Assembly: GCA_030068145.1 (NCBI GenBank)
Contig: JAPJBO010000879.1
Coordinates: 1-64,000 of the forward strand
Origin: Diplonema papillatum
Taxonomy: Eukaryota > Euglenozoa > Diplonemea > Diplonemida > Diplonemidae
Direction of reading: 5' to 3'
DNA: 64,000 bases
This document shows, piece by piece, positions 1-64,000 of this stretch; positions within the stretch are counted from its first letter, which is position 1, and each line of letters starts with the position of its first letter. The notes beneath the pieces are model-generated. The model searched no databases and was not told the origin of the DNA. It saw only the letters and a program-made list of their open reading frames with translations. The translations under genes were made by a program, and so were the position numbers.

Positions 1-1714
1 TGTGTCTCGCTGCACAACTCGAGGATTCGTGTTAACTTTGTTGAGACACTGACATGTACAATGCAACCAGTCATCCATGGCTTTGGACTGGTGTAAAGCA
101 TGAGGTCATGTGAAGCCGGATGACATTGCTTCCAGTTGCTTCCGATTGGTGAGATATTTGTCATGCGTGATTCAGTCCACCCGCCTTTTCTTCCAGAGCA
201 TTCTTGAAGCTTAAAGCCGGTTTAGAGTTATGCAGGCATGCAGCAGTTTGTGTGCCAGATGGAGTCTGTCCACATCGCTGATCAAACCTTGCGCTTGCAC
301 GGCAACCAGAGGCATGTATCAATTGGGTGAAGCTACATGAAAAGTGCCGGTGAAGGTATGTCACAATTAAAACACCAAGTGTAAAATGTGGAGACAGCAT
401 TATGCGGTCTTCGGTAAGATCCTTGTTATGATTGTCGAAATCGAGGCCCTATCCATGGGTCTGTAGGGCTGTACTCAGATAGCCTTTGCGAGTTGCTCGT
501 GAACAAAACTTGTTTTCGACCAGCTTTCTTTTAAAGAAACTTTGATTCTAAAAAATCTTGGCAGGAGACAAAACATAACTGATATGTGTGTGTGTGCCTG
601 CATGTGTGGGTGTGCATTTGGGCACTTCTTACTTTCATTTACGAAAGTGATGTTGAGTCTGCCTCACTGTGCAGGCTTAGCTCAGCACAGGTGAGTGGTT
701 CACACATTGGGCAAGAGGCGAGGAGGAACTTACTGGTTCTCTCTCTGGTGTGTAAAGTCCAACTGCGAATATAGCATGAGGGAGGGGAGAGAATGTGTTG
801 GAAAGAAGTGCGTAGTTGTGTTGGTTGTTGAAGAAGCCGGCCGAATGGTTAAGTTACTGCGAGGCCCAGCATCAGAGGCTGGAGCTGGAGGAGCGACTCG
901 GGGTCCGGTTTGCGGGTGTAATACCCAAAAAGAAGCGGTGTAGGACCCGAGTGCATGTTGGGGTTTCAGATGGGGTTGCCTTTTCTTCTCATTGGACCGC
1001 AAATCAGGGTATTTTGTTCACCAAGAGGCCACGAGCTACGTGTTTTGACTGCGTATTTTTATTGTGCCCCCCAGAATACATCTTCATGTGTGCTGCACTG
1101 CAACTCAGCAGCCTCTTCATAGCTGAGGGAGTATTTCAGGGTGTCGAAGCTGAGTGCAGGTGAGGTCAAGACAGTGGCAAAACCCAAGACCCTCCCCGGC
1201 CAGCACCGTGTGGAGAGCAGAACACGCGGCCCAGGATGTCAAGGTGTGCGGAGTCACCTGCACTGCAAGGCCATCTCCGCATGGAAGCACGAAGTACGCA
1301 CCCTGCAATGAGTGGTTCAAGCAGCCAAAAGCCCAACCAAACTGGGTTTGCTTCAATTACGCGCAAACTGAAGAGCAGAAGGCATCAACCTCGTTAAATG
1401 TTAACGATGTACTGCATTCGGGTCATTGGGCATACGTTATCACGGGACAGTCGAGACCGGAAGCCACACATATGAAGCTTGCAACAACATTAAATGGAAG
1501 AAGTCTTCCCTTGATAACTCAACTGGCGTAAAATTCACTGTCTGTGGAAGAGCTTGACATTTAGATGCCCCGGGTTGCGGTCCCCAAAGTGAAAGAAAAG
1601 ACAGAACCATCCTAATACCAAAGGAACTTTAGAGCCCCACACCGAAGCTTCTGGACTGGACCTGACTGTGTAATTTCTTGGAGAGGGATACGTTGTTACT
1701 GTTCCTTTGCCGAG
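1..1714. other. Intergenic, nothing recognised
   Basis: No open frame here has a recognisable domain or convincing codon pattern, and I see no clear tandem repeat or RNA gene. The stretch lies downstream of the cyclase-like gene, so its right part may be that gene's 3' UTR. Confidence 0.5.
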
Positions 1715-4700
1715 TCAGAATACAAGGATGGGTGATAAAGCGGCTCGTGGGACAGGTGATAGAATGGCCTGACGAACAGGAGATAGTTGGAGCTCGGGAT
1801 GAACGGCACGAGATCCTGGGGAGAAGGGAAGAGGGGACACCGCTTGGCTTTCCGCATTGCGCGATGGGGTGCTGCAGTGTACACGTTGTGGATCTTCGTA
1901 GGTGGAGGGTACGAACTGCTTGCGAAGGGACCAAGAGTATTCCTTCATTGGTCCGAATTCGCGGGATGACGCTTGATACATCAACAGCCGTGAGCGAGTG
2001 ACAGAAGCCGTCTGCATCTCTTTGTCTGGGAGGGTAGACAGCTTGTGGAGGGCTAGAGGGATGTCATTCTCTTGCACGTGCGCCCACACATCACGATAGA
2101 TGTGATCAGTATCAGTTTCAAGTGCGTACATCCACTCACTGTTGCTGGCAGACCTCAGGTCCGCGATGTAATAGCACAAAGTCTTCCTCGCGTGCACGCG
2201 GACCACATCCACTGGAATACTCGTGATAGTGCCCTGCAAACTCTCAGCGCACTTCTGGTCGCAAAGTACATCCAATTTCAACTCGTAGCATAGCGACATC
2301 AATACCTCCGCTGTCACAACCGCGCGACCTACTGCGGACCATGCCTTGACCCCATCGCATCCCAAATACCCCACCAAGCACGATCCAACGGAAATGCCAC
2401 AACCCATTACGAAGCCAGTCTCGGACTTCTGCACTCGCTGCCTGACGTGCAAAGCGTGTTTTGCTGCCTTCATGCCTGGTGACACGCACGGAGCCATGCA
2501 ACCGTAGTTAATGTCTACACGATCGCCCACAAACCGAACTATGTTGCCCCCCAGAGACTTCGCGTCTGCAACGCAACTCTGCAGCCATATGGTGTGCAGT
2601 TCTGTCACGAGTGCAGCGCTAGCGATGTCCACGAAGCAGAGTGCCAGGTCCCTGCACTCAAAAGCGACCTGAGCTGACGAGCGGATGTGGTACAACGAAA
2701 TGCCCAGGTGGAGCGCCCGTGTACCAGTCGCCGCCCCTGTGTTGACGCTGACAGACTCTCCGCCCGATGTGGTTTGCTCGGGATGTGCGATCGAGGCCAA
2801 ATTCGACTCACTTCCGCTGCCCGATGAGCAGTCATTCTCGGTGTTGCCTGCAAGGTTTCGTTTTTTTTTTTGTATAAGCACCTGCTTGTAGGAAATACTT
2901 GAGGAGGCTGCCCAGCTGCAAAAGATCAAAGGAGGTAAATGTGCTGTAGCCCACACGAAACACAGGTGAATCTGGTTTTAGTGGCGGGTGTAAGCGTTCA
3001 ACAAAGCGTTCGCGATGATTCGTCGATGAACAAAGAGGGAAGCCAGTTGACGGACACTATGAACACTTGCATTTGACACCGCGAGAGCGGTCAAGATCGT
3101 TCAGATGAAATGGTACCGACCGTTTGGACACCGCGTGTTTCTTCCTTCGGCCATTGGACCCGCCAGTCAGAGGGACCTCTAAACGAGCAAGGCATACCTT
3201 GTGCCTCGAAATCGGTTACTGCCTGTGGCATGAATTTCTTGTACTCCTTCATGGCACGGTGCATAATGAGAAAGGACTGCTGAATGTCCTTGAGCTCGCG
3301 GATCCAACTTGCAGAATGCAGAGCTACGGTATCCATCTTGAAGTCAGCCAGCAGCTTGATGTCATTGGTCAGCACTTCCAGGCTCTTGCTGACAAGCGCG
3401 ACCCCGAATCCGGACACGCCTAAAATCGCAAAGCTGGCCAGGGCAACGATGCCCAGCAACAGAAGCCGGTCGTCTTCAATCTGCTCGGTGACTTCTTTGT
3501 TCGAACGATCTACTTCCGACTGTGCTTCTACCTTCCTCGCACGTGTGTCGCCCACGACGCTTTCCTCCTCAACGACGCTGACAATCCACCAATTCAGCCC
3601 GAATTCGTCGGACAGATCGTCCGCCAAAAGGTAGTGCCGCGATCCGTTGAGGATCACCGGGAGCCCCTGAACCTGGAGAGAAAAGTGGGAGAACACGTCG
3701 GTGGTGCCTTTGTACACGGCGTCTTCGTCGTCTGCGTTGACGCCCGCTAAGTCGTACAAGTACGAGGAAGCAGTCCGGATCGTCGGGTCGGTGGCGTTGG
3801 TGCAGTGAACCGGCGTCTTCGCCCGGATCATGCGGGGAAACACGGGATCGACTGTCAGCACTTCCCTGCTCATGTCGCCGTGTGACACCCCGAGCAGCCA
3901 GCCCGCCTGGTCGTGGCCGCTGCCGCCTTGGACGATGAAGAGGCGGATGTCGAACTCCCGCGACTTCTCGGCGGCGACCGTGGCCAGGAACCTGCGCAGG
4001 GTTTTCAGGTCGAACCCGGCCCCCGCGAGCCCCAGCTTTTCCGAAGACCTGGGGCCCTCTTCCACGTGCGACCGGAAGGAGCCGACGATGACTACCCCGG
4101 TCATTGCGCTAAAAGTGTACACCTTGCTCCAGCGCACGGTGTCGGCGGGAATCGGGTAGGAGTCTTGCAGCAGGCCGATTTGCGACGTGGACAGGTTCAC
4201 TCCGCAAGGCCCCGAAATGCCGCCGGACCAGGCCACCAGCGACTGAGCCAGGTCGCAAGGAGCGTCGTGGAACCCGCCTCCCGCAGCGTTCAGGGTGCCC
4301 AAAAGGGTCGGGGCCTTCGTGTCGTTTCGAACCACGTTGGAGATCGCCACGCTCGAGATGTAAAGCGAGCTGTTTGGGTGCCTTCTGTGCTCTTCGTTGT
4401 GCTCCGCCGCCAGCGAATTTTCCAAAAGGAGCATTCCATAGTCGGACTTGTGGGGCATCGTGACGTGGAACAAAATCGAGATGTCGCGCGAGTCCCAGAT
4501 GCTTGTCAGTATCTGCGGGTACATCGTGTACGCTGCGGGAGTGTCCGCCTCGTCTGCAGTCAGCATTTGGCCGTGCTTCATCAGCTCTGTTTGCGCTGAC
4601 CGAGCGTCATCCAGTTGCCTCTGAACAGTTACCCGCACGTACGCGGACAGAGTCTGCAGGGTTCTGGTTGTGGCTGCCACCTCTTTCTCTTCACCAGACG

Positions 4701-4959
4701 CGTAGCACCTCTGGAGCAAATCATCCTGCAATGCGCGCGTGTCTGCAAAGCCTCGGTTGCTTGACGCCAGTGACAGAGCCATTGTTACTGTGACGCTGAT
4801 GACGACGCACAAAAGAATTGTGGCAAGAGAAAGCCACCTAAGCGAGAACATTGTCACCAAGACGGAAAGCCCGGCGGCGGCGGTGGTAGGCGGGGAAGAG
4901 CTGTTCTTCCCGAGAGACTTGATTTGACTTGATTGGGGGGTTGTTGTGTAACCCTGCAT
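1715..4959 (-). CDS. Receptor-type class III nucleotidyl cyclase-like protein (two exons)
   Basis: Exons 4959-3198 and 2847-1715 join in phase as Gly (G|GC) over a 350-bp intron with donor GTATGC and acceptor TTGCAG, giving about 964 residues. Residues about 38-62 form a first membrane segment, followed by a sensor-like ectodomain of about 440 residues and a second membrane segment near 506-531. A linker with SFLIMHRAMKEYKKFMPQAV, a sequence commonly found just before cyclase domains in protist receptors, then leads to the C-terminal domain. That domain keeps both metal-site aspartates, FVDI (about Asp661) and FVGD (about Asp696). The usual VNxAARL segment reads VVTAEVLM, so the transition-state Asn and Arg are missing. 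Such proteins would sit in the plasma membrane or flagellum and make cAMP or cGMP. This copy resembles a C1-type half needing a partner, or a pseudoenzyme. The cyclase family call is firm; activity is doubtful. Confidence 0.75.
2859..2995 (-). repeat. SINE-like dispersed repeat inside the cyclase intron
   Basis: Read on the minus strand, this is a copy of a family of about 140 bp. It runs from GTTGAACGCTTACGCCCGCC through CAGCCTCCTCAAGTATTTCC to an A-rich tail (T10 on the plus strand). The tail lies a few bases upstream of the intron acceptor. Other copies are at 9272, 10372, 12298, 26281, 50780 and 62060. Confidence 0.7.
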
Positions 4960-6142
4960 TTTTTAAGAGTTGAAGTTCCAAGTTGAAAATCCGGGATTTG
5001 TGTGCCTCTCGTTGAATGGGTTCTTTTATAGCAATTATTTTTCGTGTGCTGAGCTGGGTTCTAAGATCTTTCTGGTGCACGGCAGTGGGTGAGTCATATT
5101 CGCTAGCTAGTGAGTCGGCAGCAGAGCATCTGAGCCAATGAGATGGATACTTCTACTTCGAAGAGAAGTAAACCGGTCTAAGAACTCCAAAAGGGAAAGG
5201 AATCCAGTGTTTTTTTTTTTTTCTAATTGGTGCGCTGTGTTTTCCCGTTCTTTTGTTTTCTTTGATTGAGAACGGACGGAATGGCGGGCGGAACGGATAA
5301 AGATCGCGAAGCACGGCAGTGCCTGCGAAGACAGAGAGGGCCAGTGTTACAAATAAGAATGTTTTCCATAAGCCCAGGGCTGGCCGTTGTTTCGGACACC
5401 GAAGGTATGTATCAAGCACTCACTTGCAGGGAACGCGTCGAGCGGAGCGAACGAGTGCTTGTCAGACAACACGTCATCTGCCAGCGTCTAACATAGGGTA
5501 GCAGTGGAGCCCCACACGGAATCCACCACTACTGACCGGATGTCCCCTTACGGATCGAGGTTTCTGATGTCCAGCACTGGAGGGGAGGTGCGAGGAAACC
5601 TGCTATGCAGCAAGTGAAATCGTATGAGGGACTTCGAGCTAAGGGACCAGAACGCGGAAGGTGGCTGAAGCGGGAGGGGTTCAGCTAGCTCTCTTCGCAG
5701 AGGATTCCACAGGGTTTCCACCGCCTAGCTCTACAGGGTTGGTTTCCGTTGGTGAGTGACTCAAGTTTTTTTCTCTGATCCTGTTTTTCTCATGAGGAAC
5801 GAATGAGCGAAGGAGCAATAAGCTTTCAGCCGGGAGGTGCATGTTTTCGCATGTTCACGACGCAGCGACGCAGCGACAACCCTCTTCCAGCTCGGCTACG
5901 ACAGCCGCCTCGTGGATAGCACGCATTCACCGAAGTAAACAGCGCATTCACGCAGAGGCACACAATGCGTCAGTGAGCAAAGGGTTTGCAGGCCTTCTCA
6001 CTTCCAATTCTTCGAGCTGCCGTTTTTCACCGTGTGACCGCATCGTTTCGTCGATGTTTTCCGCGGAGTAGACGGTGCCTCGAGAGCACGAAATGTGCTG
6101 TGCAAAGAGCTCAGAACCGCGAAGGCAAGAGAGTCGTTTGCG
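4960..6142. other. Upstream of cyclase gene; decayed 3'-end copies of the neighbouring gene
   Basis: The part next to 4960 is 5' flank of the cyclase gene and carries a copy of the dispersed AGAGTT(A/G)AAGTTC motif (4965-4985). From about 5855 to 6075 are two degenerate copies of the terminal coding segment of the CaaX gene (5860-5900 and 6010-6065). No independent gene is evident. Confidence 0.5.
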
Positions 6143-7030
6143 CTAGCTCACGACGCAGCAGCGCTCGCTTTCTTCCAACTCTTCGATCTGCCGCTTCATC
6201 TGCTTCTGCTGCGACTCGAACCGCTTGACGGTCTTTTCCAACTCGTCGACCCGCCGGGTGAGCTCTTCCTGGGGCGAGGCGAATATGCTGTGGCGTCCTG
6301 TGTGCCGCTTGGACAGACTCACCGAGGCCCGTGGTGTTGCCGTGTTCTGCCTGCCGTCCGGGAACGAGGACGCGACGCTGGTCCGGGTGCTGCTGTCCGG
6401 TGTGCCGGAGGTTTCGACGTGGGGGATCGGCTGGGTGACAGTGAATTGGTCGAGGGTTGGCGGCAGGGGGCCGCTGTTCTTGCTGGTGGACCGCGACCGC
6501 CGCGAGCTGGCCTTGAGCACGCCTTTCAGCTTGAGCTCGGAGGTGGTTTTGGCGTGGAGAGTTTCGTCTTGTGTTTGCGGGTACTCGACCGCCTGGAAGA
6601 GGGAGATGCTCGGTTGCTTGTTGCTGCCGGGCGGCGTTCGAAGCGGCCGGCCTGGGGCCGGCACGGTTAGCGCTTCGCCGTTGACTTCGTACGCGGATAA
6701 TTTGGACAGCGTGCTGCCAGGGATGGTGAAGGTGGTGTCCTTCGGCGGGGTTTGGGCCGCAGGCTGCTCTTCTGCCTCTTCGATTTGCGGATCTTCGCCT
6801 GCGCTGTCGTGTTCCGCGGGGTTGCCGTTTGGTTGTTGCCCTTTATCGAGGTCCTCGACGGCATACTCAAACGACTTCCCGTGTGGGCCCTTCAGCCGTG
6901 GCGATGCTCTGGGGCTCTTTCTCCCCCGCATCCTGACGTCGTCATTGCTCTCAGCAGATAGTCCGCCTACCGCACCTGCACCAGTTGGAAGTGGGCGGAA
7001 CTGTTGCCATGCCTTTGACCACTGAGGCAT
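6143..7030 (-). CDS. Disordered/coiled-coil protein with C-terminal CaaX-type box
   Basis: A 295-residue ORF starting at ATG 7030. The first 240 residues are rich in Ser, Pro, Thr, Gln and charged residues with no domain I recognise. Residues about 252-288 (from EELTRRVDELEKTVKRFESQ onward) form a heptad coiled coil. The protein ends RCCVVS, so the last four residues Cys-Val-Val-Ser fit a CaaX prenylation box, and Ser at the last position favours farnesylation. A small membrane-anchored coiled-coil protein is inferred. Codon use and frame support a real gene, but an upstream exon (7302-7150) may belong to it, so the N-terminus is uncertain. Two decayed copies of its 3' end lie just downstream. 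Confidence 0.6.
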   Translation of the reverse strand: MPQWSKAWQQFRPLPTGAGAVGGLSAESNDDVRMRGRKSPRASPRLKGPHGKSFEYAVEDLDKGQQPNGNPAEHDSAGEDPQIEEAEEQPAAQTPPKDTTFTIPGSTLSKLSAYEVNGEALTVPAPGRPLRTPPGSNKQPSISLFQAVEYPQTQDETLHAKTTSELKLKGVLKASSRRSRSTSKNSGPLPPTLDQFTVTQPIPHVETSGTPDSSTRTSVASSFPDGRQNTATPRASVSLSKRHTGRHSIFASPQEELTRRVDELEKTVKRFESQQKQMKRQIEELEESERCCVVS

Positions 7031-7149
7031 GGCCGGTCACACAAACCGAGCAGCATGCGGCAGACTGCGAATGTCGGCGGGTGTGTACCAAGAGAGGACA
7101 AAACTAACTCCAAGAAAGAGGCCTGCGACTGCAAGCCTGCAGGTTCGGC

Positions 7150-7302
7150 CGTCTGGTGAGTAACTTCAATTTGCAACGTTTTTCCTCCGGGGAAGGTGAA
7201 GAGTAGGTGTAAGGGGGTCTCTAGCAGCCCTGCGAGCCTCTTGATAGCCTGCTGGGGCGTGACGTTTGCAGGAACTGGCAGCCCTGTGCCTGTCCCGCCC
7301 AC
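7150..7302 (-). CDS. Possible upstream coding exon, unassigned
   Basis: An open minus-strand segment has a protein-like composition, including PQQAIKRLAGLLETPLHLLF followed by a Gly-Gly-Lys turn and LQIE. It resembles a small folded domain, but I recognise no family. There is no in-frame ATG and no unambiguous splice pair to the gene at 7030. It could be an internal exon of that gene or a chance ORF. Confidence 0.25.
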
Positions 7303-7740
7303 CCACTCAGCTTTTTGAACACCGCAGTATCAAACGCATGCGAACCAGCCTTCGTCTAGGTGTCAGTGATCTCTTCGTTTTCTCCGATCGGTTTTTCTTT
7401 TGAATTGATTCGGTGTTCCCACCCTGCGTTTTGTGTGTGCTCAAGTTTGTCAACGCATAGCAAACGTTGACAACCGCATCTTTACATCTTCAAAATATCA
7501 AAAGTTAAGAAGATCGACACTCCTCGGGCAGCTTCTCCGGTCTTCGAATCCGGAGAAACCTGAATTCCTTCGTTGTGCACATGTCGACACCACAATAAAT
7601 TGTGCCAAGGTGCCATGCGGTTCAACGCTGGGCAACTATTACTTATGCAGTGGATGATTGTCGTCCTCATAGCTAAACCGGCAAGTGAACAGGGCGGAGC
7701 CTGAGCCTGAACCGGAGCTCTTGGTACTAGTGGTGCTGCA

Positions 7741-8028
7741 GGTAGTATAGGCTACATGGTAGTGTAGGCTACATGGTAGTGTAGGCTGCATGGTAGTGTA
7801 GGCTACATGGTAGTTTAGGCTATATGGTAGTGTAGGCTACATGGTAGTTTAGGCTATATGGTAGTGTAGGCTACATGGTAGTTTAGGCTATATGGTAGTG
7901 TAGGCTACATGGTAGTTTAGGCTATATGGTAGTGTAGGCTACATGGTAGTTTAGGCTATATGGTAGTGTAGGCTACATGGTAATGTAGCCTACATGGTAA
8001 TGTAGGCTACATAGTAGTGTAGGCTACC
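7741..8028. repeat. 17-bp minisatellite with 34-bp higher-order period
   Basis: About 17 tandem copies of a 17-bp unit alternate between GTAGGCTACATGGTAGT and TTAGGCTATATGGTAGT in the middle of the array, giving a 34-bp period. The flanks keep only the first type. There are no unique spacers, so this is not a CRISPR-like array. Confidence 0.95.
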
Positions 8029-8477
8029 CATGAAGACGGCCTGAAAATAGCCAGACGACTCAAACGAAGGTGCAAAATCGAACGCTGAGTCTCATTCTAA
8101 GACCTCTTTGCCCAAGCCGCGGAAGTGACTTGTTCGCTGAGGCTCGCACGTTGCTGAAATGCTTGTGCTTCGAGGCTAGGTCTCGCCATTCTCGCGTGCA
8201 CTCGTTTCAAGGGGACGACGCTCCTTCGAAAAGGAACTACTGGGCGAGTAGTCGATTCGTCACATCTTCAAATGTTTGCACCAGCTGCTTTGTGACGGAG
8301 GTGGTGAGCAGAGTATTCCATGTCGTTTTCTGCGCGTTGTCACTTGCACATTTTATGGCAGGTTCTGCAACAAGGGTGTTGATCTCTGAAGAAGCACGCG
8401 GTCCATGCAACTATGGATGAACGTGGTACTCGAGTACTGTTGGTATAAAGCGCCACTAGGTAGACGAGAACCGGTGG
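8029..8477. other. Intergenic between minisatellite and PLAC8 gene
   Basis: No domain, RNA gene or repeat is recognised. It is probably the 3' flank and UTR of the PLAC8 gene. Confidence 0.4.
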
Positions 8478-8879
8478 TCACCCTGTTTCGTGATGAACAC
8501 AGTGGACCGGGCCCCCGCATGTTATCTTCCCTCGCATTGTCACTTCCCTGTGCATCTGGCAGATGTTGCACAAGAAGCAGCAGGTTCCGACAGCGCAGTC
8601 TTTGCAGGCAGTGCCCTGGATGCCGTACCCTTTACGCAGCTCGTTTCGCAGGTATACGGAGAAGACGCACGGGTGGCAGAACGAGCACAGGCAATTCAGG
8701 AGAAATGGCGTTTCGGCAAACAAGGTCTTGGTCTCAGCAGCGACCACGGGCCCGCAACAGGCTGCCTTCAGGCACAGAGTGCAGTCTGCGTGGCAGTCGA
8801 ATATGCCGCTTGACCAACGCGTGCTGGTGGGGTCTGCAGCTTTCCCGGTTCCGAGCAGATTCTTCGAATCGTCGTCCAT
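8478..8879 (-). CDS. PLAC8 family cysteine-rich protein
   Basis: A 133-residue single-exon ORF; the ATG at 8879 is preferred because the codon further upstream is GTG. It follows the PLAC8 plan: WSSGIFDCHADCTLCLKAAC near residues 23-42, then a cysteine cluster LCSFCHPC, the RxxLRxxYGI-like NELRKGYGIQG, and DCAVGTCCFLCNICQMHRE near the C-terminus. PLAC8 proteins are small membrane-associated proteins linked to metal tolerance, cell-size control and ion transport in various eukaryotes. The substrate here cannot be told. The length is normal for the family and all motif blocks are present. Confidence 0.85.
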   Translation of the reverse strand: MDDDSKNLLGTGKAADPTSTRWSSGIFDCHADCTLCLKAACCGPVVAAETKTLFAETPFLLNCLCSFCHPCVFSVYLRNELRKGYGIQGTACKDCAVGTCCFLCNICQMHREVTMRGKITCGGPVHCVHHETG

Positions 8880-9224
8880 GTGACACACCTCGGCTTACCA
8901 AGAACCAGCCGCTTTTGTGCAAGCAGCAGCAAAGCAGGTGTGTCTGGTGCTGTGTCGCCCAGCCCAATGCTCTGCAGGGGGGGGAGGGGCTGTCCCTAGA
9001 TAGATGGTCGAATTTAGTTGGAGTTTGATGCCAGTAGTGATCACATAAATTGCAGCATCCGGGTTTCATTCTGCCGGCACAGTGCACCGTGGCTTCACCT
9101 TTGGCTACGCCGCTTTTTTTGATCGTCGGGTGGGTCGGTACCACGCCCCTCCTTTGTATTCGTAGCTTGTGTGACGACCTGACTGTCTGAGCTGTTATGA
9201 TGGAAAATACTCGAGGGTGCTCAT

Positions 9225-9412
9225 TTCGTAGGAGGCTAGAGGGGAGAAAACAATACAACTACAAAGTGGGTCTTGTTGAATGCTTACGCCCGCCACAGAA
9301 CCCAGATGTACCGGGCTACAGCACATTTACCTCCTTTGTCTATCGCAACTGGCAGTCTCCTCAAGCATTTCCTACAAAAGCAGGTGCTTTTACAACAAAA
9401 AAAAAGGAAAGC
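9225..9412 (+). repeat. SINE-like dispersed repeat copy
   Basis: Contains TTGAATGCTTACGCCCGCC, then GGGCTACAGCACATTTACCT and CTCCTCAAGCATTTCCTAC, and an A-rich tail (A9). It shares a 5' extension (GAGGCTAGA, then ACAACTACAAA and GGGTCTT) with the 10372 copy. Confidence 0.7.
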
Positions 9413-10371
9413 AACAAGGACGAGAGGTGAAATTGTTGGCACCGGGCTGTTAACGACTAGTAGGAACAAAGAACCTCACAAGGAAAGAGGAGGTACGCAC
9501 AAAAGAAACAACACTGCGCGTTCTTTCTAAATCTATCTATCTCGAGGCTACAAAGAAAATGAGCTTGTCCGCGGGCAAGAAACAGAGAAGTCAGTTTGAC
9601 ACTGAGCTGCACATGCTGCTCCGACCAACACTGTACACTACACGAAAGGGAGCTTTCATAGCGAAAACGCGCATTCGAAGCATTCTCCCTCTCGTACTTA
9701 ATATGCGCTGGGTTTGCGAACGGGAACGAAGAAGAAACCCCACTGCTTCGGAGCGTGGTTGGAATACGGGGGTTCCGTTTTATTTCGGGGTAGGTTCTCT
9801 TCGTTCGGTCCGTATCTGAGGCAGAAGCTAGCGTGTTCGCATCCTTCGCACACCGTTCCCATCTCCAAACTATGTTCTGCCGGAGCGTGGCATGCTTATT
9901 GGCCTTCCCAGACCCCAGCAAAGTCCGACCTGTTTGTAGGATCCTGGTTCTCAGTAGCTGCTTTCAGGGAGGGCTGGCAATTCGTGATAAACCGAGAGCT
10001 GACGAAAGGCGTCCGAGTAATCGCTCATCAGGTTCTAAAGTGTGCAGGAAAAGGCGTTCTGGCAGGTGCCACACCCTGTGCGAGCAAGAAGTGTGTGTGA
10101 CTCTTCTGAGCAGTGAAAAAATAGGTGCCTGAGGAAAAATCTCTATCCCCGGGTTTGCCGGTCTGGCGGTAGAGCCGGTTTGGTTCCCAGACCGTTTGCA
10201 AACGCAGGATGCCTAGGGCTGGCTCCTCGGCGGCCCCTAGGTACAAGGTCAAGCGGCTACAGACAGACCGTGTGGGTGCGAGAGAAGTGGCCCAGAAAGC
10301 GATGCAGTGCAAGGTGGCGGCTCTCAAGGAAACGGGAGTGCCCTGGACATTCACTCAAAAAGAATTACTCG

Positions 10372-10520
10372 GAGGGCTTCCCCGGTGCCTTTTTCGACAG
10401 AGGCTAGAAATACAACTACAAAACGGGTCTTCTGGTGAACGCTTCCGCCCGGCATGCAACACATTTCATCCTGTGATTTAGCAGCGCCTCCTCGAACAGT
10501 TCCTACGAAGCAGGTAGTCA
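10372..10520 (+). repeat. SINE-like dispersed repeat, diverged copy
   Basis: Shares the AGAGGCTAGAAATACAACTAC extension region and GGTGAACGCTTCCGCCCG with the family and ends CCTACGAAGCAGGTAGTCAAC. It is clearly older than the copies at 9225 and 26281. Confidence 0.5.
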
Positions 10521-10898
10521 ACACAGCATTGGTCCACTGAAAAAGTGCCGGACCTGGGGGCACGTTTTCGCTCCTGACAGGGCGGGTTTGCGTGCTGCAG
10601 ATCTGCAGGGAGCCCGCTACGAATCGAACCTCGGCTCGGTCAACCAGGACCTCCCAAGCCATGATTCACTACCGCACTTGTCCCCTTTGCGGGGGCGGCG
10701 GTGCTGTTGTTACTCAGATGTACAGCACGCCCATTGAGTCGAGCTGTACAGAACCGACCTCGGCAGTTGTACGTGTAGCTCTTGTTGTGCAGATCACCTC
10801 GAAAAGCTTTGCCTACTGGCATGCCGTGACTAACCATCACCAGCGTTGGTAGAGACTGTCGCAGTCAAGGCAGGGGGATGCATTTCGGCGCGCAGCGC

Positions 10899-11639
10899 TC
10901 ACACCATTTCCAAGTAACGCCCGGTGGTAGGCGGAGACTGCACAGGCCCCGGCACCGAGTAGTTGGCGGGTGAGCTCGCGCTGCCAGGCTGCTGGTACTG
11001 CGCGTGCGGTATCGAGAACGTCGCAACGGCGGCCTTTTTTTCGGCCCGCTCCTTCTTCTTTCTTTCGTTCTCCACCTGCTCGTTCTCGTACGCGTTGAGG
11101 ATCCGCGGCCGCAGGGCGCGCAGGAACCGGGCGCCGTTGAGGCCGATAACGGCAAGGCACACGACCGCGATGAGGGTGACCATGATTGGGAATATGTAGC
11201 CTGTATCGCTGTCCAGCTCCGGGGTCTCAAACAGAGCCCGCGCCCGCACGTATCGGGGGAAGCAGGATGCCTGCATCCCGGTGGAATCGAACATCATCTG
11301 CCACACTTTCGTCTCACCATCAGGGGACAACACCCTGATGTCATCCCCGTCCAGTTCGTACGGCCCGACCGGCTCGCAGTCGTTCCCCGCGCATAGCCAC
11401 GTCTTGAGCCCCGCTGTGCAGTTCCCAGCCTCTTCCAACCCGATCCACTCGTAGCACGTTACCGTCAGCTCGAGCGTCTCAGGAAAAGTGATAACCGCCC
11501 GCCGCGCGCTGTTTGGCCCGCCCAGCCCGATGTTCACGAAGTTGCTCTCCATCAGCCGGTTATTCTGCGAGGTGGTACAGGCTTGGCTGCTGACTATGCA
11601 GAGAGTGCACGCCCACGCGAGGCGGTGCATTTTCGACAT
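10899..11639 (-). CDS. Type I single-pass membrane protein, unknown family
   Basis: A 246-residue ORF from ATG 11639 (a second ATG at 11630 is also possible). MSKMHRLAWACTLCIVSSQA reads as a signal peptide. The lumenal part (about residues 21-165) has paired cysteines in CYEW, GNCTAGLKTWLC, NDCEP and ASCFPRYV, consistent with disulfides. A hydrophobic segment, YIFPIMVTLIAVVCLAVIGL, near 170-190 is the membrane span. It is followed by a basic stop-transfer region, a highly charged helix rich in Glu, Lys and Arg, and a Pro/Ser/Tyr-rich tail ending GRYLEMV. I recognise no family, and the function is unknown. Confidence 0.6.
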   Translation of the reverse strand: MSKMHRLAWACTLCIVSSQACTTSQNNRLMESNFVNIGLGGPNSARRAVITFPETLELTVTCYEWIGLEEAGNCTAGLKTWLCAGNDCEPVGPYELDGDDIRVLSPDGETKVWQMMFDSTGMQASCFPRYVRARALFETPELDSDTGYIFPIMVTLIAVVCLAVIGLNGARFLRALRPRILNAYENEQVENERKKKERAEKKAAVATFSIPHAQYQQPGSASSPANYSVPGPVQSPPTTGRYLEMV

Positions 11640-12500
11640 GTCGGAGGGGTGTTCCAGAGCCCTCCTGAGTGGAAGATTGAAAAGTATTGAGTTTGCGCAG
11701 GGACTAAGTAGTAGGTTGAACTTGATGTGCTGAAGTCCTAGGCGTAGTATGTCGGGTCTGTTTCTTACCGAAACATTGAGCGCGAGCATGAAAACCACAG
11801 ATGTGTAGCACACTTCGATCGATGGTCGTTGTGGGTTCGTATAAGTGACAATTACATGTGCATTGCATGGGCCGACTCAATGCGCATGCAGTCACTAGAA
11901 TGGCATCAGGCGTTCGGATACCTTGACTCGTATCGGCTATTCGCCCCGATGCTGATGGACTCCGGCATTCGCAGAGTAGGTTAGATGTTGTTGAGTCGGT
12001 GGTAATTCCATCTTCAGCATCAGCAGACGGGCCACCAACTGTTGTTCAGACCTCTTCGTGGGCATATCCTTCGGTGTCTCTTTTTCGACCTGGTAACCAG
12101 GTGCCGCAGGCGCAGCGCCCTGAAATGGGCGTCTGATGATGTCAATGAAAAGTTGACAGGTGCCATGTGTAAGTGTGTATTGTGTGGTAATGCAGACGAC
12201 TTCCCACAATATTCACCCACAAAACCAAAAAGCGAAAAACGCCCTGAAATGCGCTAAAGGGGGGAGGGTTTCTATAAGAACAGCTATTTGATGTGTCTGG
12301 TTTGGTGAACGCTTACGCCCGCCACTAAACCCAGTTTACCTGTGTTTCGTGTGGCTAAAGCACATTTACCTTGCTTATACAAAAAAAGAACACTACCACG
12401 ATTTGGTCCTGCTAATGTTCGCACATCGTGCCTCCCCAGAACTATTTTTAGTATTCGACCCGGCGCTTTACTCTTCCCTGCGTAGAGTACTATAACTCCT
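11640..12500. other. Intergenic with dispersed repeat fragments
   Basis: Includes a SINE-like copy at 12298-12390 and, at 12385-12470, a copy of another dispersed sequence (CACTACC, then GGTCCTGCTAATGTTCG, then TTTTTAGTATTCGACCCGG) that also occurs at 17140-17240 and 33360-33430. No coding region is recognised. Confidence 0.5.
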
Positions 12501-12512
12501 GATGAAAATTAA

Positions 12513-13145
12513 GTGCGCTCGGCTAAGGCCGGCGCGTGGCGAGACTGGAGGCAGCAGTTAAAGTTCGGGGAACAGTAAAGTTCGGGCGAAGCTAAGTTCG
12601 GGCAATGCTGGTGAAGCTAAGTTCGAGTGATGCTAAGTTCGGGCGTTGCTAAGCGCTCAGGCTGCGCTGGTACTAAAAAACAGTTCGGGCACGAAGCGAA
12701 GTTCGGCCAGGGTGGTAAAGTCCGGGTGAAGCCAAGGTCGGTGCTCGTGCCCGGGGGGGGGACACCCCCCCCGGACCCCCCCCGACCCACCGAGTGCGGG
12801 AAAAGTTTGGCGCTGGTACCCGGGTGGGCGCCCCCCCCGCCGCCCCCCGGCGAAGCAAAAGTTCGGGCGAAGCTCAGTTCGGACGATAATAAGTTCGAGT
12901 GATGCTAAGTTCGGGCGGAGCTAAGTTCTGGTGAAGCAAAGTTCGGGCGCAGCTGAGTTCGGGCGAAGCAACGCTCGGGCGAAGCAACGCTCGGGCGAAG
13001 CTAAGTTCTGGCGAAGCAAAGTTCGGGCGCTGCAAAGTTCGGGCGATGCTAAATTCTGGTACGGGGGCAGCTGAGTTCGGACGAAGCAAAAATCGCGCGA
13101 AGCTGAGTTCTGGTGAAGCAAAGTTCGGTTCTCGTAGCAAGTTTG
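12513..13145 (+). repeat. AAGTTCGGGC degenerate tandem repeat, left copy
   Basis: Dozens of degenerate units of the form GCTAAGTTCGGGCGAA follow a unique head (GCGCTCGGCTAAGGCCGGCGC). The first about 285 bp, including a paired G/C tract at 12752-12785, recur inverted at 16835-17120. Confidence 0.85.
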
Positions 13146-13269
13146 GCCTGTGATGGCAAGCTCAAATACCGCGAGATACTGAGAAACTCCGGCAAAAACG
13201 CAATTTTCGGGCACATTTGACCCCGAAACGCAACAAACCTCGAAAACAATCTTCGACCGGAAAAATGTC

Positions 13270-13336
13270 AAGGGCGGGATTCGAACCCAGGCCTACTGGC
13301 CTGAAGGCCGTCACCCGCTCACTCTGCCACGCCCCT
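13270..13336 (-). other. tRNA-like sequence with pol III A- and B-box matches
   Basis: On the minus strand there is an A-box-like TGGCAGAGTGAG and, about 40 bases on, a perfect B-box GGTTCGAATCC, with AGGGGCG and CGCCCTT able to pair at the ends. A normal anticodon arm cannot be drawn: the central GGCCTTCAGGCC pairs with itself around a TTCA tetraloop. I read it as a tRNA-derived element or decayed tRNA gene, not a confident tRNA. Confidence 0.4.
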
Positions 13337-13344
13337 GCCTACTG

Positions 13345-15188
13345 GCAGGCGGGAGAAAAGTTATATCCGCGATATTATTAAGTCCAAAAACAATACGGTT
13401 TCATAATTGTTGCAAGAAAAGCCGGGTTGGCTCGAATAGAGGCTATTCACATTGCATGTTCATAGGACCTCCAGTCTCGAAAAATGCCGAAGGGTGGTGG
13501 AGGGAGCAACTGCGTTCGTGCGGGTCGAAAGAAAAGAAAACAAGAATACAACTGGGGCTAAGCGGTGTGGGTGTGAAAAAGAAAGCGTACACGCATCAGA
13601 ACGCGATCAGTTAGGGACAAAGAGGGGAAGACCGTGCGCAGGGCATCCATCTTGCCTGGCTTTCTCAACGATGGTCATACGAGCTCGAACACGTTGACAA
13701 GGGCCGGCCCGAAGACATGAAACTTCAGTCCCGCGGACATATCTCAGGTGGCCCAGTAGAAGGAGAAAGGTGTGGAAGACGCAAATAAGACGCAAAAATG
13801 GAGCAGGAAAACAACAAAGGAAAAAAAGACTCGTCCTCCACCGCGTTCCTCGGTTTACTGCGGGTACACCAGCTTGTCCTGTTGGTCACTGATGCAGTGA
13901 CTCTTCCCAGGTCCAGCACTACTGAGAGGGACTGAGAGGGTCGACCCAGTTTCGTGTGGGTTCCCTTCTTCCGCCCTCCTTGTTGTGCGGATAATGGTCT
14001 GTTAGGGAAACCCGAGTCGAATGCCTGCAAGCATAAATTAGTTCCATGGCCGAAGCCCAGGAAGGCCGTCGGCGATGTTGAAACTTTGCAACATGTCGAA
14101 ATCGATAGCAGGGGAGATGGATCTTCTCCAGAACACAGTATGAAGGAGGGAGGCCTCAGGCTGGCGACTCGATCGACCGCACGGGCGCACACCGGTACGG
14201 CGCCCAAACAGAACGTGGAAGGTCGCCGTTTCCCATGTGCCGTGCCAAAGTCACGAGAGTGAAAGTTCTTGTTGGGAGGCTGCGAACCTCCTGGGGACTT
14301 CAACAGCGCCAATTTCCCTTTCGTGAACTGCAAGTCCTGTGCAAGTACGAGGCTCAGCTGTGGAAACGCACTCGGAACGGGTTTGACCAACGCCGTTTCC
14401 GACCTGCTTCGCCCTTCGGGCGAAAAAGACAGGAACTTCGTTTTGGTCGTGGGCGTCGGTTTTGATCGATATTCACTTGGTTACGCCGAGATGGTTGTGT
14501 TTTGTTCAGGTTCAAGGTGCTCTCGATCGACCACCAACAAGCACGCCGGTGCCTACGCCTTCTTCGTGCTCGCAATGCATTGTACGGCAACCCGCAAAGA
14601 TCGCTGGTACAGGCGAAACAGGCGGGCGGCGGTAACAGGTGCCAGCCGCCCCAAAAAAAGAAAGGTCCTTGCCGTGTTACTTGAAGAAAAAGCAGGTCAG
14701 GCCTCTCTCGCTCGTGTCTCGCCGCGACAGAAAAGAGCACACACAGGGAGGGGGGGTATGGGGTGTGGAGGGGAGACTGAAGGGGCGAACGGCGAAACCA
14801 CACAGAAGCATCAGAGGAAAGCATGGGAAGAGCTTTTTCTGAGCCCATCGACAGACATCGGCACTCGCAGAGGGCGCGCCTCTCTCTTTAGTCGCCGTAC
14901 GCTTTGCCGTACTTCGTTTTGCCGACCTGTGTTGTTGATTAGAGTGAAAGTTGAAAGTTCGCTTGAGAATTTGAAGGTTTAAAGTCTTCGGGCGACCAAC
15001 GTCGAAAGGGATCGCTTGCGGTATCGTAGAAGCGTAGATGAAGTGCATATTTGTGTTTCCGGAGAAATTCGCGCAGTCACTTGCCTGTGAGGGGGTTCTT
15101 TTTGAATCGAGGGCGCAATGCTGCTGATATGCATTTAGTGTTTGGGGTAATGCATGGTAGGTGCCGTCTGTTTGTAGTCTCTTCGTGG
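13345..15188. other. No gene recognised; likely 3' flank of the EF-hand gene
   Basis: Minus-strand ORFs here lack domains and have UTR-like composition. A copy of the AGTTGAAAGTTCGCTTGAGA motif is at 14948-14968. A short final exon of the EF-hand gene could be hidden here. Confidence 0.4.
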
Positions 15189-17442
15189 CTAGCCAAATCC
15201 GAGATTGTTGGGACCTACAACTGGTAATTGCTTCAGAAGACGGATAATTCGTAGTTCTGAGGGCTCGGCTGTTCTGGCTCCGTAGAAGAGTAGAGGACGT
15301 ACCTTCATCATCATCTCCCTCCACTGCACGATAGTCAAGCCGGTGCTGTTGCCCTCGTCATCTTGGCCGATCGGCTGGCCGGGGGCGCTGTTGAGGATTT
15401 GCTGGAAGCGGTCGACTTCGACCTTCTCGTTTATGCTCTTCGCGATGTCCGCCAAGTCGTCGACGGAGATGAACGCCTTCGTGTTCCCGGACTCATCGGT
15501 CCCGGCGAACGCAGCGAACGCTGCCGCGACCTCCTCTCGCGAGTCTGCCGGGAAGCTTCGCTTCTTCACCAGGAACTTGAACTCGTCGAACTCCATCTTT
15601 CCGGACAAATCCACATCCACCGACGCGATCTGAATGAAGAAAGGCTTGTTTTTAGAGTGTACGCAGGGCTTACGCTCCGTTTTCGGTCTCAGAGAAAATA
15701 CGTGTGGTCCACGTGTGGGCGCTTAAGGTTCGAGGGGTAATACTCTCATCTCGCCCGTCTCGCTGCTCCGTACTCGCTGCTCTCGTCCTTGCTGCTGCGT
15801 GATGTCAGATTGATGGTGCGTAAGCGAGGGGTAAAATTACGGTGTTCTTCTCGAGAGCGACGGGGTAATAACCTTTGTACAAGTGTTAGTTCTCGTCGGA
15901 ATAGTATTAATCTTCTAAGATCTTCGATCGTATACGACAAAAAAAACCTTTCCCCTTATGTGCGACGGCAAAAAAAAAATAGCGTCGCTACTGAACTTGC
16001 CGACACCTGTGGGCCTAGACTCCCCTGCATGTGGACCAATAAATCAAAATCCACATGTGGTACCTGTGGATCCACATGTGGGGGAACAAAATCCAAAAAG
16101 AATTAGCGTGTGGAAATCCACACGTTCCACACGTGGAGCGTAAGCCCTGAGTTTACGTTCAAAAGTGAGACCCCCCCCCGCCGGAACCTACCCGGTACGA
16201 ACCCGGCACAAACCCGGCAATACGTGGATCTGATCACACCAAGTGAAGGGAAATAAAATCGACTCCCCTTTTTTTCGTACACCACGCAGTGGTCTTCCGC
16301 TTAGCCAACAAAATGAAATTGGTTGGCTAAAAAAAAAAATCACGGTTCACAGAAAGAGGTCAAATTTTTTCGCTCGACCAGGAGGGTCGACAGGTTGTGG
16401 CTTCCGGCTGTAGAACTGGGTTTGGGTTTGTGAGCTTGCTGTAGAACTGTGTGTAGATGGAATTCCTGTGGCGAAAAAAGGTTTTTTTAGCCAACCCCAT
16501 TTTCGTGGATAAAAGTTTTTTAGGCAAATGATATTTTTTAGCCACACAGGAAAAACACTGAGTGTACGTTCACTTAGAGATCCAGGGTTTTGTAGTCACC
16601 GAGTGACCGTTGTCGTAAAGGTTCCTTTTTCAAAAAGGAAAGCGGTCTTGGGGCGGCATTGAGACACGGAGGGTGAAGTACACTCGAGCTACGCAATAAA
16701 CGCGATGGCTTTGATTTGCAAAATGGGGGACCTCGGGGTGTCGCAGTTTTCTGAGGTAATCTGCCAGGCTTGACGACAACCTACATACAGGATGTCAGTT
16801 CTTCGGGGGAAACCTTTTGATGTTTGCTATTGAAACTTGGGGGGGTCCGGGGGGGGTGTCCCCCCCCGGGTACGAGCACTGACCTTGGCTTCACCCGGAC
16901 TTTACCACCCTGACCGAACTTCGCTTCGTGCCCGAACTTTTTTTAGTACCAGCGCTTAGCACCAGAACTTAACAACGTCCGAACTTAGCATCACTCGAAC
17001 TTAGCTTCACCAGAACTTAGCATTGCCCGAACTTAGCTTCGCCCGAACTTTACTGTTCCCCGAACTTTAACTGCTGCCTCTAGTCTCGCCACGCGCCGGC
17101 CTTAGCCGAGCGCACGTACTTTGACACGCGTCTGGCTGTCAGAAAAACGGCTGTCACTATTTGACCCTGCTACTGTTCGGCACACTAATGCCTACCCGGT
17201 CAAAAAAATCGAATAATAACATAGTTATAATTCGACCCGGCCAAATCAACTACAAGCTTCGTGAACAGAAAAAGAGAACAGGGTTGAGCCCAAACCATTT
17301 GGCGGAGTTCATCCTCCGGAACGCGGTCGAAACCAAGGGCTTCGAAGATCTGCGTCAGCTCGTCGTTGTCGATGGAGCCGTCGCCGTTGGCGTCGAAAAG
17401 GTCAAACACCTCCTTCAACTGTGTGTCGGTCAGCATCGCCAT
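15189..17442 (-). CDS. Calmodulin/centrin-like EF-hand protein (two exons seen)
   Basis: Exon 1 is 17442-17296 and exon 2 begins at 15629, joined phase 0 (RQM|IASVD, aligning exactly with the Met-Ile-x-x-Val-Asp of calmodulin). EF-hand 1 has loop DANGDGSIDNDE (about residues 17-28). EF-hand 2 has loop DVDLSGKMEFDE, complete in its calcium ligands. EF-hand 3 (around GTDESGNTKAFISVDD) and the fourth (SAPGQPIGQDDEGNSTGLT) are expanded or degenerate, so strong calcium binding is expected only in the N-lobe. A good donor (AAG|GTACGT at 15303) suggests a further short exon. Without splicing the frame stops at 15189 after about 196 residues. The 1.7-kb intron holds short palindromes and an inverted AAGTTCGGG repeat. 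The role is inferred as a calcium sensor. Confidence 0.75.
16022..16140. repeat. Cluster of short palindromes in the EF-hand intron
   Basis: CCACATGTGG, TGTGGATCCACA and GTGTGGAAATCCACAC follow each other, together with variants of CCACACGT. They are self-complementary and could form hairpins. No protein-binding role can be claimed. Confidence 0.6.
16303..16332. repeat. Hairpin TTAGCCAAC/GTTGGCTAA
   Basis: Arms TTAGCCAAC and GTTGGCTAA flank a 12-bp spacer. A further AGCCAACCCCATTTT occurs at 16489, suggesting a small foldback family in this intron. Confidence 0.5.
16835..17120 (-). repeat. AAGTTCGGGC repeat, inverted copy in EF-hand intron
   Basis: The reverse complement matches 12513-12800 with the same order of blocks, including GCGCTCGGCTAAGGCCGGCGC, GGCAGCAGTTAAAGTTCGGG and the G9/C7-9 tract. 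It lies within intron 1 of the EF-hand gene. Confidence 0.85.
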
Positions 17443-19085
17443 GTTTGTTTGAACTGTTTTTCCCCCCTCCCTACTGCTTGGTTAATTTGTCCTTTGATGG
17501 TGCGAAAAGATTCCTGTTTTGCTGGGTTCTAACCTCCGGTTTTGTGCCTGGTCCTGGTTTTCACCGGGTTTGTGCCGAGTTCTTATTCGGGTTCTACGAG
17601 AGGATGCGGATCATTGAAATCGAATAAGCACCTTGCTTCGTGTGTGAAATACTTGAGGCAAATCGCAAAGGAATCTTGGGGAAAATAGTCAGATGCTTCC
17701 TACATAAAGGCGGTTGAGCTCGTTTGCACTCAACGGCAATTTGTTGCCCAGTCGCCGCCGGCGGTCCATCTCGGCTACCCGTGTGTTGCAGACTTTTTGG
17801 ATTACTTCCGGATTCTGGTGAGGGCACTAAGCATAACTGAATACAGGCATGCTGCATCCCACTTCGACTGTGTGCAGCACCTTCACAAAACCTCCTCATG
17901 CTTAAAACCGGACGCGACACTGTGTTCTGGCAGCAGACACTCAATTTCAGCGCTGATGATTGTCATTTAAAGGACCAAAACACGGTGCAGATAGGACAAG
18001 GTGTTGAGCACGTTGTTCTTGCGTCCCCTCCTACCATGGAACGTACGCGATATCTATCATTGCCGCGCGCTCGAGGACTGAACTGCGAATGGAAAGCTAG
18101 ATGACGGAATGAACCCAGAACGGGACGCAGAAACTGAAAGGACGACACGTTCGTGATGCACGCACACAGAACATCGCCTAGGGGACAGGGGCGTAAGGGA
18201 AGTACGCGGTGCACGGTATTGACGCAACGAAGTGTTTCGGCGGATGCGTTGCCTTCTGGTGCAATCACTCGTCCAAACCTTTCTTGGTGGCGCTAGAATG
18301 ACAAGTGCGACTGGTGCAGATCCTATTTTTCATTTCTGCTCTACAAAGTGGCTAGTCGGTTTTACCGGTGCACTTGTCATTTTGTTTTCAAACAGGGTGC
18401 CTTTAGTCATACTTACCTGTGGAGAATTGCGTGGGGTATTTCGCCTTTCTCTCAGCTTTTCTGAATGCCTTTTCCCTCTCACTCACTCACTCACACACTC
18501 ACACACTCACACACGAACTCGTCCATTGTATCTACATTCCTTGCAGCACGTTTGGCACCATCCCATGTCTTCTCGATTTCTGAACTCAGAAACGATGAGT
18601 GCACCGTCGTCCACACAAGGCACCGACACAATGCGCTGTTCGGGAACAGCCAAAGCCGGTCCTTGCAACGAATGTTCTGACAAATTCGAGGAGACCCCCG
18701 GGGAGGCTTCTGGTCAGAAGCAACGGGTGGCTGTTTTGTGCTTGTCAAGGTTTCTATTGTTTTGGTTGATTCGTGTCGTCCACTCGCAGAAGTATGTCGC
18801 GCACGTGCACACACACGCGCACGCATACACACACGCACACACAAAGACCCTTCGCAGGGTCAACGAGAGACGAATACGTCCTAATGGGCTAGTAGCACTT
18901 CGGTACAGACCACGGCGGGATGAAACCCTGAGGTTTCGAGCCTGAGTCGGCACTTTTTTCGGGTACCCATCTATCGGGGCACCCGTAGCTTCAGAGCCAA
19001 ATGAAGCCAGCTCTGAACCAAAGTACTCGACGTTTGAAGACAGCCACCAATCCGCAGAAACCGTCACAGAGTTTCCAGGGAGCTC
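17443..19085. other. Intergenic; partial SINE-like copy and CA/CACT microsatellites
   Basis: A minus-strand SINE-like fragment lies at 17621-17665. Simple repeats are CACT/CACA at 18478-18517 and a CA-rich run at 18806-18845. No gene is recognised. Confidence 0.5.
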
Positions 19086-19442
19086 TCATGGGGGGCGGCC
19101 GTGGGTACGTTCAGGCACGAAATGTGTCGTTTCTTTGAGGGGTGACCATCGTAAAAAAAGAGCTTCAAAAGGTATCAACTGCAGGACAGGACGTTGATTG
19201 CAGTGTGTCTTCCTTCTGCTCGAAAATTTGCAGAAATCAGCCAGCTCGAAAGGTCGAGGAATGAACCTCAAAGTGTGAAGAACGGCAACAACGACAGGAA
19301 AGCGGCTGGTGGTGACTTCGCCCGCGGCTTCCTCCGCCCCTTGCAGCAGCTGCTTCACGTACGCTTTGAGCCTCGAAACTTCATCTCCTTGCTGCCTGAC
19401 GCAGCTGTTCGTTTGCTCTACCTGCACCACGATGGCCGGCAA
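19086..19442 (-). pseudogene. Partial tandem copy of the CFAP57 3' end
   Basis: The segment 19275-19475 repeats 19610-19840 of the CFAP57 terminal exon. The coiled-coil stretch is nearly unchanged (IVVQVEQTNSCVRQQGDEVS against IVVQVEQTNSCIRQQGEEIS), with conservative changes only. Just upstream about 25 bases are lost, which shifts the frame, and the tail after VTTSRFP is unrelated. It is either a decaying tandem duplicate or an alternative terminal exon. Confidence 0.65.
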
Positions 19443-19583
19443 AACCTCCGTCAGCGCGTGCTGGCTTTCACCTGCGTTCTCCTTCTTTTGGTGAGTCAGG
19501 CAGCAAAAAAGTCAAGAAACGTCGCGGCGGATGGACGGACAGGGTGTGAAGATAGGCACGAACCGCGTTCTCGTGCCCATGCC

Positions 19584-22500
19584 TCAGGTAAGGGGCCGCA
19601 TCGTTGCCGAGTTCTGCGAGCCGTCAACGGCAGGAAAGCGGCTGGTGGTGACTTCGCCCGCGGCTTCCTCCGCCCCTTGCAGCAGCTGCTTCACGTACGC
19701 TTTGAGCCTCGAAATTTCTTCGCCTTGCTGCCTGATGCAGCTGTTCGTCTGCTCCACCTGTACCACGATGGCCGCGAGCTTCTGGGGGTTCATGTCGGAC
19801 AACTCCTTCAGGGAGCGCGTGCTGCCTTTTACTAGCTTCCCCTTCGCCGGGCTCCTGCCGGCCAAGCCTTTGGCTGGCTGCTCCTGCGACGCGTGCAGCT
19901 TCGCGGCGGCTGGGACGCGGCCGGAGCTGCTGGCGGCAGGGGGTGCTGAGAAGGGGCGGGACGGCGACTGCTGCGAGTTCATCGTCGACGCCGCGATGGC
20001 GCGCTGGAGCTGGGCCTGCAGCTCCTTCAGCAGCGAGTCGGTGGCTTGGTGGCGCTGCGACAGCTGCTTCTTCTCGGCGCGGAGCTCGTTGATCTCGGCG
20101 ACCAGCGTCACGTTCTCCTCGGTTTTGCTCTGGTTGTCCTTCCGCAGGTGGCCCTCCGCCGAGCGCGCCGCCTTGCCGACGCTCGCGAGCTCAGACCGAA
20201 TGTACTGCCTCTGCCGGGCGAACTCCGCCGTGTTCAGACTCTCCGACGCAACCACCGCGCCTTCCTCTTGCTTCAACGAGTAGTTCTCCACCAGTTTCCG
20301 AGCCCCTTCCTCGACGACCTGGGGGTCCATGGTTGCTATCAGCGAGGTGAGATCCCGCAGCATTTGGTCGGTGCCGCGTTGCTTGTCTTCCAATTTGCGC
20401 CTCTTCGCGCCGAGTTCCTGCATCAAGCTCGAGATTTGCTCGTCTTTTTCAGCCAAGGTGCGCTCCAAGGTGTTTCTCTCTGTGCCTTTGCCTTCGAGCT
20501 TCAGGTCCATGTGCTGGATGGCCTCGCCCATGTCTCTGATCTTCTCCTCCTTCGGGGCCACCTCCTTCCGGAGTTCTGCGAACTTGAATGTGAGGACGTA
20601 TCGCAGCTTCTCCAGCTCCGCGGCCTGCTTCTTCAGGTCAAGAATCTTGCGCTCGGACGCTGAAATAGTCTCGTTCCGCTGGCTGATCTCCGACTTCAGG
20701 GCTTCGTTCGTCTTCATGTGCTCGTGCGCCTTCTGCGCCAGCAGACGTTCTTGCTCCTTTTTCGCATCGATCTGGTTCTCCAACTCTTCGATCTGTCGGT
20801 GGAATGAAGATTGTACGTACACATAGTAACAACTGTGTCGTCCTCGACCAGCAGTACAATCACTTTTCCGCCGTAAAAACGCCGCAGTTTGCGGTGGCAA
20901 GGTTCTCATTTATCTCGAATCCCATGGTTGGTAAAAAAGATGCACCCTTTCAGGATTTGCCTAGGAATTGGCTTGTGGGGGTGATTTGGCCTTGTTTTCG
21001 CGTCCCCGCATTCTGCAGCCATTATTTCAGCCTAAACGAGCGTCTGACCACTTTCCCCGCCGTTTTGGAGCATTTTACGGGCACCTGAGTGGTAGGTTTC
21101 GAGTTTTGGATTTCTGGTGACGCTATCGTTTCTCAAAGACGTATTTTTCACGTTAAACTCACGCATCCAACCTTTCTTGGAAGTATGTTAATACTGCAGG
21201 GAACAGTTATTGCGGGGGTAGGAAAACCTAACGTAATTTATAGCAGGACCGACCCTCCTTTCGGGTTTGCCCATTGTTATAGGGTTCGCCATGTGGTGAC
21301 ATGATTTTCAGTATGGTGTTGATTGCTCCAGCCTACATTCTTGGAACATTGCAATGTCTCGATGAAAAGAAAGTGGTTGCAATCAATCGCGATTGGGTGC
21401 GCAGCAACAGTGAACCCTCACGACAAACACACTCAAAGATGCAGACCTCTTTATCGTGCTTCTCGCGCCGCGTTTTGAAGAGGGCGGTATTCGTCCGCAT
21501 CTGCGAGGACTGGCTCTCCTTCGCAAGGAGGATTGCTTTCCATTTTTCGTGGAGGCCTTCGACACCAGGACCGCCCTCGAGTTCGGTCATGTAATCTTGA
21601 ATCTGCGGTGTGTACCGAGTTACGGGTGGACTCTGTATAGCTCGGATGTGAAGGATAACGCAATGTACACACTGATAGAATCGACTCACAGTGATCAGAG
21701 AAACTGACACACACGTAAGGCATAGCTTTGGATTAATTTTTTGTGTGGCAAGGATGAAAGAAACAACTTCGGAATCTCAACTGCACTGGGAATTGACCGC
21801 AACTGGGTTGCCGCTCAGATAGCAGGAGGAACAAACTGCAAACTCTCTGAGCCCCAATCTGAGAACGCCGCCACAGGCGTTCAAAAAATGAGCAATGTCG
21901 GCCGTTTCGAGTGCCGTTCTGTACCCTTCGTCGGGGGTTCGGGTCGTGTCTACGGTTTCCTGGTGCGGCTTTGTTGGCTGGGAGAGGTTGGGTAACGCGG
22001 TGCTATCTTCAGTCCCTTAGCCGATGCCTCTCATCTCACCTTGAAAACACGGCTGAGTCACGCATGCTCTTGACAGACGCTAGCGTCCGACATTTCGCAC
22101 GCGCGTCGCTGGTATTGACAAGGGGTTGCATCGGACACTCGGATGAGCTTCGTTACTTACTGCCGCAGGTTCCCCCCTGCCCTGGGAGGTCCGCTTGGTC
22201 CCTTGTCGTTGTGGTGTTGTGGCTGCAGCCTTGCCTTCACCGTGGTGTGGTGAAGGCTCCATTTCTACCGATGGTGTGGAGGACCCAAGTTGTCATTTCA
22301 GTGCAGGTGCACGCGCGGCAGGATTATGCTCCCACCGGTCATCTTCCTGTTTTTGGAGCAAAGGTTCCTTTGTTAGAATGCAAGAATTCATACCGTCATG
22401 TCGATCATTCCATTGATGTCGCGGTCGGTTTCGCGTATTTCAGCCCTCAGCTGCTCAAGATCGCTCGAAAGCCGCTGCGGGTGATGGTGTGGTTGGGTTT

Positions 22501-25500
22501 CTTGGATGTGCTTTAAGACGTCGGTATTGTGCAGTCTTGCGATTCATCGAGGGAATTTCACAAGGCATTACGAACAAAAACTTCAGGTTCCTTTGGGCTG
22601 GCTGGCGGGGAAAATCTTTTTCCTCCCACCCTCCCTGCTGTTTGTATTCGAGGCCGTGCGGCTCCTCGCGCGAGGGTTATCACCAGCTTTGTTTCCGCCG
22701 CTTTAGTGGCGAGGTCCGGGAGATATGGGGTTCCCACCCTCCGTCCCCCCGTGACCTCCTGGGATAGCCTATTCTGTCACACATGGTGGCTATCTCGGGG
22801 GGCTACCCCATCGTATGTTGGACCCTTGTTTTCCCCCTTTTCTGTATTCCAGTGAAACTTGCAGTAGCAGTATTCTCCTAATGCAGGAGTGAGTAGCCGA
22901 CGGAGAATTCTCGGTTTGGCCCGTTGACACCGGGTGACGGGCCCCTCCACGAATTTATTTACCAAATATGCAAATGCTGGAAGGGTTCGAAAAGTAGAGG
23001 ATGGAAAACGGGCCAAAAGCAACACTACCTACTTCGTAGGATGTCGACGCCCCGGGTACTGCCATAATTGGTTTAATGTTGAAACGGGTAAAACCTGGGA
23101 CACCGGGCTGGGTGTCCCAGTTTTTACCCGGTTCGGCATTTTTTTTTTTTTTTTCGGGTTTGCGACCAGGACCTTATGCAGCCCATTTTCTCCTTCAGAC
23201 TAGACGCCAAGCCCATTGAGTCTTAATGCAGGGGGGGTCCGGGGGGCACCGCCCCCGGAGACGGTGCGGTACATGGAATTTCAGATTCTGTCTTTTTCGG
23301 AACCTGTAACAGGAAACTGATGCCTGGTCACAGGCCTCTGGCGAAAATTCGAAATCTTGTAGATAGTTTATGGGGGGCACCGCCCCTGGGAGACGGTATG
23401 GTACATGGTGCCTAGAATCTGATGTCCGGGCTAAGGCAGGACCTCTTCTGCAGCCAGTAGCACAGCCATAGGAGAAATGATTCCCACTACAGGCACCCAA
23501 AACTTCTGCCCAACCCAAGATTACAGACACCAAACTCCTGCCCAACCCAATGTAAATCAACCCAACCTCCCACCCGATTTTCAATTTTTTTTTGGGTGAG
23601 TTACCTCACCCAACCGCTGCAGTGCATAACCTCCTGTTTGCGACTTTGCGTACTTTGCAGCGTATCGCGACCCTGGTGCTTGCCCGCGCCTTGGGGTGCT
23701 CTATACTCAGCTCGACCCCTAGATGCCGCAGTCATAGGAGGCTGCAGGACCGCCACTGGTGCAGTCACGCAGGTGACAACCTGGGACCCCCCGGGTGTCC
23801 CAGGTTTTACCCGGTCTGTCATTTACCCGTTCCAGCTTTAGTCCAGTTCAACATTATTCCAATTACGGCTTCGCCCGGTATTTTGCGGTATATTGCACTG
23901 CCGACAAACACGATTGGGTGGACATATGTGCTGCAAAAGCCCAGCACCAAGAAGTGTATGTGTAACGCTGCTGCGGTTTGAAAAAAGCTCGCAGCTTTTG
24001 TTTGTGCGCACTGTAGCGGAACTCACCTGCTTTGGTAAGTTTATGTGACACGCTGCCAGTTACAAATTCATAGTACCAACACTGCATTGATATGTTAACT
24101 CTAAAAAAAAAACAGAGGGTGAGGGAGCAGTGGGGGGCAAAGGACGCTACCTGTTCAAGCTCCTTCTTTTGCTGGTCCATCCCCTTGCGCTCGTTGCGGA
24201 TCTCGGCCTGGAGTTTGTGCAGTTTGTTCTCGTAGCGGAGGGTCAGGTCGTTCTTCTCGGCCTGCAGCAGCTTCTGCTTCTGCTGCATGGCCTCCACCTT
24301 GCGGGTGTGCAGGGCCTCTAGCTCTTCGGCCGCCTTCATGTGGGCTTCCGCGTCCTTGGTTTCGCGCTCCTGCGCTTGCACTTTGGCTTGCTGCGCTTCC
24401 GCCACGCTTCGCTCCATTTCTTGGCGCATGTTCTGCAGTTCGAGCTCCGTTTCCTCGTCGACCTTTTTAAGCATAACGCGGTGCTCTTCTTCGAGGCGTA
24501 GCAGTTCGGCTTCTTGCCTGCGCGTCAGCTCTTCGTTGGTGCTTTTTAGCTCGGCGATGATCCTCGCTCTTTCGTCGAAATCGTTCTGTGAGATCAACGC
24601 GATACTCTCAAAACTCGCGTAAGGAAACGGCTTGCGTGCCACCGGTCTGCCATCAACGATGACGTCGACGTCGAACATATACAAGCACCGATCTTCGCCC
24701 ACGGTGAAGAGATGCCGCTCGTCCAAACTGAGCACGACGAAAGAGATTTCGCCTTGGTGCACCTCCATGTGGCTGTACGGCTGGGGGGTTTCGCCACCGT
24801 CGTCGGTGGGCGGCCATTCGAAGAGGAGGAGGGATCCCTCGCTGGTGCCGACGAAGAGGGTCTGCGCCAGGGAGGAGATGGCCATGGGGCACGTGCGCGC
24901 AACGCGCGGCTGCCGGTGGCTCTTCTCGAGGACCGCGTTGTGGCACGTCGGGAGCTTGATCGGCGTCGAGAGCACCTTCTGCGCAGTCTTCGGGGGGTAG
25001 TCGGTTTGGAAGCGGAACGTCCGCAGGTTCGTCTCGATCCGTGACTTGCCGTCGGATCGGTCGGCACCCGGCTTGTACGTTCCGAGTGCTGCGAGTGTCT
25101 GCGAATCGTCATCGTATCTGTGATATGGTCCGCATTTGCAATACTGCACCGAATAATTTGACTGGACCTCTTGAGTTTTGTGCTGCCCACGGTTGCGGGT
25201 GTCGAAAGCTCACATAGCCTGGAGCAGGGCCGGCATCAGTACACTCTTTCCCGAGGAATGAGCGTCAAATTTTCTATTTTTAGCTCTTCCGACCCGACCC
25301 ACGTTCATGGGCGAATCTGGTTCCTCGCATAGGGGCTTCAGCCCGAGCTTCACTTTTACTGTCTGCCAAGAGCTGCGACTCAACATACGTGCGCATTGCG
25401 ATCGCGTGATAAGTTGCGTGAAGGACGACACTATAACTACTGATTTTGCTTTAGTAGTACCAACAAAGCATTGGCGGGGGCAAAAAAAAAAAACAGGAAA

Positions 25501-28500
25501 CCCGGCGGGATACCTGACGCAGTGGTACATGACGTTCTTCGTGACCGATTCGTTGGCCTCGTTCCGCTTGCCGCAGGTCACCTTCCACTCGTAGATCGCG
25601 CCCTCGCTGCCGGCGGAGATGAGCATTTGGTCGCTGTGCGACCACCAGATGGACTGCACGGCGGCCGAGTGCCCCGTGAGAGGCACGCCCCCCGGGTTCT
25701 CCTTGCTCGTCAGCGGCTGGAATGTGTACGTGTTGAACACCGAAATGCGGCACCAAGGGTTGCCGATGGCCGCGAAGTACTGCCCGCCGTGGCTGAACTT
25801 CACCTCGCGGCACTGCTTGATCCCGGGGAACTCGTGGCAGAGCATCAGGTCGTTCGTTAGGACGACGAACACACACAGCTTGTACCGGAAGCCCACTGCC
25901 AGCAGCAGGCCGGACGGGTGCAGGGCCACGCTGAGCGCGTCGTCGTCGAACTTCTTGTCGACCTCGACTCTCTTCTTCAGGAAGTTCCACAACCGGACGT
26001 GCCGGTCGAGCGACGCGGTCACGATCACGCTCCGCTGCACGCAGACGTCAATCCCCGTGATCACGTCGTTATGGAACCCGATGGGCAACCGCTTGAAGGC
26101 GTTGTGCTTGTCTACTCGGTCACCCTCTTCGATGCTCTCGACTAGATTGAGATCTATTTGCGCGACCTGGGCGGGGTTGGTTGCAGAATTCGGTCAAAAG
26201 AAGTAGAGGAAAAAATATATATGACGTGTCACTGGCTCACGGTTGAAACCGGAAAATGATAAGGGGAGGGAATTGTTTTTCGTTGAACGCTTACGCCCGC
26301 CACTAAACCCAGATTCACCTGAGTTTCGTGTGGGCTACAGCACATTTACCTCCTTTGATCTTTTGCAGCTGGCAGCCTCCTCAAGTATTTCCTACAAAGC
26401 AGGTGCTAATACAAAAAAAAAAGAGAAAAAAAGACAAACGCTTCGTTGTGTTCGTGCGTGCCGGTTAATCGTTTACACTTAATTTCACCATATTTGACAA
26501 TGACTGTTCAATCGCCAAAACACGCCGCCGTACGTGTTCTTTTAGCATCGCACAATTTTGTAGGGCAACCCACAAGATCGTTGGTACGGAAAATCGAAGA
26601 ACTATGTCGTTCTCCATCCCCCTCCCCCGGAAGATGTATACCTCGTTGTTGTCGTAGCAGCAAACCACGCTTTCTTCGCCAGGGCTGATAGTGACGTCGA
26701 TCACGCGCGCGGTGCCGTCGGGTCCGGACACGCGTTCTGGCGTCGTCATCAGCTTGAAGCGGTTGAAGTAGTCAGAATCGAAGCTTCGTTCGAAGAGGGC
26801 CAGGATGCCCTCGTCTCCGCCCGACACAAACCCGCGGCTGACGCTGTGCAGGCACGAGATGCCTCTGCCGGGCCCGTGCGCGTCGGCAATCGTCCGCTTC
26901 AGCTCTTGGTTGTCGAAAACCAGGATCACGCCTTCGGCGGTGCCCACGACCAGTTTATCGCTGTCGAACCACGAGTGGCACGTGAACCGATACTCCGTCG
27001 GGTGCCGCGCCAAAGGGTCGTGCGCTCGCAGCTGGTTGCCCTGTGAAAACGATGCGGTTCTGGGTCACCAACAGAAGTAAATTTGTTGCATTAGTGTGAT
27101 TGTCAGGCCGTCGACTACCCTGAGCAACGCATTATTAACAGAATATTTCGAAGAATGATCCCTCCCGGTGCGTATCCCGACGGGCGGCTAGAGCGGGGGG
27201 GGTTCAGAAACGATACAACTTCGAAGGTGGGGGGTCCTTCTATTGTTGAACATTTGCGTTGACTCGCCGGTAGGAACAAACCCCGATTGGCAAAAATGAC
27301 GAGTGCTTGATAGTTGCGGGTCTTACCCATGTCGTTTCATTGGGAAAAAGACCTTGTAGTTGAGGCATCGACTGTCCGCCATAGCAAGGGCTTGTGAGCC
27401 GCCGGTGTGTCTGCGTAACCACAACAGGGTATAGTTTGGCTCGAGCGCTGGGTTGAGTCCTTCCAACGAGCAAATCGTAGTTGCTGGTTCCAGTCGGGAC
27501 CGGAAGCACGCAGGTCGCACGGCAGCTGCCGTTCTCGGTGCAGAAATTTGTGTGCTAGGAGTGCTTCGGTTTAGCGATCGTTCGAACTCGAAAGCAACAT
27601 CACGGGAAGGCTAAGTCAGAGAGGTTTCCCAAAATTGGTATCAACAAGGATTAGTCGAGGTGGATGCACTTTCTATTTACAGCAAGCCATTTGAGGGAAC
27701 CGAGGTGGAGAAGTGCATACCTGAGCTCTCCAGAGGCGCAAGAAGGAAGTGCCTGTCGTGCATAGCTCCCAGTGTGCCCAAGGAGACACGCTGATTTGGC
27801 TGATGCGATGGTGTACCTCTGCCATGCCTGCCAAACGCTGCTTATCGAGCTGCCACAGGTAGATGTACGGATCAGGCGGGTCCGTGACTGTGGCGAGGTA
27901 CTTGTTGTCCCGAGAGAAGTCCAGAGCCACGACTGGCGGCTGCATTCCTTCCTGGTTGCTGGGGAAGCGACCCTTGCCGAGCTCTCGCACCTGGTTTCGG
28001 TTGGTGTGAAAGTTGACTTGAGGCGGTTCGCGAATACGCCGGGTCTGTGCCCCCCTTTCCTTTCCGTCCACCTGGGGACTTCCCCCTCCATCCAAGTCTT
28101 ATCCTTCTTAGCGGTTCGGGGTTTGCCATTTCCCGGATCATGACTACAGGTTCGTTCTGGGCTGTGGGGAAATCACAATTTTTATTCCGGCCTTTTTCCA
28201 AAACCAGCTTCAACACAATACTGGTTTTGGAAACTGAGAAACCGTCTTCGGTACGGATAATGAAGTGAAGATTCCCCTGTTGCCGGGGGCAGGAAAATTC
28301 CAGAAGGAGGGGTTGTGTCCGCAGGAGGAAAATTTAGAAGCTCCTGTGGATCGGAGAATGAGGTAGTGCGTTCTCCGCTTCTCCCGTGACATATTCCTGC
28401 ACATTTGGGGGTGGTCTGATGGTCGGGAGACACAAGTCGCGTACCTTTGATGCAGTGCTGAAGTTGTAAACCGAGACTTGGATCCCGCCGGAAGGTTCGG

Positions 28501-28882
28501 GATGGAGCACCTCGGAGAGGGCGATGTATCTCCGGTTGGCGGAGACGCAGAAGGCGACGATCCGCGAGGTTTTCGGGTGTTTAAGGACGAACCGGTGCGT
28601 CTTCTGGCTCTCGTATGAGTACACAGCCACGTGCTTCCCCGCTAGGTACACGATGCCGTCGTCGCTGATGTGGTCGACGATGTTCCGACCGTGCCCATGC
28701 GGCTCCGAAGGCGATCCACCTGTGAACCCGAGCGAGTGGTAGAACTTCAGAGAAGTCTTCGCGACGCTCGCGTGCGGCTGCTGCTGCTGCGGCGGCGGCG
28801 GCGGCGATGCAGCATCCGCTGCGGGCTTCTTCTCAGACTCCGCATCTTCGCCTGCCCGTTCAACGGGCGGGGCGTCGGACAT
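19584..28882 (-). CDS. CFAP57: CFAP57 (WDR65) ciliary WD40/coiled-coil protein
   Basis: Eight exons: 28882-28445, 27990-27721, 27040-26603, 26166-25514, 25117-24151, 22474-22394, 21602-21447 and 20792-19584. All join in phase, giving about 1400 residues. The first five exons encode WD40 propellers matching CFAP57 block by block, including FHNDVITGIDVCVQRSVIVT, SLDRHVRLWN, ALHPSGLLLAVGF, HGGQYFAAIGN and SEGAIYEWKV. From the FDERARIIAELKSTNEEL stretch onward it is a long coiled coil, as in the family, ending in a Ser/Pro-rich segment and a last short helix. CFAP57 helps assemble inner dynein arms on ciliary doublets, so this organism builds motile flagella. Introns carry repeats: a SINE-like copy in intron 3 and an 809-bp inverted-repeat element in intron 5. 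Exon 3's donor could instead be at about 26588, also in phase. Small exons may be missed in intron 5. Confidence 0.9.
23061..23869. mobile_element. MITE-like element with about 90-bp terminal inverted repeats
   Basis: The left arm (23061-23150) and the reverse complement of the right arm (23775-23869) share TAATTGG, AATGTTGAA, ACGGGTAAA and GGGTAAAACCTGGGACACC. The interior holds a direct repeat of GGGGGGCACCGCCCC with GAGACGGT (23234 and 23372) and no ORF with a domain. It lies inside CFAP57 intron 5. Confidence 0.6.
26281..26425 (+). repeat. SINE-like repeat, near-consensus copy in CFAP57 intron 3
   Basis: The best-preserved copy: GTTGAACGCTTACGCCCGCC, CACTAAACCCAGATTCACCT, GGCTACAGCACATTTACCTC, CCTCAAGTATTTCCTACAAA and a tail (A)10GAG(A)6. 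It is antisense to the host gene. Confidence 0.8.
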
Positions 28883-29954
28883 CGTGCTGCCCGCACCGCC
28901 CCTCCAAGCCCCCTTCCCCCCAGGAGGGCCAGTACCTTTTTGATTATTACTTGTTTCGTAAAGGGGGGGGGGGGGGGGGGTGTTGGGGGGGGGGGGGGGG
29001 GGGAAAACGAAGTTCTAACCCTGGGTGGGGGTGGGTACCCCCCCCCCTCCTGGTGCAACCCACTGTGGACCTACTGTGGGACCCACCTTAGCTAAATTCT
29101 CGAAGGTGAAATGGTGGAAAAAGTGGGTCAAAAAAACTTTTTTTCGAGTGCTTTTTTGGGAGGATTTGGGCCAAAAAAAAAATTTTTTTTTTCTTTGTCG
29201 CTGCTGAGGAAACCACCTTGGGCGGTCACCACCCTGCTGCACACAGGCCCTGCAGGAGGGGGGGGTCGTTGTATAATGGTCTAGCTTGAAGGGAATTGGA
29301 GAGGTTGAAAAAGGTTTTTGGGGTCTTCGTCGGTTTGTGTTTTTTTATTTATTTTTTTCCGGATTTTTTTTTGGTTTTTTTGTTATTATTTTTTTCGGGG
29401 GTTCGCGTAACCCTTCTTTTCCGGAAGATAACGTTATCTTTTCCTTTCTCTCTGGCGCTCTTTTTTCTCTCTATCTCTCTCTTTGGCTAGCAAAACGACT
29501 GTTGCGACCGACATCACGATCACACCCGTATTGAATGTGACCAAGGGCTCCCCACGTTCTACATGTTGAGCAGGAGTTGCCATGTAGCCCGTACCCGTCT
29601 AAGCCTTCATTGTAACTTCCATAAGTATCCCCGTTGGGACGGGTCCGACGGTCCGTTAGTCATCAGCGACATCGGGCGGGGGAAAAAAAAAAAAAAAAGG
29701 AATTTAGAAGAAAGGGGAAAAAGTTGGGTGTGTGGGTGGATAAGCTCGTGGTAGGTTGTTCGGAAATAAGTACAACCTAAAACTACGCCTAGCACAGGGC
29801 CAGGCGGGATATGCGTGCCTTCATCCTCTCATGATAGTGCGCATTCACCCGTATAGAACACTTCGAGTTGTTTCCCGTTAGTCAGGGTGAACGGGTGCAG
29901 AGCGTAAAATAGACCAGCCAACAGTCAGGAATTCGATGAGGCCCAAACGACGGT
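28883..29954. other. Spacer between CFAP57 start and RT-USP ORF; G-rich tracts
   Basis: Contains G runs (28964-29003), a CTGCAGGAGGGGGGGG motif at 29247, T-rich stretches (29340-29395) and an A16 tract at 29682. The part adjoining CFAP57 is its probable promoter and 5' UTR. The part next to 29955 may be the 3' tail of the retroelement. Confidence 0.5.
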
Positions 29955-32528
29955 TCAGAGTCTTTCACTCGCGAGGCGGCAACGTCTCTCATGTGCACGG
30001 AGTCCCTTCAAACCCTGAAACTTCTGCCCATCTTTGGTACACTCGATGGCGCAGTGTTGACACCGCAGCGCAGGGGATCCCGCCCACTGCTGCTCCAACA
30101 GCTGACCATGCGGGGTCGGGCATAAGGAGTCCGGCAAGGGCGGGCAGGGCAATGGACTACCAGAAGGGTAGAGCAGGTTAGGTGATTCTTCCGACTGTCG
30201 GTTCACCACAACACCGGCAGAATTTGGGGGCGTAGACGAGCCGCGTAGCTGATCTTGAGCAGGAAGTATCATGGAGGGTGACGGCGCACGGACAGTCACG
30301 CTGTGGGCAATCTGGGGGACCCGGACAAAGGCCGCGAGGTAAACATTGTCCCAAGGAATGTCCTCGACGAGGCTGACCCGTAGATCGTCGAAGAGGATCC
30401 AACCTGAGTCTTGCGCAACGTACGTGACGAAGTGCCCACTAGCCGTACTCTCCCCCAAGTGCACCACGACTGCAGCGAGGCGCAGTAGGTGGCCCGGTAG
30501 CTCTAAGAGGAGAGGTAACCCAACGTCATTCCGGCGTCTAGCGCCATTTCTCGTGTAGATGCCAAATTGCATCAGTACACAATCAGCCGTTAGCCGGAGG
30601 TTCGTATCCTCTGCCACAGTCCCTACAGCTTCGCAGTCGCACCCTCTCTTCGGATTTACAAACCCGCGTACGCAGAGAGAATCTTCCAGCCTTTTTCCGC
30701 AGGGGATCTGCAGACATTGTACCGCCTGAGGGCTGGAACTAGTTCGTCCACATGCCTCACATCGTGTCGTGTTGGTCCAACGGTTCTCCACGCATGCTAA
30801 GAAGAGCTGGTAGCCCGGGCAGGGGGCCTCGGTTTCGTCCGGTCCCAGCGTCGTCTCAGTCGCGTTCAGGATCGCTACCAATGCTTCGTGTGCATCGTGC
30901 TGCAGCGCATCGCAGAAGTTTGGGAACATGTTTAAGACGGCCTGCACACCCATTCTTCGACAGTCCTGGCTGCGCTGGTCCCCGCTGTCGCGCGAGCTTG
31001 CTAATACGGCAAAGTAAGCCAGGAAGTCCCGGAGGAATCCACAGCAGTTGAGGCGGTCCTGAGCAAGGCTCCAGTACATCTCCCTGATCGGTTCAACCCG
31101 TATGAGGAGTTGCAGCACAGCACCAAGGAAGCACGTATTCCCCAGATTTGGGAGGCCGGCAGGACCAAACAGTGCCGGATCATGCTTCACGAAAGGCGGA
31201 CTTGCACAGATGACCGATTGGCAGCGTGTGGATGTCGGGGGAACTGCATGAGCTGGTTTACAGGCATTCGCCCGGCGTCGCTTCGAGTCACGTTGCTCGT
31301 CCCCTTCAGCCTTTCGTTTGTGGCCCTTCCGTGTGGACTCAGGGGGGGTGGTCGAGTCTGCCTGTCGGGCCGACGTCTCGGGGGATGGCGGTGGGGGGGA
31401 GTCGGCTTCTGGAACGGGTTGGGGGTGGCCTCTGTACTTCACAAAGGGCTTCTCAGCCAGAAGGCGCTCAATCGCCTGGTCCATCGCGGCCGGTTCTGGC
31501 ATCAACAGGACACGTTCCACCTCGTGGATCAGCCAAAAGAAATGTGCACGCACTTTCCCGCAATGCTCGCCAAACTTAGCCTCCGGATACGTATCTAGTA
31601 GCCACTTGCGGAAACCGCTCTTTAGTACGCTCTTACGGTAACCGCGTCGCATGAGTTTCAAAACCGTGTTGTTCATCTCAGTTTTGAAGTCATACAGGTT
31701 GTTGGCGATCCTACCGTTACGAACGAGGGCCCCAATGAGGATACTCGAACCGAAGTTGGACGGGGCCGTCGAGAGGACCGACGTGTACGCGAGGGGGCGG
31801 TATGGGTAGGCTTTCGCTTTGTCCAGAACCGACAGTCGCATGTACCTCCTTCCAGACGCGTCGGAGACTTCGTGTCTTATTCGTATGCCAAGGAAGGTCG
31901 AATCCCCTACGCATGTGTTCGTCTGCTTGTATCGCATGCTGTAGATGGATTCGGGCGGGGGTTTCGTCCCGAAGCACAGTAGGTCATCGATGAAACGGCG
32001 CGTCATGCTGAGGAGTGTAGCCCGTCGGATTTCCTTTTCAGCCAGGAGCTTCAGCATGTACCTTTTCTCCTTTGCGTAGCAGAAGAGATTTGCAATGTCC
32101 GGGGAGGCGTTAGCACCCATCGGGATGCCCAGTATTTGCCGCATGAGGGTGCCATTCACCAGTACATACGTGTTCGCTAGGCAGAAGGCAAGGAGAGCTT
32201 TGAGGTCCTGCGCGGAATACGCTGCCTGCTGCGAACTTAGCTCCGTCGATAGCTTGAAAGTAAAACAGCGTTTTTTCCTTTGTGGCCCGTGCTGGCTCTT
32301 CGGTCGTACCAGGACTAGGTCTTCAACCCGTATGCCAAGCCGTTCGGCTTCCGCCGCAAAAGCCTCGTCGATGGTATTGGAAATCTCTTTCAACAGCTCC
32401 TCGAGCCCCAGCTGGTCGTACATGGTTGTGAAGTCAAACGTACCAGCAACTAGACCCGAGAGCTCAGGATGCAGGAGGGGGGGGACCCACCCACCCTCGT
32501 TGCCGTCCGGCTGACAACGATGCCGAGT
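29955..32528 (-). CDS. Penelope-like reverse transcriptase fused to ubiquitin-specific protease, 5'-truncated
   Basis: One uninterrupted frame; its first ATG is 32423, but the RT motif A (GTFDFTTMYDQLGLEELLKE) begins 5' of it and the frame opens at 32528. Residues below count from that ATG. The RT has GIPMGANASPDIANLF (99-114) and the catalytic FIDD (144-147), in Penelope-like style, and a thumb to about 330. RT fingers and any GIY-YIG nuclease are absent. A Ser/Pro linker and basic signal (KRKAEGDEQRDSKRRR) lead to a USP/C19 domain with the Cys box GLPNLGNTCFLGAVLQLL (Cys431), a zinc ribbon with CEAC and CDC, the His box GHFVTYVAQDSGW (His664) and Asp680. A terminal CQHC with HERRC resembles a zinc finger. 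All protease catalytic residues are present. I infer a 5'-truncated retroelement copy encoding a deubiquitinase. Confidence 0.8.
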   Translation of the reverse strand, partial: TRHRCQPDGNEGGWVPPLLHPELSGLVAGTFDFTTMYDQLGLEELLKEISNTIDEAFAAEAERLGIRVEDLVLVRPKSQHGPQRKKRCFTFKLSTELSSQQAAYSAQDLKALLAFCLANTYVLVNGTLMRQILGIPMGANASPDIANLFCYAKEKRYMLKLLAEKEIRRATLLSMTRRFIDDLLCFGTKPPPESIYSMRYKQTNTCVGDSTFLGIRIRHEVSDASGRRYMRLSVLDKAKAYPYRPLAYTSVLSTAPSNFGSSILIGALVRNGRIANNLYDFKTEMNNTVLKLMRRGYRKSVLKSGFRKWLLDTYPEAKFGEHCGKVRAHFFWLIHEVERVLLMPEPAAMDQAIERLLAEKPFVKYRGHPQPVPEADSPPPPSPETSARQADSTTPPESTRKGHKRKAEGDEQRDSKRRRANACKPAHAVPPTSTRCQSVICASPPFVKHDPALFGPAGLPNLGNTCFLGAVLQLLIRVEPIREMYWSLAQDRLNCCGFLRDFLAYFAVLASSRDSGDQRSQDCRRMGVQAVLNMFPNFCDALQHDAHEALVAILNATETTLGPDETEAPCPGYQLFLACVENRWTNTTRCEACGRTSSSPQAVQCLQIPCGKRLEDSLCVRGFVNPKRGCDCEAVGTVAEDTNLRLTADCVLMQFGIYTRNGARRRNDVGLPLLLELPGHLLRLAAVVVHLGESTASGHFVTYVAQDSGWILFDDLRVSLVEDIPWDNVYLAAFVRVPQIAHSVTVRAPSPSMILPAQDQLRGSSTPPNSAGVVVNRQSEESPNLLYPSGSPLPCPPLPDSLCPTPHGQLLEQQWAGSPALRCQHCAIECTKDGQKFQGLKGLRAHERRCRLASERL

Positions 32529-34520
<1,992 letters not shown>

Positions 34521-34559
34521 CAGTGCTTTTTTAGAGTTAAGTTCGCTTGAAATTCCGGG

Positions 34560-35340
34560 GTTTTTGTGACGATGCTGGAAGCAGCTTCCACTCCGCGACA
34601 AACGTAAAATACGATGGACACGGCGACGGTATTCGAGCAACGCGTGGGCCCAGCGCCGTCAAGCCCCCGAGGCTTATTTTTCGGTCTCTGCATGCGCTCG
34701 CGAGGAAGATGCACGCGCAGAGGACGAGAGAAGATCTCTCCTGTGGAGACAAGCAGAAGCGCACGAGAATGAACGTTCGCAAAGCGCCGGAAGACCGTGC
34801 GGTGTCTTGGTGGGAATGGTTCACCGCTAGTTTGATTGTCTGCATGGGGCTTGTACAACAGATGGAAACGAAGGCCAAAACGACCCGCAAACCCGACATG
34901 ACCAGTGGTCGTGAAGCCCGCAGCGGAGAATTCAAGTTGACACAAGGTCACGCGTTTCCACTCGCCTTTGGCTTCAGCTCACTCGACCCGGGGCAGACGA
35001 TGCAGAAAGAATCGTCACAAATGGCGCCGCCTTCAGCTCCGCGACAGACATCGTCTGCAAGTCGACGTTGTTCGCTTTCGAGCAAAACAAGTGCCGGGCA
35101 CTCAGCGCTGCCAAGCCGCCGGGGTGCACCTTCTTCTTCAGCGCTGTGGTCTCCTGCGGAGACACGCAACAGCGCAAGAACGTGTTCGCAAGGCGCGGAA
35201 CCCCCGTGCGGTGTCTCGGGTGGGGAACGGATCACTGCTGGTCGGATTCTTCGCACGGGGTTTGTACAGCAGATAGAACCGAAGGCCAAAACGACCAGTG
35301 GTCAGAAGCTCGCAGCGGAGAATTCGCAGGTTGACGCGAA
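34560..35340 (-). pseudogene. Two decayed tandem copies of the VPS51-kinase 3' end
   Basis: The block 34948-35265 matches 35343-35600 of the gene closely, including KKKVHPGGLAALSARHLFCS and SELKPKASGNA, but has frame breaks. A second, more diverged block at 34560-34830 matches 35370-35720. Both lack the kinase core and are taken as 3'-end duplications left downstream of the gene. Confidence 0.75.
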
Positions 35341-35342
35341 GG

Positions 35343-38300
35343 TCACGCGTTTCCACTCGCCTTTGGCTTCAGCTCACTCGGCGAGGCAGCCGATACAGGA
35401 AGCATCGTCACAAAAGGCGCCGCCTTCAGCTCCGCGACCGACGTGACCACAACAGAGATCGTCTGCAAGTCGACGTTGTTCGCTTTCGAGCAAAACAAGT
35501 GCCGGGCGCTCAGCGCTGCCAAGCCGCCGGGGTGCACCTTTTTCTTCAGCGCTGTGGTCTCCTGCGCCGGTTTCGCGTGGAGAATCCACGCGTGCCGCAT
35601 GAGCGCGGCGGAGGGCCACCGAGACGTCTCCTGCGGGGACAAGCAGCAGCGCAGGAACGAGTTCGCCAGCGCGGAGAGGCCGTGCGGGGTCTTCGGCGGC
35701 AGCGGCTCGCTCCAGTGGCTGATGGTCTGCAGGGCCTGCACGACGGACGGGAACGACGGCCACGGCGACCGCCCGGTGTTGAGCAGCTCGCAGCAGAGGA
35801 TCCCGAACGACCACACGTCGGCGGAAGGTGCGCACTCACACCCTTGGACTACTTCGGGCGCCATCCACAGCGGCGTCCCCTTTGTCGACGCATCGGTCGT
35901 CTGCAGCTGCGGGGGGCAGGAGCCGAGGTCAGTTATTTTCACCGCGTTCGATACCTCGTCGACGATGACGTTGTCCGCCTTCACGTCACGGTGCACGACA
36001 CCACGGGCGTGCAGGAACGATAGGCCCGCCAGCACTTGCTTCGCGAAGTCGACCGCCTCCGCCTCCTTCAAGCGCGGGTTCGCTCGCAGGAAGCAGCCGA
36101 GGGTTCTGCCCCGGATGCTCTCCGACACGATGCGGATTTCCTTCGTCTCCAGCGACAGCGTGCACGACAGCACGGACACGATGTTCCGGTGCCGGATGCC
36201 CTCGAGGACCTCCAGCTCTCGCTGCACCACCTCGACGCTGCCTTCACTCATGCCATCGCTTAATGGAACAGTCTTCACAACCACACGGTCTTCTTCTTCT
36301 TCGTTTTCTTCTTTTTCCTCTTCTTTTTGCGCGGAAGGCTCACGTTCGGCGCGTCCGTTGCCTGTTCCATTAATTGGTTGCTTAAGTTGGTGTTGTTGGT
36401 GGTGTTGTTCTTGTTGTGTTTGCTGCTCTTCCGGCTGTTGCTGGTCTTCCCCATCGGCCGGTGCTCCGTCATCGCAGGATTCCTCTTCGTCCGACAAGAC
36501 GCCGACGCAGTTGTCGGCGAGTTGGTTTAAAGTAGATTCTTCGAGAGATTCGAAGGGGAGGAACTTGACCCTTCTCGAGCTGAGGGCGCGAGGCGACGCG
36601 GGCATTCCGAGGGGGTCCGTAAGCAGCGCGCCGTCCTCGAGCTGGGTGCTGCTTAGCCCGCGGGTGATGTACTGAGGAGTTGGCGACAGCGGCGTGTGCC
36701 CCGGGGACGTCACTTCCGACGCGGACGACGGCCGGCGGTGGAAGCTGAGCTCCGACAGCGGGGCCGCGGGCACCGACCGATCAGCGAGTGTGATCGAGCA
36801 GCTTTGCTCCCACTTCGTGACTTCTTCCTTCGCCATCCCGTAGGCCACCAGCGACTTCGCGATGTACCGCAGGTCCAGCCGCAGGTGCTGGAAGTCTGCT
36901 TCCGCGTCGATCAGGCGGCCCCGCAGACGCTCCGCCACCGTGGACATCGCGTGGCGCAGCACTTTCAGCGTGATCTCATCCGTCCGCACGTACTCCGCGC
37001 ATGACGACGACAACCGCTCGCACGCCGAGCTGAGGGCCCGGCACAGCGAGATGCCGAACGCGCTGACAGACGTCGGGGTGTCCGTGAAGCCGTTCGCTTC
37101 TTTGAGCTCCTTCGTGATCAGCCGCGAGATCTCGACGCATTCCCCCGCCGCGTATCTGTTCAAGACGCCGTCGGACATCAGGCGGATGGTGTCGGCGGTG
37201 TCCTTTCCGATTAGGTCGAACTGGAGGCCCTTCAGGTACTCTAGGTTGGACAGGAAGTAGAGGAGGATCGCGCGGAGGAGGCAGTCCTGCGCGTGCGACG
37301 TCTGCCGGGGCGCCGGCTCGAAGGGCGAGAAGCACGGCGACGCGACCGCGCCCGCCACGTTGCGGGACAACGTCTTCCGCACGAACGACTTCACCAGCGC
37401 CGGGGGCACCGCGTACAAGAGGGCTTCCGAGATCCGGGCGACGTGCGAGACGAGGGTGCCGGCGACCTTCTGCGCCTTCTCGAGCGCCGTGCCCTGCTTG
37501 CTTCTCGAAGCGACGCACATGTGGTTCGCCAGGAGGCCGAGGCGGTGCGACACCACGTCTTCGGCGGACTTCAGGATGTCCGCGGCGGCAAGCCCGCCGG
37601 CCTGCAAGCTTTCGGAGAGGGTTCCGACCGTCTCTGTGGGAAACATAGAGGTAGGTAGAGGGAAAATACAAGCGCAACCTGATTTGTTCTGTTCCCGTGC
37701 ATGGTTTTTTTTTTTTTTTTTCACTCAGGACTTTTGGCCTGTTGCGTTTGTGCGTGTCTGACCCGCATGACCCCACATTCATTCAACACGTGGTTCGGTA
37801 GTTACAGCACTTGGGATCCTCGGTTACGTTGTTCTTTGTCTCTGTGGCAGCTTGAGCATTTCCTTCCAAGCTGGCGCTTATGTCAAAATACTCGACGTAG
37901 CTGCTTTGACTCCGAATGGAAGGGAGGACATATGGAGGTAGAGGGGAAAATACAATACAAACTGGCGCCTATGTAAAAATATTTCTTCGGTAAGAGAGCT
38001 TCTGCCTTCCACTTTAAACCCAGTCTCGGAGAGGCATACTTGACACATGAAAAGTACAATCGTACATTTGCAAAATCGCTTGCCGCGGTAATCCTGAGTC
38101 TTGCTTCGATGAGAGTATCGGTGCACACTGTTCTCCTACCCCTGTCACACGCCAACAAAGTCGTTGTTGGGGAGCTTTCGTCGTGAGCTACAAAGTGCTC
38201 GTGCGTTTCTTTTCAGATCCAGTCGGGGAAAAGGGGGAAAATGCTGGAGCTAAAAAAAGACGACACCCCACAGAAGAAAAGGCTGTTTGGCATACCAGTC

Positions 38301-39037
38301 AGGCTTTCGATGTATTTCTCCGAATCGAGCGGAACGGCGTCAATTCGCGACGCGAGCCCGCCCGCGATCCTCGCGGTGAGAGACGCGGAGAACCCCTCGG
38401 ACGAAACGTGGACCTGCCGCAGGGGGTCGACGGATTTTCGGATCAGCTTCGGGTCGCACGTCGCGACGGCGTTCCACAGCCGCGCTTCGATCTGCGCGAC
38501 CATCGGCTCGCACTGCTCCCGGATGCACCGCAAGCTGGGGACGTCGATGTGCTTCTGGAGGACGCCCCTTCCGCGGATCCACAGGCGCACGCCGACGCCT
38601 AATTCGTTGTTTTCCAAGCTCCTTTGGAGCCGCATGGGGAGCTCGAGCAACAGCCGGACTCCGGCCAGCGTCGCTGTGATGGCGACCAAGCGTTCAACGT
38701 CTTCTCCGCCAGCCTTCGTCCGGGCCGTCGTTTCGGCCATGAAGTGGCGGGCTTCTTTAATCGAAGCTTCGAGCTGCGTCAACCCGGCCGTCATGTCGAC
38801 GACCCGCTCCTTCAGCCCGCCGATCAGCTTCGTGCCGGCTGCGTAGTTGGAGTAGTTGGAATACACCATCGTCTGCAGCTCCGCGTTGAACGCGTCGTTC
38901 TCCCGCTGCAGCTTGTCGCGCACGAACACTACGTCCGCCAGCGGCTTCTGCAGGATCACCGCGCGGCTCCAGTCGCTGACGGCGAAGTCGGGCGTGTCGA
39001 TCTCCTCCTTCTCCGCCACATCGCCACTCGTCGGCAT
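35343..39037 (-). CDS. VPS51 homologue fused to a STE11-like protein kinase
   Basis: Exon 39037-38296 and exon 37633-35343 join as G|AG (Glu248) with donor GTATGC and acceptor TTTCCCACAG, giving about 1010 residues. The N-terminus has the VPS51 signature: DTPDF, then LQTMVYSNYSNYAAGTKLIG (compare the family's LVYENYNKFI) and a helical region to about 250. Residues 250-590 stay helical as in the GARP/EARP tether subunit, which acts in endosome-to-Golgi traffic. A Ser/Pro and Gln-rich linker leads to the kinase: a candidate Gly loop GTGNG (about 670), acidic insert, VVVK (Lys701), HRDVKADN (Asp797), DLGS (Asp816) replacing DFG, GTPLWMAPEVV and ADVWSFG. All catalytic residues are present. No stop or evident splice separates the two parts. 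A missed intron separating two genes remains possible. Confidence 0.75.
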
Positions 39038-40844
39038 CGCCGTGTCTCACCGGAGCGGGCCCGCCGAGCTTGTCGGGGTGGGATTTACGCGCGTCACTTT
39101 GGTACACTCCCCCCTTCCCTGCACGACCCCCCCGAGTACAAACAGCTTCCCCGTGTGCCCTGCACTTTGTGTTGTGACGCAGAAAAAGGACGGAATACTC
39201 ATGTCATGATGGTACGAGTTGAGGGCGGGTCAGGCCTTAGCAGGATACAAGCGGAGTAGTAGTACTGTGTAGCGAGAACTGCGGTGCCAGTGCTGCTGGG
39301 TCACATCGCACCCAGGTCTGGGCTTGTCGTTTGGACAGCCAACGCTGATTCTCTGCGTGGTGTGCTGTTGGTTGGAGAAGTGCGATCAGCCCCGTGCTGT
39401 TGATCCCACCGCACGTATTCTCGCCATCACCAGCAGCCTCTTCCCTTTCGGGTGTGGACTGATGCAAAAATGTGTTGATAATGTCATGATTTGGCGCGCA
39501 GTTGTCCTGTGGAGCACGACCTTACTGTGACGTTAACTGATGCTGCTGACCGGATGAGTAGTGTAGGACCGTGCAATAATAATGTACATCCGCACGTTAA
39601 CAAATGCTGCTGACAAAGCACAACTGAGGCCGTCCGCACGACAACACACACAACACAGCTCTATCAGCATCTCTAGCAGTGGCAACTCATTCGTTGCACT
39701 GCGATCAATCGCATTCCTGGCACGACGGAATCCTATGCGCCAGCACAGACAGGGTTACGTGATCGGATGTAACCAGTACGCCACCAGATATGCGACAAGT
39801 GCGCGAAAGGAAATGTCCGCTATATGCTTCGAATGAGCAGCGCACGCCCGAGCAATGCTGCCGGGACCACCGAGCCCAGCGCTGGATGAGTGCAGTGCAC
39901 TCATCCAGCGCTGCAGTGCGCACCGCCTGACGCGTTGCGGCAGCTACGCCAGTGCCTCCGCGTGCTGCCGGAGTGGCCACCACCAGGCGGGAGATCGACC
40001 TGACGACCAGTGCTTGACCACGACCTGTTGCCCATGGGCGAGCATTGAGTTGTGTAAAGTGCAAGTGCCATCAAGGCAGGCGAGCACTGTGCGAGCAGTG
40101 TAAACGATTGGTCGAACAGTGGTCGACTACTGGCACGGCAACTGCCTGCGACCTAAGAGTCTGGGACCATTCAGTACGCTCGCTCGTTGTGTGCAGTGTC
40201 AGGTTCTCCTTTGCGCGCTGTTGAACTAAAGAAAGGGCAAAAAGCCTGGGTTTCCCATGCAACAGAAACGGTTGAGAAGGATGTCGGGCAGTGCCCAAGT
40301 CCAGCCAGCGGCTTGTCCAGCGGACCGCCAATGCAAGGAGGTAAGGCTTGAAGGGAAGGAACACACACTTGCTTGCTTGCAACTTTTTCGGCTCAGTACA
40401 ATACAGTCCTATTGGAGGTTTGCGTTGTTGTCGTTTATATACTTGCTTTCTCTGCATTTAAATCACATTTTGTCGAACGAGGTTGTTCTCCCAGTCCAAC
40501 GACGGGCATCGATGTTGAGCCTTCTTTATAAATACCCCCTGCGGGTCTCTTTTTCGTTCACGGTGCAAGTCTGTCACCAAAGCTGTTGCGAAGCCAGTTG
40601 GCTCCGCATGGAACGATGTTTTGTGTTCGATGGTACGAAGCAAAGCATCCGCAAGATTCACTCACGATGATCTCTACGTGGTTGAAGACCTTATGGCTCA
40701 CGTAGGCACCTTTCCTGATATCGAGGACGCTGCAGACCCCGCTCGCGTAGCTGTGGTCGATACGATAGCACTAGCTTTTTTATTTGCAAAGCGTTGAACG
40801 GCTGAGCAGTACGGTCACACGCGGATCCCGACGGCCTCATTTGC
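39038..40844. other. Intergenic; contains one long perfect palindrome
   Basis: The part next to 39038 is the 5' flank of the VPS51-kinase gene; the part near 40844 is the 3' flank of the PDZ gene. A 37-bp palindrome lies at 39877. No coding exon or RNA gene is recognised. Confidence 0.5.
39877..39913. repeat. 37-bp near-perfect palindrome (18-bp arms)
   Basis: CAGCGCTGGATGAGTGCA and its exact reverse complement are separated by a single G. As RNA or cruciform DNA it could form an uninterrupted 18-bp stem, though with a loop that must open a few pairs. Confidence 0.9.
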
Positions 40845-43033
40845 TCACGTGGCAAGCATCTGCGCGATCGTTCTCGACTTAACGGAGCGAAGGTAGATCT
40901 TGTTCGCGTAGCTCTCTCCCTGCGAGCTTAGGGCCTGGGCAGCTTGGGGTGTCCCCAGGGCTCTCTTGGTCAAACTCCTCGCGAAGGCGTGCTCGTGCGT
41001 GGACCAGTTGACCTCCGGCACCCTCTTCCAGCCGAACCCGTCTCCTTGAGGCTCCACGGAAACGACTTCACCCGTGTCCTCAACCTGCGCGCGCTGTCCG
41101 ACGTCGTCGACGGAGAGGAGGAAGGGCGGCGCCAGGTCGTCCACGCCGACTCTGATGGTCGTGAGGGGTCCGATCTCCTGTCCCAGGCCGGCGTCGATGA
41201 CGTCTTGGTACGAGAGCTCCCGCCTGGTGAGCTCGGCGGGGCTCACTTTGTACCACGCGACTCTCCCGCGGTCGGTGACGGCGACGAGGACTTGGCCCGT
41301 TTCGAGGACTTGCACTCGTTTCCCGAGGTCCGCCACCCGCAGCTTCTGCGTGGGGGCGAGGTCGACGGTGCGGACGAGGTCGGTCCTCTCCGTCGCGGCG
41401 TTGTGCCACCGCTCGCGGCCGGCCCGGTCGCCGTAGTTGCGGACGAACTCGAGGAAGGTCATCGCGAAGCCGTTGACGCAGTCGATGCGCCGCTCGTCGG
41501 CTTCGGCCTTCAGCCGGTGCACTTGGATCTGTCTCCGCAGTTTCTCTCTCTTCTCGTCCTCTTTCAAACTCCGCGGAGGCGTCGAGAAGAACCCTGCTCC
41601 TTCCACGTGAGCCGGTCCGCCTTTGTGCAACGTCATCTGATGTGTGTAGGAAAACTTTGTAAGCACACTTCTGTTGTAGGATAGACATAGACGGGGGTAC
41701 TGCGAAAGCAACGACAACAGAACAACCACGGTGCATAGTGCGTTACTCAGGGTAGGCCTGATCACACTATTGCAACAAATTTCGGTGGGTGGTGACCCCT
41801 CCGAACAGCCTCCCTGGTCCTGGCACACGCCTGATGCCGCAACCCCTTAACCCGGGCGGCGGCGCTTTGGGGAGCAGCGCGAGAGGCATCATCCACGCTT
41901 CAAAGGCCCACACACAAATTGACATGGTTGTGCGGGACCGTTTCGACTGTCTGCGGCTCTCTGCGACCATCGCACAGCACGAATGCCCTCAGGGTGCTAC
42001 CCGGGTTCTGGCCGGTTTTCAAACCTGGGCATTTACGCATACCTTAAACTTGTATTCAAGCACGCCTCGGCGCCGCAGGCTCGCGACAGCACGAGCCAGA
42101 TCCACCGCGTTGTGGATCGATGTGTCGCTCAGGGAATGAATTAGCGCTCCAGGCGGGATTCCGGCATGCGCGAACTGCGTATGTGCGTGTGTTGTTAAGT
42201 CCGTGGCTTTGGGTGGGTGATGTACGAACGAAGTATTAGCCCACTTGTTGTCACTTTCACTAGTTAGTCGGTTTGAGTTTCGGACGCGCTGCGTTTGGGT
42301 TCTGTGACTCCTCCTGAAGGATGAATGGGTGGGTTCCTTCGGGGGACGGATAAAGCGCGGGAGGTTGTCAGCTTCTCCAGCGACACACCTCACCCGAGGA
42401 TGTGGCAAGCTGTCTCTGTGCAACGAGCTTGGCCTGACTAGTTGTTCCAAAGCTTCCTTCGTGCAAGGTACACGTTGTTGCTTTGGTTTGAGAAACCGGT
42501 CGCCACTTGTCCCTGGCAATATCCTTGGGACCCTTGGGTCGCGAAACGAGAGACAGCTTCTTCTTCTTCCTTCTTCTTCTAAAAGAACCCAGGCATACCG
42601 CACCGTTTTTGTCGACGGCGGTGACGACCATGATGCTCTCCACGATCTCGTAGTCAAAGCCGAGCGACTGGTCGGGACGCAGCAGCTTCACCTTTACGAG
42701 GCGCTTCGTGCTGGACAGCAGGTCCCTGGAAAACTCGATGGTGAACGTTTTCCTCCCCTGGGCCCGCAACAGGTGCAACGCGTGGTTGACGCCCTCCACG
42801 TCGACGATGTGGTGGCCGGCTATGCGGAGGATCTTCCTGCCGGTCGGCATGTGCTCGGCGGGACTCAGCGAGTCGGCGCTCGCGATGAAAACGCCGTCGT
42901 CGGACGTTTCGAAATGAATGCCCAGGTCGTCGCCGGAGTGCCCGAGGGTGATCGTGAACTCCTCAACATTGGCTGACCGGCGCAACAGGGTCGCAGGGGT
43001 ATATTCGACGGGAGACGAGCTGGTGACGGTGTC
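40845..43033 (-). CDS. Two-PDZ-domain protein with C-terminal repeat module
   Basis: Exons 43033-42599, 42174-42043 and 41636-40845 join phase 0 with donors GTATGC. PDZ1 spans FTITLGHSGDDLGIHFETSD to the KTFTIEF strand in the first of these. PDZ2 starts at RLVKVKLLRPDQSLGFDYEI and finishes across the splices at GIPPGALIHSLSDTSIHNAV and EYKFKM. The C-terminal part has a charged helix and two copies of a roughly 34-residue unit: LRVADLGKRVQVLETGQVLV, then WYKV; and LLSVDDVGQRAQVEDTGEVV, then WKRV. PDZ domains bind C-terminal peptides, so a scaffold role is inferred. The target is unknown. The 43033 exon has no start codon, so a 5' exon is needed, probably 51052-50939. Confidence 0.7.
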
Positions 43034-43257
43034 CTGTTGTCGTGGAAGGAATGGTTTTGGCTGGAGGAATCTCCATGCTTAGGCCAGGGGGTTTTGGTGT
43101 CTGCCAATATTGCAGACTGGTTCGAGTCTTTTGAACTGCACGCTTGGTTGAAACTCCGGGGGGGGGGGGGGGGGCAGGGTGTTTATTAAGATTTGGCCTA
43201 ACCCGTAACATGTAACAAGTGGGGTGGTGGTGGGGGGGGGGGGGCCCGGCTATGTAG

Positions 43258-44540
43258 GATGGAAACGTTGGAAACGTTTCCGTTTCCGTTTCCGTTTCCG
43301 TTTCCTTCTTTTTGGCGGTGGATGGAAACGCCGTTTCTTTTCAAAAGAAACGGCTGGTATGCCACTAGTATACTGGCTGAAGGTCCGACCGGAAATGTGT
43401 TCCGAACGGCGGACCCCGCAATCCAGTGGGAAACCATGGACAAGGAGGCTCCGAAAAAGAGGGAGGAAAGAAGCATAAGAGTTGCGACCGCGCAACCACA
43501 CGCATCCGGTTGTGATGACTTTGAGGTCTGCAGCTCTTTATACCAATGGCTGTTGTGGCGACGATGCTCTGTTGATGCGAGGCCGTTGGCCAACGCGCTG
43601 AAGACGATCGGGAAAGCACATCCGCTTCCAATAATAGGCTATACAGATACGATCGTTCAGGACAGCGGGAGCACCGCCGCACCACAGGCTACAAGACCGG
43701 GGGTTTTCAGCGGTGTAAGACAAAGAGGGAGTGCAAGCAGCATCAGGAGATGAGAAGGGCACACGTATGCCGGGGCAATGTTGAACCCGCCAGAAAAGCG
43801 ATGGCCACGCAGTAACGTGTGTGTTAAACATCGATTGCCACAGTGCACCTGCATACGACGACGGGTGGCAACCGTCACCGGAAGGGGCACCATCGGGCGG
43901 TGTTGTCGGAGCATAGACAGCGACGGCAGGAAGAACCCCACCGACAATGCAGAAGAGGACTGCAGATTCAAAAAGCCCCACTCGGCACGGCCGCCGATAC
44001 AAGTAAACATGAGAACGTGGGTTGGAAGCAGCAGAGGACGAAGTGGTAGGCACAGAAGAGTGGAATCTGGTGTCAGAAAACCTCAGCATCCGCATGTGAC
44101 GGCATTCTGCATCATTAGCTTGTGGTTTCCTATTTGCTCGTCTCAGATCGCCGACGAAAGAAAGCGGTGAGCATCAGCGACTGCTCTGCACAAACGAGAC
44201 CGCGACGACACACAAGAAGGGGCCGAGCCAAGTCGAAGAACAGCCCAGGAAGGGCCCTGAAGAGTCAAAGAGCCCGCCAGAAGACGGAGGAAGAGAAGTG
44301 CCCGTAGATCAAAAGAAGAAGGTGATCCCGCCCTCTGAAAGGAAAGCCAAAATTTGGCTGGAAACGGACACCCGACGGACACACAGAAGGACCCGCGAAG
44401 TGGTATCCTATAGGACCCTTCAGCATGAGGAGCCTTCCGGCGTTTCTTTTAAAAGAAACGGAAACGTTTCCGTTTCCGTTTCCGTTTCCGTTTCCATATT
44501 TCGAAAAAACTAAAAGAAACGGCGTTTCCATCCAACTTAG
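43258..44540. mobile_element. GTTTCC foldback element
   Basis: Both ends carry a palindromic (GGAAAC)/(GTTTCC)n array, the near-palindrome CGTTTCTTTT(C)AAAAGAAACG and GGATGGAAACGCCGTTTCTTTT in inverted orientation (43319 and 44510-44532). The interior of about 900 bp has no recognisable coding domain. It is probably non-autonomous. Confidence 0.5.
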
Positions 44541-45000
44541 CCCTAGGGGGGGGGGGGGGGGGGGGACCCCCCCCCCCCCCTCCTGCATGGCTGGCAGGTC
44601 ACCCGGTGTCAAGCGACCGACTCCGCAACTGCCGCTGGCCAGGTCAGGCTGGCACGAAGGAGTTACGGAGGGCGGCAGCTTGGGCAAAGCCGACTTTGCG
44701 GAGGCATTCAACGGACGACGATCTGTCGCAGTGGACACAAGGAGCTGAGCCCTGCGCTCTTCCCAAAAACGCCAAGCAGCTCCTTTCGCTTCGCTGCGAG
44801 GTTATCCTTACCCTAATCTTGGCATCCGCGGAGTGCCCGTCCCGCGAGCGCTGTTCCAGAAACGGGCTAAAAAAACAAGAGTCGAGGGCCGAGGAAACCT
44901 TTCGGTATTTAGTATGTACACTAAAACAAGGATTAATCATCTCTGCTCTCGGTAGCTATTTATTCCCGCAGGGAGCCTGAGATACAGTAAATACACAACA

Positions 45001-45215
45001 ACAAACATGACGGATGCCGCCTTCTTCATTGAAGCTGTTGCAGACGGCACGTTTGGAGAGTGCGTTGAATGGAGTGAGGAAAGGGTGCTTGCTCGTATCC
45101 GCGACTTGCGTGGTTCGCAAACACAGGACGCGCAAGCCTTTCAGGCTGAGCTTGCTGCCGCAAGCAACCCAAACTTGGGAATTAGCTCCAACAATGAAGG
45201 AGTGAAATTCTGTGT
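45001..45215 (+). pseudogene. Transposase N-terminus copy in left inverted repeat
   Basis: From ATG 45007 it encodes the same first 70 residues (MTDAAFFIEAVADGTFGECV onward) as the full ORF on the other strand, then breaks at the end of the inverted repeat. It is part of the repeat, not a separate gene. Confidence 0.85.
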
Positions 45216-45469
45216 GTGGCACGACAAAGGAGTTACGGAGGACGGCAGCTTGGGCAATGCCGACGTTGCGGAGGCATTCAACGGACGACGATCTGCCGCA
45301 GTGGACACAAGGAAGGATGGGATAAGCACTCGCGTGGTGTACCAGCAAGCTGCCACAGCACGTGCAGTGGACCGGAGAGGTCTTCACGGAACAGGAGGGG
45401 GATTTCCACTTTGGCATACCAAATCATCAAAAGGCCGGTTGTTCCTTCATGCGAAGCCTTCGTGAGTGC

Positions 45470-48400
45470 CTACTTCCGTGCGCGTTTTGGTGCCGGTTCG
45501 TGCATGCTGTCAAGCAGGCGGGCAGAAACCTTTGCTGCTGGCTTCAAGCGCACGGGTAACGGCAGTTTAGCCCCCGGCTCCGATGGTCGAGATGGGACCT
45601 GGCGCTCTACACTTGCCTCCGTGGATGTTGAACTGGAAGCTGAAGATGTCGTCGAGCCAGAAGAGGAGGACCGTGAAGAGGAGGACGACTGCGACGACAC
45701 CGAAGATGAAGGCAGTGATGCATTCGGTGAATCCGAAGACTCGGATGCATTCGCGAAGGACATCGCCGACCACGTTTCGTTCCCTGACCACGGCGCGAAA
45801 GACGGTACAACGCTACACCCCGAGTACTCAGTGCGCATATCCCCGTTAACCTGCTCGAATGCGTCGGCTCTATCCGTCTTCTTCTTTCCACCAGTCTTCC
45901 CCCCATGACGACGATTCTTCCGAGAGTGCCATATCTTGGCGCCGAGAGTGCAGGTTTCGCTTACTTCTTCATCGGTCATTCCTTTACCCTGTTCAGCGAG
46001 AATGAGTTCGTTGCTCAGAGTCTCCACCACCAAATGGGGCCGATTGCAACCCACGCGTTGTTTGGCCTTGCTGAAAAACGACTCAGCTACGTTGCTGTTG
46101 TAGCGACTATGTGTGTGGACCAGCGCCAACACGTCAATGGCTCTCTGGTTGCCTTGTTCTTTTAGGGTTGCGAATACTCCGGTCCAGGCGTTCCACCCCA
46201 AGTCCTTGAACTGAACGGCAAGAATTTTTATGTCTTGCCAGTCCTTCTGTACGGAGCTCGCTTCAAACCTCCCGACGAAAGCAGCCAAATAGGCGTACTC
46301 TTCGTTACCGTACGCCTTCAAGTCGGCTCCGGAGAGCACCTGCATTTTTTGTACGTCAAGAATGAGAGAGAGAGCTACGGCGTGGTCATCCTTCTTTATC
46401 TTTTCCTCGACGGCTTCGAGCGCCTTCGCGACCTTCGCCAAGCGACGTTTGTTTTCGTTGCCATCGGTCATCCCTTCGATGGCCATACGAGCTCGGCTCA
46501 ACCGAAACTGCAAATGCAGAACGGTGGGCTCTTGATGCTGCGAGGCCAGCGAGATATTGCGCAACATCCTTAGTACAGGATACCACTGCTGGAACTGCTG
46601 AGCCCTGCGCTCCTTCCCAAAAACGCCAAGCAGCTCCTTTCGCTTCGCTGCGAGGTTATCCTTACCCTTCTTGGCATCCGCGGAGTGCCAGTCCCGCGAG
46701 CGCTGTTCCAGAAACATCTTCCAGAGTGGCCACAATGCAGCGGCCTTCTCCCACAGACGAAAGGTTTTTGGCAACCACCGAATAGAGCAATGGAGGGATG
46801 GTTTGGGACCCGCAGCAAAGCCTTGCAGCTTAGCGAAACGCCTGAGTCGGCGATAAAGCTTTCCGGATGTTCGCAAGTTCGCCTCCATCGTAAGAATTGC
46901 TTCCGTGATTTCTTCAACAACGGATGAATCGAAGGCTCGCTCAAGTTCGGTCTCCAGTCGGTGCGAAAAGTCCGGAACACGGGCACACTGAGGGTTGAAA
47001 TCTTTCTTCAACAAACCGTATACCCCTGTGATGTGCCCCGCTAGATTCGATCCCGAATCACTGCAGGTTGCCGTTATCTGCTGTGCCGCAACGCCGAAAT
47101 CTGCAAGCATCGCACGAGACTTCAAGAAGATGGTGTTGCCATCTGTATCGTCGGAAGCCTCGAACCCCACGAGTCCCAAGGCAGTTTCTTTAACTGCGCA
47201 CAACGATGAGACGAAGTAGCGTAGGATAACTACATACACCTCCATCTGCATTGCGTGCTTCAGTGTCGTTCCGTCCAAGATCAGCACAAAGGAGCTCGAT
47301 ACACTTAGTTCCTTGGCGATGCGCACTTGTGCGATGGAAGCCCAGATGCCCACCATTTCCGAGACGTGTGAAGTGGTGTTGTACTTCTTGGGTATATCAA
47401 TACCCCGCAATCGGTCGGCTCTTATCTGCCGCACGGAACTTCTGTGAGACACTCCTTCGCACACCCTGATGAACATGGGAACATGCAAGTTGAAGAAGCG
47501 CTGCAGCCTCTCTTCCGAAAGGTAAGGGGTCTCGGCAAGCTCAGCCTTGAGACTGACCTCAAACGTGTTGCCTGCTTGCGGGTGCGCGTCTGACCGGAAG
47601 TTGGCAGGGACAACGCGGAACGCGATCGCAGCAGCAGCAACCGTGAGGTACCCGACTATTACAAAGGCACCGTATCGCACGACCCACAAAGACACTCGGT
47701 GCGCGTTGGAGTTGCGGTGCCGCGAAAGAGCTGTCCGCGCGGCTTCATCGGTTTGATAAGGGCCCGCCGTACCCTTCGCAAATGCGGCAGCAACCCCCGA
47801 AGAAAGGCTGCCCCAGATGAAGACGTGCGTGTGATGGCAAGCAAGGCACATGTACCCTCCGGGGACCCGTTCCGTTTCTCTGTTGATTCGAGCAAACGGC
47901 GATAGCTGGGGCCGAAAAAGTGGGGCAGGATAGAATGGCTGCTGCGTCGACTTCTTCTCTTCCAGCATCGCCTTGGTATCCGGTGCGGCGGTGAAGGAAA
48001 CGCAGAAGAAGTGGTTTAAGAGGTGGCTGCTGGAGGGGAGGCGGAGGTTTACAACACACACATCATTTGTCCGCAGAGCCTGGAACCTGAAACTCGATAC
48101 GCTTCCAAGGTCCTTCGAGATGAACTTCAGTCCATTTTTGCATGCAAAGGCCTGGACTTCAAATGTTGTCAAAGCCGGGGGTTCCTCACCAACTCGCAAG
48201 TGCTCCTTGATGGACTCCCACCTCTTTTCCGACATGCCCAGCATGTTCGGTGACGTTCCACGGAACCAGGTGTACAGTTCTGGAAGAGATGCGTTGTCAG
48301 CTCGGGAGAAGGGAATTCTCTTTAGTTTTTCCCCAAGAAAACACGCGTTGTACCCACAAACCAACCCATGCTGATGCGTTGTTTGGGTATGAGAGCCCGA

Positions 48401-49672
48401 CACGAGCCGCTTTTCGCTAGCAAACTCCGCTTCCAGCTCCCTCCTCAAGTCAGGACAAGCAGTGGACAGGTGATCGACAATGCGGTACACGAGCCGCTGC
48501 GTTTGTGGCTCTTCGGATTGCGTAGCCTCAGCAATACTCTGTTGGAGGGCTTTTTTTGTTCCAGTGGTCTTGATACCAATGGCTGCTGCTTCGGCCTTGA
48601 GCTGCTCAAGTGTCTTCTTCACTGTATCCGACGTCGGCGTGGGAGGCTGATCGTCGTCCGCGTTTGCAGGTGTAGCAGGTGCAGGACCTACATTCGCTAC
48701 AGGGTCTGGGCTGTTTGTTGCAGCGCACGGCACATGTTCTGGACTTACGTCGGATTGTTGTTGTTGGGCGGGGGAGCATTTGGTGCACTTCACGTCTTTG
48801 AAAAGGCAATAGAAAGCTTTTCGTTTCTGTCCCGCGAAGGACCGATTCCATCCCGAAGCCTCGGGAAGCCAACTCAAAAGCTTTTGGTGAAAAGCCTTTC
48901 GGCGAGCCTTCTCTATCCCCAAGAGGTCAAAAAGCTGCTCAGCACAGAGACTGTGTTGCTCGCCTTTCGCTTGGACGATGGACGCAACCGCAGCATTGAA
49001 TGACAGCGCACCATCAATCGAGTCGGCGCAGCCAGCACAAGCGGCCCCAACAACGAACAAGCAGTACAGCTTGCCGCGTCTACTCCAGCCTTCGTGCAGT
49101 CCTTCGCTGCGCCACTTCGAAACGCTTTGCGAAACCAAATTTGCCTCGCGACCTTCCATTTCCAAGAGCGCGAAAAGCTCTTCGTGGTTGAGGTGGTGCT
49201 GAGGGCCGTGTTTACAAACGGCTTTCTCAACTGCAGCATTGAACAGCTGGACGGAGCAGGTATCCACTGTAGTAGTGGTGTCTCCTGAACTTGCCGCACC
49301 GAACTCGGTCTGCACCTGCCGAAGGACTGCGTCCGCGGACCACTTCTTGCGCTTCACAAGCCCCGAGGCCCTTTTCTGCATGCTCTGATACGTTCCTCGT
49401 ATCGGCTTCAGCAGCCTGCGTCCAACTTCTTCCCACGTTGCCACCTGGACACCGGGCAAAACGACACAGAATTTCACTCCTTCGTTGTTGGAGCTAATTC
49501 CCAAGTTTGGGTTGCTTGCGGCAGCAAGCTCAGCCTGAAAGGCTTGCGCGTCCTGTGTTTGCGAACCACGCAAGTCGCGGATACGAGCAAGCACCCTTTC
49601 CTCACTCCATTCAACGCACTCTCCAAACGTGCCGTCTGCAACAGCTTCAATGAAGAAGGCGGCATCCGTCAT
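45470..49672 (-). CDS. hAT-like transposase, 1400 residues, with N-terminal extra domains
   Basis: A single ORF from ATG 49672. The catalytic part follows the hAT RNase-H plan: LILDGTT (Asp800), CSDSGSN (Asp872), DFSHRLE (His904), SIRWLPK, and NVAESFF near 1250 as the likely Glu. N-terminal to it are two copies of a roughly 85-residue unit ending YCLF with CAGC or CTKC (residues about 145-320), a SAP-like segment (KKTLEQLKAEAAAIGIKTTG, about 360-385), and a region with VCGYNAC (Cys439) and NHFFC (His554) that resembles a papain/Josephin-fold protease. A C/H cluster YMCLACHHTHVF could bind zinc. The C-terminus is Ser-rich with a basic tail (PKRARK). It would bind the long inverted repeats and cut them. 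The ORF is intact, so the copy could be active. Confidence 0.7.
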   Translation of the reverse strand: MTDAAFFIEAVADGTFGECVEWSEERVLARIRDLRGSQTQDAQAFQAELAAASNPNLGISSNNEGVKFCVVLPGVQVATWEEVGRRLLKPIRGTYQSMQKRASGLVKRKKWSADAVLRQVQTEFGAASSGDTTTTVDTCSVQLFNAAVEKAVCKHGPQHHLNHEELFALLEMEGREANLVSQSVSKWRSEGLHEGWSRRGKLYCLFVVGAACAGCADSIDGALSFNAAVASIVQAKGEQHSLCAEQLFDLLGIEKARRKAFHQKLLSWLPEASGWNRSFAGQKRKAFYCLFKDVKCTKCSPAQQQQSDVSPEHVPCAATNSPDPVANVGPAPATPANADDDQPPTPTSDTVKKTLEQLKAEAAAIGIKTTGTKKALQQSIAEATQSEEPQTQRLVYRIVDHLSTACPDLRRELEAEFASEKRLVSGSHTQTTHQHGLVCGYNACFLGEKLKRIPFSRADNASLPELYTWFRGTSPNMLGMSEKRWESIKEHLRVGEEPPALTTFEVQAFACKNGLKFISKDLGSVSSFRFQALRTNDVCVVNLRLPSSSHLLNHFFCVSFTAAPDTKAMLEEKKSTQQPFYPAPLFRPQLSPFARINRETERVPGGYMCLACHHTHVFIWGSLSSGVAAAFAKGTAGPYQTDEAARTALSRHRNSNAHRVSLWVVRYGAFVIVGYLTVAAAAIAFRVVPANFRSDAHPQAGNTFEVSLKAELAETPYLSEERLQRFFNLHVPMFIRVCEGVSHRSSVRQIRADRLRGIDIPKKYNTTSHVSEMVGIWASIAQVRIAKELSVSSSFVLILDGTTLKHAMQMEVYVVILRYFVSSLCAVKETALGLVGFEASDDTDGNTIFLKSRAMLADFGVAAQQITATCSDSGSNLAGHITGVYGLLKKDFNPQCARVPDFSHRLETELERAFDSSVVEEITEAILTMEANLRTSGKLYRRLRRFAKLQGFAAGPKPSLHCSIRWLPKTFRLWEKAAALWPLWKMFLEQRSRDWHSADAKKGKDNLAAKRKELLGVFGKERRAQQFQQWYPVLRMLRNISLASQHQEPTVLHLQFRLSRARMAIEGMTDGNENKRRLAKVAKALEAVEEKIKKDDHAVALSLILDVQKMQVLSGADLKAYGNEEYAYLAAFVGRFEASSVQKDWQDIKILAVQFKDLGWNAWTGVFATLKEQGNQRAIDVLALVHTHSRYNSNVAESFFSKAKQRVGCNRPHLVVETLSNELILAEQGKGMTDEEVSETCTLGAKIWHSRKNRRHGGKTGGKKKTDRADAFEQVNGDMRTEYSGCSVVPSFAPWSGNETWSAMSFANASESSDSPNASLPSSSVSSQSSSSSRSSSSGSTTSSASSSTSTEASVERQVPSRPSEPGAKLPLPVRLKPAAKVSARLLDSMHEPAPKRARK

Positions 49673-50170
49673 GTTTGTTGTTGTGTATTTACTGTATCTC
49701 AGGCTCCCTGCGGGAATAAATAGCTACCGAGAGCAGAGATGATTAATCCTTGTTTTAGTGTACATACTAAATACCGAAAGGTTTCCTCGGCCCTCGACTC
49801 TTGTTTTTTTAGCCCGTTTCTGGAACAGCGCTCGCGGGACGGGCACTCCGCGGATGCCAAGATTAGGGTAAGGATAACCTCGCAGCGAAGCGAAAGGAGC
49901 TGCTTGGCGTTTTTGGGAAGGAGCGCAGGGCTCAGCTCCTTGTGTCCACTGCGGCAGATCGTCGTCCGTTGAATGCCTCCGCAAAGTCGGCATTGCCCAA
50001 GCTGCCGCCCTCCGTAACTCCTTCGTGCCAGCCTGACCTGGCCAGCGGCAGTTGGGGAGTCGGTCGCTTGACACTGGGTGACCTGCCAGCCATGCAGGAG
50101 GGGGGGGGGGGGGGGCCCCCCCCCCCCCCCCCCCACCCCCACCCCTGACCGCGATCCGTAACATGTAACA

Positions 50171-50780
50171 GCCCTTAATAAGCACCTGGGGGGGGGGGGG
50201 GGGGTTGCAAGAACGTGCTTGGAATGGGTATGTCCTCAACACCGCACTGGTCCCGTCTGCGCCGTGTTTCGGTCCTTTAAGCCACGGACACATAAGGCGG
50301 ACCATCATCAGCGCGGAACCTCAGTGACTGCAGACTGGACTGCGCGGTGTGAGTCTGGCTCCGGGGGGGGGGGGAAATCTTAGTTTAATGTTTAGGGGGG
50401 GCAAAGTCGTAGGTTAGCGTTTGGGCCCGATGCTAGCATCAAGCCTTCTGCGAGGAATGCAGAAATGCCTTCGTTCTTCTTTTATTTTCCTTCCAAGAAG
50501 GGGGGGGGGAGTTGGGTGCCCTGCCCTTGGCAGTCCCCAGGCCCGGGGTTCTGGACAATAGGCTCCCCTTCGGGTCCCCAGAAAACTCCAATTTGGTAGG
50601 CTGCCGTCAGCTGGAGACACGAGCCGCAGAAAGTGGTCGTTTTGCTCGGTTCACTCTTCAAACCCTGTTCGTCCACTCATCGGTGGGCAAAGGAGGATCA
50701 CGCGGCAAGGTAGAAATGACTGCAGGATCATCTTTGGACCGGGTGAAGTAAAACTCTGGGGCTGCTTTGTGCTTAGTTCG
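50171..50780. other. Repeat flank right of transposon block
   Basis: Contains G tracts at 50188-50204 and 50363-50373. At 50205-50355 it has a copy of a dispersed sequence (AACGTGCTTGGAATGG, CACTGGTC, CCGTGTTTCGGTC) that recurs at 60860-60985. No gene is seen. Confidence 0.6.
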
Positions 50781-50866
50781 ACGTGTTTTTTGTTGAATGA
50801 TTACGTCCCACTAAAGCCAGATTCACCTGTGGTTCGTGTGTGCTTATGCCAAAAAAAGACGTTTCA
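50780..50866 (+). repeat. SINE-like repeat, short copy
   Basis: TTGTTGAATGATTACGTCCCACTAAAGCCAGATTCACCTGTG and a GTGTGTGCTTATGCC(A)7 tail match the family's 5' and 3' ends with the middle deleted, as in the 12298 copy. Confidence 0.6.
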
Positions 50867-50938
50867 GAAGGATTCGGCGCTGTACACCTCTCGGCAACGA
50901 GAAAACGCCCACGCAAATTGAACGAAAGCGAGGCATAC

Positions 50939-51052
50939 GTGCGCGGGCACTGCCGCGATCCCCTCGTCTTCCATGTCATCATTCGCGGATGCGATCGACG
51001 ACGTTGCTGCGGTCTCGGTGATATCAGACGCCGTCACAGAGACGTCGTCCAT
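50939..51052 (-). CDS. Probable first exon of the PDZ gene
   Basis: ATG 51052 opens 38 codons of acidic, Ser/Thr-rich protein (MDDVSVTASDITETAATSSI and on to VPAH) ending at CAC|GTATGCC, the donor form most used in this window. It ends in phase 0, matching the phase-0 acceptor at 43033. If linked, the intron is about 7.9 kb and holds the whole transposon block. It could instead belong to an unseen gene. Confidence 0.4.
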
Positions 51053-52127
51053 TGCTTCGGTTTTGCCCGCTCTCCTTCCCCTGGAGTTTTTAAGGTTTGG
51101 GTAGTCGGTACTTTTCCGGTGAATTTCCGGTCGGTCAAGGGACAGCAGGCTGTTGGCTTGTCTCACGCGGCGCTACACCGGGCTCAAGGTGCTCGTTCTG
51201 AAGGAGGGCAGTGCTGGTCGCTTTGCTTCGTCGAGAGAAGGGCGAGAAGGTTTCAAAAAATGTGGCCTCTGTTGTTGCGTGTTTCAGTCCGTGAGCGCTC
51301 GTTTGATTGGAACTCCAGTGTCGCGTAGATCAGCTGCTGATCTGCCGCGATGCTCCGCGGCTGGATCTGATAGGGCGATAGATGCGGGGTTGCTACGTGT
51401 GGGGCTGATGCAGAGGAATTGGCTGATACTATGACGTGGTTAAGTTGGGTGTCTTTTGTCCACATACCACAGCCGAATTTCTATCTCGGCGCAATTGAGT
51501 GCCGAGGATTGTCTGTACGAAGCCCTTCGGGTCGGAACCGCATGCAGCAGCTGCGTTGCGATGGTTTATGTCCACAGCTCAGTCTGAGTAAGCACGTTCA
51601 CCAGTAAAAAGGATGAAAAGCTGACAGAGAACTCTGGCATTTGCGAAAGGGGCTAGTGGCGAAAGACAGGTACATGGCTCGGGATCTAAATGCCCGATGA
51701 ACATTGTCCGTTTCGCGGACTCTAACAGGAGGAGATCTACCCGCCATCAAAGCGGCTGCGATGATCAATCATCGGCTGTCTATCTGTTCAGCTGAGCCCT
51801 TTAAGGCGAGGAGGGCACATAAATATTTCTGCCAGATGGCGTCAGAATCAAGCTGGTGTTCGTTTCCTGCGTCTCGAGTCAAAAAAGCTGTTGTGAAATG
51901 AACGTGTCATTTACAATGAGCTCCGAAACCTTTTTTTTTTTGAAGTCGAGAACCTCTTGAATTTGGCACAGGTTCCCCAGAAGAGGCAGGGACTGGTTGA
52001 GGCAACGACAAAGGGTAGGTGAAGATCGAAGCAGCTCGCGCTGGCATCTCGCCTTCCGGAAGACGGGGCTGCCTAGCCAAGGTTGGACGACATGGCGTGG
52101 GCGTGCCCCCCCGTACTCAAGGGAGTG
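51053..52127. other. Intergenic, nothing recognised
   Basis: The left end would be the promoter of the exon at 51052 and the right end the 3' flank of the large gene. No repeat or domain was found. Confidence 0.5.
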
Positions 52128-55100
52128 TCAGACGTTCAGATCCCCTTTAGGGGCAAGCGCGGTTTCCTCCAAGTCCGAACGCAGGGTTTGCAGCGCGGTC
52201 TGGCAGAGACTGCGCCGTTCCCTCACCCGCCGCAGGATGCCTGCTGAGTCGTCATCCAACGCACCTTTGCCCACGTCCACCCCGTCTCCGGGGGCCCCAA
52301 GGTGGGCTTTCGGCTGCGGGAGCGCCGCGGCAGCCTTCGGGTCGTCCGCTTCGCGCTTGCCGCCGGTCGTTTCCCCGCAGCCGGCGCCGTCGTCGCAAGC
52401 CCACCCTTTCAGGGCCTTCGCCGACTGCTTCCGGATCGCCCGGATGCGGCTCATGGCGGCTTCCCAGCTTTCCGCTTCCACGGGGCCAGAAGCGGCGGCA
52501 GCGCGCGCTGGGTCGCCGTCTGTGTGCTCTCCTGCACCTTCCCTTCGGCGGAGTGGTGCGTCAAAGCTGGCACTCTCGGGTCGATCTCCGCCGACGATGG
52601 TCCTTGGCCGCTCGCGTCTGTCACACGCATCTGACGCAGTGCTTCTCGCTTCTCGCATGATGTCGGCGGGCTCGTATCCTCCTCGTTGGGTCTGCTGGAA
52701 AGGGGCTTGCTGGGGGTGCGTTTGTCGTCGGGGAGGCTGCGGAAGCTGAATTTCGCGTGCGGGACCCGTCAATGATTCTTGAGAATCCGCTCGCTGCTGT
52801 CGATGGGACGGTGCTTGCTGTGGATGCTGGAAGCCGGTGTGCAACCCGCGGGGGTGGGCTTGCCGCTGGGACTGCGGAAGCTGAACTTCGCGTGCTGAGT
52901 CCGTGAATGATTCTTGCGAATCTGTCTGTTGCTGTGGATGCTGGAAGCCGGTGTGCAAACCCTGCGTTTGACTTTGTCGTGGCTGCGGAAGCTGGACTCC
53001 GCGCGCGGAGTCCACGAACAAATTCTGAGAATCCACGGGTGCCGGATGCCACGAGGGTGCTTGTTGCAGCTGCTGGAAGCCGGCGTGCAAACCCTGAGGT
53101 TGAGTTTGCCGCTGCGCGAGCAGATTTGCTGGTTGCTGCCGGCAGCTTTGCTGCTGGGCGGGCGCTGGCGGCGGATGCTGCGAACCCTGCGAGTGAGACT
53201 GCCGCCGGGAGAGGAGCTGGTCCAGGTGGGCCGAGCCCGGGTGCAAATCCTGGCCGCCGCCCTGCTGCTGCTGCTGGTGGCTTTGCGGCGGGGGCAGCTG
53301 GGGATGCGGGAGGCCGTGGAGCAACGCCTGTTGCTGCGGACGCTGAGTTCGACCCTCGGTATCGTCCTGTTGCTGGTAGTACAGTGCCTGGCGCTGTCCT
53401 CGGTGCGGCGAGACCGGGCCTTGGCGGACTGATTGCGTGCACAACACCGAAGCATTCCCCGGCAGCTCATGTTGAGAGCCCGGTTGCAAATCCTGCAGGT
53501 AAACCTGCCGCCGGGTTTGCGGATTTTGCTGGAACCGGCACGCCGAGTCTGCATGCTCCCACGTCTGCATTTGGCGGTGATTCGACGACTGCTGGGGAGG
53601 GTGCTGGCTTCCTATGGGCAGCAAGCTTCCGAGCGCATCGTTCACTTCAATCGTCGACAGTAGGCGAAGGCGAGGCCCCGGCTGTTCTGCACGGTCGAAT
53701 TCCCCTCGGCGCTGTTCTGTCGGGGATAGGTAGTCCCCCGACAGATCGTCTTCGGAGGGACTGCGTGCCAGCGGCGTGCTGGCGTCTGCGTTCTTGTGAG
53801 CTGGGTGCGCCGGATCATCGAAGGAAACGGGAGCAATGGAAGGACTCTGCCCTCCCGGCATGATCATGCTGACGTCTATCTTCTGGATGTGCTGCGCCGA
53901 TTCGTTGGACACGGGTGCAACGAATCCGTTGGAAATTCGCGCGTTGGCGGGACTCTGTCCCCAAGGCATAATACTTACGTCTGTCTCATGGATACGATGC
54001 GCTGATTCATCGAAAGACGCGGGTGTAATAGAAGGAATTTGTCTCCACGGTATGGTGTTGATGTCTGCTCTCTGACCATGATGCACCGACGCGTGGGGAG
54101 GGTGCTGATCCCGCTGTATTATGCTGATGTCTGCCTTCTGGATACGTTGAGTACATTCGTAGGAAACGGGTGAAACGGACCCGTTGGAACGTGCATTGGA
54201 AGGACCTAGCCCCCAGGGCGCGACGTTTAGATCTGTATGCTGCGCCGAGGCGTTGGAAAGGAAGGCAATGGGGGGTCCATGCCCCCACGTGTCGTGGGTT
54301 TGGCATTGAGAACTTGAAATGCAGGTACCACAGGGGTGAGCTTGCATTGTGTGGGTCTGGCAGTGTATGCTCGTTGAGCCGGTCGACGATGTGCCGTTGT
54401 GCACCGCGATACGTTGTCCTGTGCATGGTTCACTCGAATCGATGATATAGTTGCGCGATGTTGCCAATGCCGGCACTTCGGATGACGATTGATGCAATTG
54501 GAGGACCGACCCGTGGCATGTCGTGTTCCCCGTTGCAGAACAACAACAGCTGCATGCGCGTCTGCTAGGGAACTGGGGACCCTGCGTGTCGTCGTGGGCT
54601 GCACACGTGCACCCCACACGTAGTGTTCTAGCCTCTGGTATGTTGCCTGCGCTTTGCACCTGCTCAACGGTGGCAGCATTGGCTTGGTGTTGCCACGCGT
54701 TCGGATGGTGTGTTTCCGATGCAAGGCTGCCAACGTTGCGGTAACCTGTACAACAGCTGCGGTACTGAACACCTCCGTGGCACTGCTCGGGATGGAATCG
54801 ATCGCTTGCCTGCACCTTCTTATGGGTGCAACCCCAGTGCTGCAAAGGTTCGCAGCCGGTGTGTGACTGAACGTTTGTCAAACTGTTGGTATCCACCATA
54901 CTTCCGCGGCCCGTACAGCTTGTGGTAGGGCATTGATCCGTTTGTGATCGAACGTCGACGAAGCTGTCAGATTGCATCATGTTGCCTGATGCTCGACCGG
55001 TGTGGGATGGTGCAGCGTCGCCAAGCGAGCCGGAAAAGCTGTCGACAGTCGGTATGCTGCATCCTGCAGCCCGACAGCTTGGACCTAAGACACCCGCAAA

Positions 55101-58100
55101 ACCTGCAAACGGTGCTGTTCCATGTGAGCTGGCTTCGCATCGTGATGCTCCCGATTGGCTGCACTGGCACTGCTCAGCGAAACTTCTCAAGGACTCTGCA
55201 CTACACCTGCACCTGCGGCGCGGAGAAGTGTTTTTGTGTGAATTTGCAACGCTTGCAGTGGGCATGCTGGTGTCGACTTCGCTGGGCAATCGGGGTTCTG
55301 CGATGCTGTCTGCATAAGCTGTGTGCAGGGTGCATCCGTGGCTCGTGCATGTGGAGTATTGGGGCAGGGTAGCGCGTTCCGTTGCAGCGTGTGAACGGGC
55401 GTCGATGAAGCTGTCGGCTGTTGCCATGCTGTACACACTGCGGCCCATGTCGCAGGCGCGGCATGAGTCTCGGACTGCTGCATCCTTCTGCCTTCGGATT
55501 TCGGACGCGTTGCCCGCAGGCGAATCCTCTCGTTTTCGGCCGGTTTCTCTGGACCCGCAACCGCGGCACTGAGTGGGCCCGTGGTTGCTCCTCGTGCTAG
55601 GCTCGCACTCGATGGCAGACGTAGCCGTGTGCACTCGGGAGGTGGACAACCTGACCGCGAGCGTTGCTTCGCACACCTCAGGCCTCCGACTCGATGCCGT
55701 GGAGATGATGTGCCTTTGCTGGCCGGTTTCACAATGGCAGTCCGCCCCGTGTGATTCTTCCGTGTGCACCTCACGGGACTCAGACCTCAGAGGCAATGCA
55801 GCCGACGCACCGCTTGCGGGTTGTGTGGAGCGGGGCAAACTCGCTCCCGGGTGCAACCGAGGGCTTGACAACATGTCGGCGGGGGTTGCTTCGCGCGACG
55901 CGGATCTCCAATTAGATGACCGGGGCTCGCAGCGGTGACAATGAGTGGCGTCAGGAAATTTCTGATGGACATCCGACAGGTCTATCCCCGCGCGCAGCTG
56001 GGAGTCTGACGCACGCGATTCGGACCTGCGGTCCGACCGAGAGTCGCATCCTTGGCTCGTGGTGAAGACAGGCATTGCCTGACACTCCGAACGTTCGACT
56101 CCACCGCGCTGGGACTCGGGCTTCTGGTTGGACGACCGAGACTCGCAGCTGGGTATAGTACGACACTCCAGCTGAGAGTTTGAGCCGACGGGTGATTCTG
56201 GAGCTAGGAAGAGTGGTGCCGTGGATTCGCGGCGGCGGCGATCGGCGGGCTCGTGCCGCGTTTGCGGCGGTCCGCTTGCGATGCTCTCGGCCGCCGCTGC
56301 GGCGCAGCACTCGGACGCGCCGCGCGCCGTTCCGCAGGACGCCCTCGATTCGCAGCTGCGCGCGGCTGTGTGGGGCGGGCAGAGGGGCGGCTCGCTGGAA
56401 GCCGAGCGGCCGAGGCACGTTCGCTGGCCTCGGCCCGCACCCACGTCCGCCACGCTGTCGGCGGTCGAGGGACTCGCTGCGTGCGCTGAGCGATGGACGC
56501 AAGACGGCGAAGACGCGGCGCGGGGACTGCCGCGTTGCACGAAGGAGGAATCGCCACCGCTCTCGCGGGTCTGGGTCGGGGCCGGGGGGCAAGTGACCGA
56601 CAGGTGGTCGCGGCACGATGGCAAGGAAGTGCGCGGGTTTGCGCGGGATGTGCTCCTATGCTTCTGCTGACAGGAGTCCTCGGCAGCCTCCCCCGTATTC
56701 GGAAGACGGCAAGCCGGCGACACTTGACGGGGAAGCTGGTCGCACGAAGGCGACGGGCGAAGGCAGCTGTTCTGCTCGTACGCTTGAGATGACGCATCGG
56801 CATCACGTGGCGAGCTTGTTCCCCCACATGGTACTCCCGCATCCGCGACCAGCCGTTGACGACAGGAAGGCGAAGACGAAGAAGCCTGGGGGCAGCTGAG
56901 CTGAGTGGACGATGGTTCTTCGTGACCGCAGGTTGGGGTCGTGCCTGGAGGTTCGCTTGGCAGGGACGTTTGCCGTGGAACATGCGAATGCGAAGATGAA
57001 GCAGCGCGAGGGCAACTGTGCTGATGAGTGCGGCCAGGGTTTTCATTGCCGTCGCAGGCTGAAGTGGCGCGTGGCGATTGCGCAGCGCCCCCCAAACACG
57101 GTTGATGGGGATGCCAGCACGGCGGCGGAGAAGCGCGGGGGCAGCAGGCGTGACGCGATCTGGCATGGTCGTCGTCGTCGCGAGGATGACTCGCGTGAGC
57201 AGGCAGGTCTTCGGCATCCGGCAACCGTTGAAGAGGAGCAGCGACAGCACAGTGGCTGGATGGCTGGGGGAAGCTGGAGTCCAGCAGAAGTGGTTCTGCG
57301 CCAGGCAACTGCTGACGAGGAAGCAAACACGAAGGATTACTCGCACGGGGGATGCGCACACACTGCTGAAATGTGTCCAAAGGCTCGCGTTGAGCGAGTG
57401 GTTCTTCTCCACGGGAGTGATCAAAGCCGAATGCGTCCAAGGAATCCATTTTTTTCGCACGACGCAGACTCGCCTCACGCTCCGCCATTTTGCGCAGCAG
57501 GAGACGCTCCAGTGCCGGCAACGTTCCCCCCGCCGAGCAGGCTTCGGCTTCAGGTCGCGGTTGTCCGACGAGGGGCTCTTTGAAGGCACGGGATGGAGTG
57601 CCACGCGATTCGCCGCCCTGAGGGCGGCCTTGCACCGGCGCGTTCTGGTCCGCCGACGGCGAAAAGTCCGTCTCCTGGGGGCTGAGGAAAAAGGGGTCGT
57701 CTCCCGAGGCGTCCAGGGAAAAGCGGGGGCAGCTGCGCCCGGTCGCTGGCGCCGCATCGGGTGTCCGATGCGGGCTGCGGAAAAGGCGGACGCCGGCCGC
57801 CGTCTTCAGGGCAAGCGGCGTGGCGGGTTCTGCGGCTTTTTGCTGCAGTTGCCGGTGGGGGCTGGGGAAAGGGAGATGGTCGGCTGACGATCTCGAGGGA
57901 CGGGACGTCTTTCCGGGTTCCGGGGCCTTCTGCCGCGGGTGCTGAGGGCTGAAGAAGAAGAGGCGCACGTCACCGGGCGATCGAGCCCGTGGACTGCGCG
58001 TCGAGGCGCAGAGTGCTGTTCCGGAATTCCAAGCCTGCTCCTGCAGTTGCCGGGGGCTGGTAGTGCGGGCAGGCGATTTCGATCCGCGGGGTGTCTTTCC

Positions 58101-59408
58101 GGGTTCCGGGGCCTTCTGCCGCGGTTGCTGAGGACTGAAGCAGAAGAGGTGCACGTTACCGGGCGATCGAGCCGCCTGTGGACTGCGCCTCGACGCGCAG
58201 AGTGCCGTTCCGGAATTCCACGCCCGCTCCTGCAGTTGCCGGGGGCTGGTAGTGCGGGCAGGTGTCTTTCTGGGCTCCGGGGCCTTCTGCCGCGGGTGCT
58301 GAGGGCTGAAGAAGAAGAGGCGCACGTCACCTGGCGATCGAGCCGCCTGTGGACTGCGCTTCGAGGCGATGAGTGCCGTTCCGGAATTCCGCGCCCACTC
58401 CTGCAGCAGCCGGGGGCTGGTAGTGCGGGCAGGCAATCTCGCCAGCCGCGGGCTGCCGACCGGCCGCTTCGAGGGCACCTTCTCCGGCTGCGATTGCGGA
58501 GAGCTCGGGTCCGTCGACCGCGGTTCGCGCGGCTGGGCGCCCCCCGAAGACACTCCCGTCGGAGGCAGGCGGGTTTCCGTGCTGGGTGCCGGCTCGGACG
58601 GCGGGCTGAGAAAAAAGAGGTCTTCCCCCGGCGCGCCAGCAGACGCATGCCGACTGCACCCCTGCCCCATTCGCACGCAGTCAACGGCCAGCGGTTGACC
58701 CTTTAGGAAGAAGAGGTCTCGCACCGCGGCATCCGCGGAAGACAGCAACGGATGCTCGGTAGCACCCTCTCCGCTGCGGCCCGGCGCGGCGCAACCGGGG
58801 GTCGGCTCCGGGGGATGAATGCTCGGCCTGATGAACTGCCTCAGGAAAGCCGCACTCCGCAGTGTGCTACGGCTGCGCTCCGGCAACGAGCCCGGGGGCT
58901 CTGATGTAGCCGCACTCCGCAGTGTGCTACGGCTGCACTCCGGCAACGAGCCCGGGGGCTCCGATGTAGCCGCACTCCGCAGTGTGCTACGGCTGCACTC
59001 CGGCAACGAGCCCGGGGGCCCCGATGTAGCCTGATGGCTGTGTTGCTGCGCAACCGTGGGTTCGCCGCAGCTCGGAGAGGCCGGAAACGACGCCGCTCCC
59101 ACGTGCAGGAGGGCGTCGCAGCGGCCTCGTGCTGCCTGGTGGCGGCCCAGGGTCTCGATCTCCGCCGGCCGGTGTGCCTTGCCCGCCGCGCCGCCGGCGC
59201 TGCTGGGGTGCGGCCTTACCGGAACCGGCATCGCAGCGAGCTGCTCGAGAGCCGCCGCACGTGACAACCCAAGATAGGGGAGATCCGCCAGCAGCTGCGC
59301 CTCGAATGCACGTTCGCTGAGGTTTGAGGTGTCGTCGTTGCCCCGCAGAGCCGGCCGCGGGCACCTGCCTCCTGCGTGTCGAACCGAATCGAAGCCGCGT
59401 TCCGCCAT
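52128..59408 (-). CDS. Giant intrinsically disordered repeat protein, 2426 residues
   Basis: A single exon from ATG 59408 (the frame opens further but only with a GTG). Beyond a short N-terminal helix around FEAQLLADLPYLGLSRAAAL no folded domain is recognised. Several repeat classes are visible: three 20-residue units (PPGSLPECSRSTLRSAATSE) at 58860-59034; four 175-186-bp units with QLQE, WNSGTAL and RQKAPEP around 57900-58420; seven copies of an aromatic motif of the type LFFLSP/LFFFSP; His/Cys/Ser-rich middle; units with MPWGQSP; and a Gln-rich part with GLHTGFQHPQQ. The C-terminal 150 residues are more helical (ESWEAAMSRIRAIRKQSAKA). The length of the open frame in a GC-rich region and preserved protein-level repeats argue that it is translated. 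The function is unknown; a scaffold or phosphorylation-regulated protein is a guess. Confidence 0.6.
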   Translation of the reverse strand: MAERGFDSVRHAGGRCPRPALRGNDDTSNLSERAFEAQLLADLPYLGLSRAAALEQLAAMPVPVRPHPSSAGGAAGKAHRPAEIETLGRHQAARGRCDALLHVGAASFPASPSCGEPTVAQQHSHQATSGPPGSLPECSRSTLRSAATSEPPGSLPECSRSTLRSAATSEPPGSLPERSRSTLRSAAFLRQFIRPSIHPPEPTPGCAAPGRSGEGATEHPLLSSADAAVRDLFFLKGQPLAVDCVRMGQGCSRHASAGAPGEDLFFLSPPSEPAPSTETRLPPTGVSSGGAQPREPRSTDPSSPQSQPEKVPSKRPVGSPRLARLPARTTSPRLLQEWARNSGTALIASKRSPQAARSPGDVRLFFFSPQHPRQKAPEPRKTPARTTSPRQLQERAWNSGTALCASRRSPQAARSPGNVHLFCFSPQQPRQKAPEPGKTPRGSKSPARTTSPRQLQEQAWNSGTALCASTRSPRARSPGDVRLFFFSPQHPRQKAPEPGKTSRPSRSSADHLPFPSPHRQLQQKAAEPATPLALKTAAGVRLFRSPHRTPDAAPATGRSCPRFSLDASGDDPFFLSPQETDFSPSADQNAPVQGRPQGGESRGTPSRAFKEPLVGQPRPEAEACSAGGTLPALERLLLRKMAEREASLRRAKKMDSLDAFGFDHSRGEEPLAQREPLDTFQQCVRIPRASNPSCLLPRQQLPGAEPLLLDSSFPQPSSHCAVAAPLQRLPDAEDLPAHASHPRDDDDHARSRHACCPRASPPPCWHPHQPCLGGAAQSPRATSACDGNENPGRTHQHSCPRAASSSHSHVPRQTSLPSEPPGTTPTCGHEEPSSTQLSCPQASSSSPSCRQRLVADAGVPCGGTSSPRDADASSQAYEQNSCLRPSPSCDQLPRQVSPACRLPNTGEAAEDSCQQKHRSTSRANPRTSLPSCRDHLSVTCPPAPTQTRESGGDSSFVQRGSPRAASSPSCVHRSAHAASPSTADSVADVGAGRGQRTCLGRSASSEPPLCPPHTAARSCESRASCGTARGASECCAAAAAESIASGPPQTRHEPADRRRRESTAPLFLAPESPVGSNSQLECRTIPSCESRSSNQKPESQRGGVERSECQAMPVFTTSQGCDSRSDRRSESRASDSQLRAGIDLSDVHQKFPDATHCHRCEPRSSNWRSASREATPADMLSSPRLHPGASLPRSTQPASGASAALPLRSESREVHTEESHGADCHCETGQQRHIISTASSRRPEVCEATLAVRLSTSRVHTATSAIECEPSTRSNHGPTQCRGCGSRETGRKREDSPAGNASEIRRQKDAAVRDSCRACDMGRSVYSMATADSFIDARSHAATERATLPQYSTCTSHGCTLHTAYADSIAEPRLPSEVDTSMPTASVANSHKNTSPRRRCRCSAESLRSFAEQCQCSQSGASRCEASSHGTAPFAGFAGVLGPSCRAAGCSIPTVDSFSGSLGDAAPSHTGRASGNMMQSDSFVDVRSQTDQCPTTSCTGRGSMVDTNSLTNVQSHTGCEPLQHWGCTHKKVQASDRFHPEQCHGGVQYRSCCTGYRNVGSLASETHHPNAWQHQANAATVEQVQSAGNIPEARTLRVGCTCAAHDDTQGPQFPSRRACSCCCSATGNTTCHGSVLQLHQSSSEVPALATSRNYIIDSSEPCTGQRIAVHNGTSSTGSTSIHCQTHTMQAHPCGTCISSSQCQTHDTWGHGPPIAFLSNASAQHTDLNVAPWGLGPSNARSNGSVSPVSYECTQRIQKADISIIQRDQHPPHASVHHGQRADINTIPWRQIPSITPASFDESAHRIHETDVSIMPWGQSPANARISNGFVAPVSNESAQHIQKIDVSMIMPGGQSPSIAPVSFDDPAHPAHKNADASTPLARSPSEDDLSGDYLSPTEQRRGEFDRAEQPGPRLRLLSTIEVNDALGSLLPIGSQHPPQQSSNHRQMQTWEHADSACRFQQNPQTRRQVYLQDLQPGSQHELPGNASVLCTQSVRQGPVSPHRGQRQALYYQQQDDTEGRTQRPQQQALLHGLPHPQLPPPQSHQQQQQGGGQDLHPGSAHLDQLLSRRQSHSQGSQHPPPAPAQQQSCRQQPANLLAQRQTQPQGLHAGFQQLQQAPSWHPAPVDSQNLFVDSARGVQLPQPRQSQTQGLHTGFQHPQQQTDSQESFTDSAREVQLPQSQRQAHPRGLHTGFQHPQQAPSHRQQRADSQESLTGPAREIQLPQPPRRQTHPQQAPFQQTQRGGYEPADIMREARSTASDACDRRERPRTIVGGDRPESASFDAPLRRREGAGEHTDGDPARAAAASGPVEAESWEAAMSRIRAIRKQSAKALKGWACDDGAGCGETTGGKREADDPKAAAALPQPKAHLGAPGDGVDVGKGALDDDSAGILRRVRERRSLCQTALQTLRSDLEETALAPKGDLNV
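58860..59034 (-). repeat. 60-bp coding tandem repeat, three copies
   Basis: Three nearly identical 60-bp units inside the large ORF encode PPGSLPECSRSTLRSAATSE. The third differs at Glu/Arg. Confidence 0.95.
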
Positions 59409-59446
59409 GTGTGTGTTCCAATTCTCCGCGGGGCAACCGCCCACCG

Positions 59447-59605
59447 GGGTTTTTGTGCTTCCGATGACGATCCCGTTTTTGTGTTACCGTCGATCCCGAA
59501 GGACGATCAGATTGGTGACTTGCGACCTTTGTTTGCTGTCGCTTCAGTCTCGTCTCTTCGGGTTAGCGATTTTTGTGTTTCCGACAATCCCGAATAGGCG
59601 CACAG
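59447..59605 (-). promoter_or_regulatory. Triplicated CGGGAT(C/T)G...CACAAAAA motif upstream of the giant ORF
   Basis: On the minus strand CGGGATCGTCATCGGAAGCACAAAAA, CGGGATCGACGGTAACACAAAAA and CGGGATTGTCGGAAACACAAAAA lie within 200 bp upstream of ATG 59408. A related copy is at 61761-61790. The position suggests a promoter or 5' UTR element, but this is inference. Confidence 0.3.
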
Positions 59606-60859
59606 ATTTTTTTTCTTCTTCCGTGCGCCTTTTTGTGCAGCTGCCTCGCCACCACTGCTGGGAGGAAAAAACTTAGTTTTGGTGCTCAGGCAGAATCTCG
59701 CCTCTTAGATCTGTAAAGAAGAGCCGAGCCGCTGCAGCGGCAGCGCAGACGTGCCCCTTGCTCGCTTCACAACTCGCGCGCGCTCCGGTTTCGGCTGGTT
59801 GTCTGCGCGTTGATCATGAGGGGCGGGCACCCCCCCCGCCCGCCCTCCTCTTTGCGAACACCCGAAAAACGCCTGTTTGAAGCTGCCGGGAGAGTGGCGA
59901 CTGGCGAAGGGATGGGGGGGGGGGTAAGTGCCTGGTTAGAGGGTTGCGGTGCTTTTTTTTTTAAGACAGGTTAGAGTGACGATTTGTTTGAAACACCGGG
60001 TTCTTGGAGTTTCCTGGTGACTTTCGGCATTGTGGATACTCGTATGCGCAGCATGTTCTTGAAGGCGGTGGTTACACGAGGCAAGGGGGGCATCGTGAAT
60101 ACCTTTTCTGTTGATTGTTAGTAGGTTCGGCCGCCATCCACATGCCTTCTGTACGGTAGGGTAGACCCTCCTTCCGTAGCGTCCAGGATGTGCGTGCACC
60201 CACTGTTCAGGTTTACACAAAACCCAGAAACTCATACCGAGCTGTTGCCACCGCGGTCCAGCAGAAGAAAGTGGGTGAAGCGGTTCACGTTTCTTTTCAT
60301 TCCCGCGCGGGGTGTACGCCAGCAAACGGACTTTGACTGAAGAACCTTCACAGAAAAGAAGGAGCGGGGGAAAAGAAGAACTGGAAGATCGACAGGGGGG
60401 GGGGGAGCGGTGGAAGAGCGCTCAGGGCAGCAAGCAAAAGAGCACGGAGAAAAAACACAAAAAAAAAAAAAAAAAACAGAAGAACAGATCCGGGAAAAAA
60501 AAGAAAGCGCACCGGATGCGGCAACCAACGGAATCGGTTGAGTGGATGCACGCAACGCTGGGCGATGTCCCGTTGAACTTCCGGGGGTTTAGAGTCTCCA
60601 GGTCGCCCTTCGGCAAATGGATTACCTCTTACTCACGACGCGGGAGATCTTCGTGTATTGTTCAGACAGATTGATGCCTCGCATTTACGGGGGGCGTGCA
60701 GCCTGATCATTATAGTGGCTCTTCCTCGTGATGCCCCTCGTCGGTTTTTGTCTTGCCTGATTTTCTAGACTGTTTCTTATTTTCTTTTTTTGGGCCACGC
60801 GCGGTTGTTTTATTTTCCTCCTTGCGTCTTTTTACAAAAGTGGGGGGCAGGTGCAAGCA

Positions 60860-60985
60860 GAACGTGCTTGGAATGGTTGTGTGCGCATCAATGCACTGGT
60901 CCATCTGCACCGTGTTTCGGTCTTTACACGTGAGGCGGATCAACATCGCAGGACCTGACTGTGACAAGACCGCGGCGTGAGCCGA
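60860..60985 (+). repeat. Dispersed repeat shared with 50205-50355
   Basis: AACGTGCTTGGAATGG, GCACTGGTCC, TCTGCACCGTGTTTCGGTC, AGGCGGA and GACTG...GCGGCGTGAG occur in the same order as in the 50205 copy. Confidence 0.65.
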
Positions 60986-62059
60986 GTATCTTGTAGATCT
61001 GGACACCCACCCTCCTCTCGCACATTTTGGAGAGCGAAAACCTTTTTTTCGAAGGCTGGCGCGACACTTCAGTGTCCGAATGGACAACTTTTTTCGTGGA
61101 TCCTTCCCCCACGTTCTTATCCCTTTCCTTTTCCCTTTCTCTGCGCATGTTCTCGCTGGGGGGGGCGTCTAGTTCTCTTGGCGGCTGTGTGATTTCTTTC
61201 TGCGTTTCTACTTTTTCTTTGTCTTTTTTTTTTTCGCTGGCGAACAATTTGTGCCAGCGCCAGACTAACCCACCCAGTGTCGAGTATCGGCGCGGAGGGT
61301 GTGAATGCACACGTGAATTTTCGGCATAACACTACCGCTCTCTGCTTCGTCTCGCTGTTTGATGCAAAACTGATGATGCAAAACAAACGAACCCCCAAGC
61401 ATACATTGGATGCTGGGTGGACAGGGAGGCTGTTCGGCTTGGGGTTCTTTGCTGAAAACCCCACACGTCGGGATTGTGTGCGCTGAGCGGTGGTGGCAAA
61501 GTAACGGATCGGTCTCTATCTAACATGGAAAGAGGGCGCCGACAGCGAGCTGCGGGTTTCAACAAGGAATCGGTGGTTCCGCGTGGCCCGACGCAGCTCG
61601 GCTTCATAACGTCAGCGCCGGGCTCTAACCGATGGCAAGGGAAGGAAAGGAGATGCGCATTCAATTTTTGCTGCTCGTTGGATTTTCTTTTTTTAGACTG
61701 CTTTTGAGAGTTAAAGTTCGCTTGAGACGTTTTTGTGTGAACATTTTGTATTCTCTGGTCGTTGTGTTTCCGACAATCCCGTTCGGGTGTACAGACTTTT
61801 TCTCTTTTTCCCCGATGTCAGTAAGTGTCAGACTACCCCCGCCACCCAGGGTGGTTCGCTTCCTTCCAGGTAGGGTCTACCGCTCGGGTGTTGCATGTAT
61901 TCGAAACTAGATAAGCGCTTCCCTTTCATTGGATCGCTTTTTTGGAGGGGTCTGGGGGGCGGTATTGGCAATAATGTAAAAAAAAGACTTTTGAAGGGTA
62001 TCTTGAGATTTTCCGGTTGATCGTAGGGAGACAGCTAAGAAACATTCGAGGGGCTGCCT

Positions 62060-62235
62060 TGGGCATATTTTGTCAGGGGAGAAACAGTACGCCTACAATT
62101 CACATTTGCCTGTGTGTTTTGCGTGAGCTACAGCACGGTCTCTTTGAGATTTTGCAACGGGCAGCCTCCTCGAGTATTTCCTACACAAAGCGGGTGCTAA
62201 GACCCGGTGTTTATACAAAAAGAGAAAGGACTCTC
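62060..62235 (+). repeat. SINE-like dispersed repeat copy
   Basis: Retains GAGCTACAGCACGGTCTC, GCAGCCTCCTCGAGTATTTC and CTACACAAAGCGGGTGCTAA. The 5' end is diverged. Confidence 0.6.
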
Positions 62236-62843
62236 CACTAGGGACGCCAGGCTGGCCAAGTCCCGTGTGTGGCAGGCTTCATCACTGCAAGTCCATGCAT
62301 AACACACCCACTGAATAATCGAGTTCCTGGGCGTCGGTGAGGAGAGTCACCCCACACTCTCAAGTAGAGTCCAGTTTGTGACATGTGCGTACGGTATTTC
62401 TCACTCACTGACCAACGACAGTTTGTTGGCGTCTGCCGGCTGATCGATTTCTACCTGTATCTTGTGCAGGTTATCCCAATCAACCACCAAGCGCGCCTGC
62501 CTTCGTCTTGTATGCATTGTAGGGCAACCGACAAGACTGTTGTGGTGCTAGCTGGTAGAACTAAAGAAACGTAGCAAGAAAACGACGTTGGTAGGATAGT
62601 GTGACAGGTGCCCGAGGAAAAAAAGTCTCTGCGGGAGGGTGCGACTATCGCTCAGTGCTGGACACAACACTGAAGATCGACGCGTACGCGTACTATGCGC
62701 ACGCGGACGCAACTTCACGCCACAATGCGGCTGCGTCTGAGAAGCGTTTGTCTGCCGATCGCTGTCATTGTGTTTATTTTTTTGGAGATAATGCACAATA
62801 CACGCTGGTGTTGAAACAGGCGACAAGCACGCTTCCTTGTATG

Positions 62844-62935
62844 TACACATGCGAACACATACATTTACTAGCACGGTGCATATGCAGTGTACACATGCAA
62901 ACACATACATTTACTAGCACGGTGCATATGCAGAT
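62844..62935. repeat. 46-bp tandem duplication
   Basis: Two copies of a unit with ACACATGCGAACACATACAT followed by TTACTAGCACGGTGCATATG, differing at one or two bases, then a partial third. Confidence 0.9.
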
Positions 62936-63109
62936 GCTGACACATACTTGATTTGCACGTACACATGTTATAGGTACCCATACGCCTGATGGCATACGCA
63001 TGACTCACACGCAGCATGCTGCTACAAGCGCTACGTGCCTACCTGGTGCTACGTTGATACAAGGCAACACTTAAAAAACTAACCGGGGTGCTTGGAAAGA
63101 AGTGAATAC

Positions 63110-63835
63110 CTCCACGGTTTGAAGCTGAGCCATCAGGACCGTATCGCGCTGGGGCAGCATTGGGATGATGGAGTCGGCATCCGCCATGAGAGCGAGCAGT
63201 TCTTCTTTCTGCCTTGAGTACTCGCGGAGGCTGGTTTCTGCTGCGTTCGACCTCTCTGCGGCAACTTCGCGCTGCACTTTCGCGATCTCTTCTTCGGAAA
63301 CCGAAACAAAGAAGTCGCTAGTATCCGGCTGCCTGTGTGAGTGGGCGCGTGGTTAAGCACATGGCCTCTAGGAAGAGGCGGCACGTTTCTAATAAGAGTG
63401 TAGCGCTTGTGGCATTTTTACGACAACCTCTGCACGTGGAAAACGCAAAAACTGGGTTCGTCTCTGCCTATCGTCGCATTCGTAGTGTATTGTGCGGTCG
63501 ACGATATACGTCGTTCTGATGTCTGACGACTTTGTTTCTTTGCTTGCTGTGTTTTCCTTGTGGACCTTTCATTTCCTCTCAAAACAAAAACTTCTTCCTC
63601 TGGGACAATCCCCTCTCACCAATCAGTTTACTCCCTTTTGCAAATAGAAATTCAGCCAGGTGGCCCATTCTGACGCTTTCTCCAGGCTCTTGCTTAATTA
63701 TCCGTAGACATAGACTTCTCATGACCTAAAACTTGTTGAAGGGTCGGTTGTACCGTACTCATTTTTGAAGATCGCATGCAAGGCATACCATTCGGGGACT
63801 TGTGACGGCGTATCCGTAACACTGGTTCCGTTGGC
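63110..63835 (-). CDS. Two exons of an unidentified coiled-coil protein, running off the right edge
   Basis: Exon 63835-63726 (acceptor ATCACTCAG) encodes a conserved-looking stretch VPEWYALHAIFKNEYGTTDP. Exon 63332-63110 (acceptor CACTCACACAG) joins in phase as AG|G and encodes PDTSDFFVSVSEEEIAKVQR, then a charged coiled coil to VLMAQLQTVE before donor GTATTC. Both ends are spliced, so the start lies beyond 64000 and further exons lie below 63110 or were not found. I do not recognise the family. The donor of the first exon (GTCATG) is weak, so the join is tentative. Confidence 0.45.
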
Positions 63836-64000
63836 CTGAGTGATTGGGGTTGGAGTAAGGGGTCGATGGATAAAAGAGAAACGCTTGAACGCATGTTGTC
63901 ATGCTGTTCCCCTAAGTGAAGCTACACGGTGGAGTCCAGCCTCAGAAGCTGGAGTTAAAGCTGGAGTTAAAAAGCCGTCGGGGCCAGTGAGACCCTTGCT

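Follow-up and report, generated by a model that had tools for sequence, protein, structure and literature searches.

Whether a reverse transcriptase (RT) and a ubiquitin-specific protease (USP) are truly parts of one protein, and what a retroelement would do with such a protease, are the questions raised by a frame in a 64,000-nucleotide stretch of DNA (the window) from Diplonema papillatum, a marine single-celled organism. Among retroelements, Penelope-like elements (PLEs) stand nearest to telomerase, and their cellular biology is poorly known. The original prediction had read RT motifs, a basic linker, a USP and a terminal zinc-finger-like motif in a single frame, and this reading was confirmed on the minus strand at 29955-32528, which is open for 857 codons from stop to stop and for 822 from the ATG; the profile check proposed for the C19 domain was also positive (Table 1). 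We favour, with moderate confidence, the explanation that the window holds a 5'-truncated insertion of an RT-USP PLE, which would move by way of C-tracts and whose USP would deubiquitinate the element's own particle in cis.

The limits of the element and the extent of its RT had to be revised. The first 20 codons of the frame at 29955-32528 belong to the flank, outside the element, and the window copy, which is 98.6-99.8% identical to 12 other family A copies over the stretches aligned by blastn, has other boundaries. The Penelope-like RT motifs were borne out, but the RT itself is incomplete, the part upstream of about FDFTTMYD being gone; the copy lacks this part and a GIY-YIG endonuclease because it is 5'-truncated. 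The element lies between two copies of a 15-base target-site duplication, the 5' one separated from it by three additional bases (TCC). Each strand of the window has one further occurrence of this word (minus strand, 50093-50107; plus strand, 44573), and part of the target is therefore itself repetitive. The alternative that a splice site lies at ~32466, shortly before the RT, was rejected, as other copies show an insertion junction there instead. Judged from these sequence features, the window copy is a 5'-truncated insertion that was probably dead on arrival.

Table 1 Features of the RT-USP element copy in the window.
Feature	Position	Strand	Basis or remark
5'-truncated RT-USP Penelope-like element copy, family A	29258-32466	-	3,209 bp; blastn and junctions
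Target-site duplication, 5' copy, CCCCCCCCTCCTGCA	32470-32484	-	Junction comparison
Target-site duplication, 3' copy, CCCCCCCCTCCTGCA	29251-29265	-	C-run overlaps the element's aligned 3' end
Open frame from first ATG, 822 aa: partial RT, linker, USP, linker, zinc finger	29955-32423	-	
Telomerase-like RT, C-terminal part (FDFTTMYD, GIPMG, FIDD, RLSVLDK)	31434-32465	-	Upstream RT part absent
RT motif FDFTTMYD	32415-32438	-	
RT motif GIPMGANA	32106-32129	-	
RT motif RRFIDDLL	31977-32000	-	
Basic stretch in RT-USP linker, putative nuclear localisation signal	31272-31337	-	Sequence only
USP (peptidase C19) domain	~30318-31166	-	Pfam UCH E 9.7e-21
USP Cys box	31128-31166	-	
USP His box	30420-30440	-	
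USP Asp box	30381-30401	-	
USP zinc-ribbon cysteines	30747-30761 and 30627-30641	-	
C-terminal zinc-finger-like motif C-x2-C-x19-H-x3-C	29979-30062	-	Pattern only
3' untranslated region, C-tract at its end	29258-29954	-	

Around the element, minus-strand frames at 23863-28882 belong to a beta-propeller protein of WD40/EML type (25213-26193 matches the Pfam EML propeller at E 1.5e-19), and the element copy ends ~376 bp upstream of the same-strand ATG frame that ends at 28882. A 793-residue minus-strand frame at 35346-37724 carries a protein kinase domain (Pfam E 3.8e-43), and a 1,417-residue open frame at 45473-49723 (minus strand), with a SAP domain match slightly under the cut-off, may by eye be a transposon protein.

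We searched the D. papillatum genome (271 Mb, 2,910 contigs) with the window frame and found at least 54 matching rows on many contigs, two of which are probably halves of one copy. Among the matches listed, 14 rows at 99-100% identity make up family A and 40 at 77-86% are mostly family B; open frames of at least 1,500 aa were present in 24 of the 54 and an internal stop in one, family and frame-length counts having been made by hand from the match table. All these counts are lower bounds, as 53 of 1,703 first-look candidates were scored. Twenty loci and the window, 21 copies in all, were read for frame content. A frame break between RT and USP, or their occurrence as separate genes, had been named in advance as fatal to the fusion; neither was seen, the USP Cys box and the RT word RLSVLDK sharing an unbroken frame in all 21 copies. 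On these copies and on the 54 rows, a single one of which has an internal stop, we reject chance and a misassembly or frame artefact. The USP frame includes the zinc finger in 19 of the copies read, the homologous stretch or the contig ending before it in L016 and L019, and similar motifs, recognised by pattern only, are found in several relatives. In L020 the FIDD motif lies outside the frame holding the Cys box. Further copies in the RT-USP order, which the original prediction had proposed to look for, thus exist, and to judge from them this is a multicopy and apparently recently active PLE. Some NCBI models name element copies ubiquitin carboxyl-terminal hydrolase 16 or 26, a listing that the RT-USP copies explain; others fuse element pieces with other genes and look like annotation artefacts (P0005, P0007-P0010 and P0013 by sequence, and P0014, P0016 and P0018 by name).

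In 14 of the 21 copies read, a GIY-YIG domain lies near the N-terminus of the same frame, which rules out the earlier suggestion that the deubiquitinase stands in place of this nuclease. Endonuclease-deficient PLEs, of the Athena/Coprina type, have no endonuclease in the complete element; here it is present. The complete frame runs from the N-terminal GIY-YIG endonuclease through a CxC segment and the telomerase-like RT to the USP and zinc finger, and measures about 1,500 aa from the first likely Met, in an element of about 7.9 kb as sized from the period of one tandem pair. Against a Pfam cut-off of 22.6 bits, the GIY-YIG domain scored 22.6 in P0001, 23.0 in P0002, 27.0 in family D and 20.0 in the family A copy L012. 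All four families (A-D) have the GIY-YIG motif with an Arg, a His and a downstream Glu..Asn, residues that we presume to hold their usual roles in this nuclease. Families A-D have the CxC motif ahead of the RT, as do 20 of the 22 rows (26 were aligned) that reach this place, P0034 and P0036 being the exceptions. Modelled from a complete copy, the RT matches TERT.

Contig C230 holds a head-to-tail pair of copies whose period is 7,901 bp, and on C257 a piece of the element's 3' end stands ahead of a complete copy. We read these, on their layout, as the likely tandem/pseudo-LTR (pLTR) arrangement described for PLEs (PMC11167929, PMC9033089, PMC12910113). At L009, a family A copy is succeeded, in head-to-tail order, by part of a second copy (6987-8201, plus strand; a 405-codon frame), whose DNA identity is ~84% with A and ~91% with B.

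A telomerase-related RT, GIY-YIG in the same frame, pLTR/tandem copies and 5' truncation are thus all present, as in PLEs. There is a close likeness to the Chlamys and Naiad PLEs of Craig et al. 2021, which reportedly carry an N-terminal GIY-YIG with a CxC motif between endonuclease and RT, and are said to have a telomerase-like RT, tandem copies, pseudo-LTR-like repeats, 5' truncation and insertion at simple repeats. All of these recur here; what differs is the C-terminal USP (Josephin or OTU in some relatives) and the euglenozoan host. By eye we saw no CCHH motif, the absence of which is a criterion for Chlamys, in the endonucleases of families A-D, and P0033 and P0037 have additional cysteines before and in this domain; our tree held no named Chlamys sequence. 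The Ectocarpus paper assigns its own PLEs to Chlamys and describes PLEs as previously unreported in TSAR (PMC12477816). Canonical PLEs such as Penelope and Poseidon likewise combine GIY-YIG, telomerase-like RT and pLTRs (PMC11167929), but their endonuclease is C-terminal and the Poseidon element studied there has a hammerhead ribozyme, whereas an Rfam search of 30,575 bases in five of our loci gave none at E up to 1.

As regards insertion sites, all 18 3' ends examined by eye adjoin a run of at least six C, and the window contains 31 C or G runs of at least 8, against 2.8 in mononucleotide shuffles. The element apparently targets such tracts. Both junctions were compared in 11 copies, four of which share a word beyond the C-run: 15 bases in the window copy, 14 in L015, 13 in L020 and, in L018, a 13-base exact core within a longer match with mismatches. 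The other seven have no duplication beyond the C-run; the two junctions of L009, L011 and L023 have in common only this run or 1-2 bases before it, and no shared word of note was seen in L010, L021, L022 or the C213 copy. Family A copies at L018 and L017 are placed (by eye) at the C-tract that follows a family D-like 3' sequence, and the two lineages therefore nest in each other. A partial large-subunit rRNA match (152.6 bits; L031 2215-3501, minus strand) overlaps the surroundings of a family B element's 5' end; scattered 28S pieces, in the thousands, are mentioned in the Diplonema genome paper.

The protease domain fits a USP (peptidase C19) in UCH profile, catalytic Cys, His and Asp, and fold. 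Cys431 and His664, numbered in the ATG frame, are where they had been placed; the Asp, earlier put at residue 680, is probably residue 679, which we take to be catalytic as the first Asp of FDD and an invariant column. None of the three residues varies across the eight element USPs aligned, some of which are just 14-24% identical to that of the window. The best fold matches include USP46/USP12, USP1-UAF1 and the SAGA Ubp8 module, for a model whose mean pLDDT is only 55.6. The element USP has the fold and catalytic residues of cellular USPs (USP46/USP12, USP14, Ubp8) but is 17-25% identical to them over the aligned part (best 50 rows) and forms part of a retroelement protein. Judging by these features, the USP at the end of the element protein looks competent to remove ubiquitin from other proteins. 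The data support an in-frame fusion, found in many copies and evolving under purifying selection, of a PLE-type RT and an apparently complete USP.

Family D, which adjoins a family A copy on C239, encodes GIY-YIG, CxC, RT and then a USP as its C-terminal end in a 1,448-codon frame, flanked on both sides by 388-bp repeats of 99.7% identity; it is 35% identical to A in the RT and ~23% in the USP. Relatives were sought with the window frame (at least 10 matches), the family D RT (at least 28) and a ten-row profile (at least 9), each search scoring the 8,000 candidates that shared most words with its query. Among the matches listed, a USP was found in families A-D, in P0019, a transcript from EukProt Rhum (which we take to be Rhynchopus humris), and in the ENA proteins P0025 and P0037, in each case after the RT. 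P0037 has a cysteine-rich endonuclease, Naiad-like by eye, and a UCH domain (Pfam 2.9e-18), with no PDB sequence match at E 0.01. Other relatives end differently. P0027 has a Josephin domain (29.4 bits in the cut piece and 24.4 in the whole protein; cut-off 26) and P0026 a weaker one (16.1 bits); P0020 has an OTU match of 20.8 bits, under the Pfam cut-off of 23.3 and listed only in a scan confined to the C-terminal part, and its nearest hit in the PDB was an unrelated protein (E 0.4). By eye, P0022 possibly carries an Ulp1-like domain, which was not supported by Pfam. No Pfam protease was found in P0004, P0021, P0024, P0028-P0033, P0036 and P0038, nor in the long C-terminus of P0035 (EukProt EG_transcript_109), presumably from Euglena gracilis. 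Arenavirus glycoprotein/polymerase matches to parts of D or to the RT model were weak or of the general polymerase-fold kind.

In an RT tree of 25 rows (outgroup set as P0033 and P0037; P0034 omitted as a partial frame), one clade (100/99) unites families A-D, P0019 and P0025 with the OTU row and two protease-free rows, P0004 and P0021, and beside it stand the Josephin rows and P0029 (89/94); some rows are long-branched, and the tool flagged two joins of long branches. As P0004 and P0021 lie among USP-bearing RTs, the domain is dispensable in some lines. An AU test rejects the seven diplonemid USP rows, a group named after the tree had been seen, as one RT clade (p 3e-5), which is expected because P0004 and P0021 fall inside the group. 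Parsimony on this tree gives seven changes of C-terminal state, or five if just protease presence is scored (P0029 unscored, P0022 scored Ulp1-like by eye). The window frame reached 39.7 bits with the USP of P0019 and 36.9 with solved USP14, compared with 12-21 for the three D USPs, and the family D USP scored 26.4 against solved USP21 and 9-12 against those of A-C. Because the latter are lower than the scores of D against solved cellular USPs, the data do not support one ancestral capture shared by all families. USP similarity is no decisive guide to the number of captures; it leans towards separate events or very rapid divergence. A tree built from just the nine element USPs, with two very long branches and no cellular outgroup, was not used for inference. 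We give an even chance to the reading that PLEs with an N-terminal endonuclease are serial collectors of deubiquitinases, with USP (in the diplonemid families, one ENA relative and one Naiad-like element), Josephin, OTU and possibly Ulp1-like domains gained separately near the C-terminus of a telomerase-related RT.

For a canonical PLE, in vitro work reports that reverse transcription starts internally and that DNA cleavage depends on GIY-YIG (PMC11167929). By extension from such PLE and R2 biochemistry and from the anatomy of the element, the GIY-YIG domain would cut at C-tracts, the RT would copy element RNA from the cut, often halting early and leaving 5'-truncated copies, and gap filling would produce short duplications that start with the C-run. 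The USP may then take ubiquitin off the element's own RT/endonuclease particle in cis, allowing it to survive until integration. We propose this protection from ubiquitin-dependent loss tentatively, at somewhat less than an even chance; the original prediction had offered the element's own proteins or a chromatin target as possible substrates. The occurrence of unrelated deubiquitinase folds near the same end in related elements argues that the activity, and not a particular protein, is selected, and suggests that ubiquitin removal helps these elements to spread.

The same element could instead direct its USP, where it inserts, at host chromatin or at repair factors, such as ubiquitylated histones or repair clamps. 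The SAGA, USP1-UAF1 and USP46/USP12 fold matches would suit this, the basic linker adjoins the USP, and repair factors were suggested for OTU/Ulp1 domains on DNA transposases in the Ginger paper (PMC2836005); however, the fold ranks of these USPs are less than 2 Z apart and uninformative on substrate, no adaptor or histone-binding part was found, and USP, Josephin and OTU would each have to hit one target. We consider this target rather unlikely. The faster evolution of the USP relative to the RT is also in keeping with a relaxed role or one directed at the host and, together with relatives that have no Pfam protease, would be compatible with a ubiquitin- or protein-binding module, or a cutter of the element's own polyprotein, lacking general deubiquitinase activity; the invariance of the catalytic residues across such divergent USPs speaks against this, and we regard it as improbable. 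That a host deubiquitinase gene lies beside a broken RT by chance, domestication or misassembly might be concluded from the NCBI names, or from the window copy taken alone, with no GIY-YIG and part of its RT gone, but is already contradicted by the many copies, the recurrent RT-then-USP order and the hallmarks of insertion, and its probability is very small.

As the original prediction had supposed, we found no description of a USP-PLE fusion in open-licence PMC papers, although the literature on PLEs with N-terminal endonucleases may hold an earlier mention. Mobile-element proteins with ubiquitin or SUMO proteases are on record: Ginger1 DNA transposons have a C-terminal OTU or Ulp1 domain and a Trichomonas transposase a C19 domain, and these domains may act on repair (PMC2836005). 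Carriage of C19 by a transposon protein thus has a precedent, but those proteins are described there as DNA transposases, without an RT. NeSL and Utopia non-LTR elements, which are not PLEs, do join an RT to a cysteine protease of the ubiquitin-like-protein class, but theirs is N-terminal and Ulp1-like and accompanies a restriction-like endonuclease (PMC4640811).

A deubiquitinase held in one protein with an RT and an endonuclease, selected and perhaps gained repeatedly in forms unrelated to one another, points to a contest over ubiquitin between PLEs and their hosts. The active-site Cys offers a one-residue test of this in a protist where gene replacement is on record (PMC10161547). If serial capture is true, escape from ubiquitylation would be a recurring, selectable step in PLE retrotransposition.
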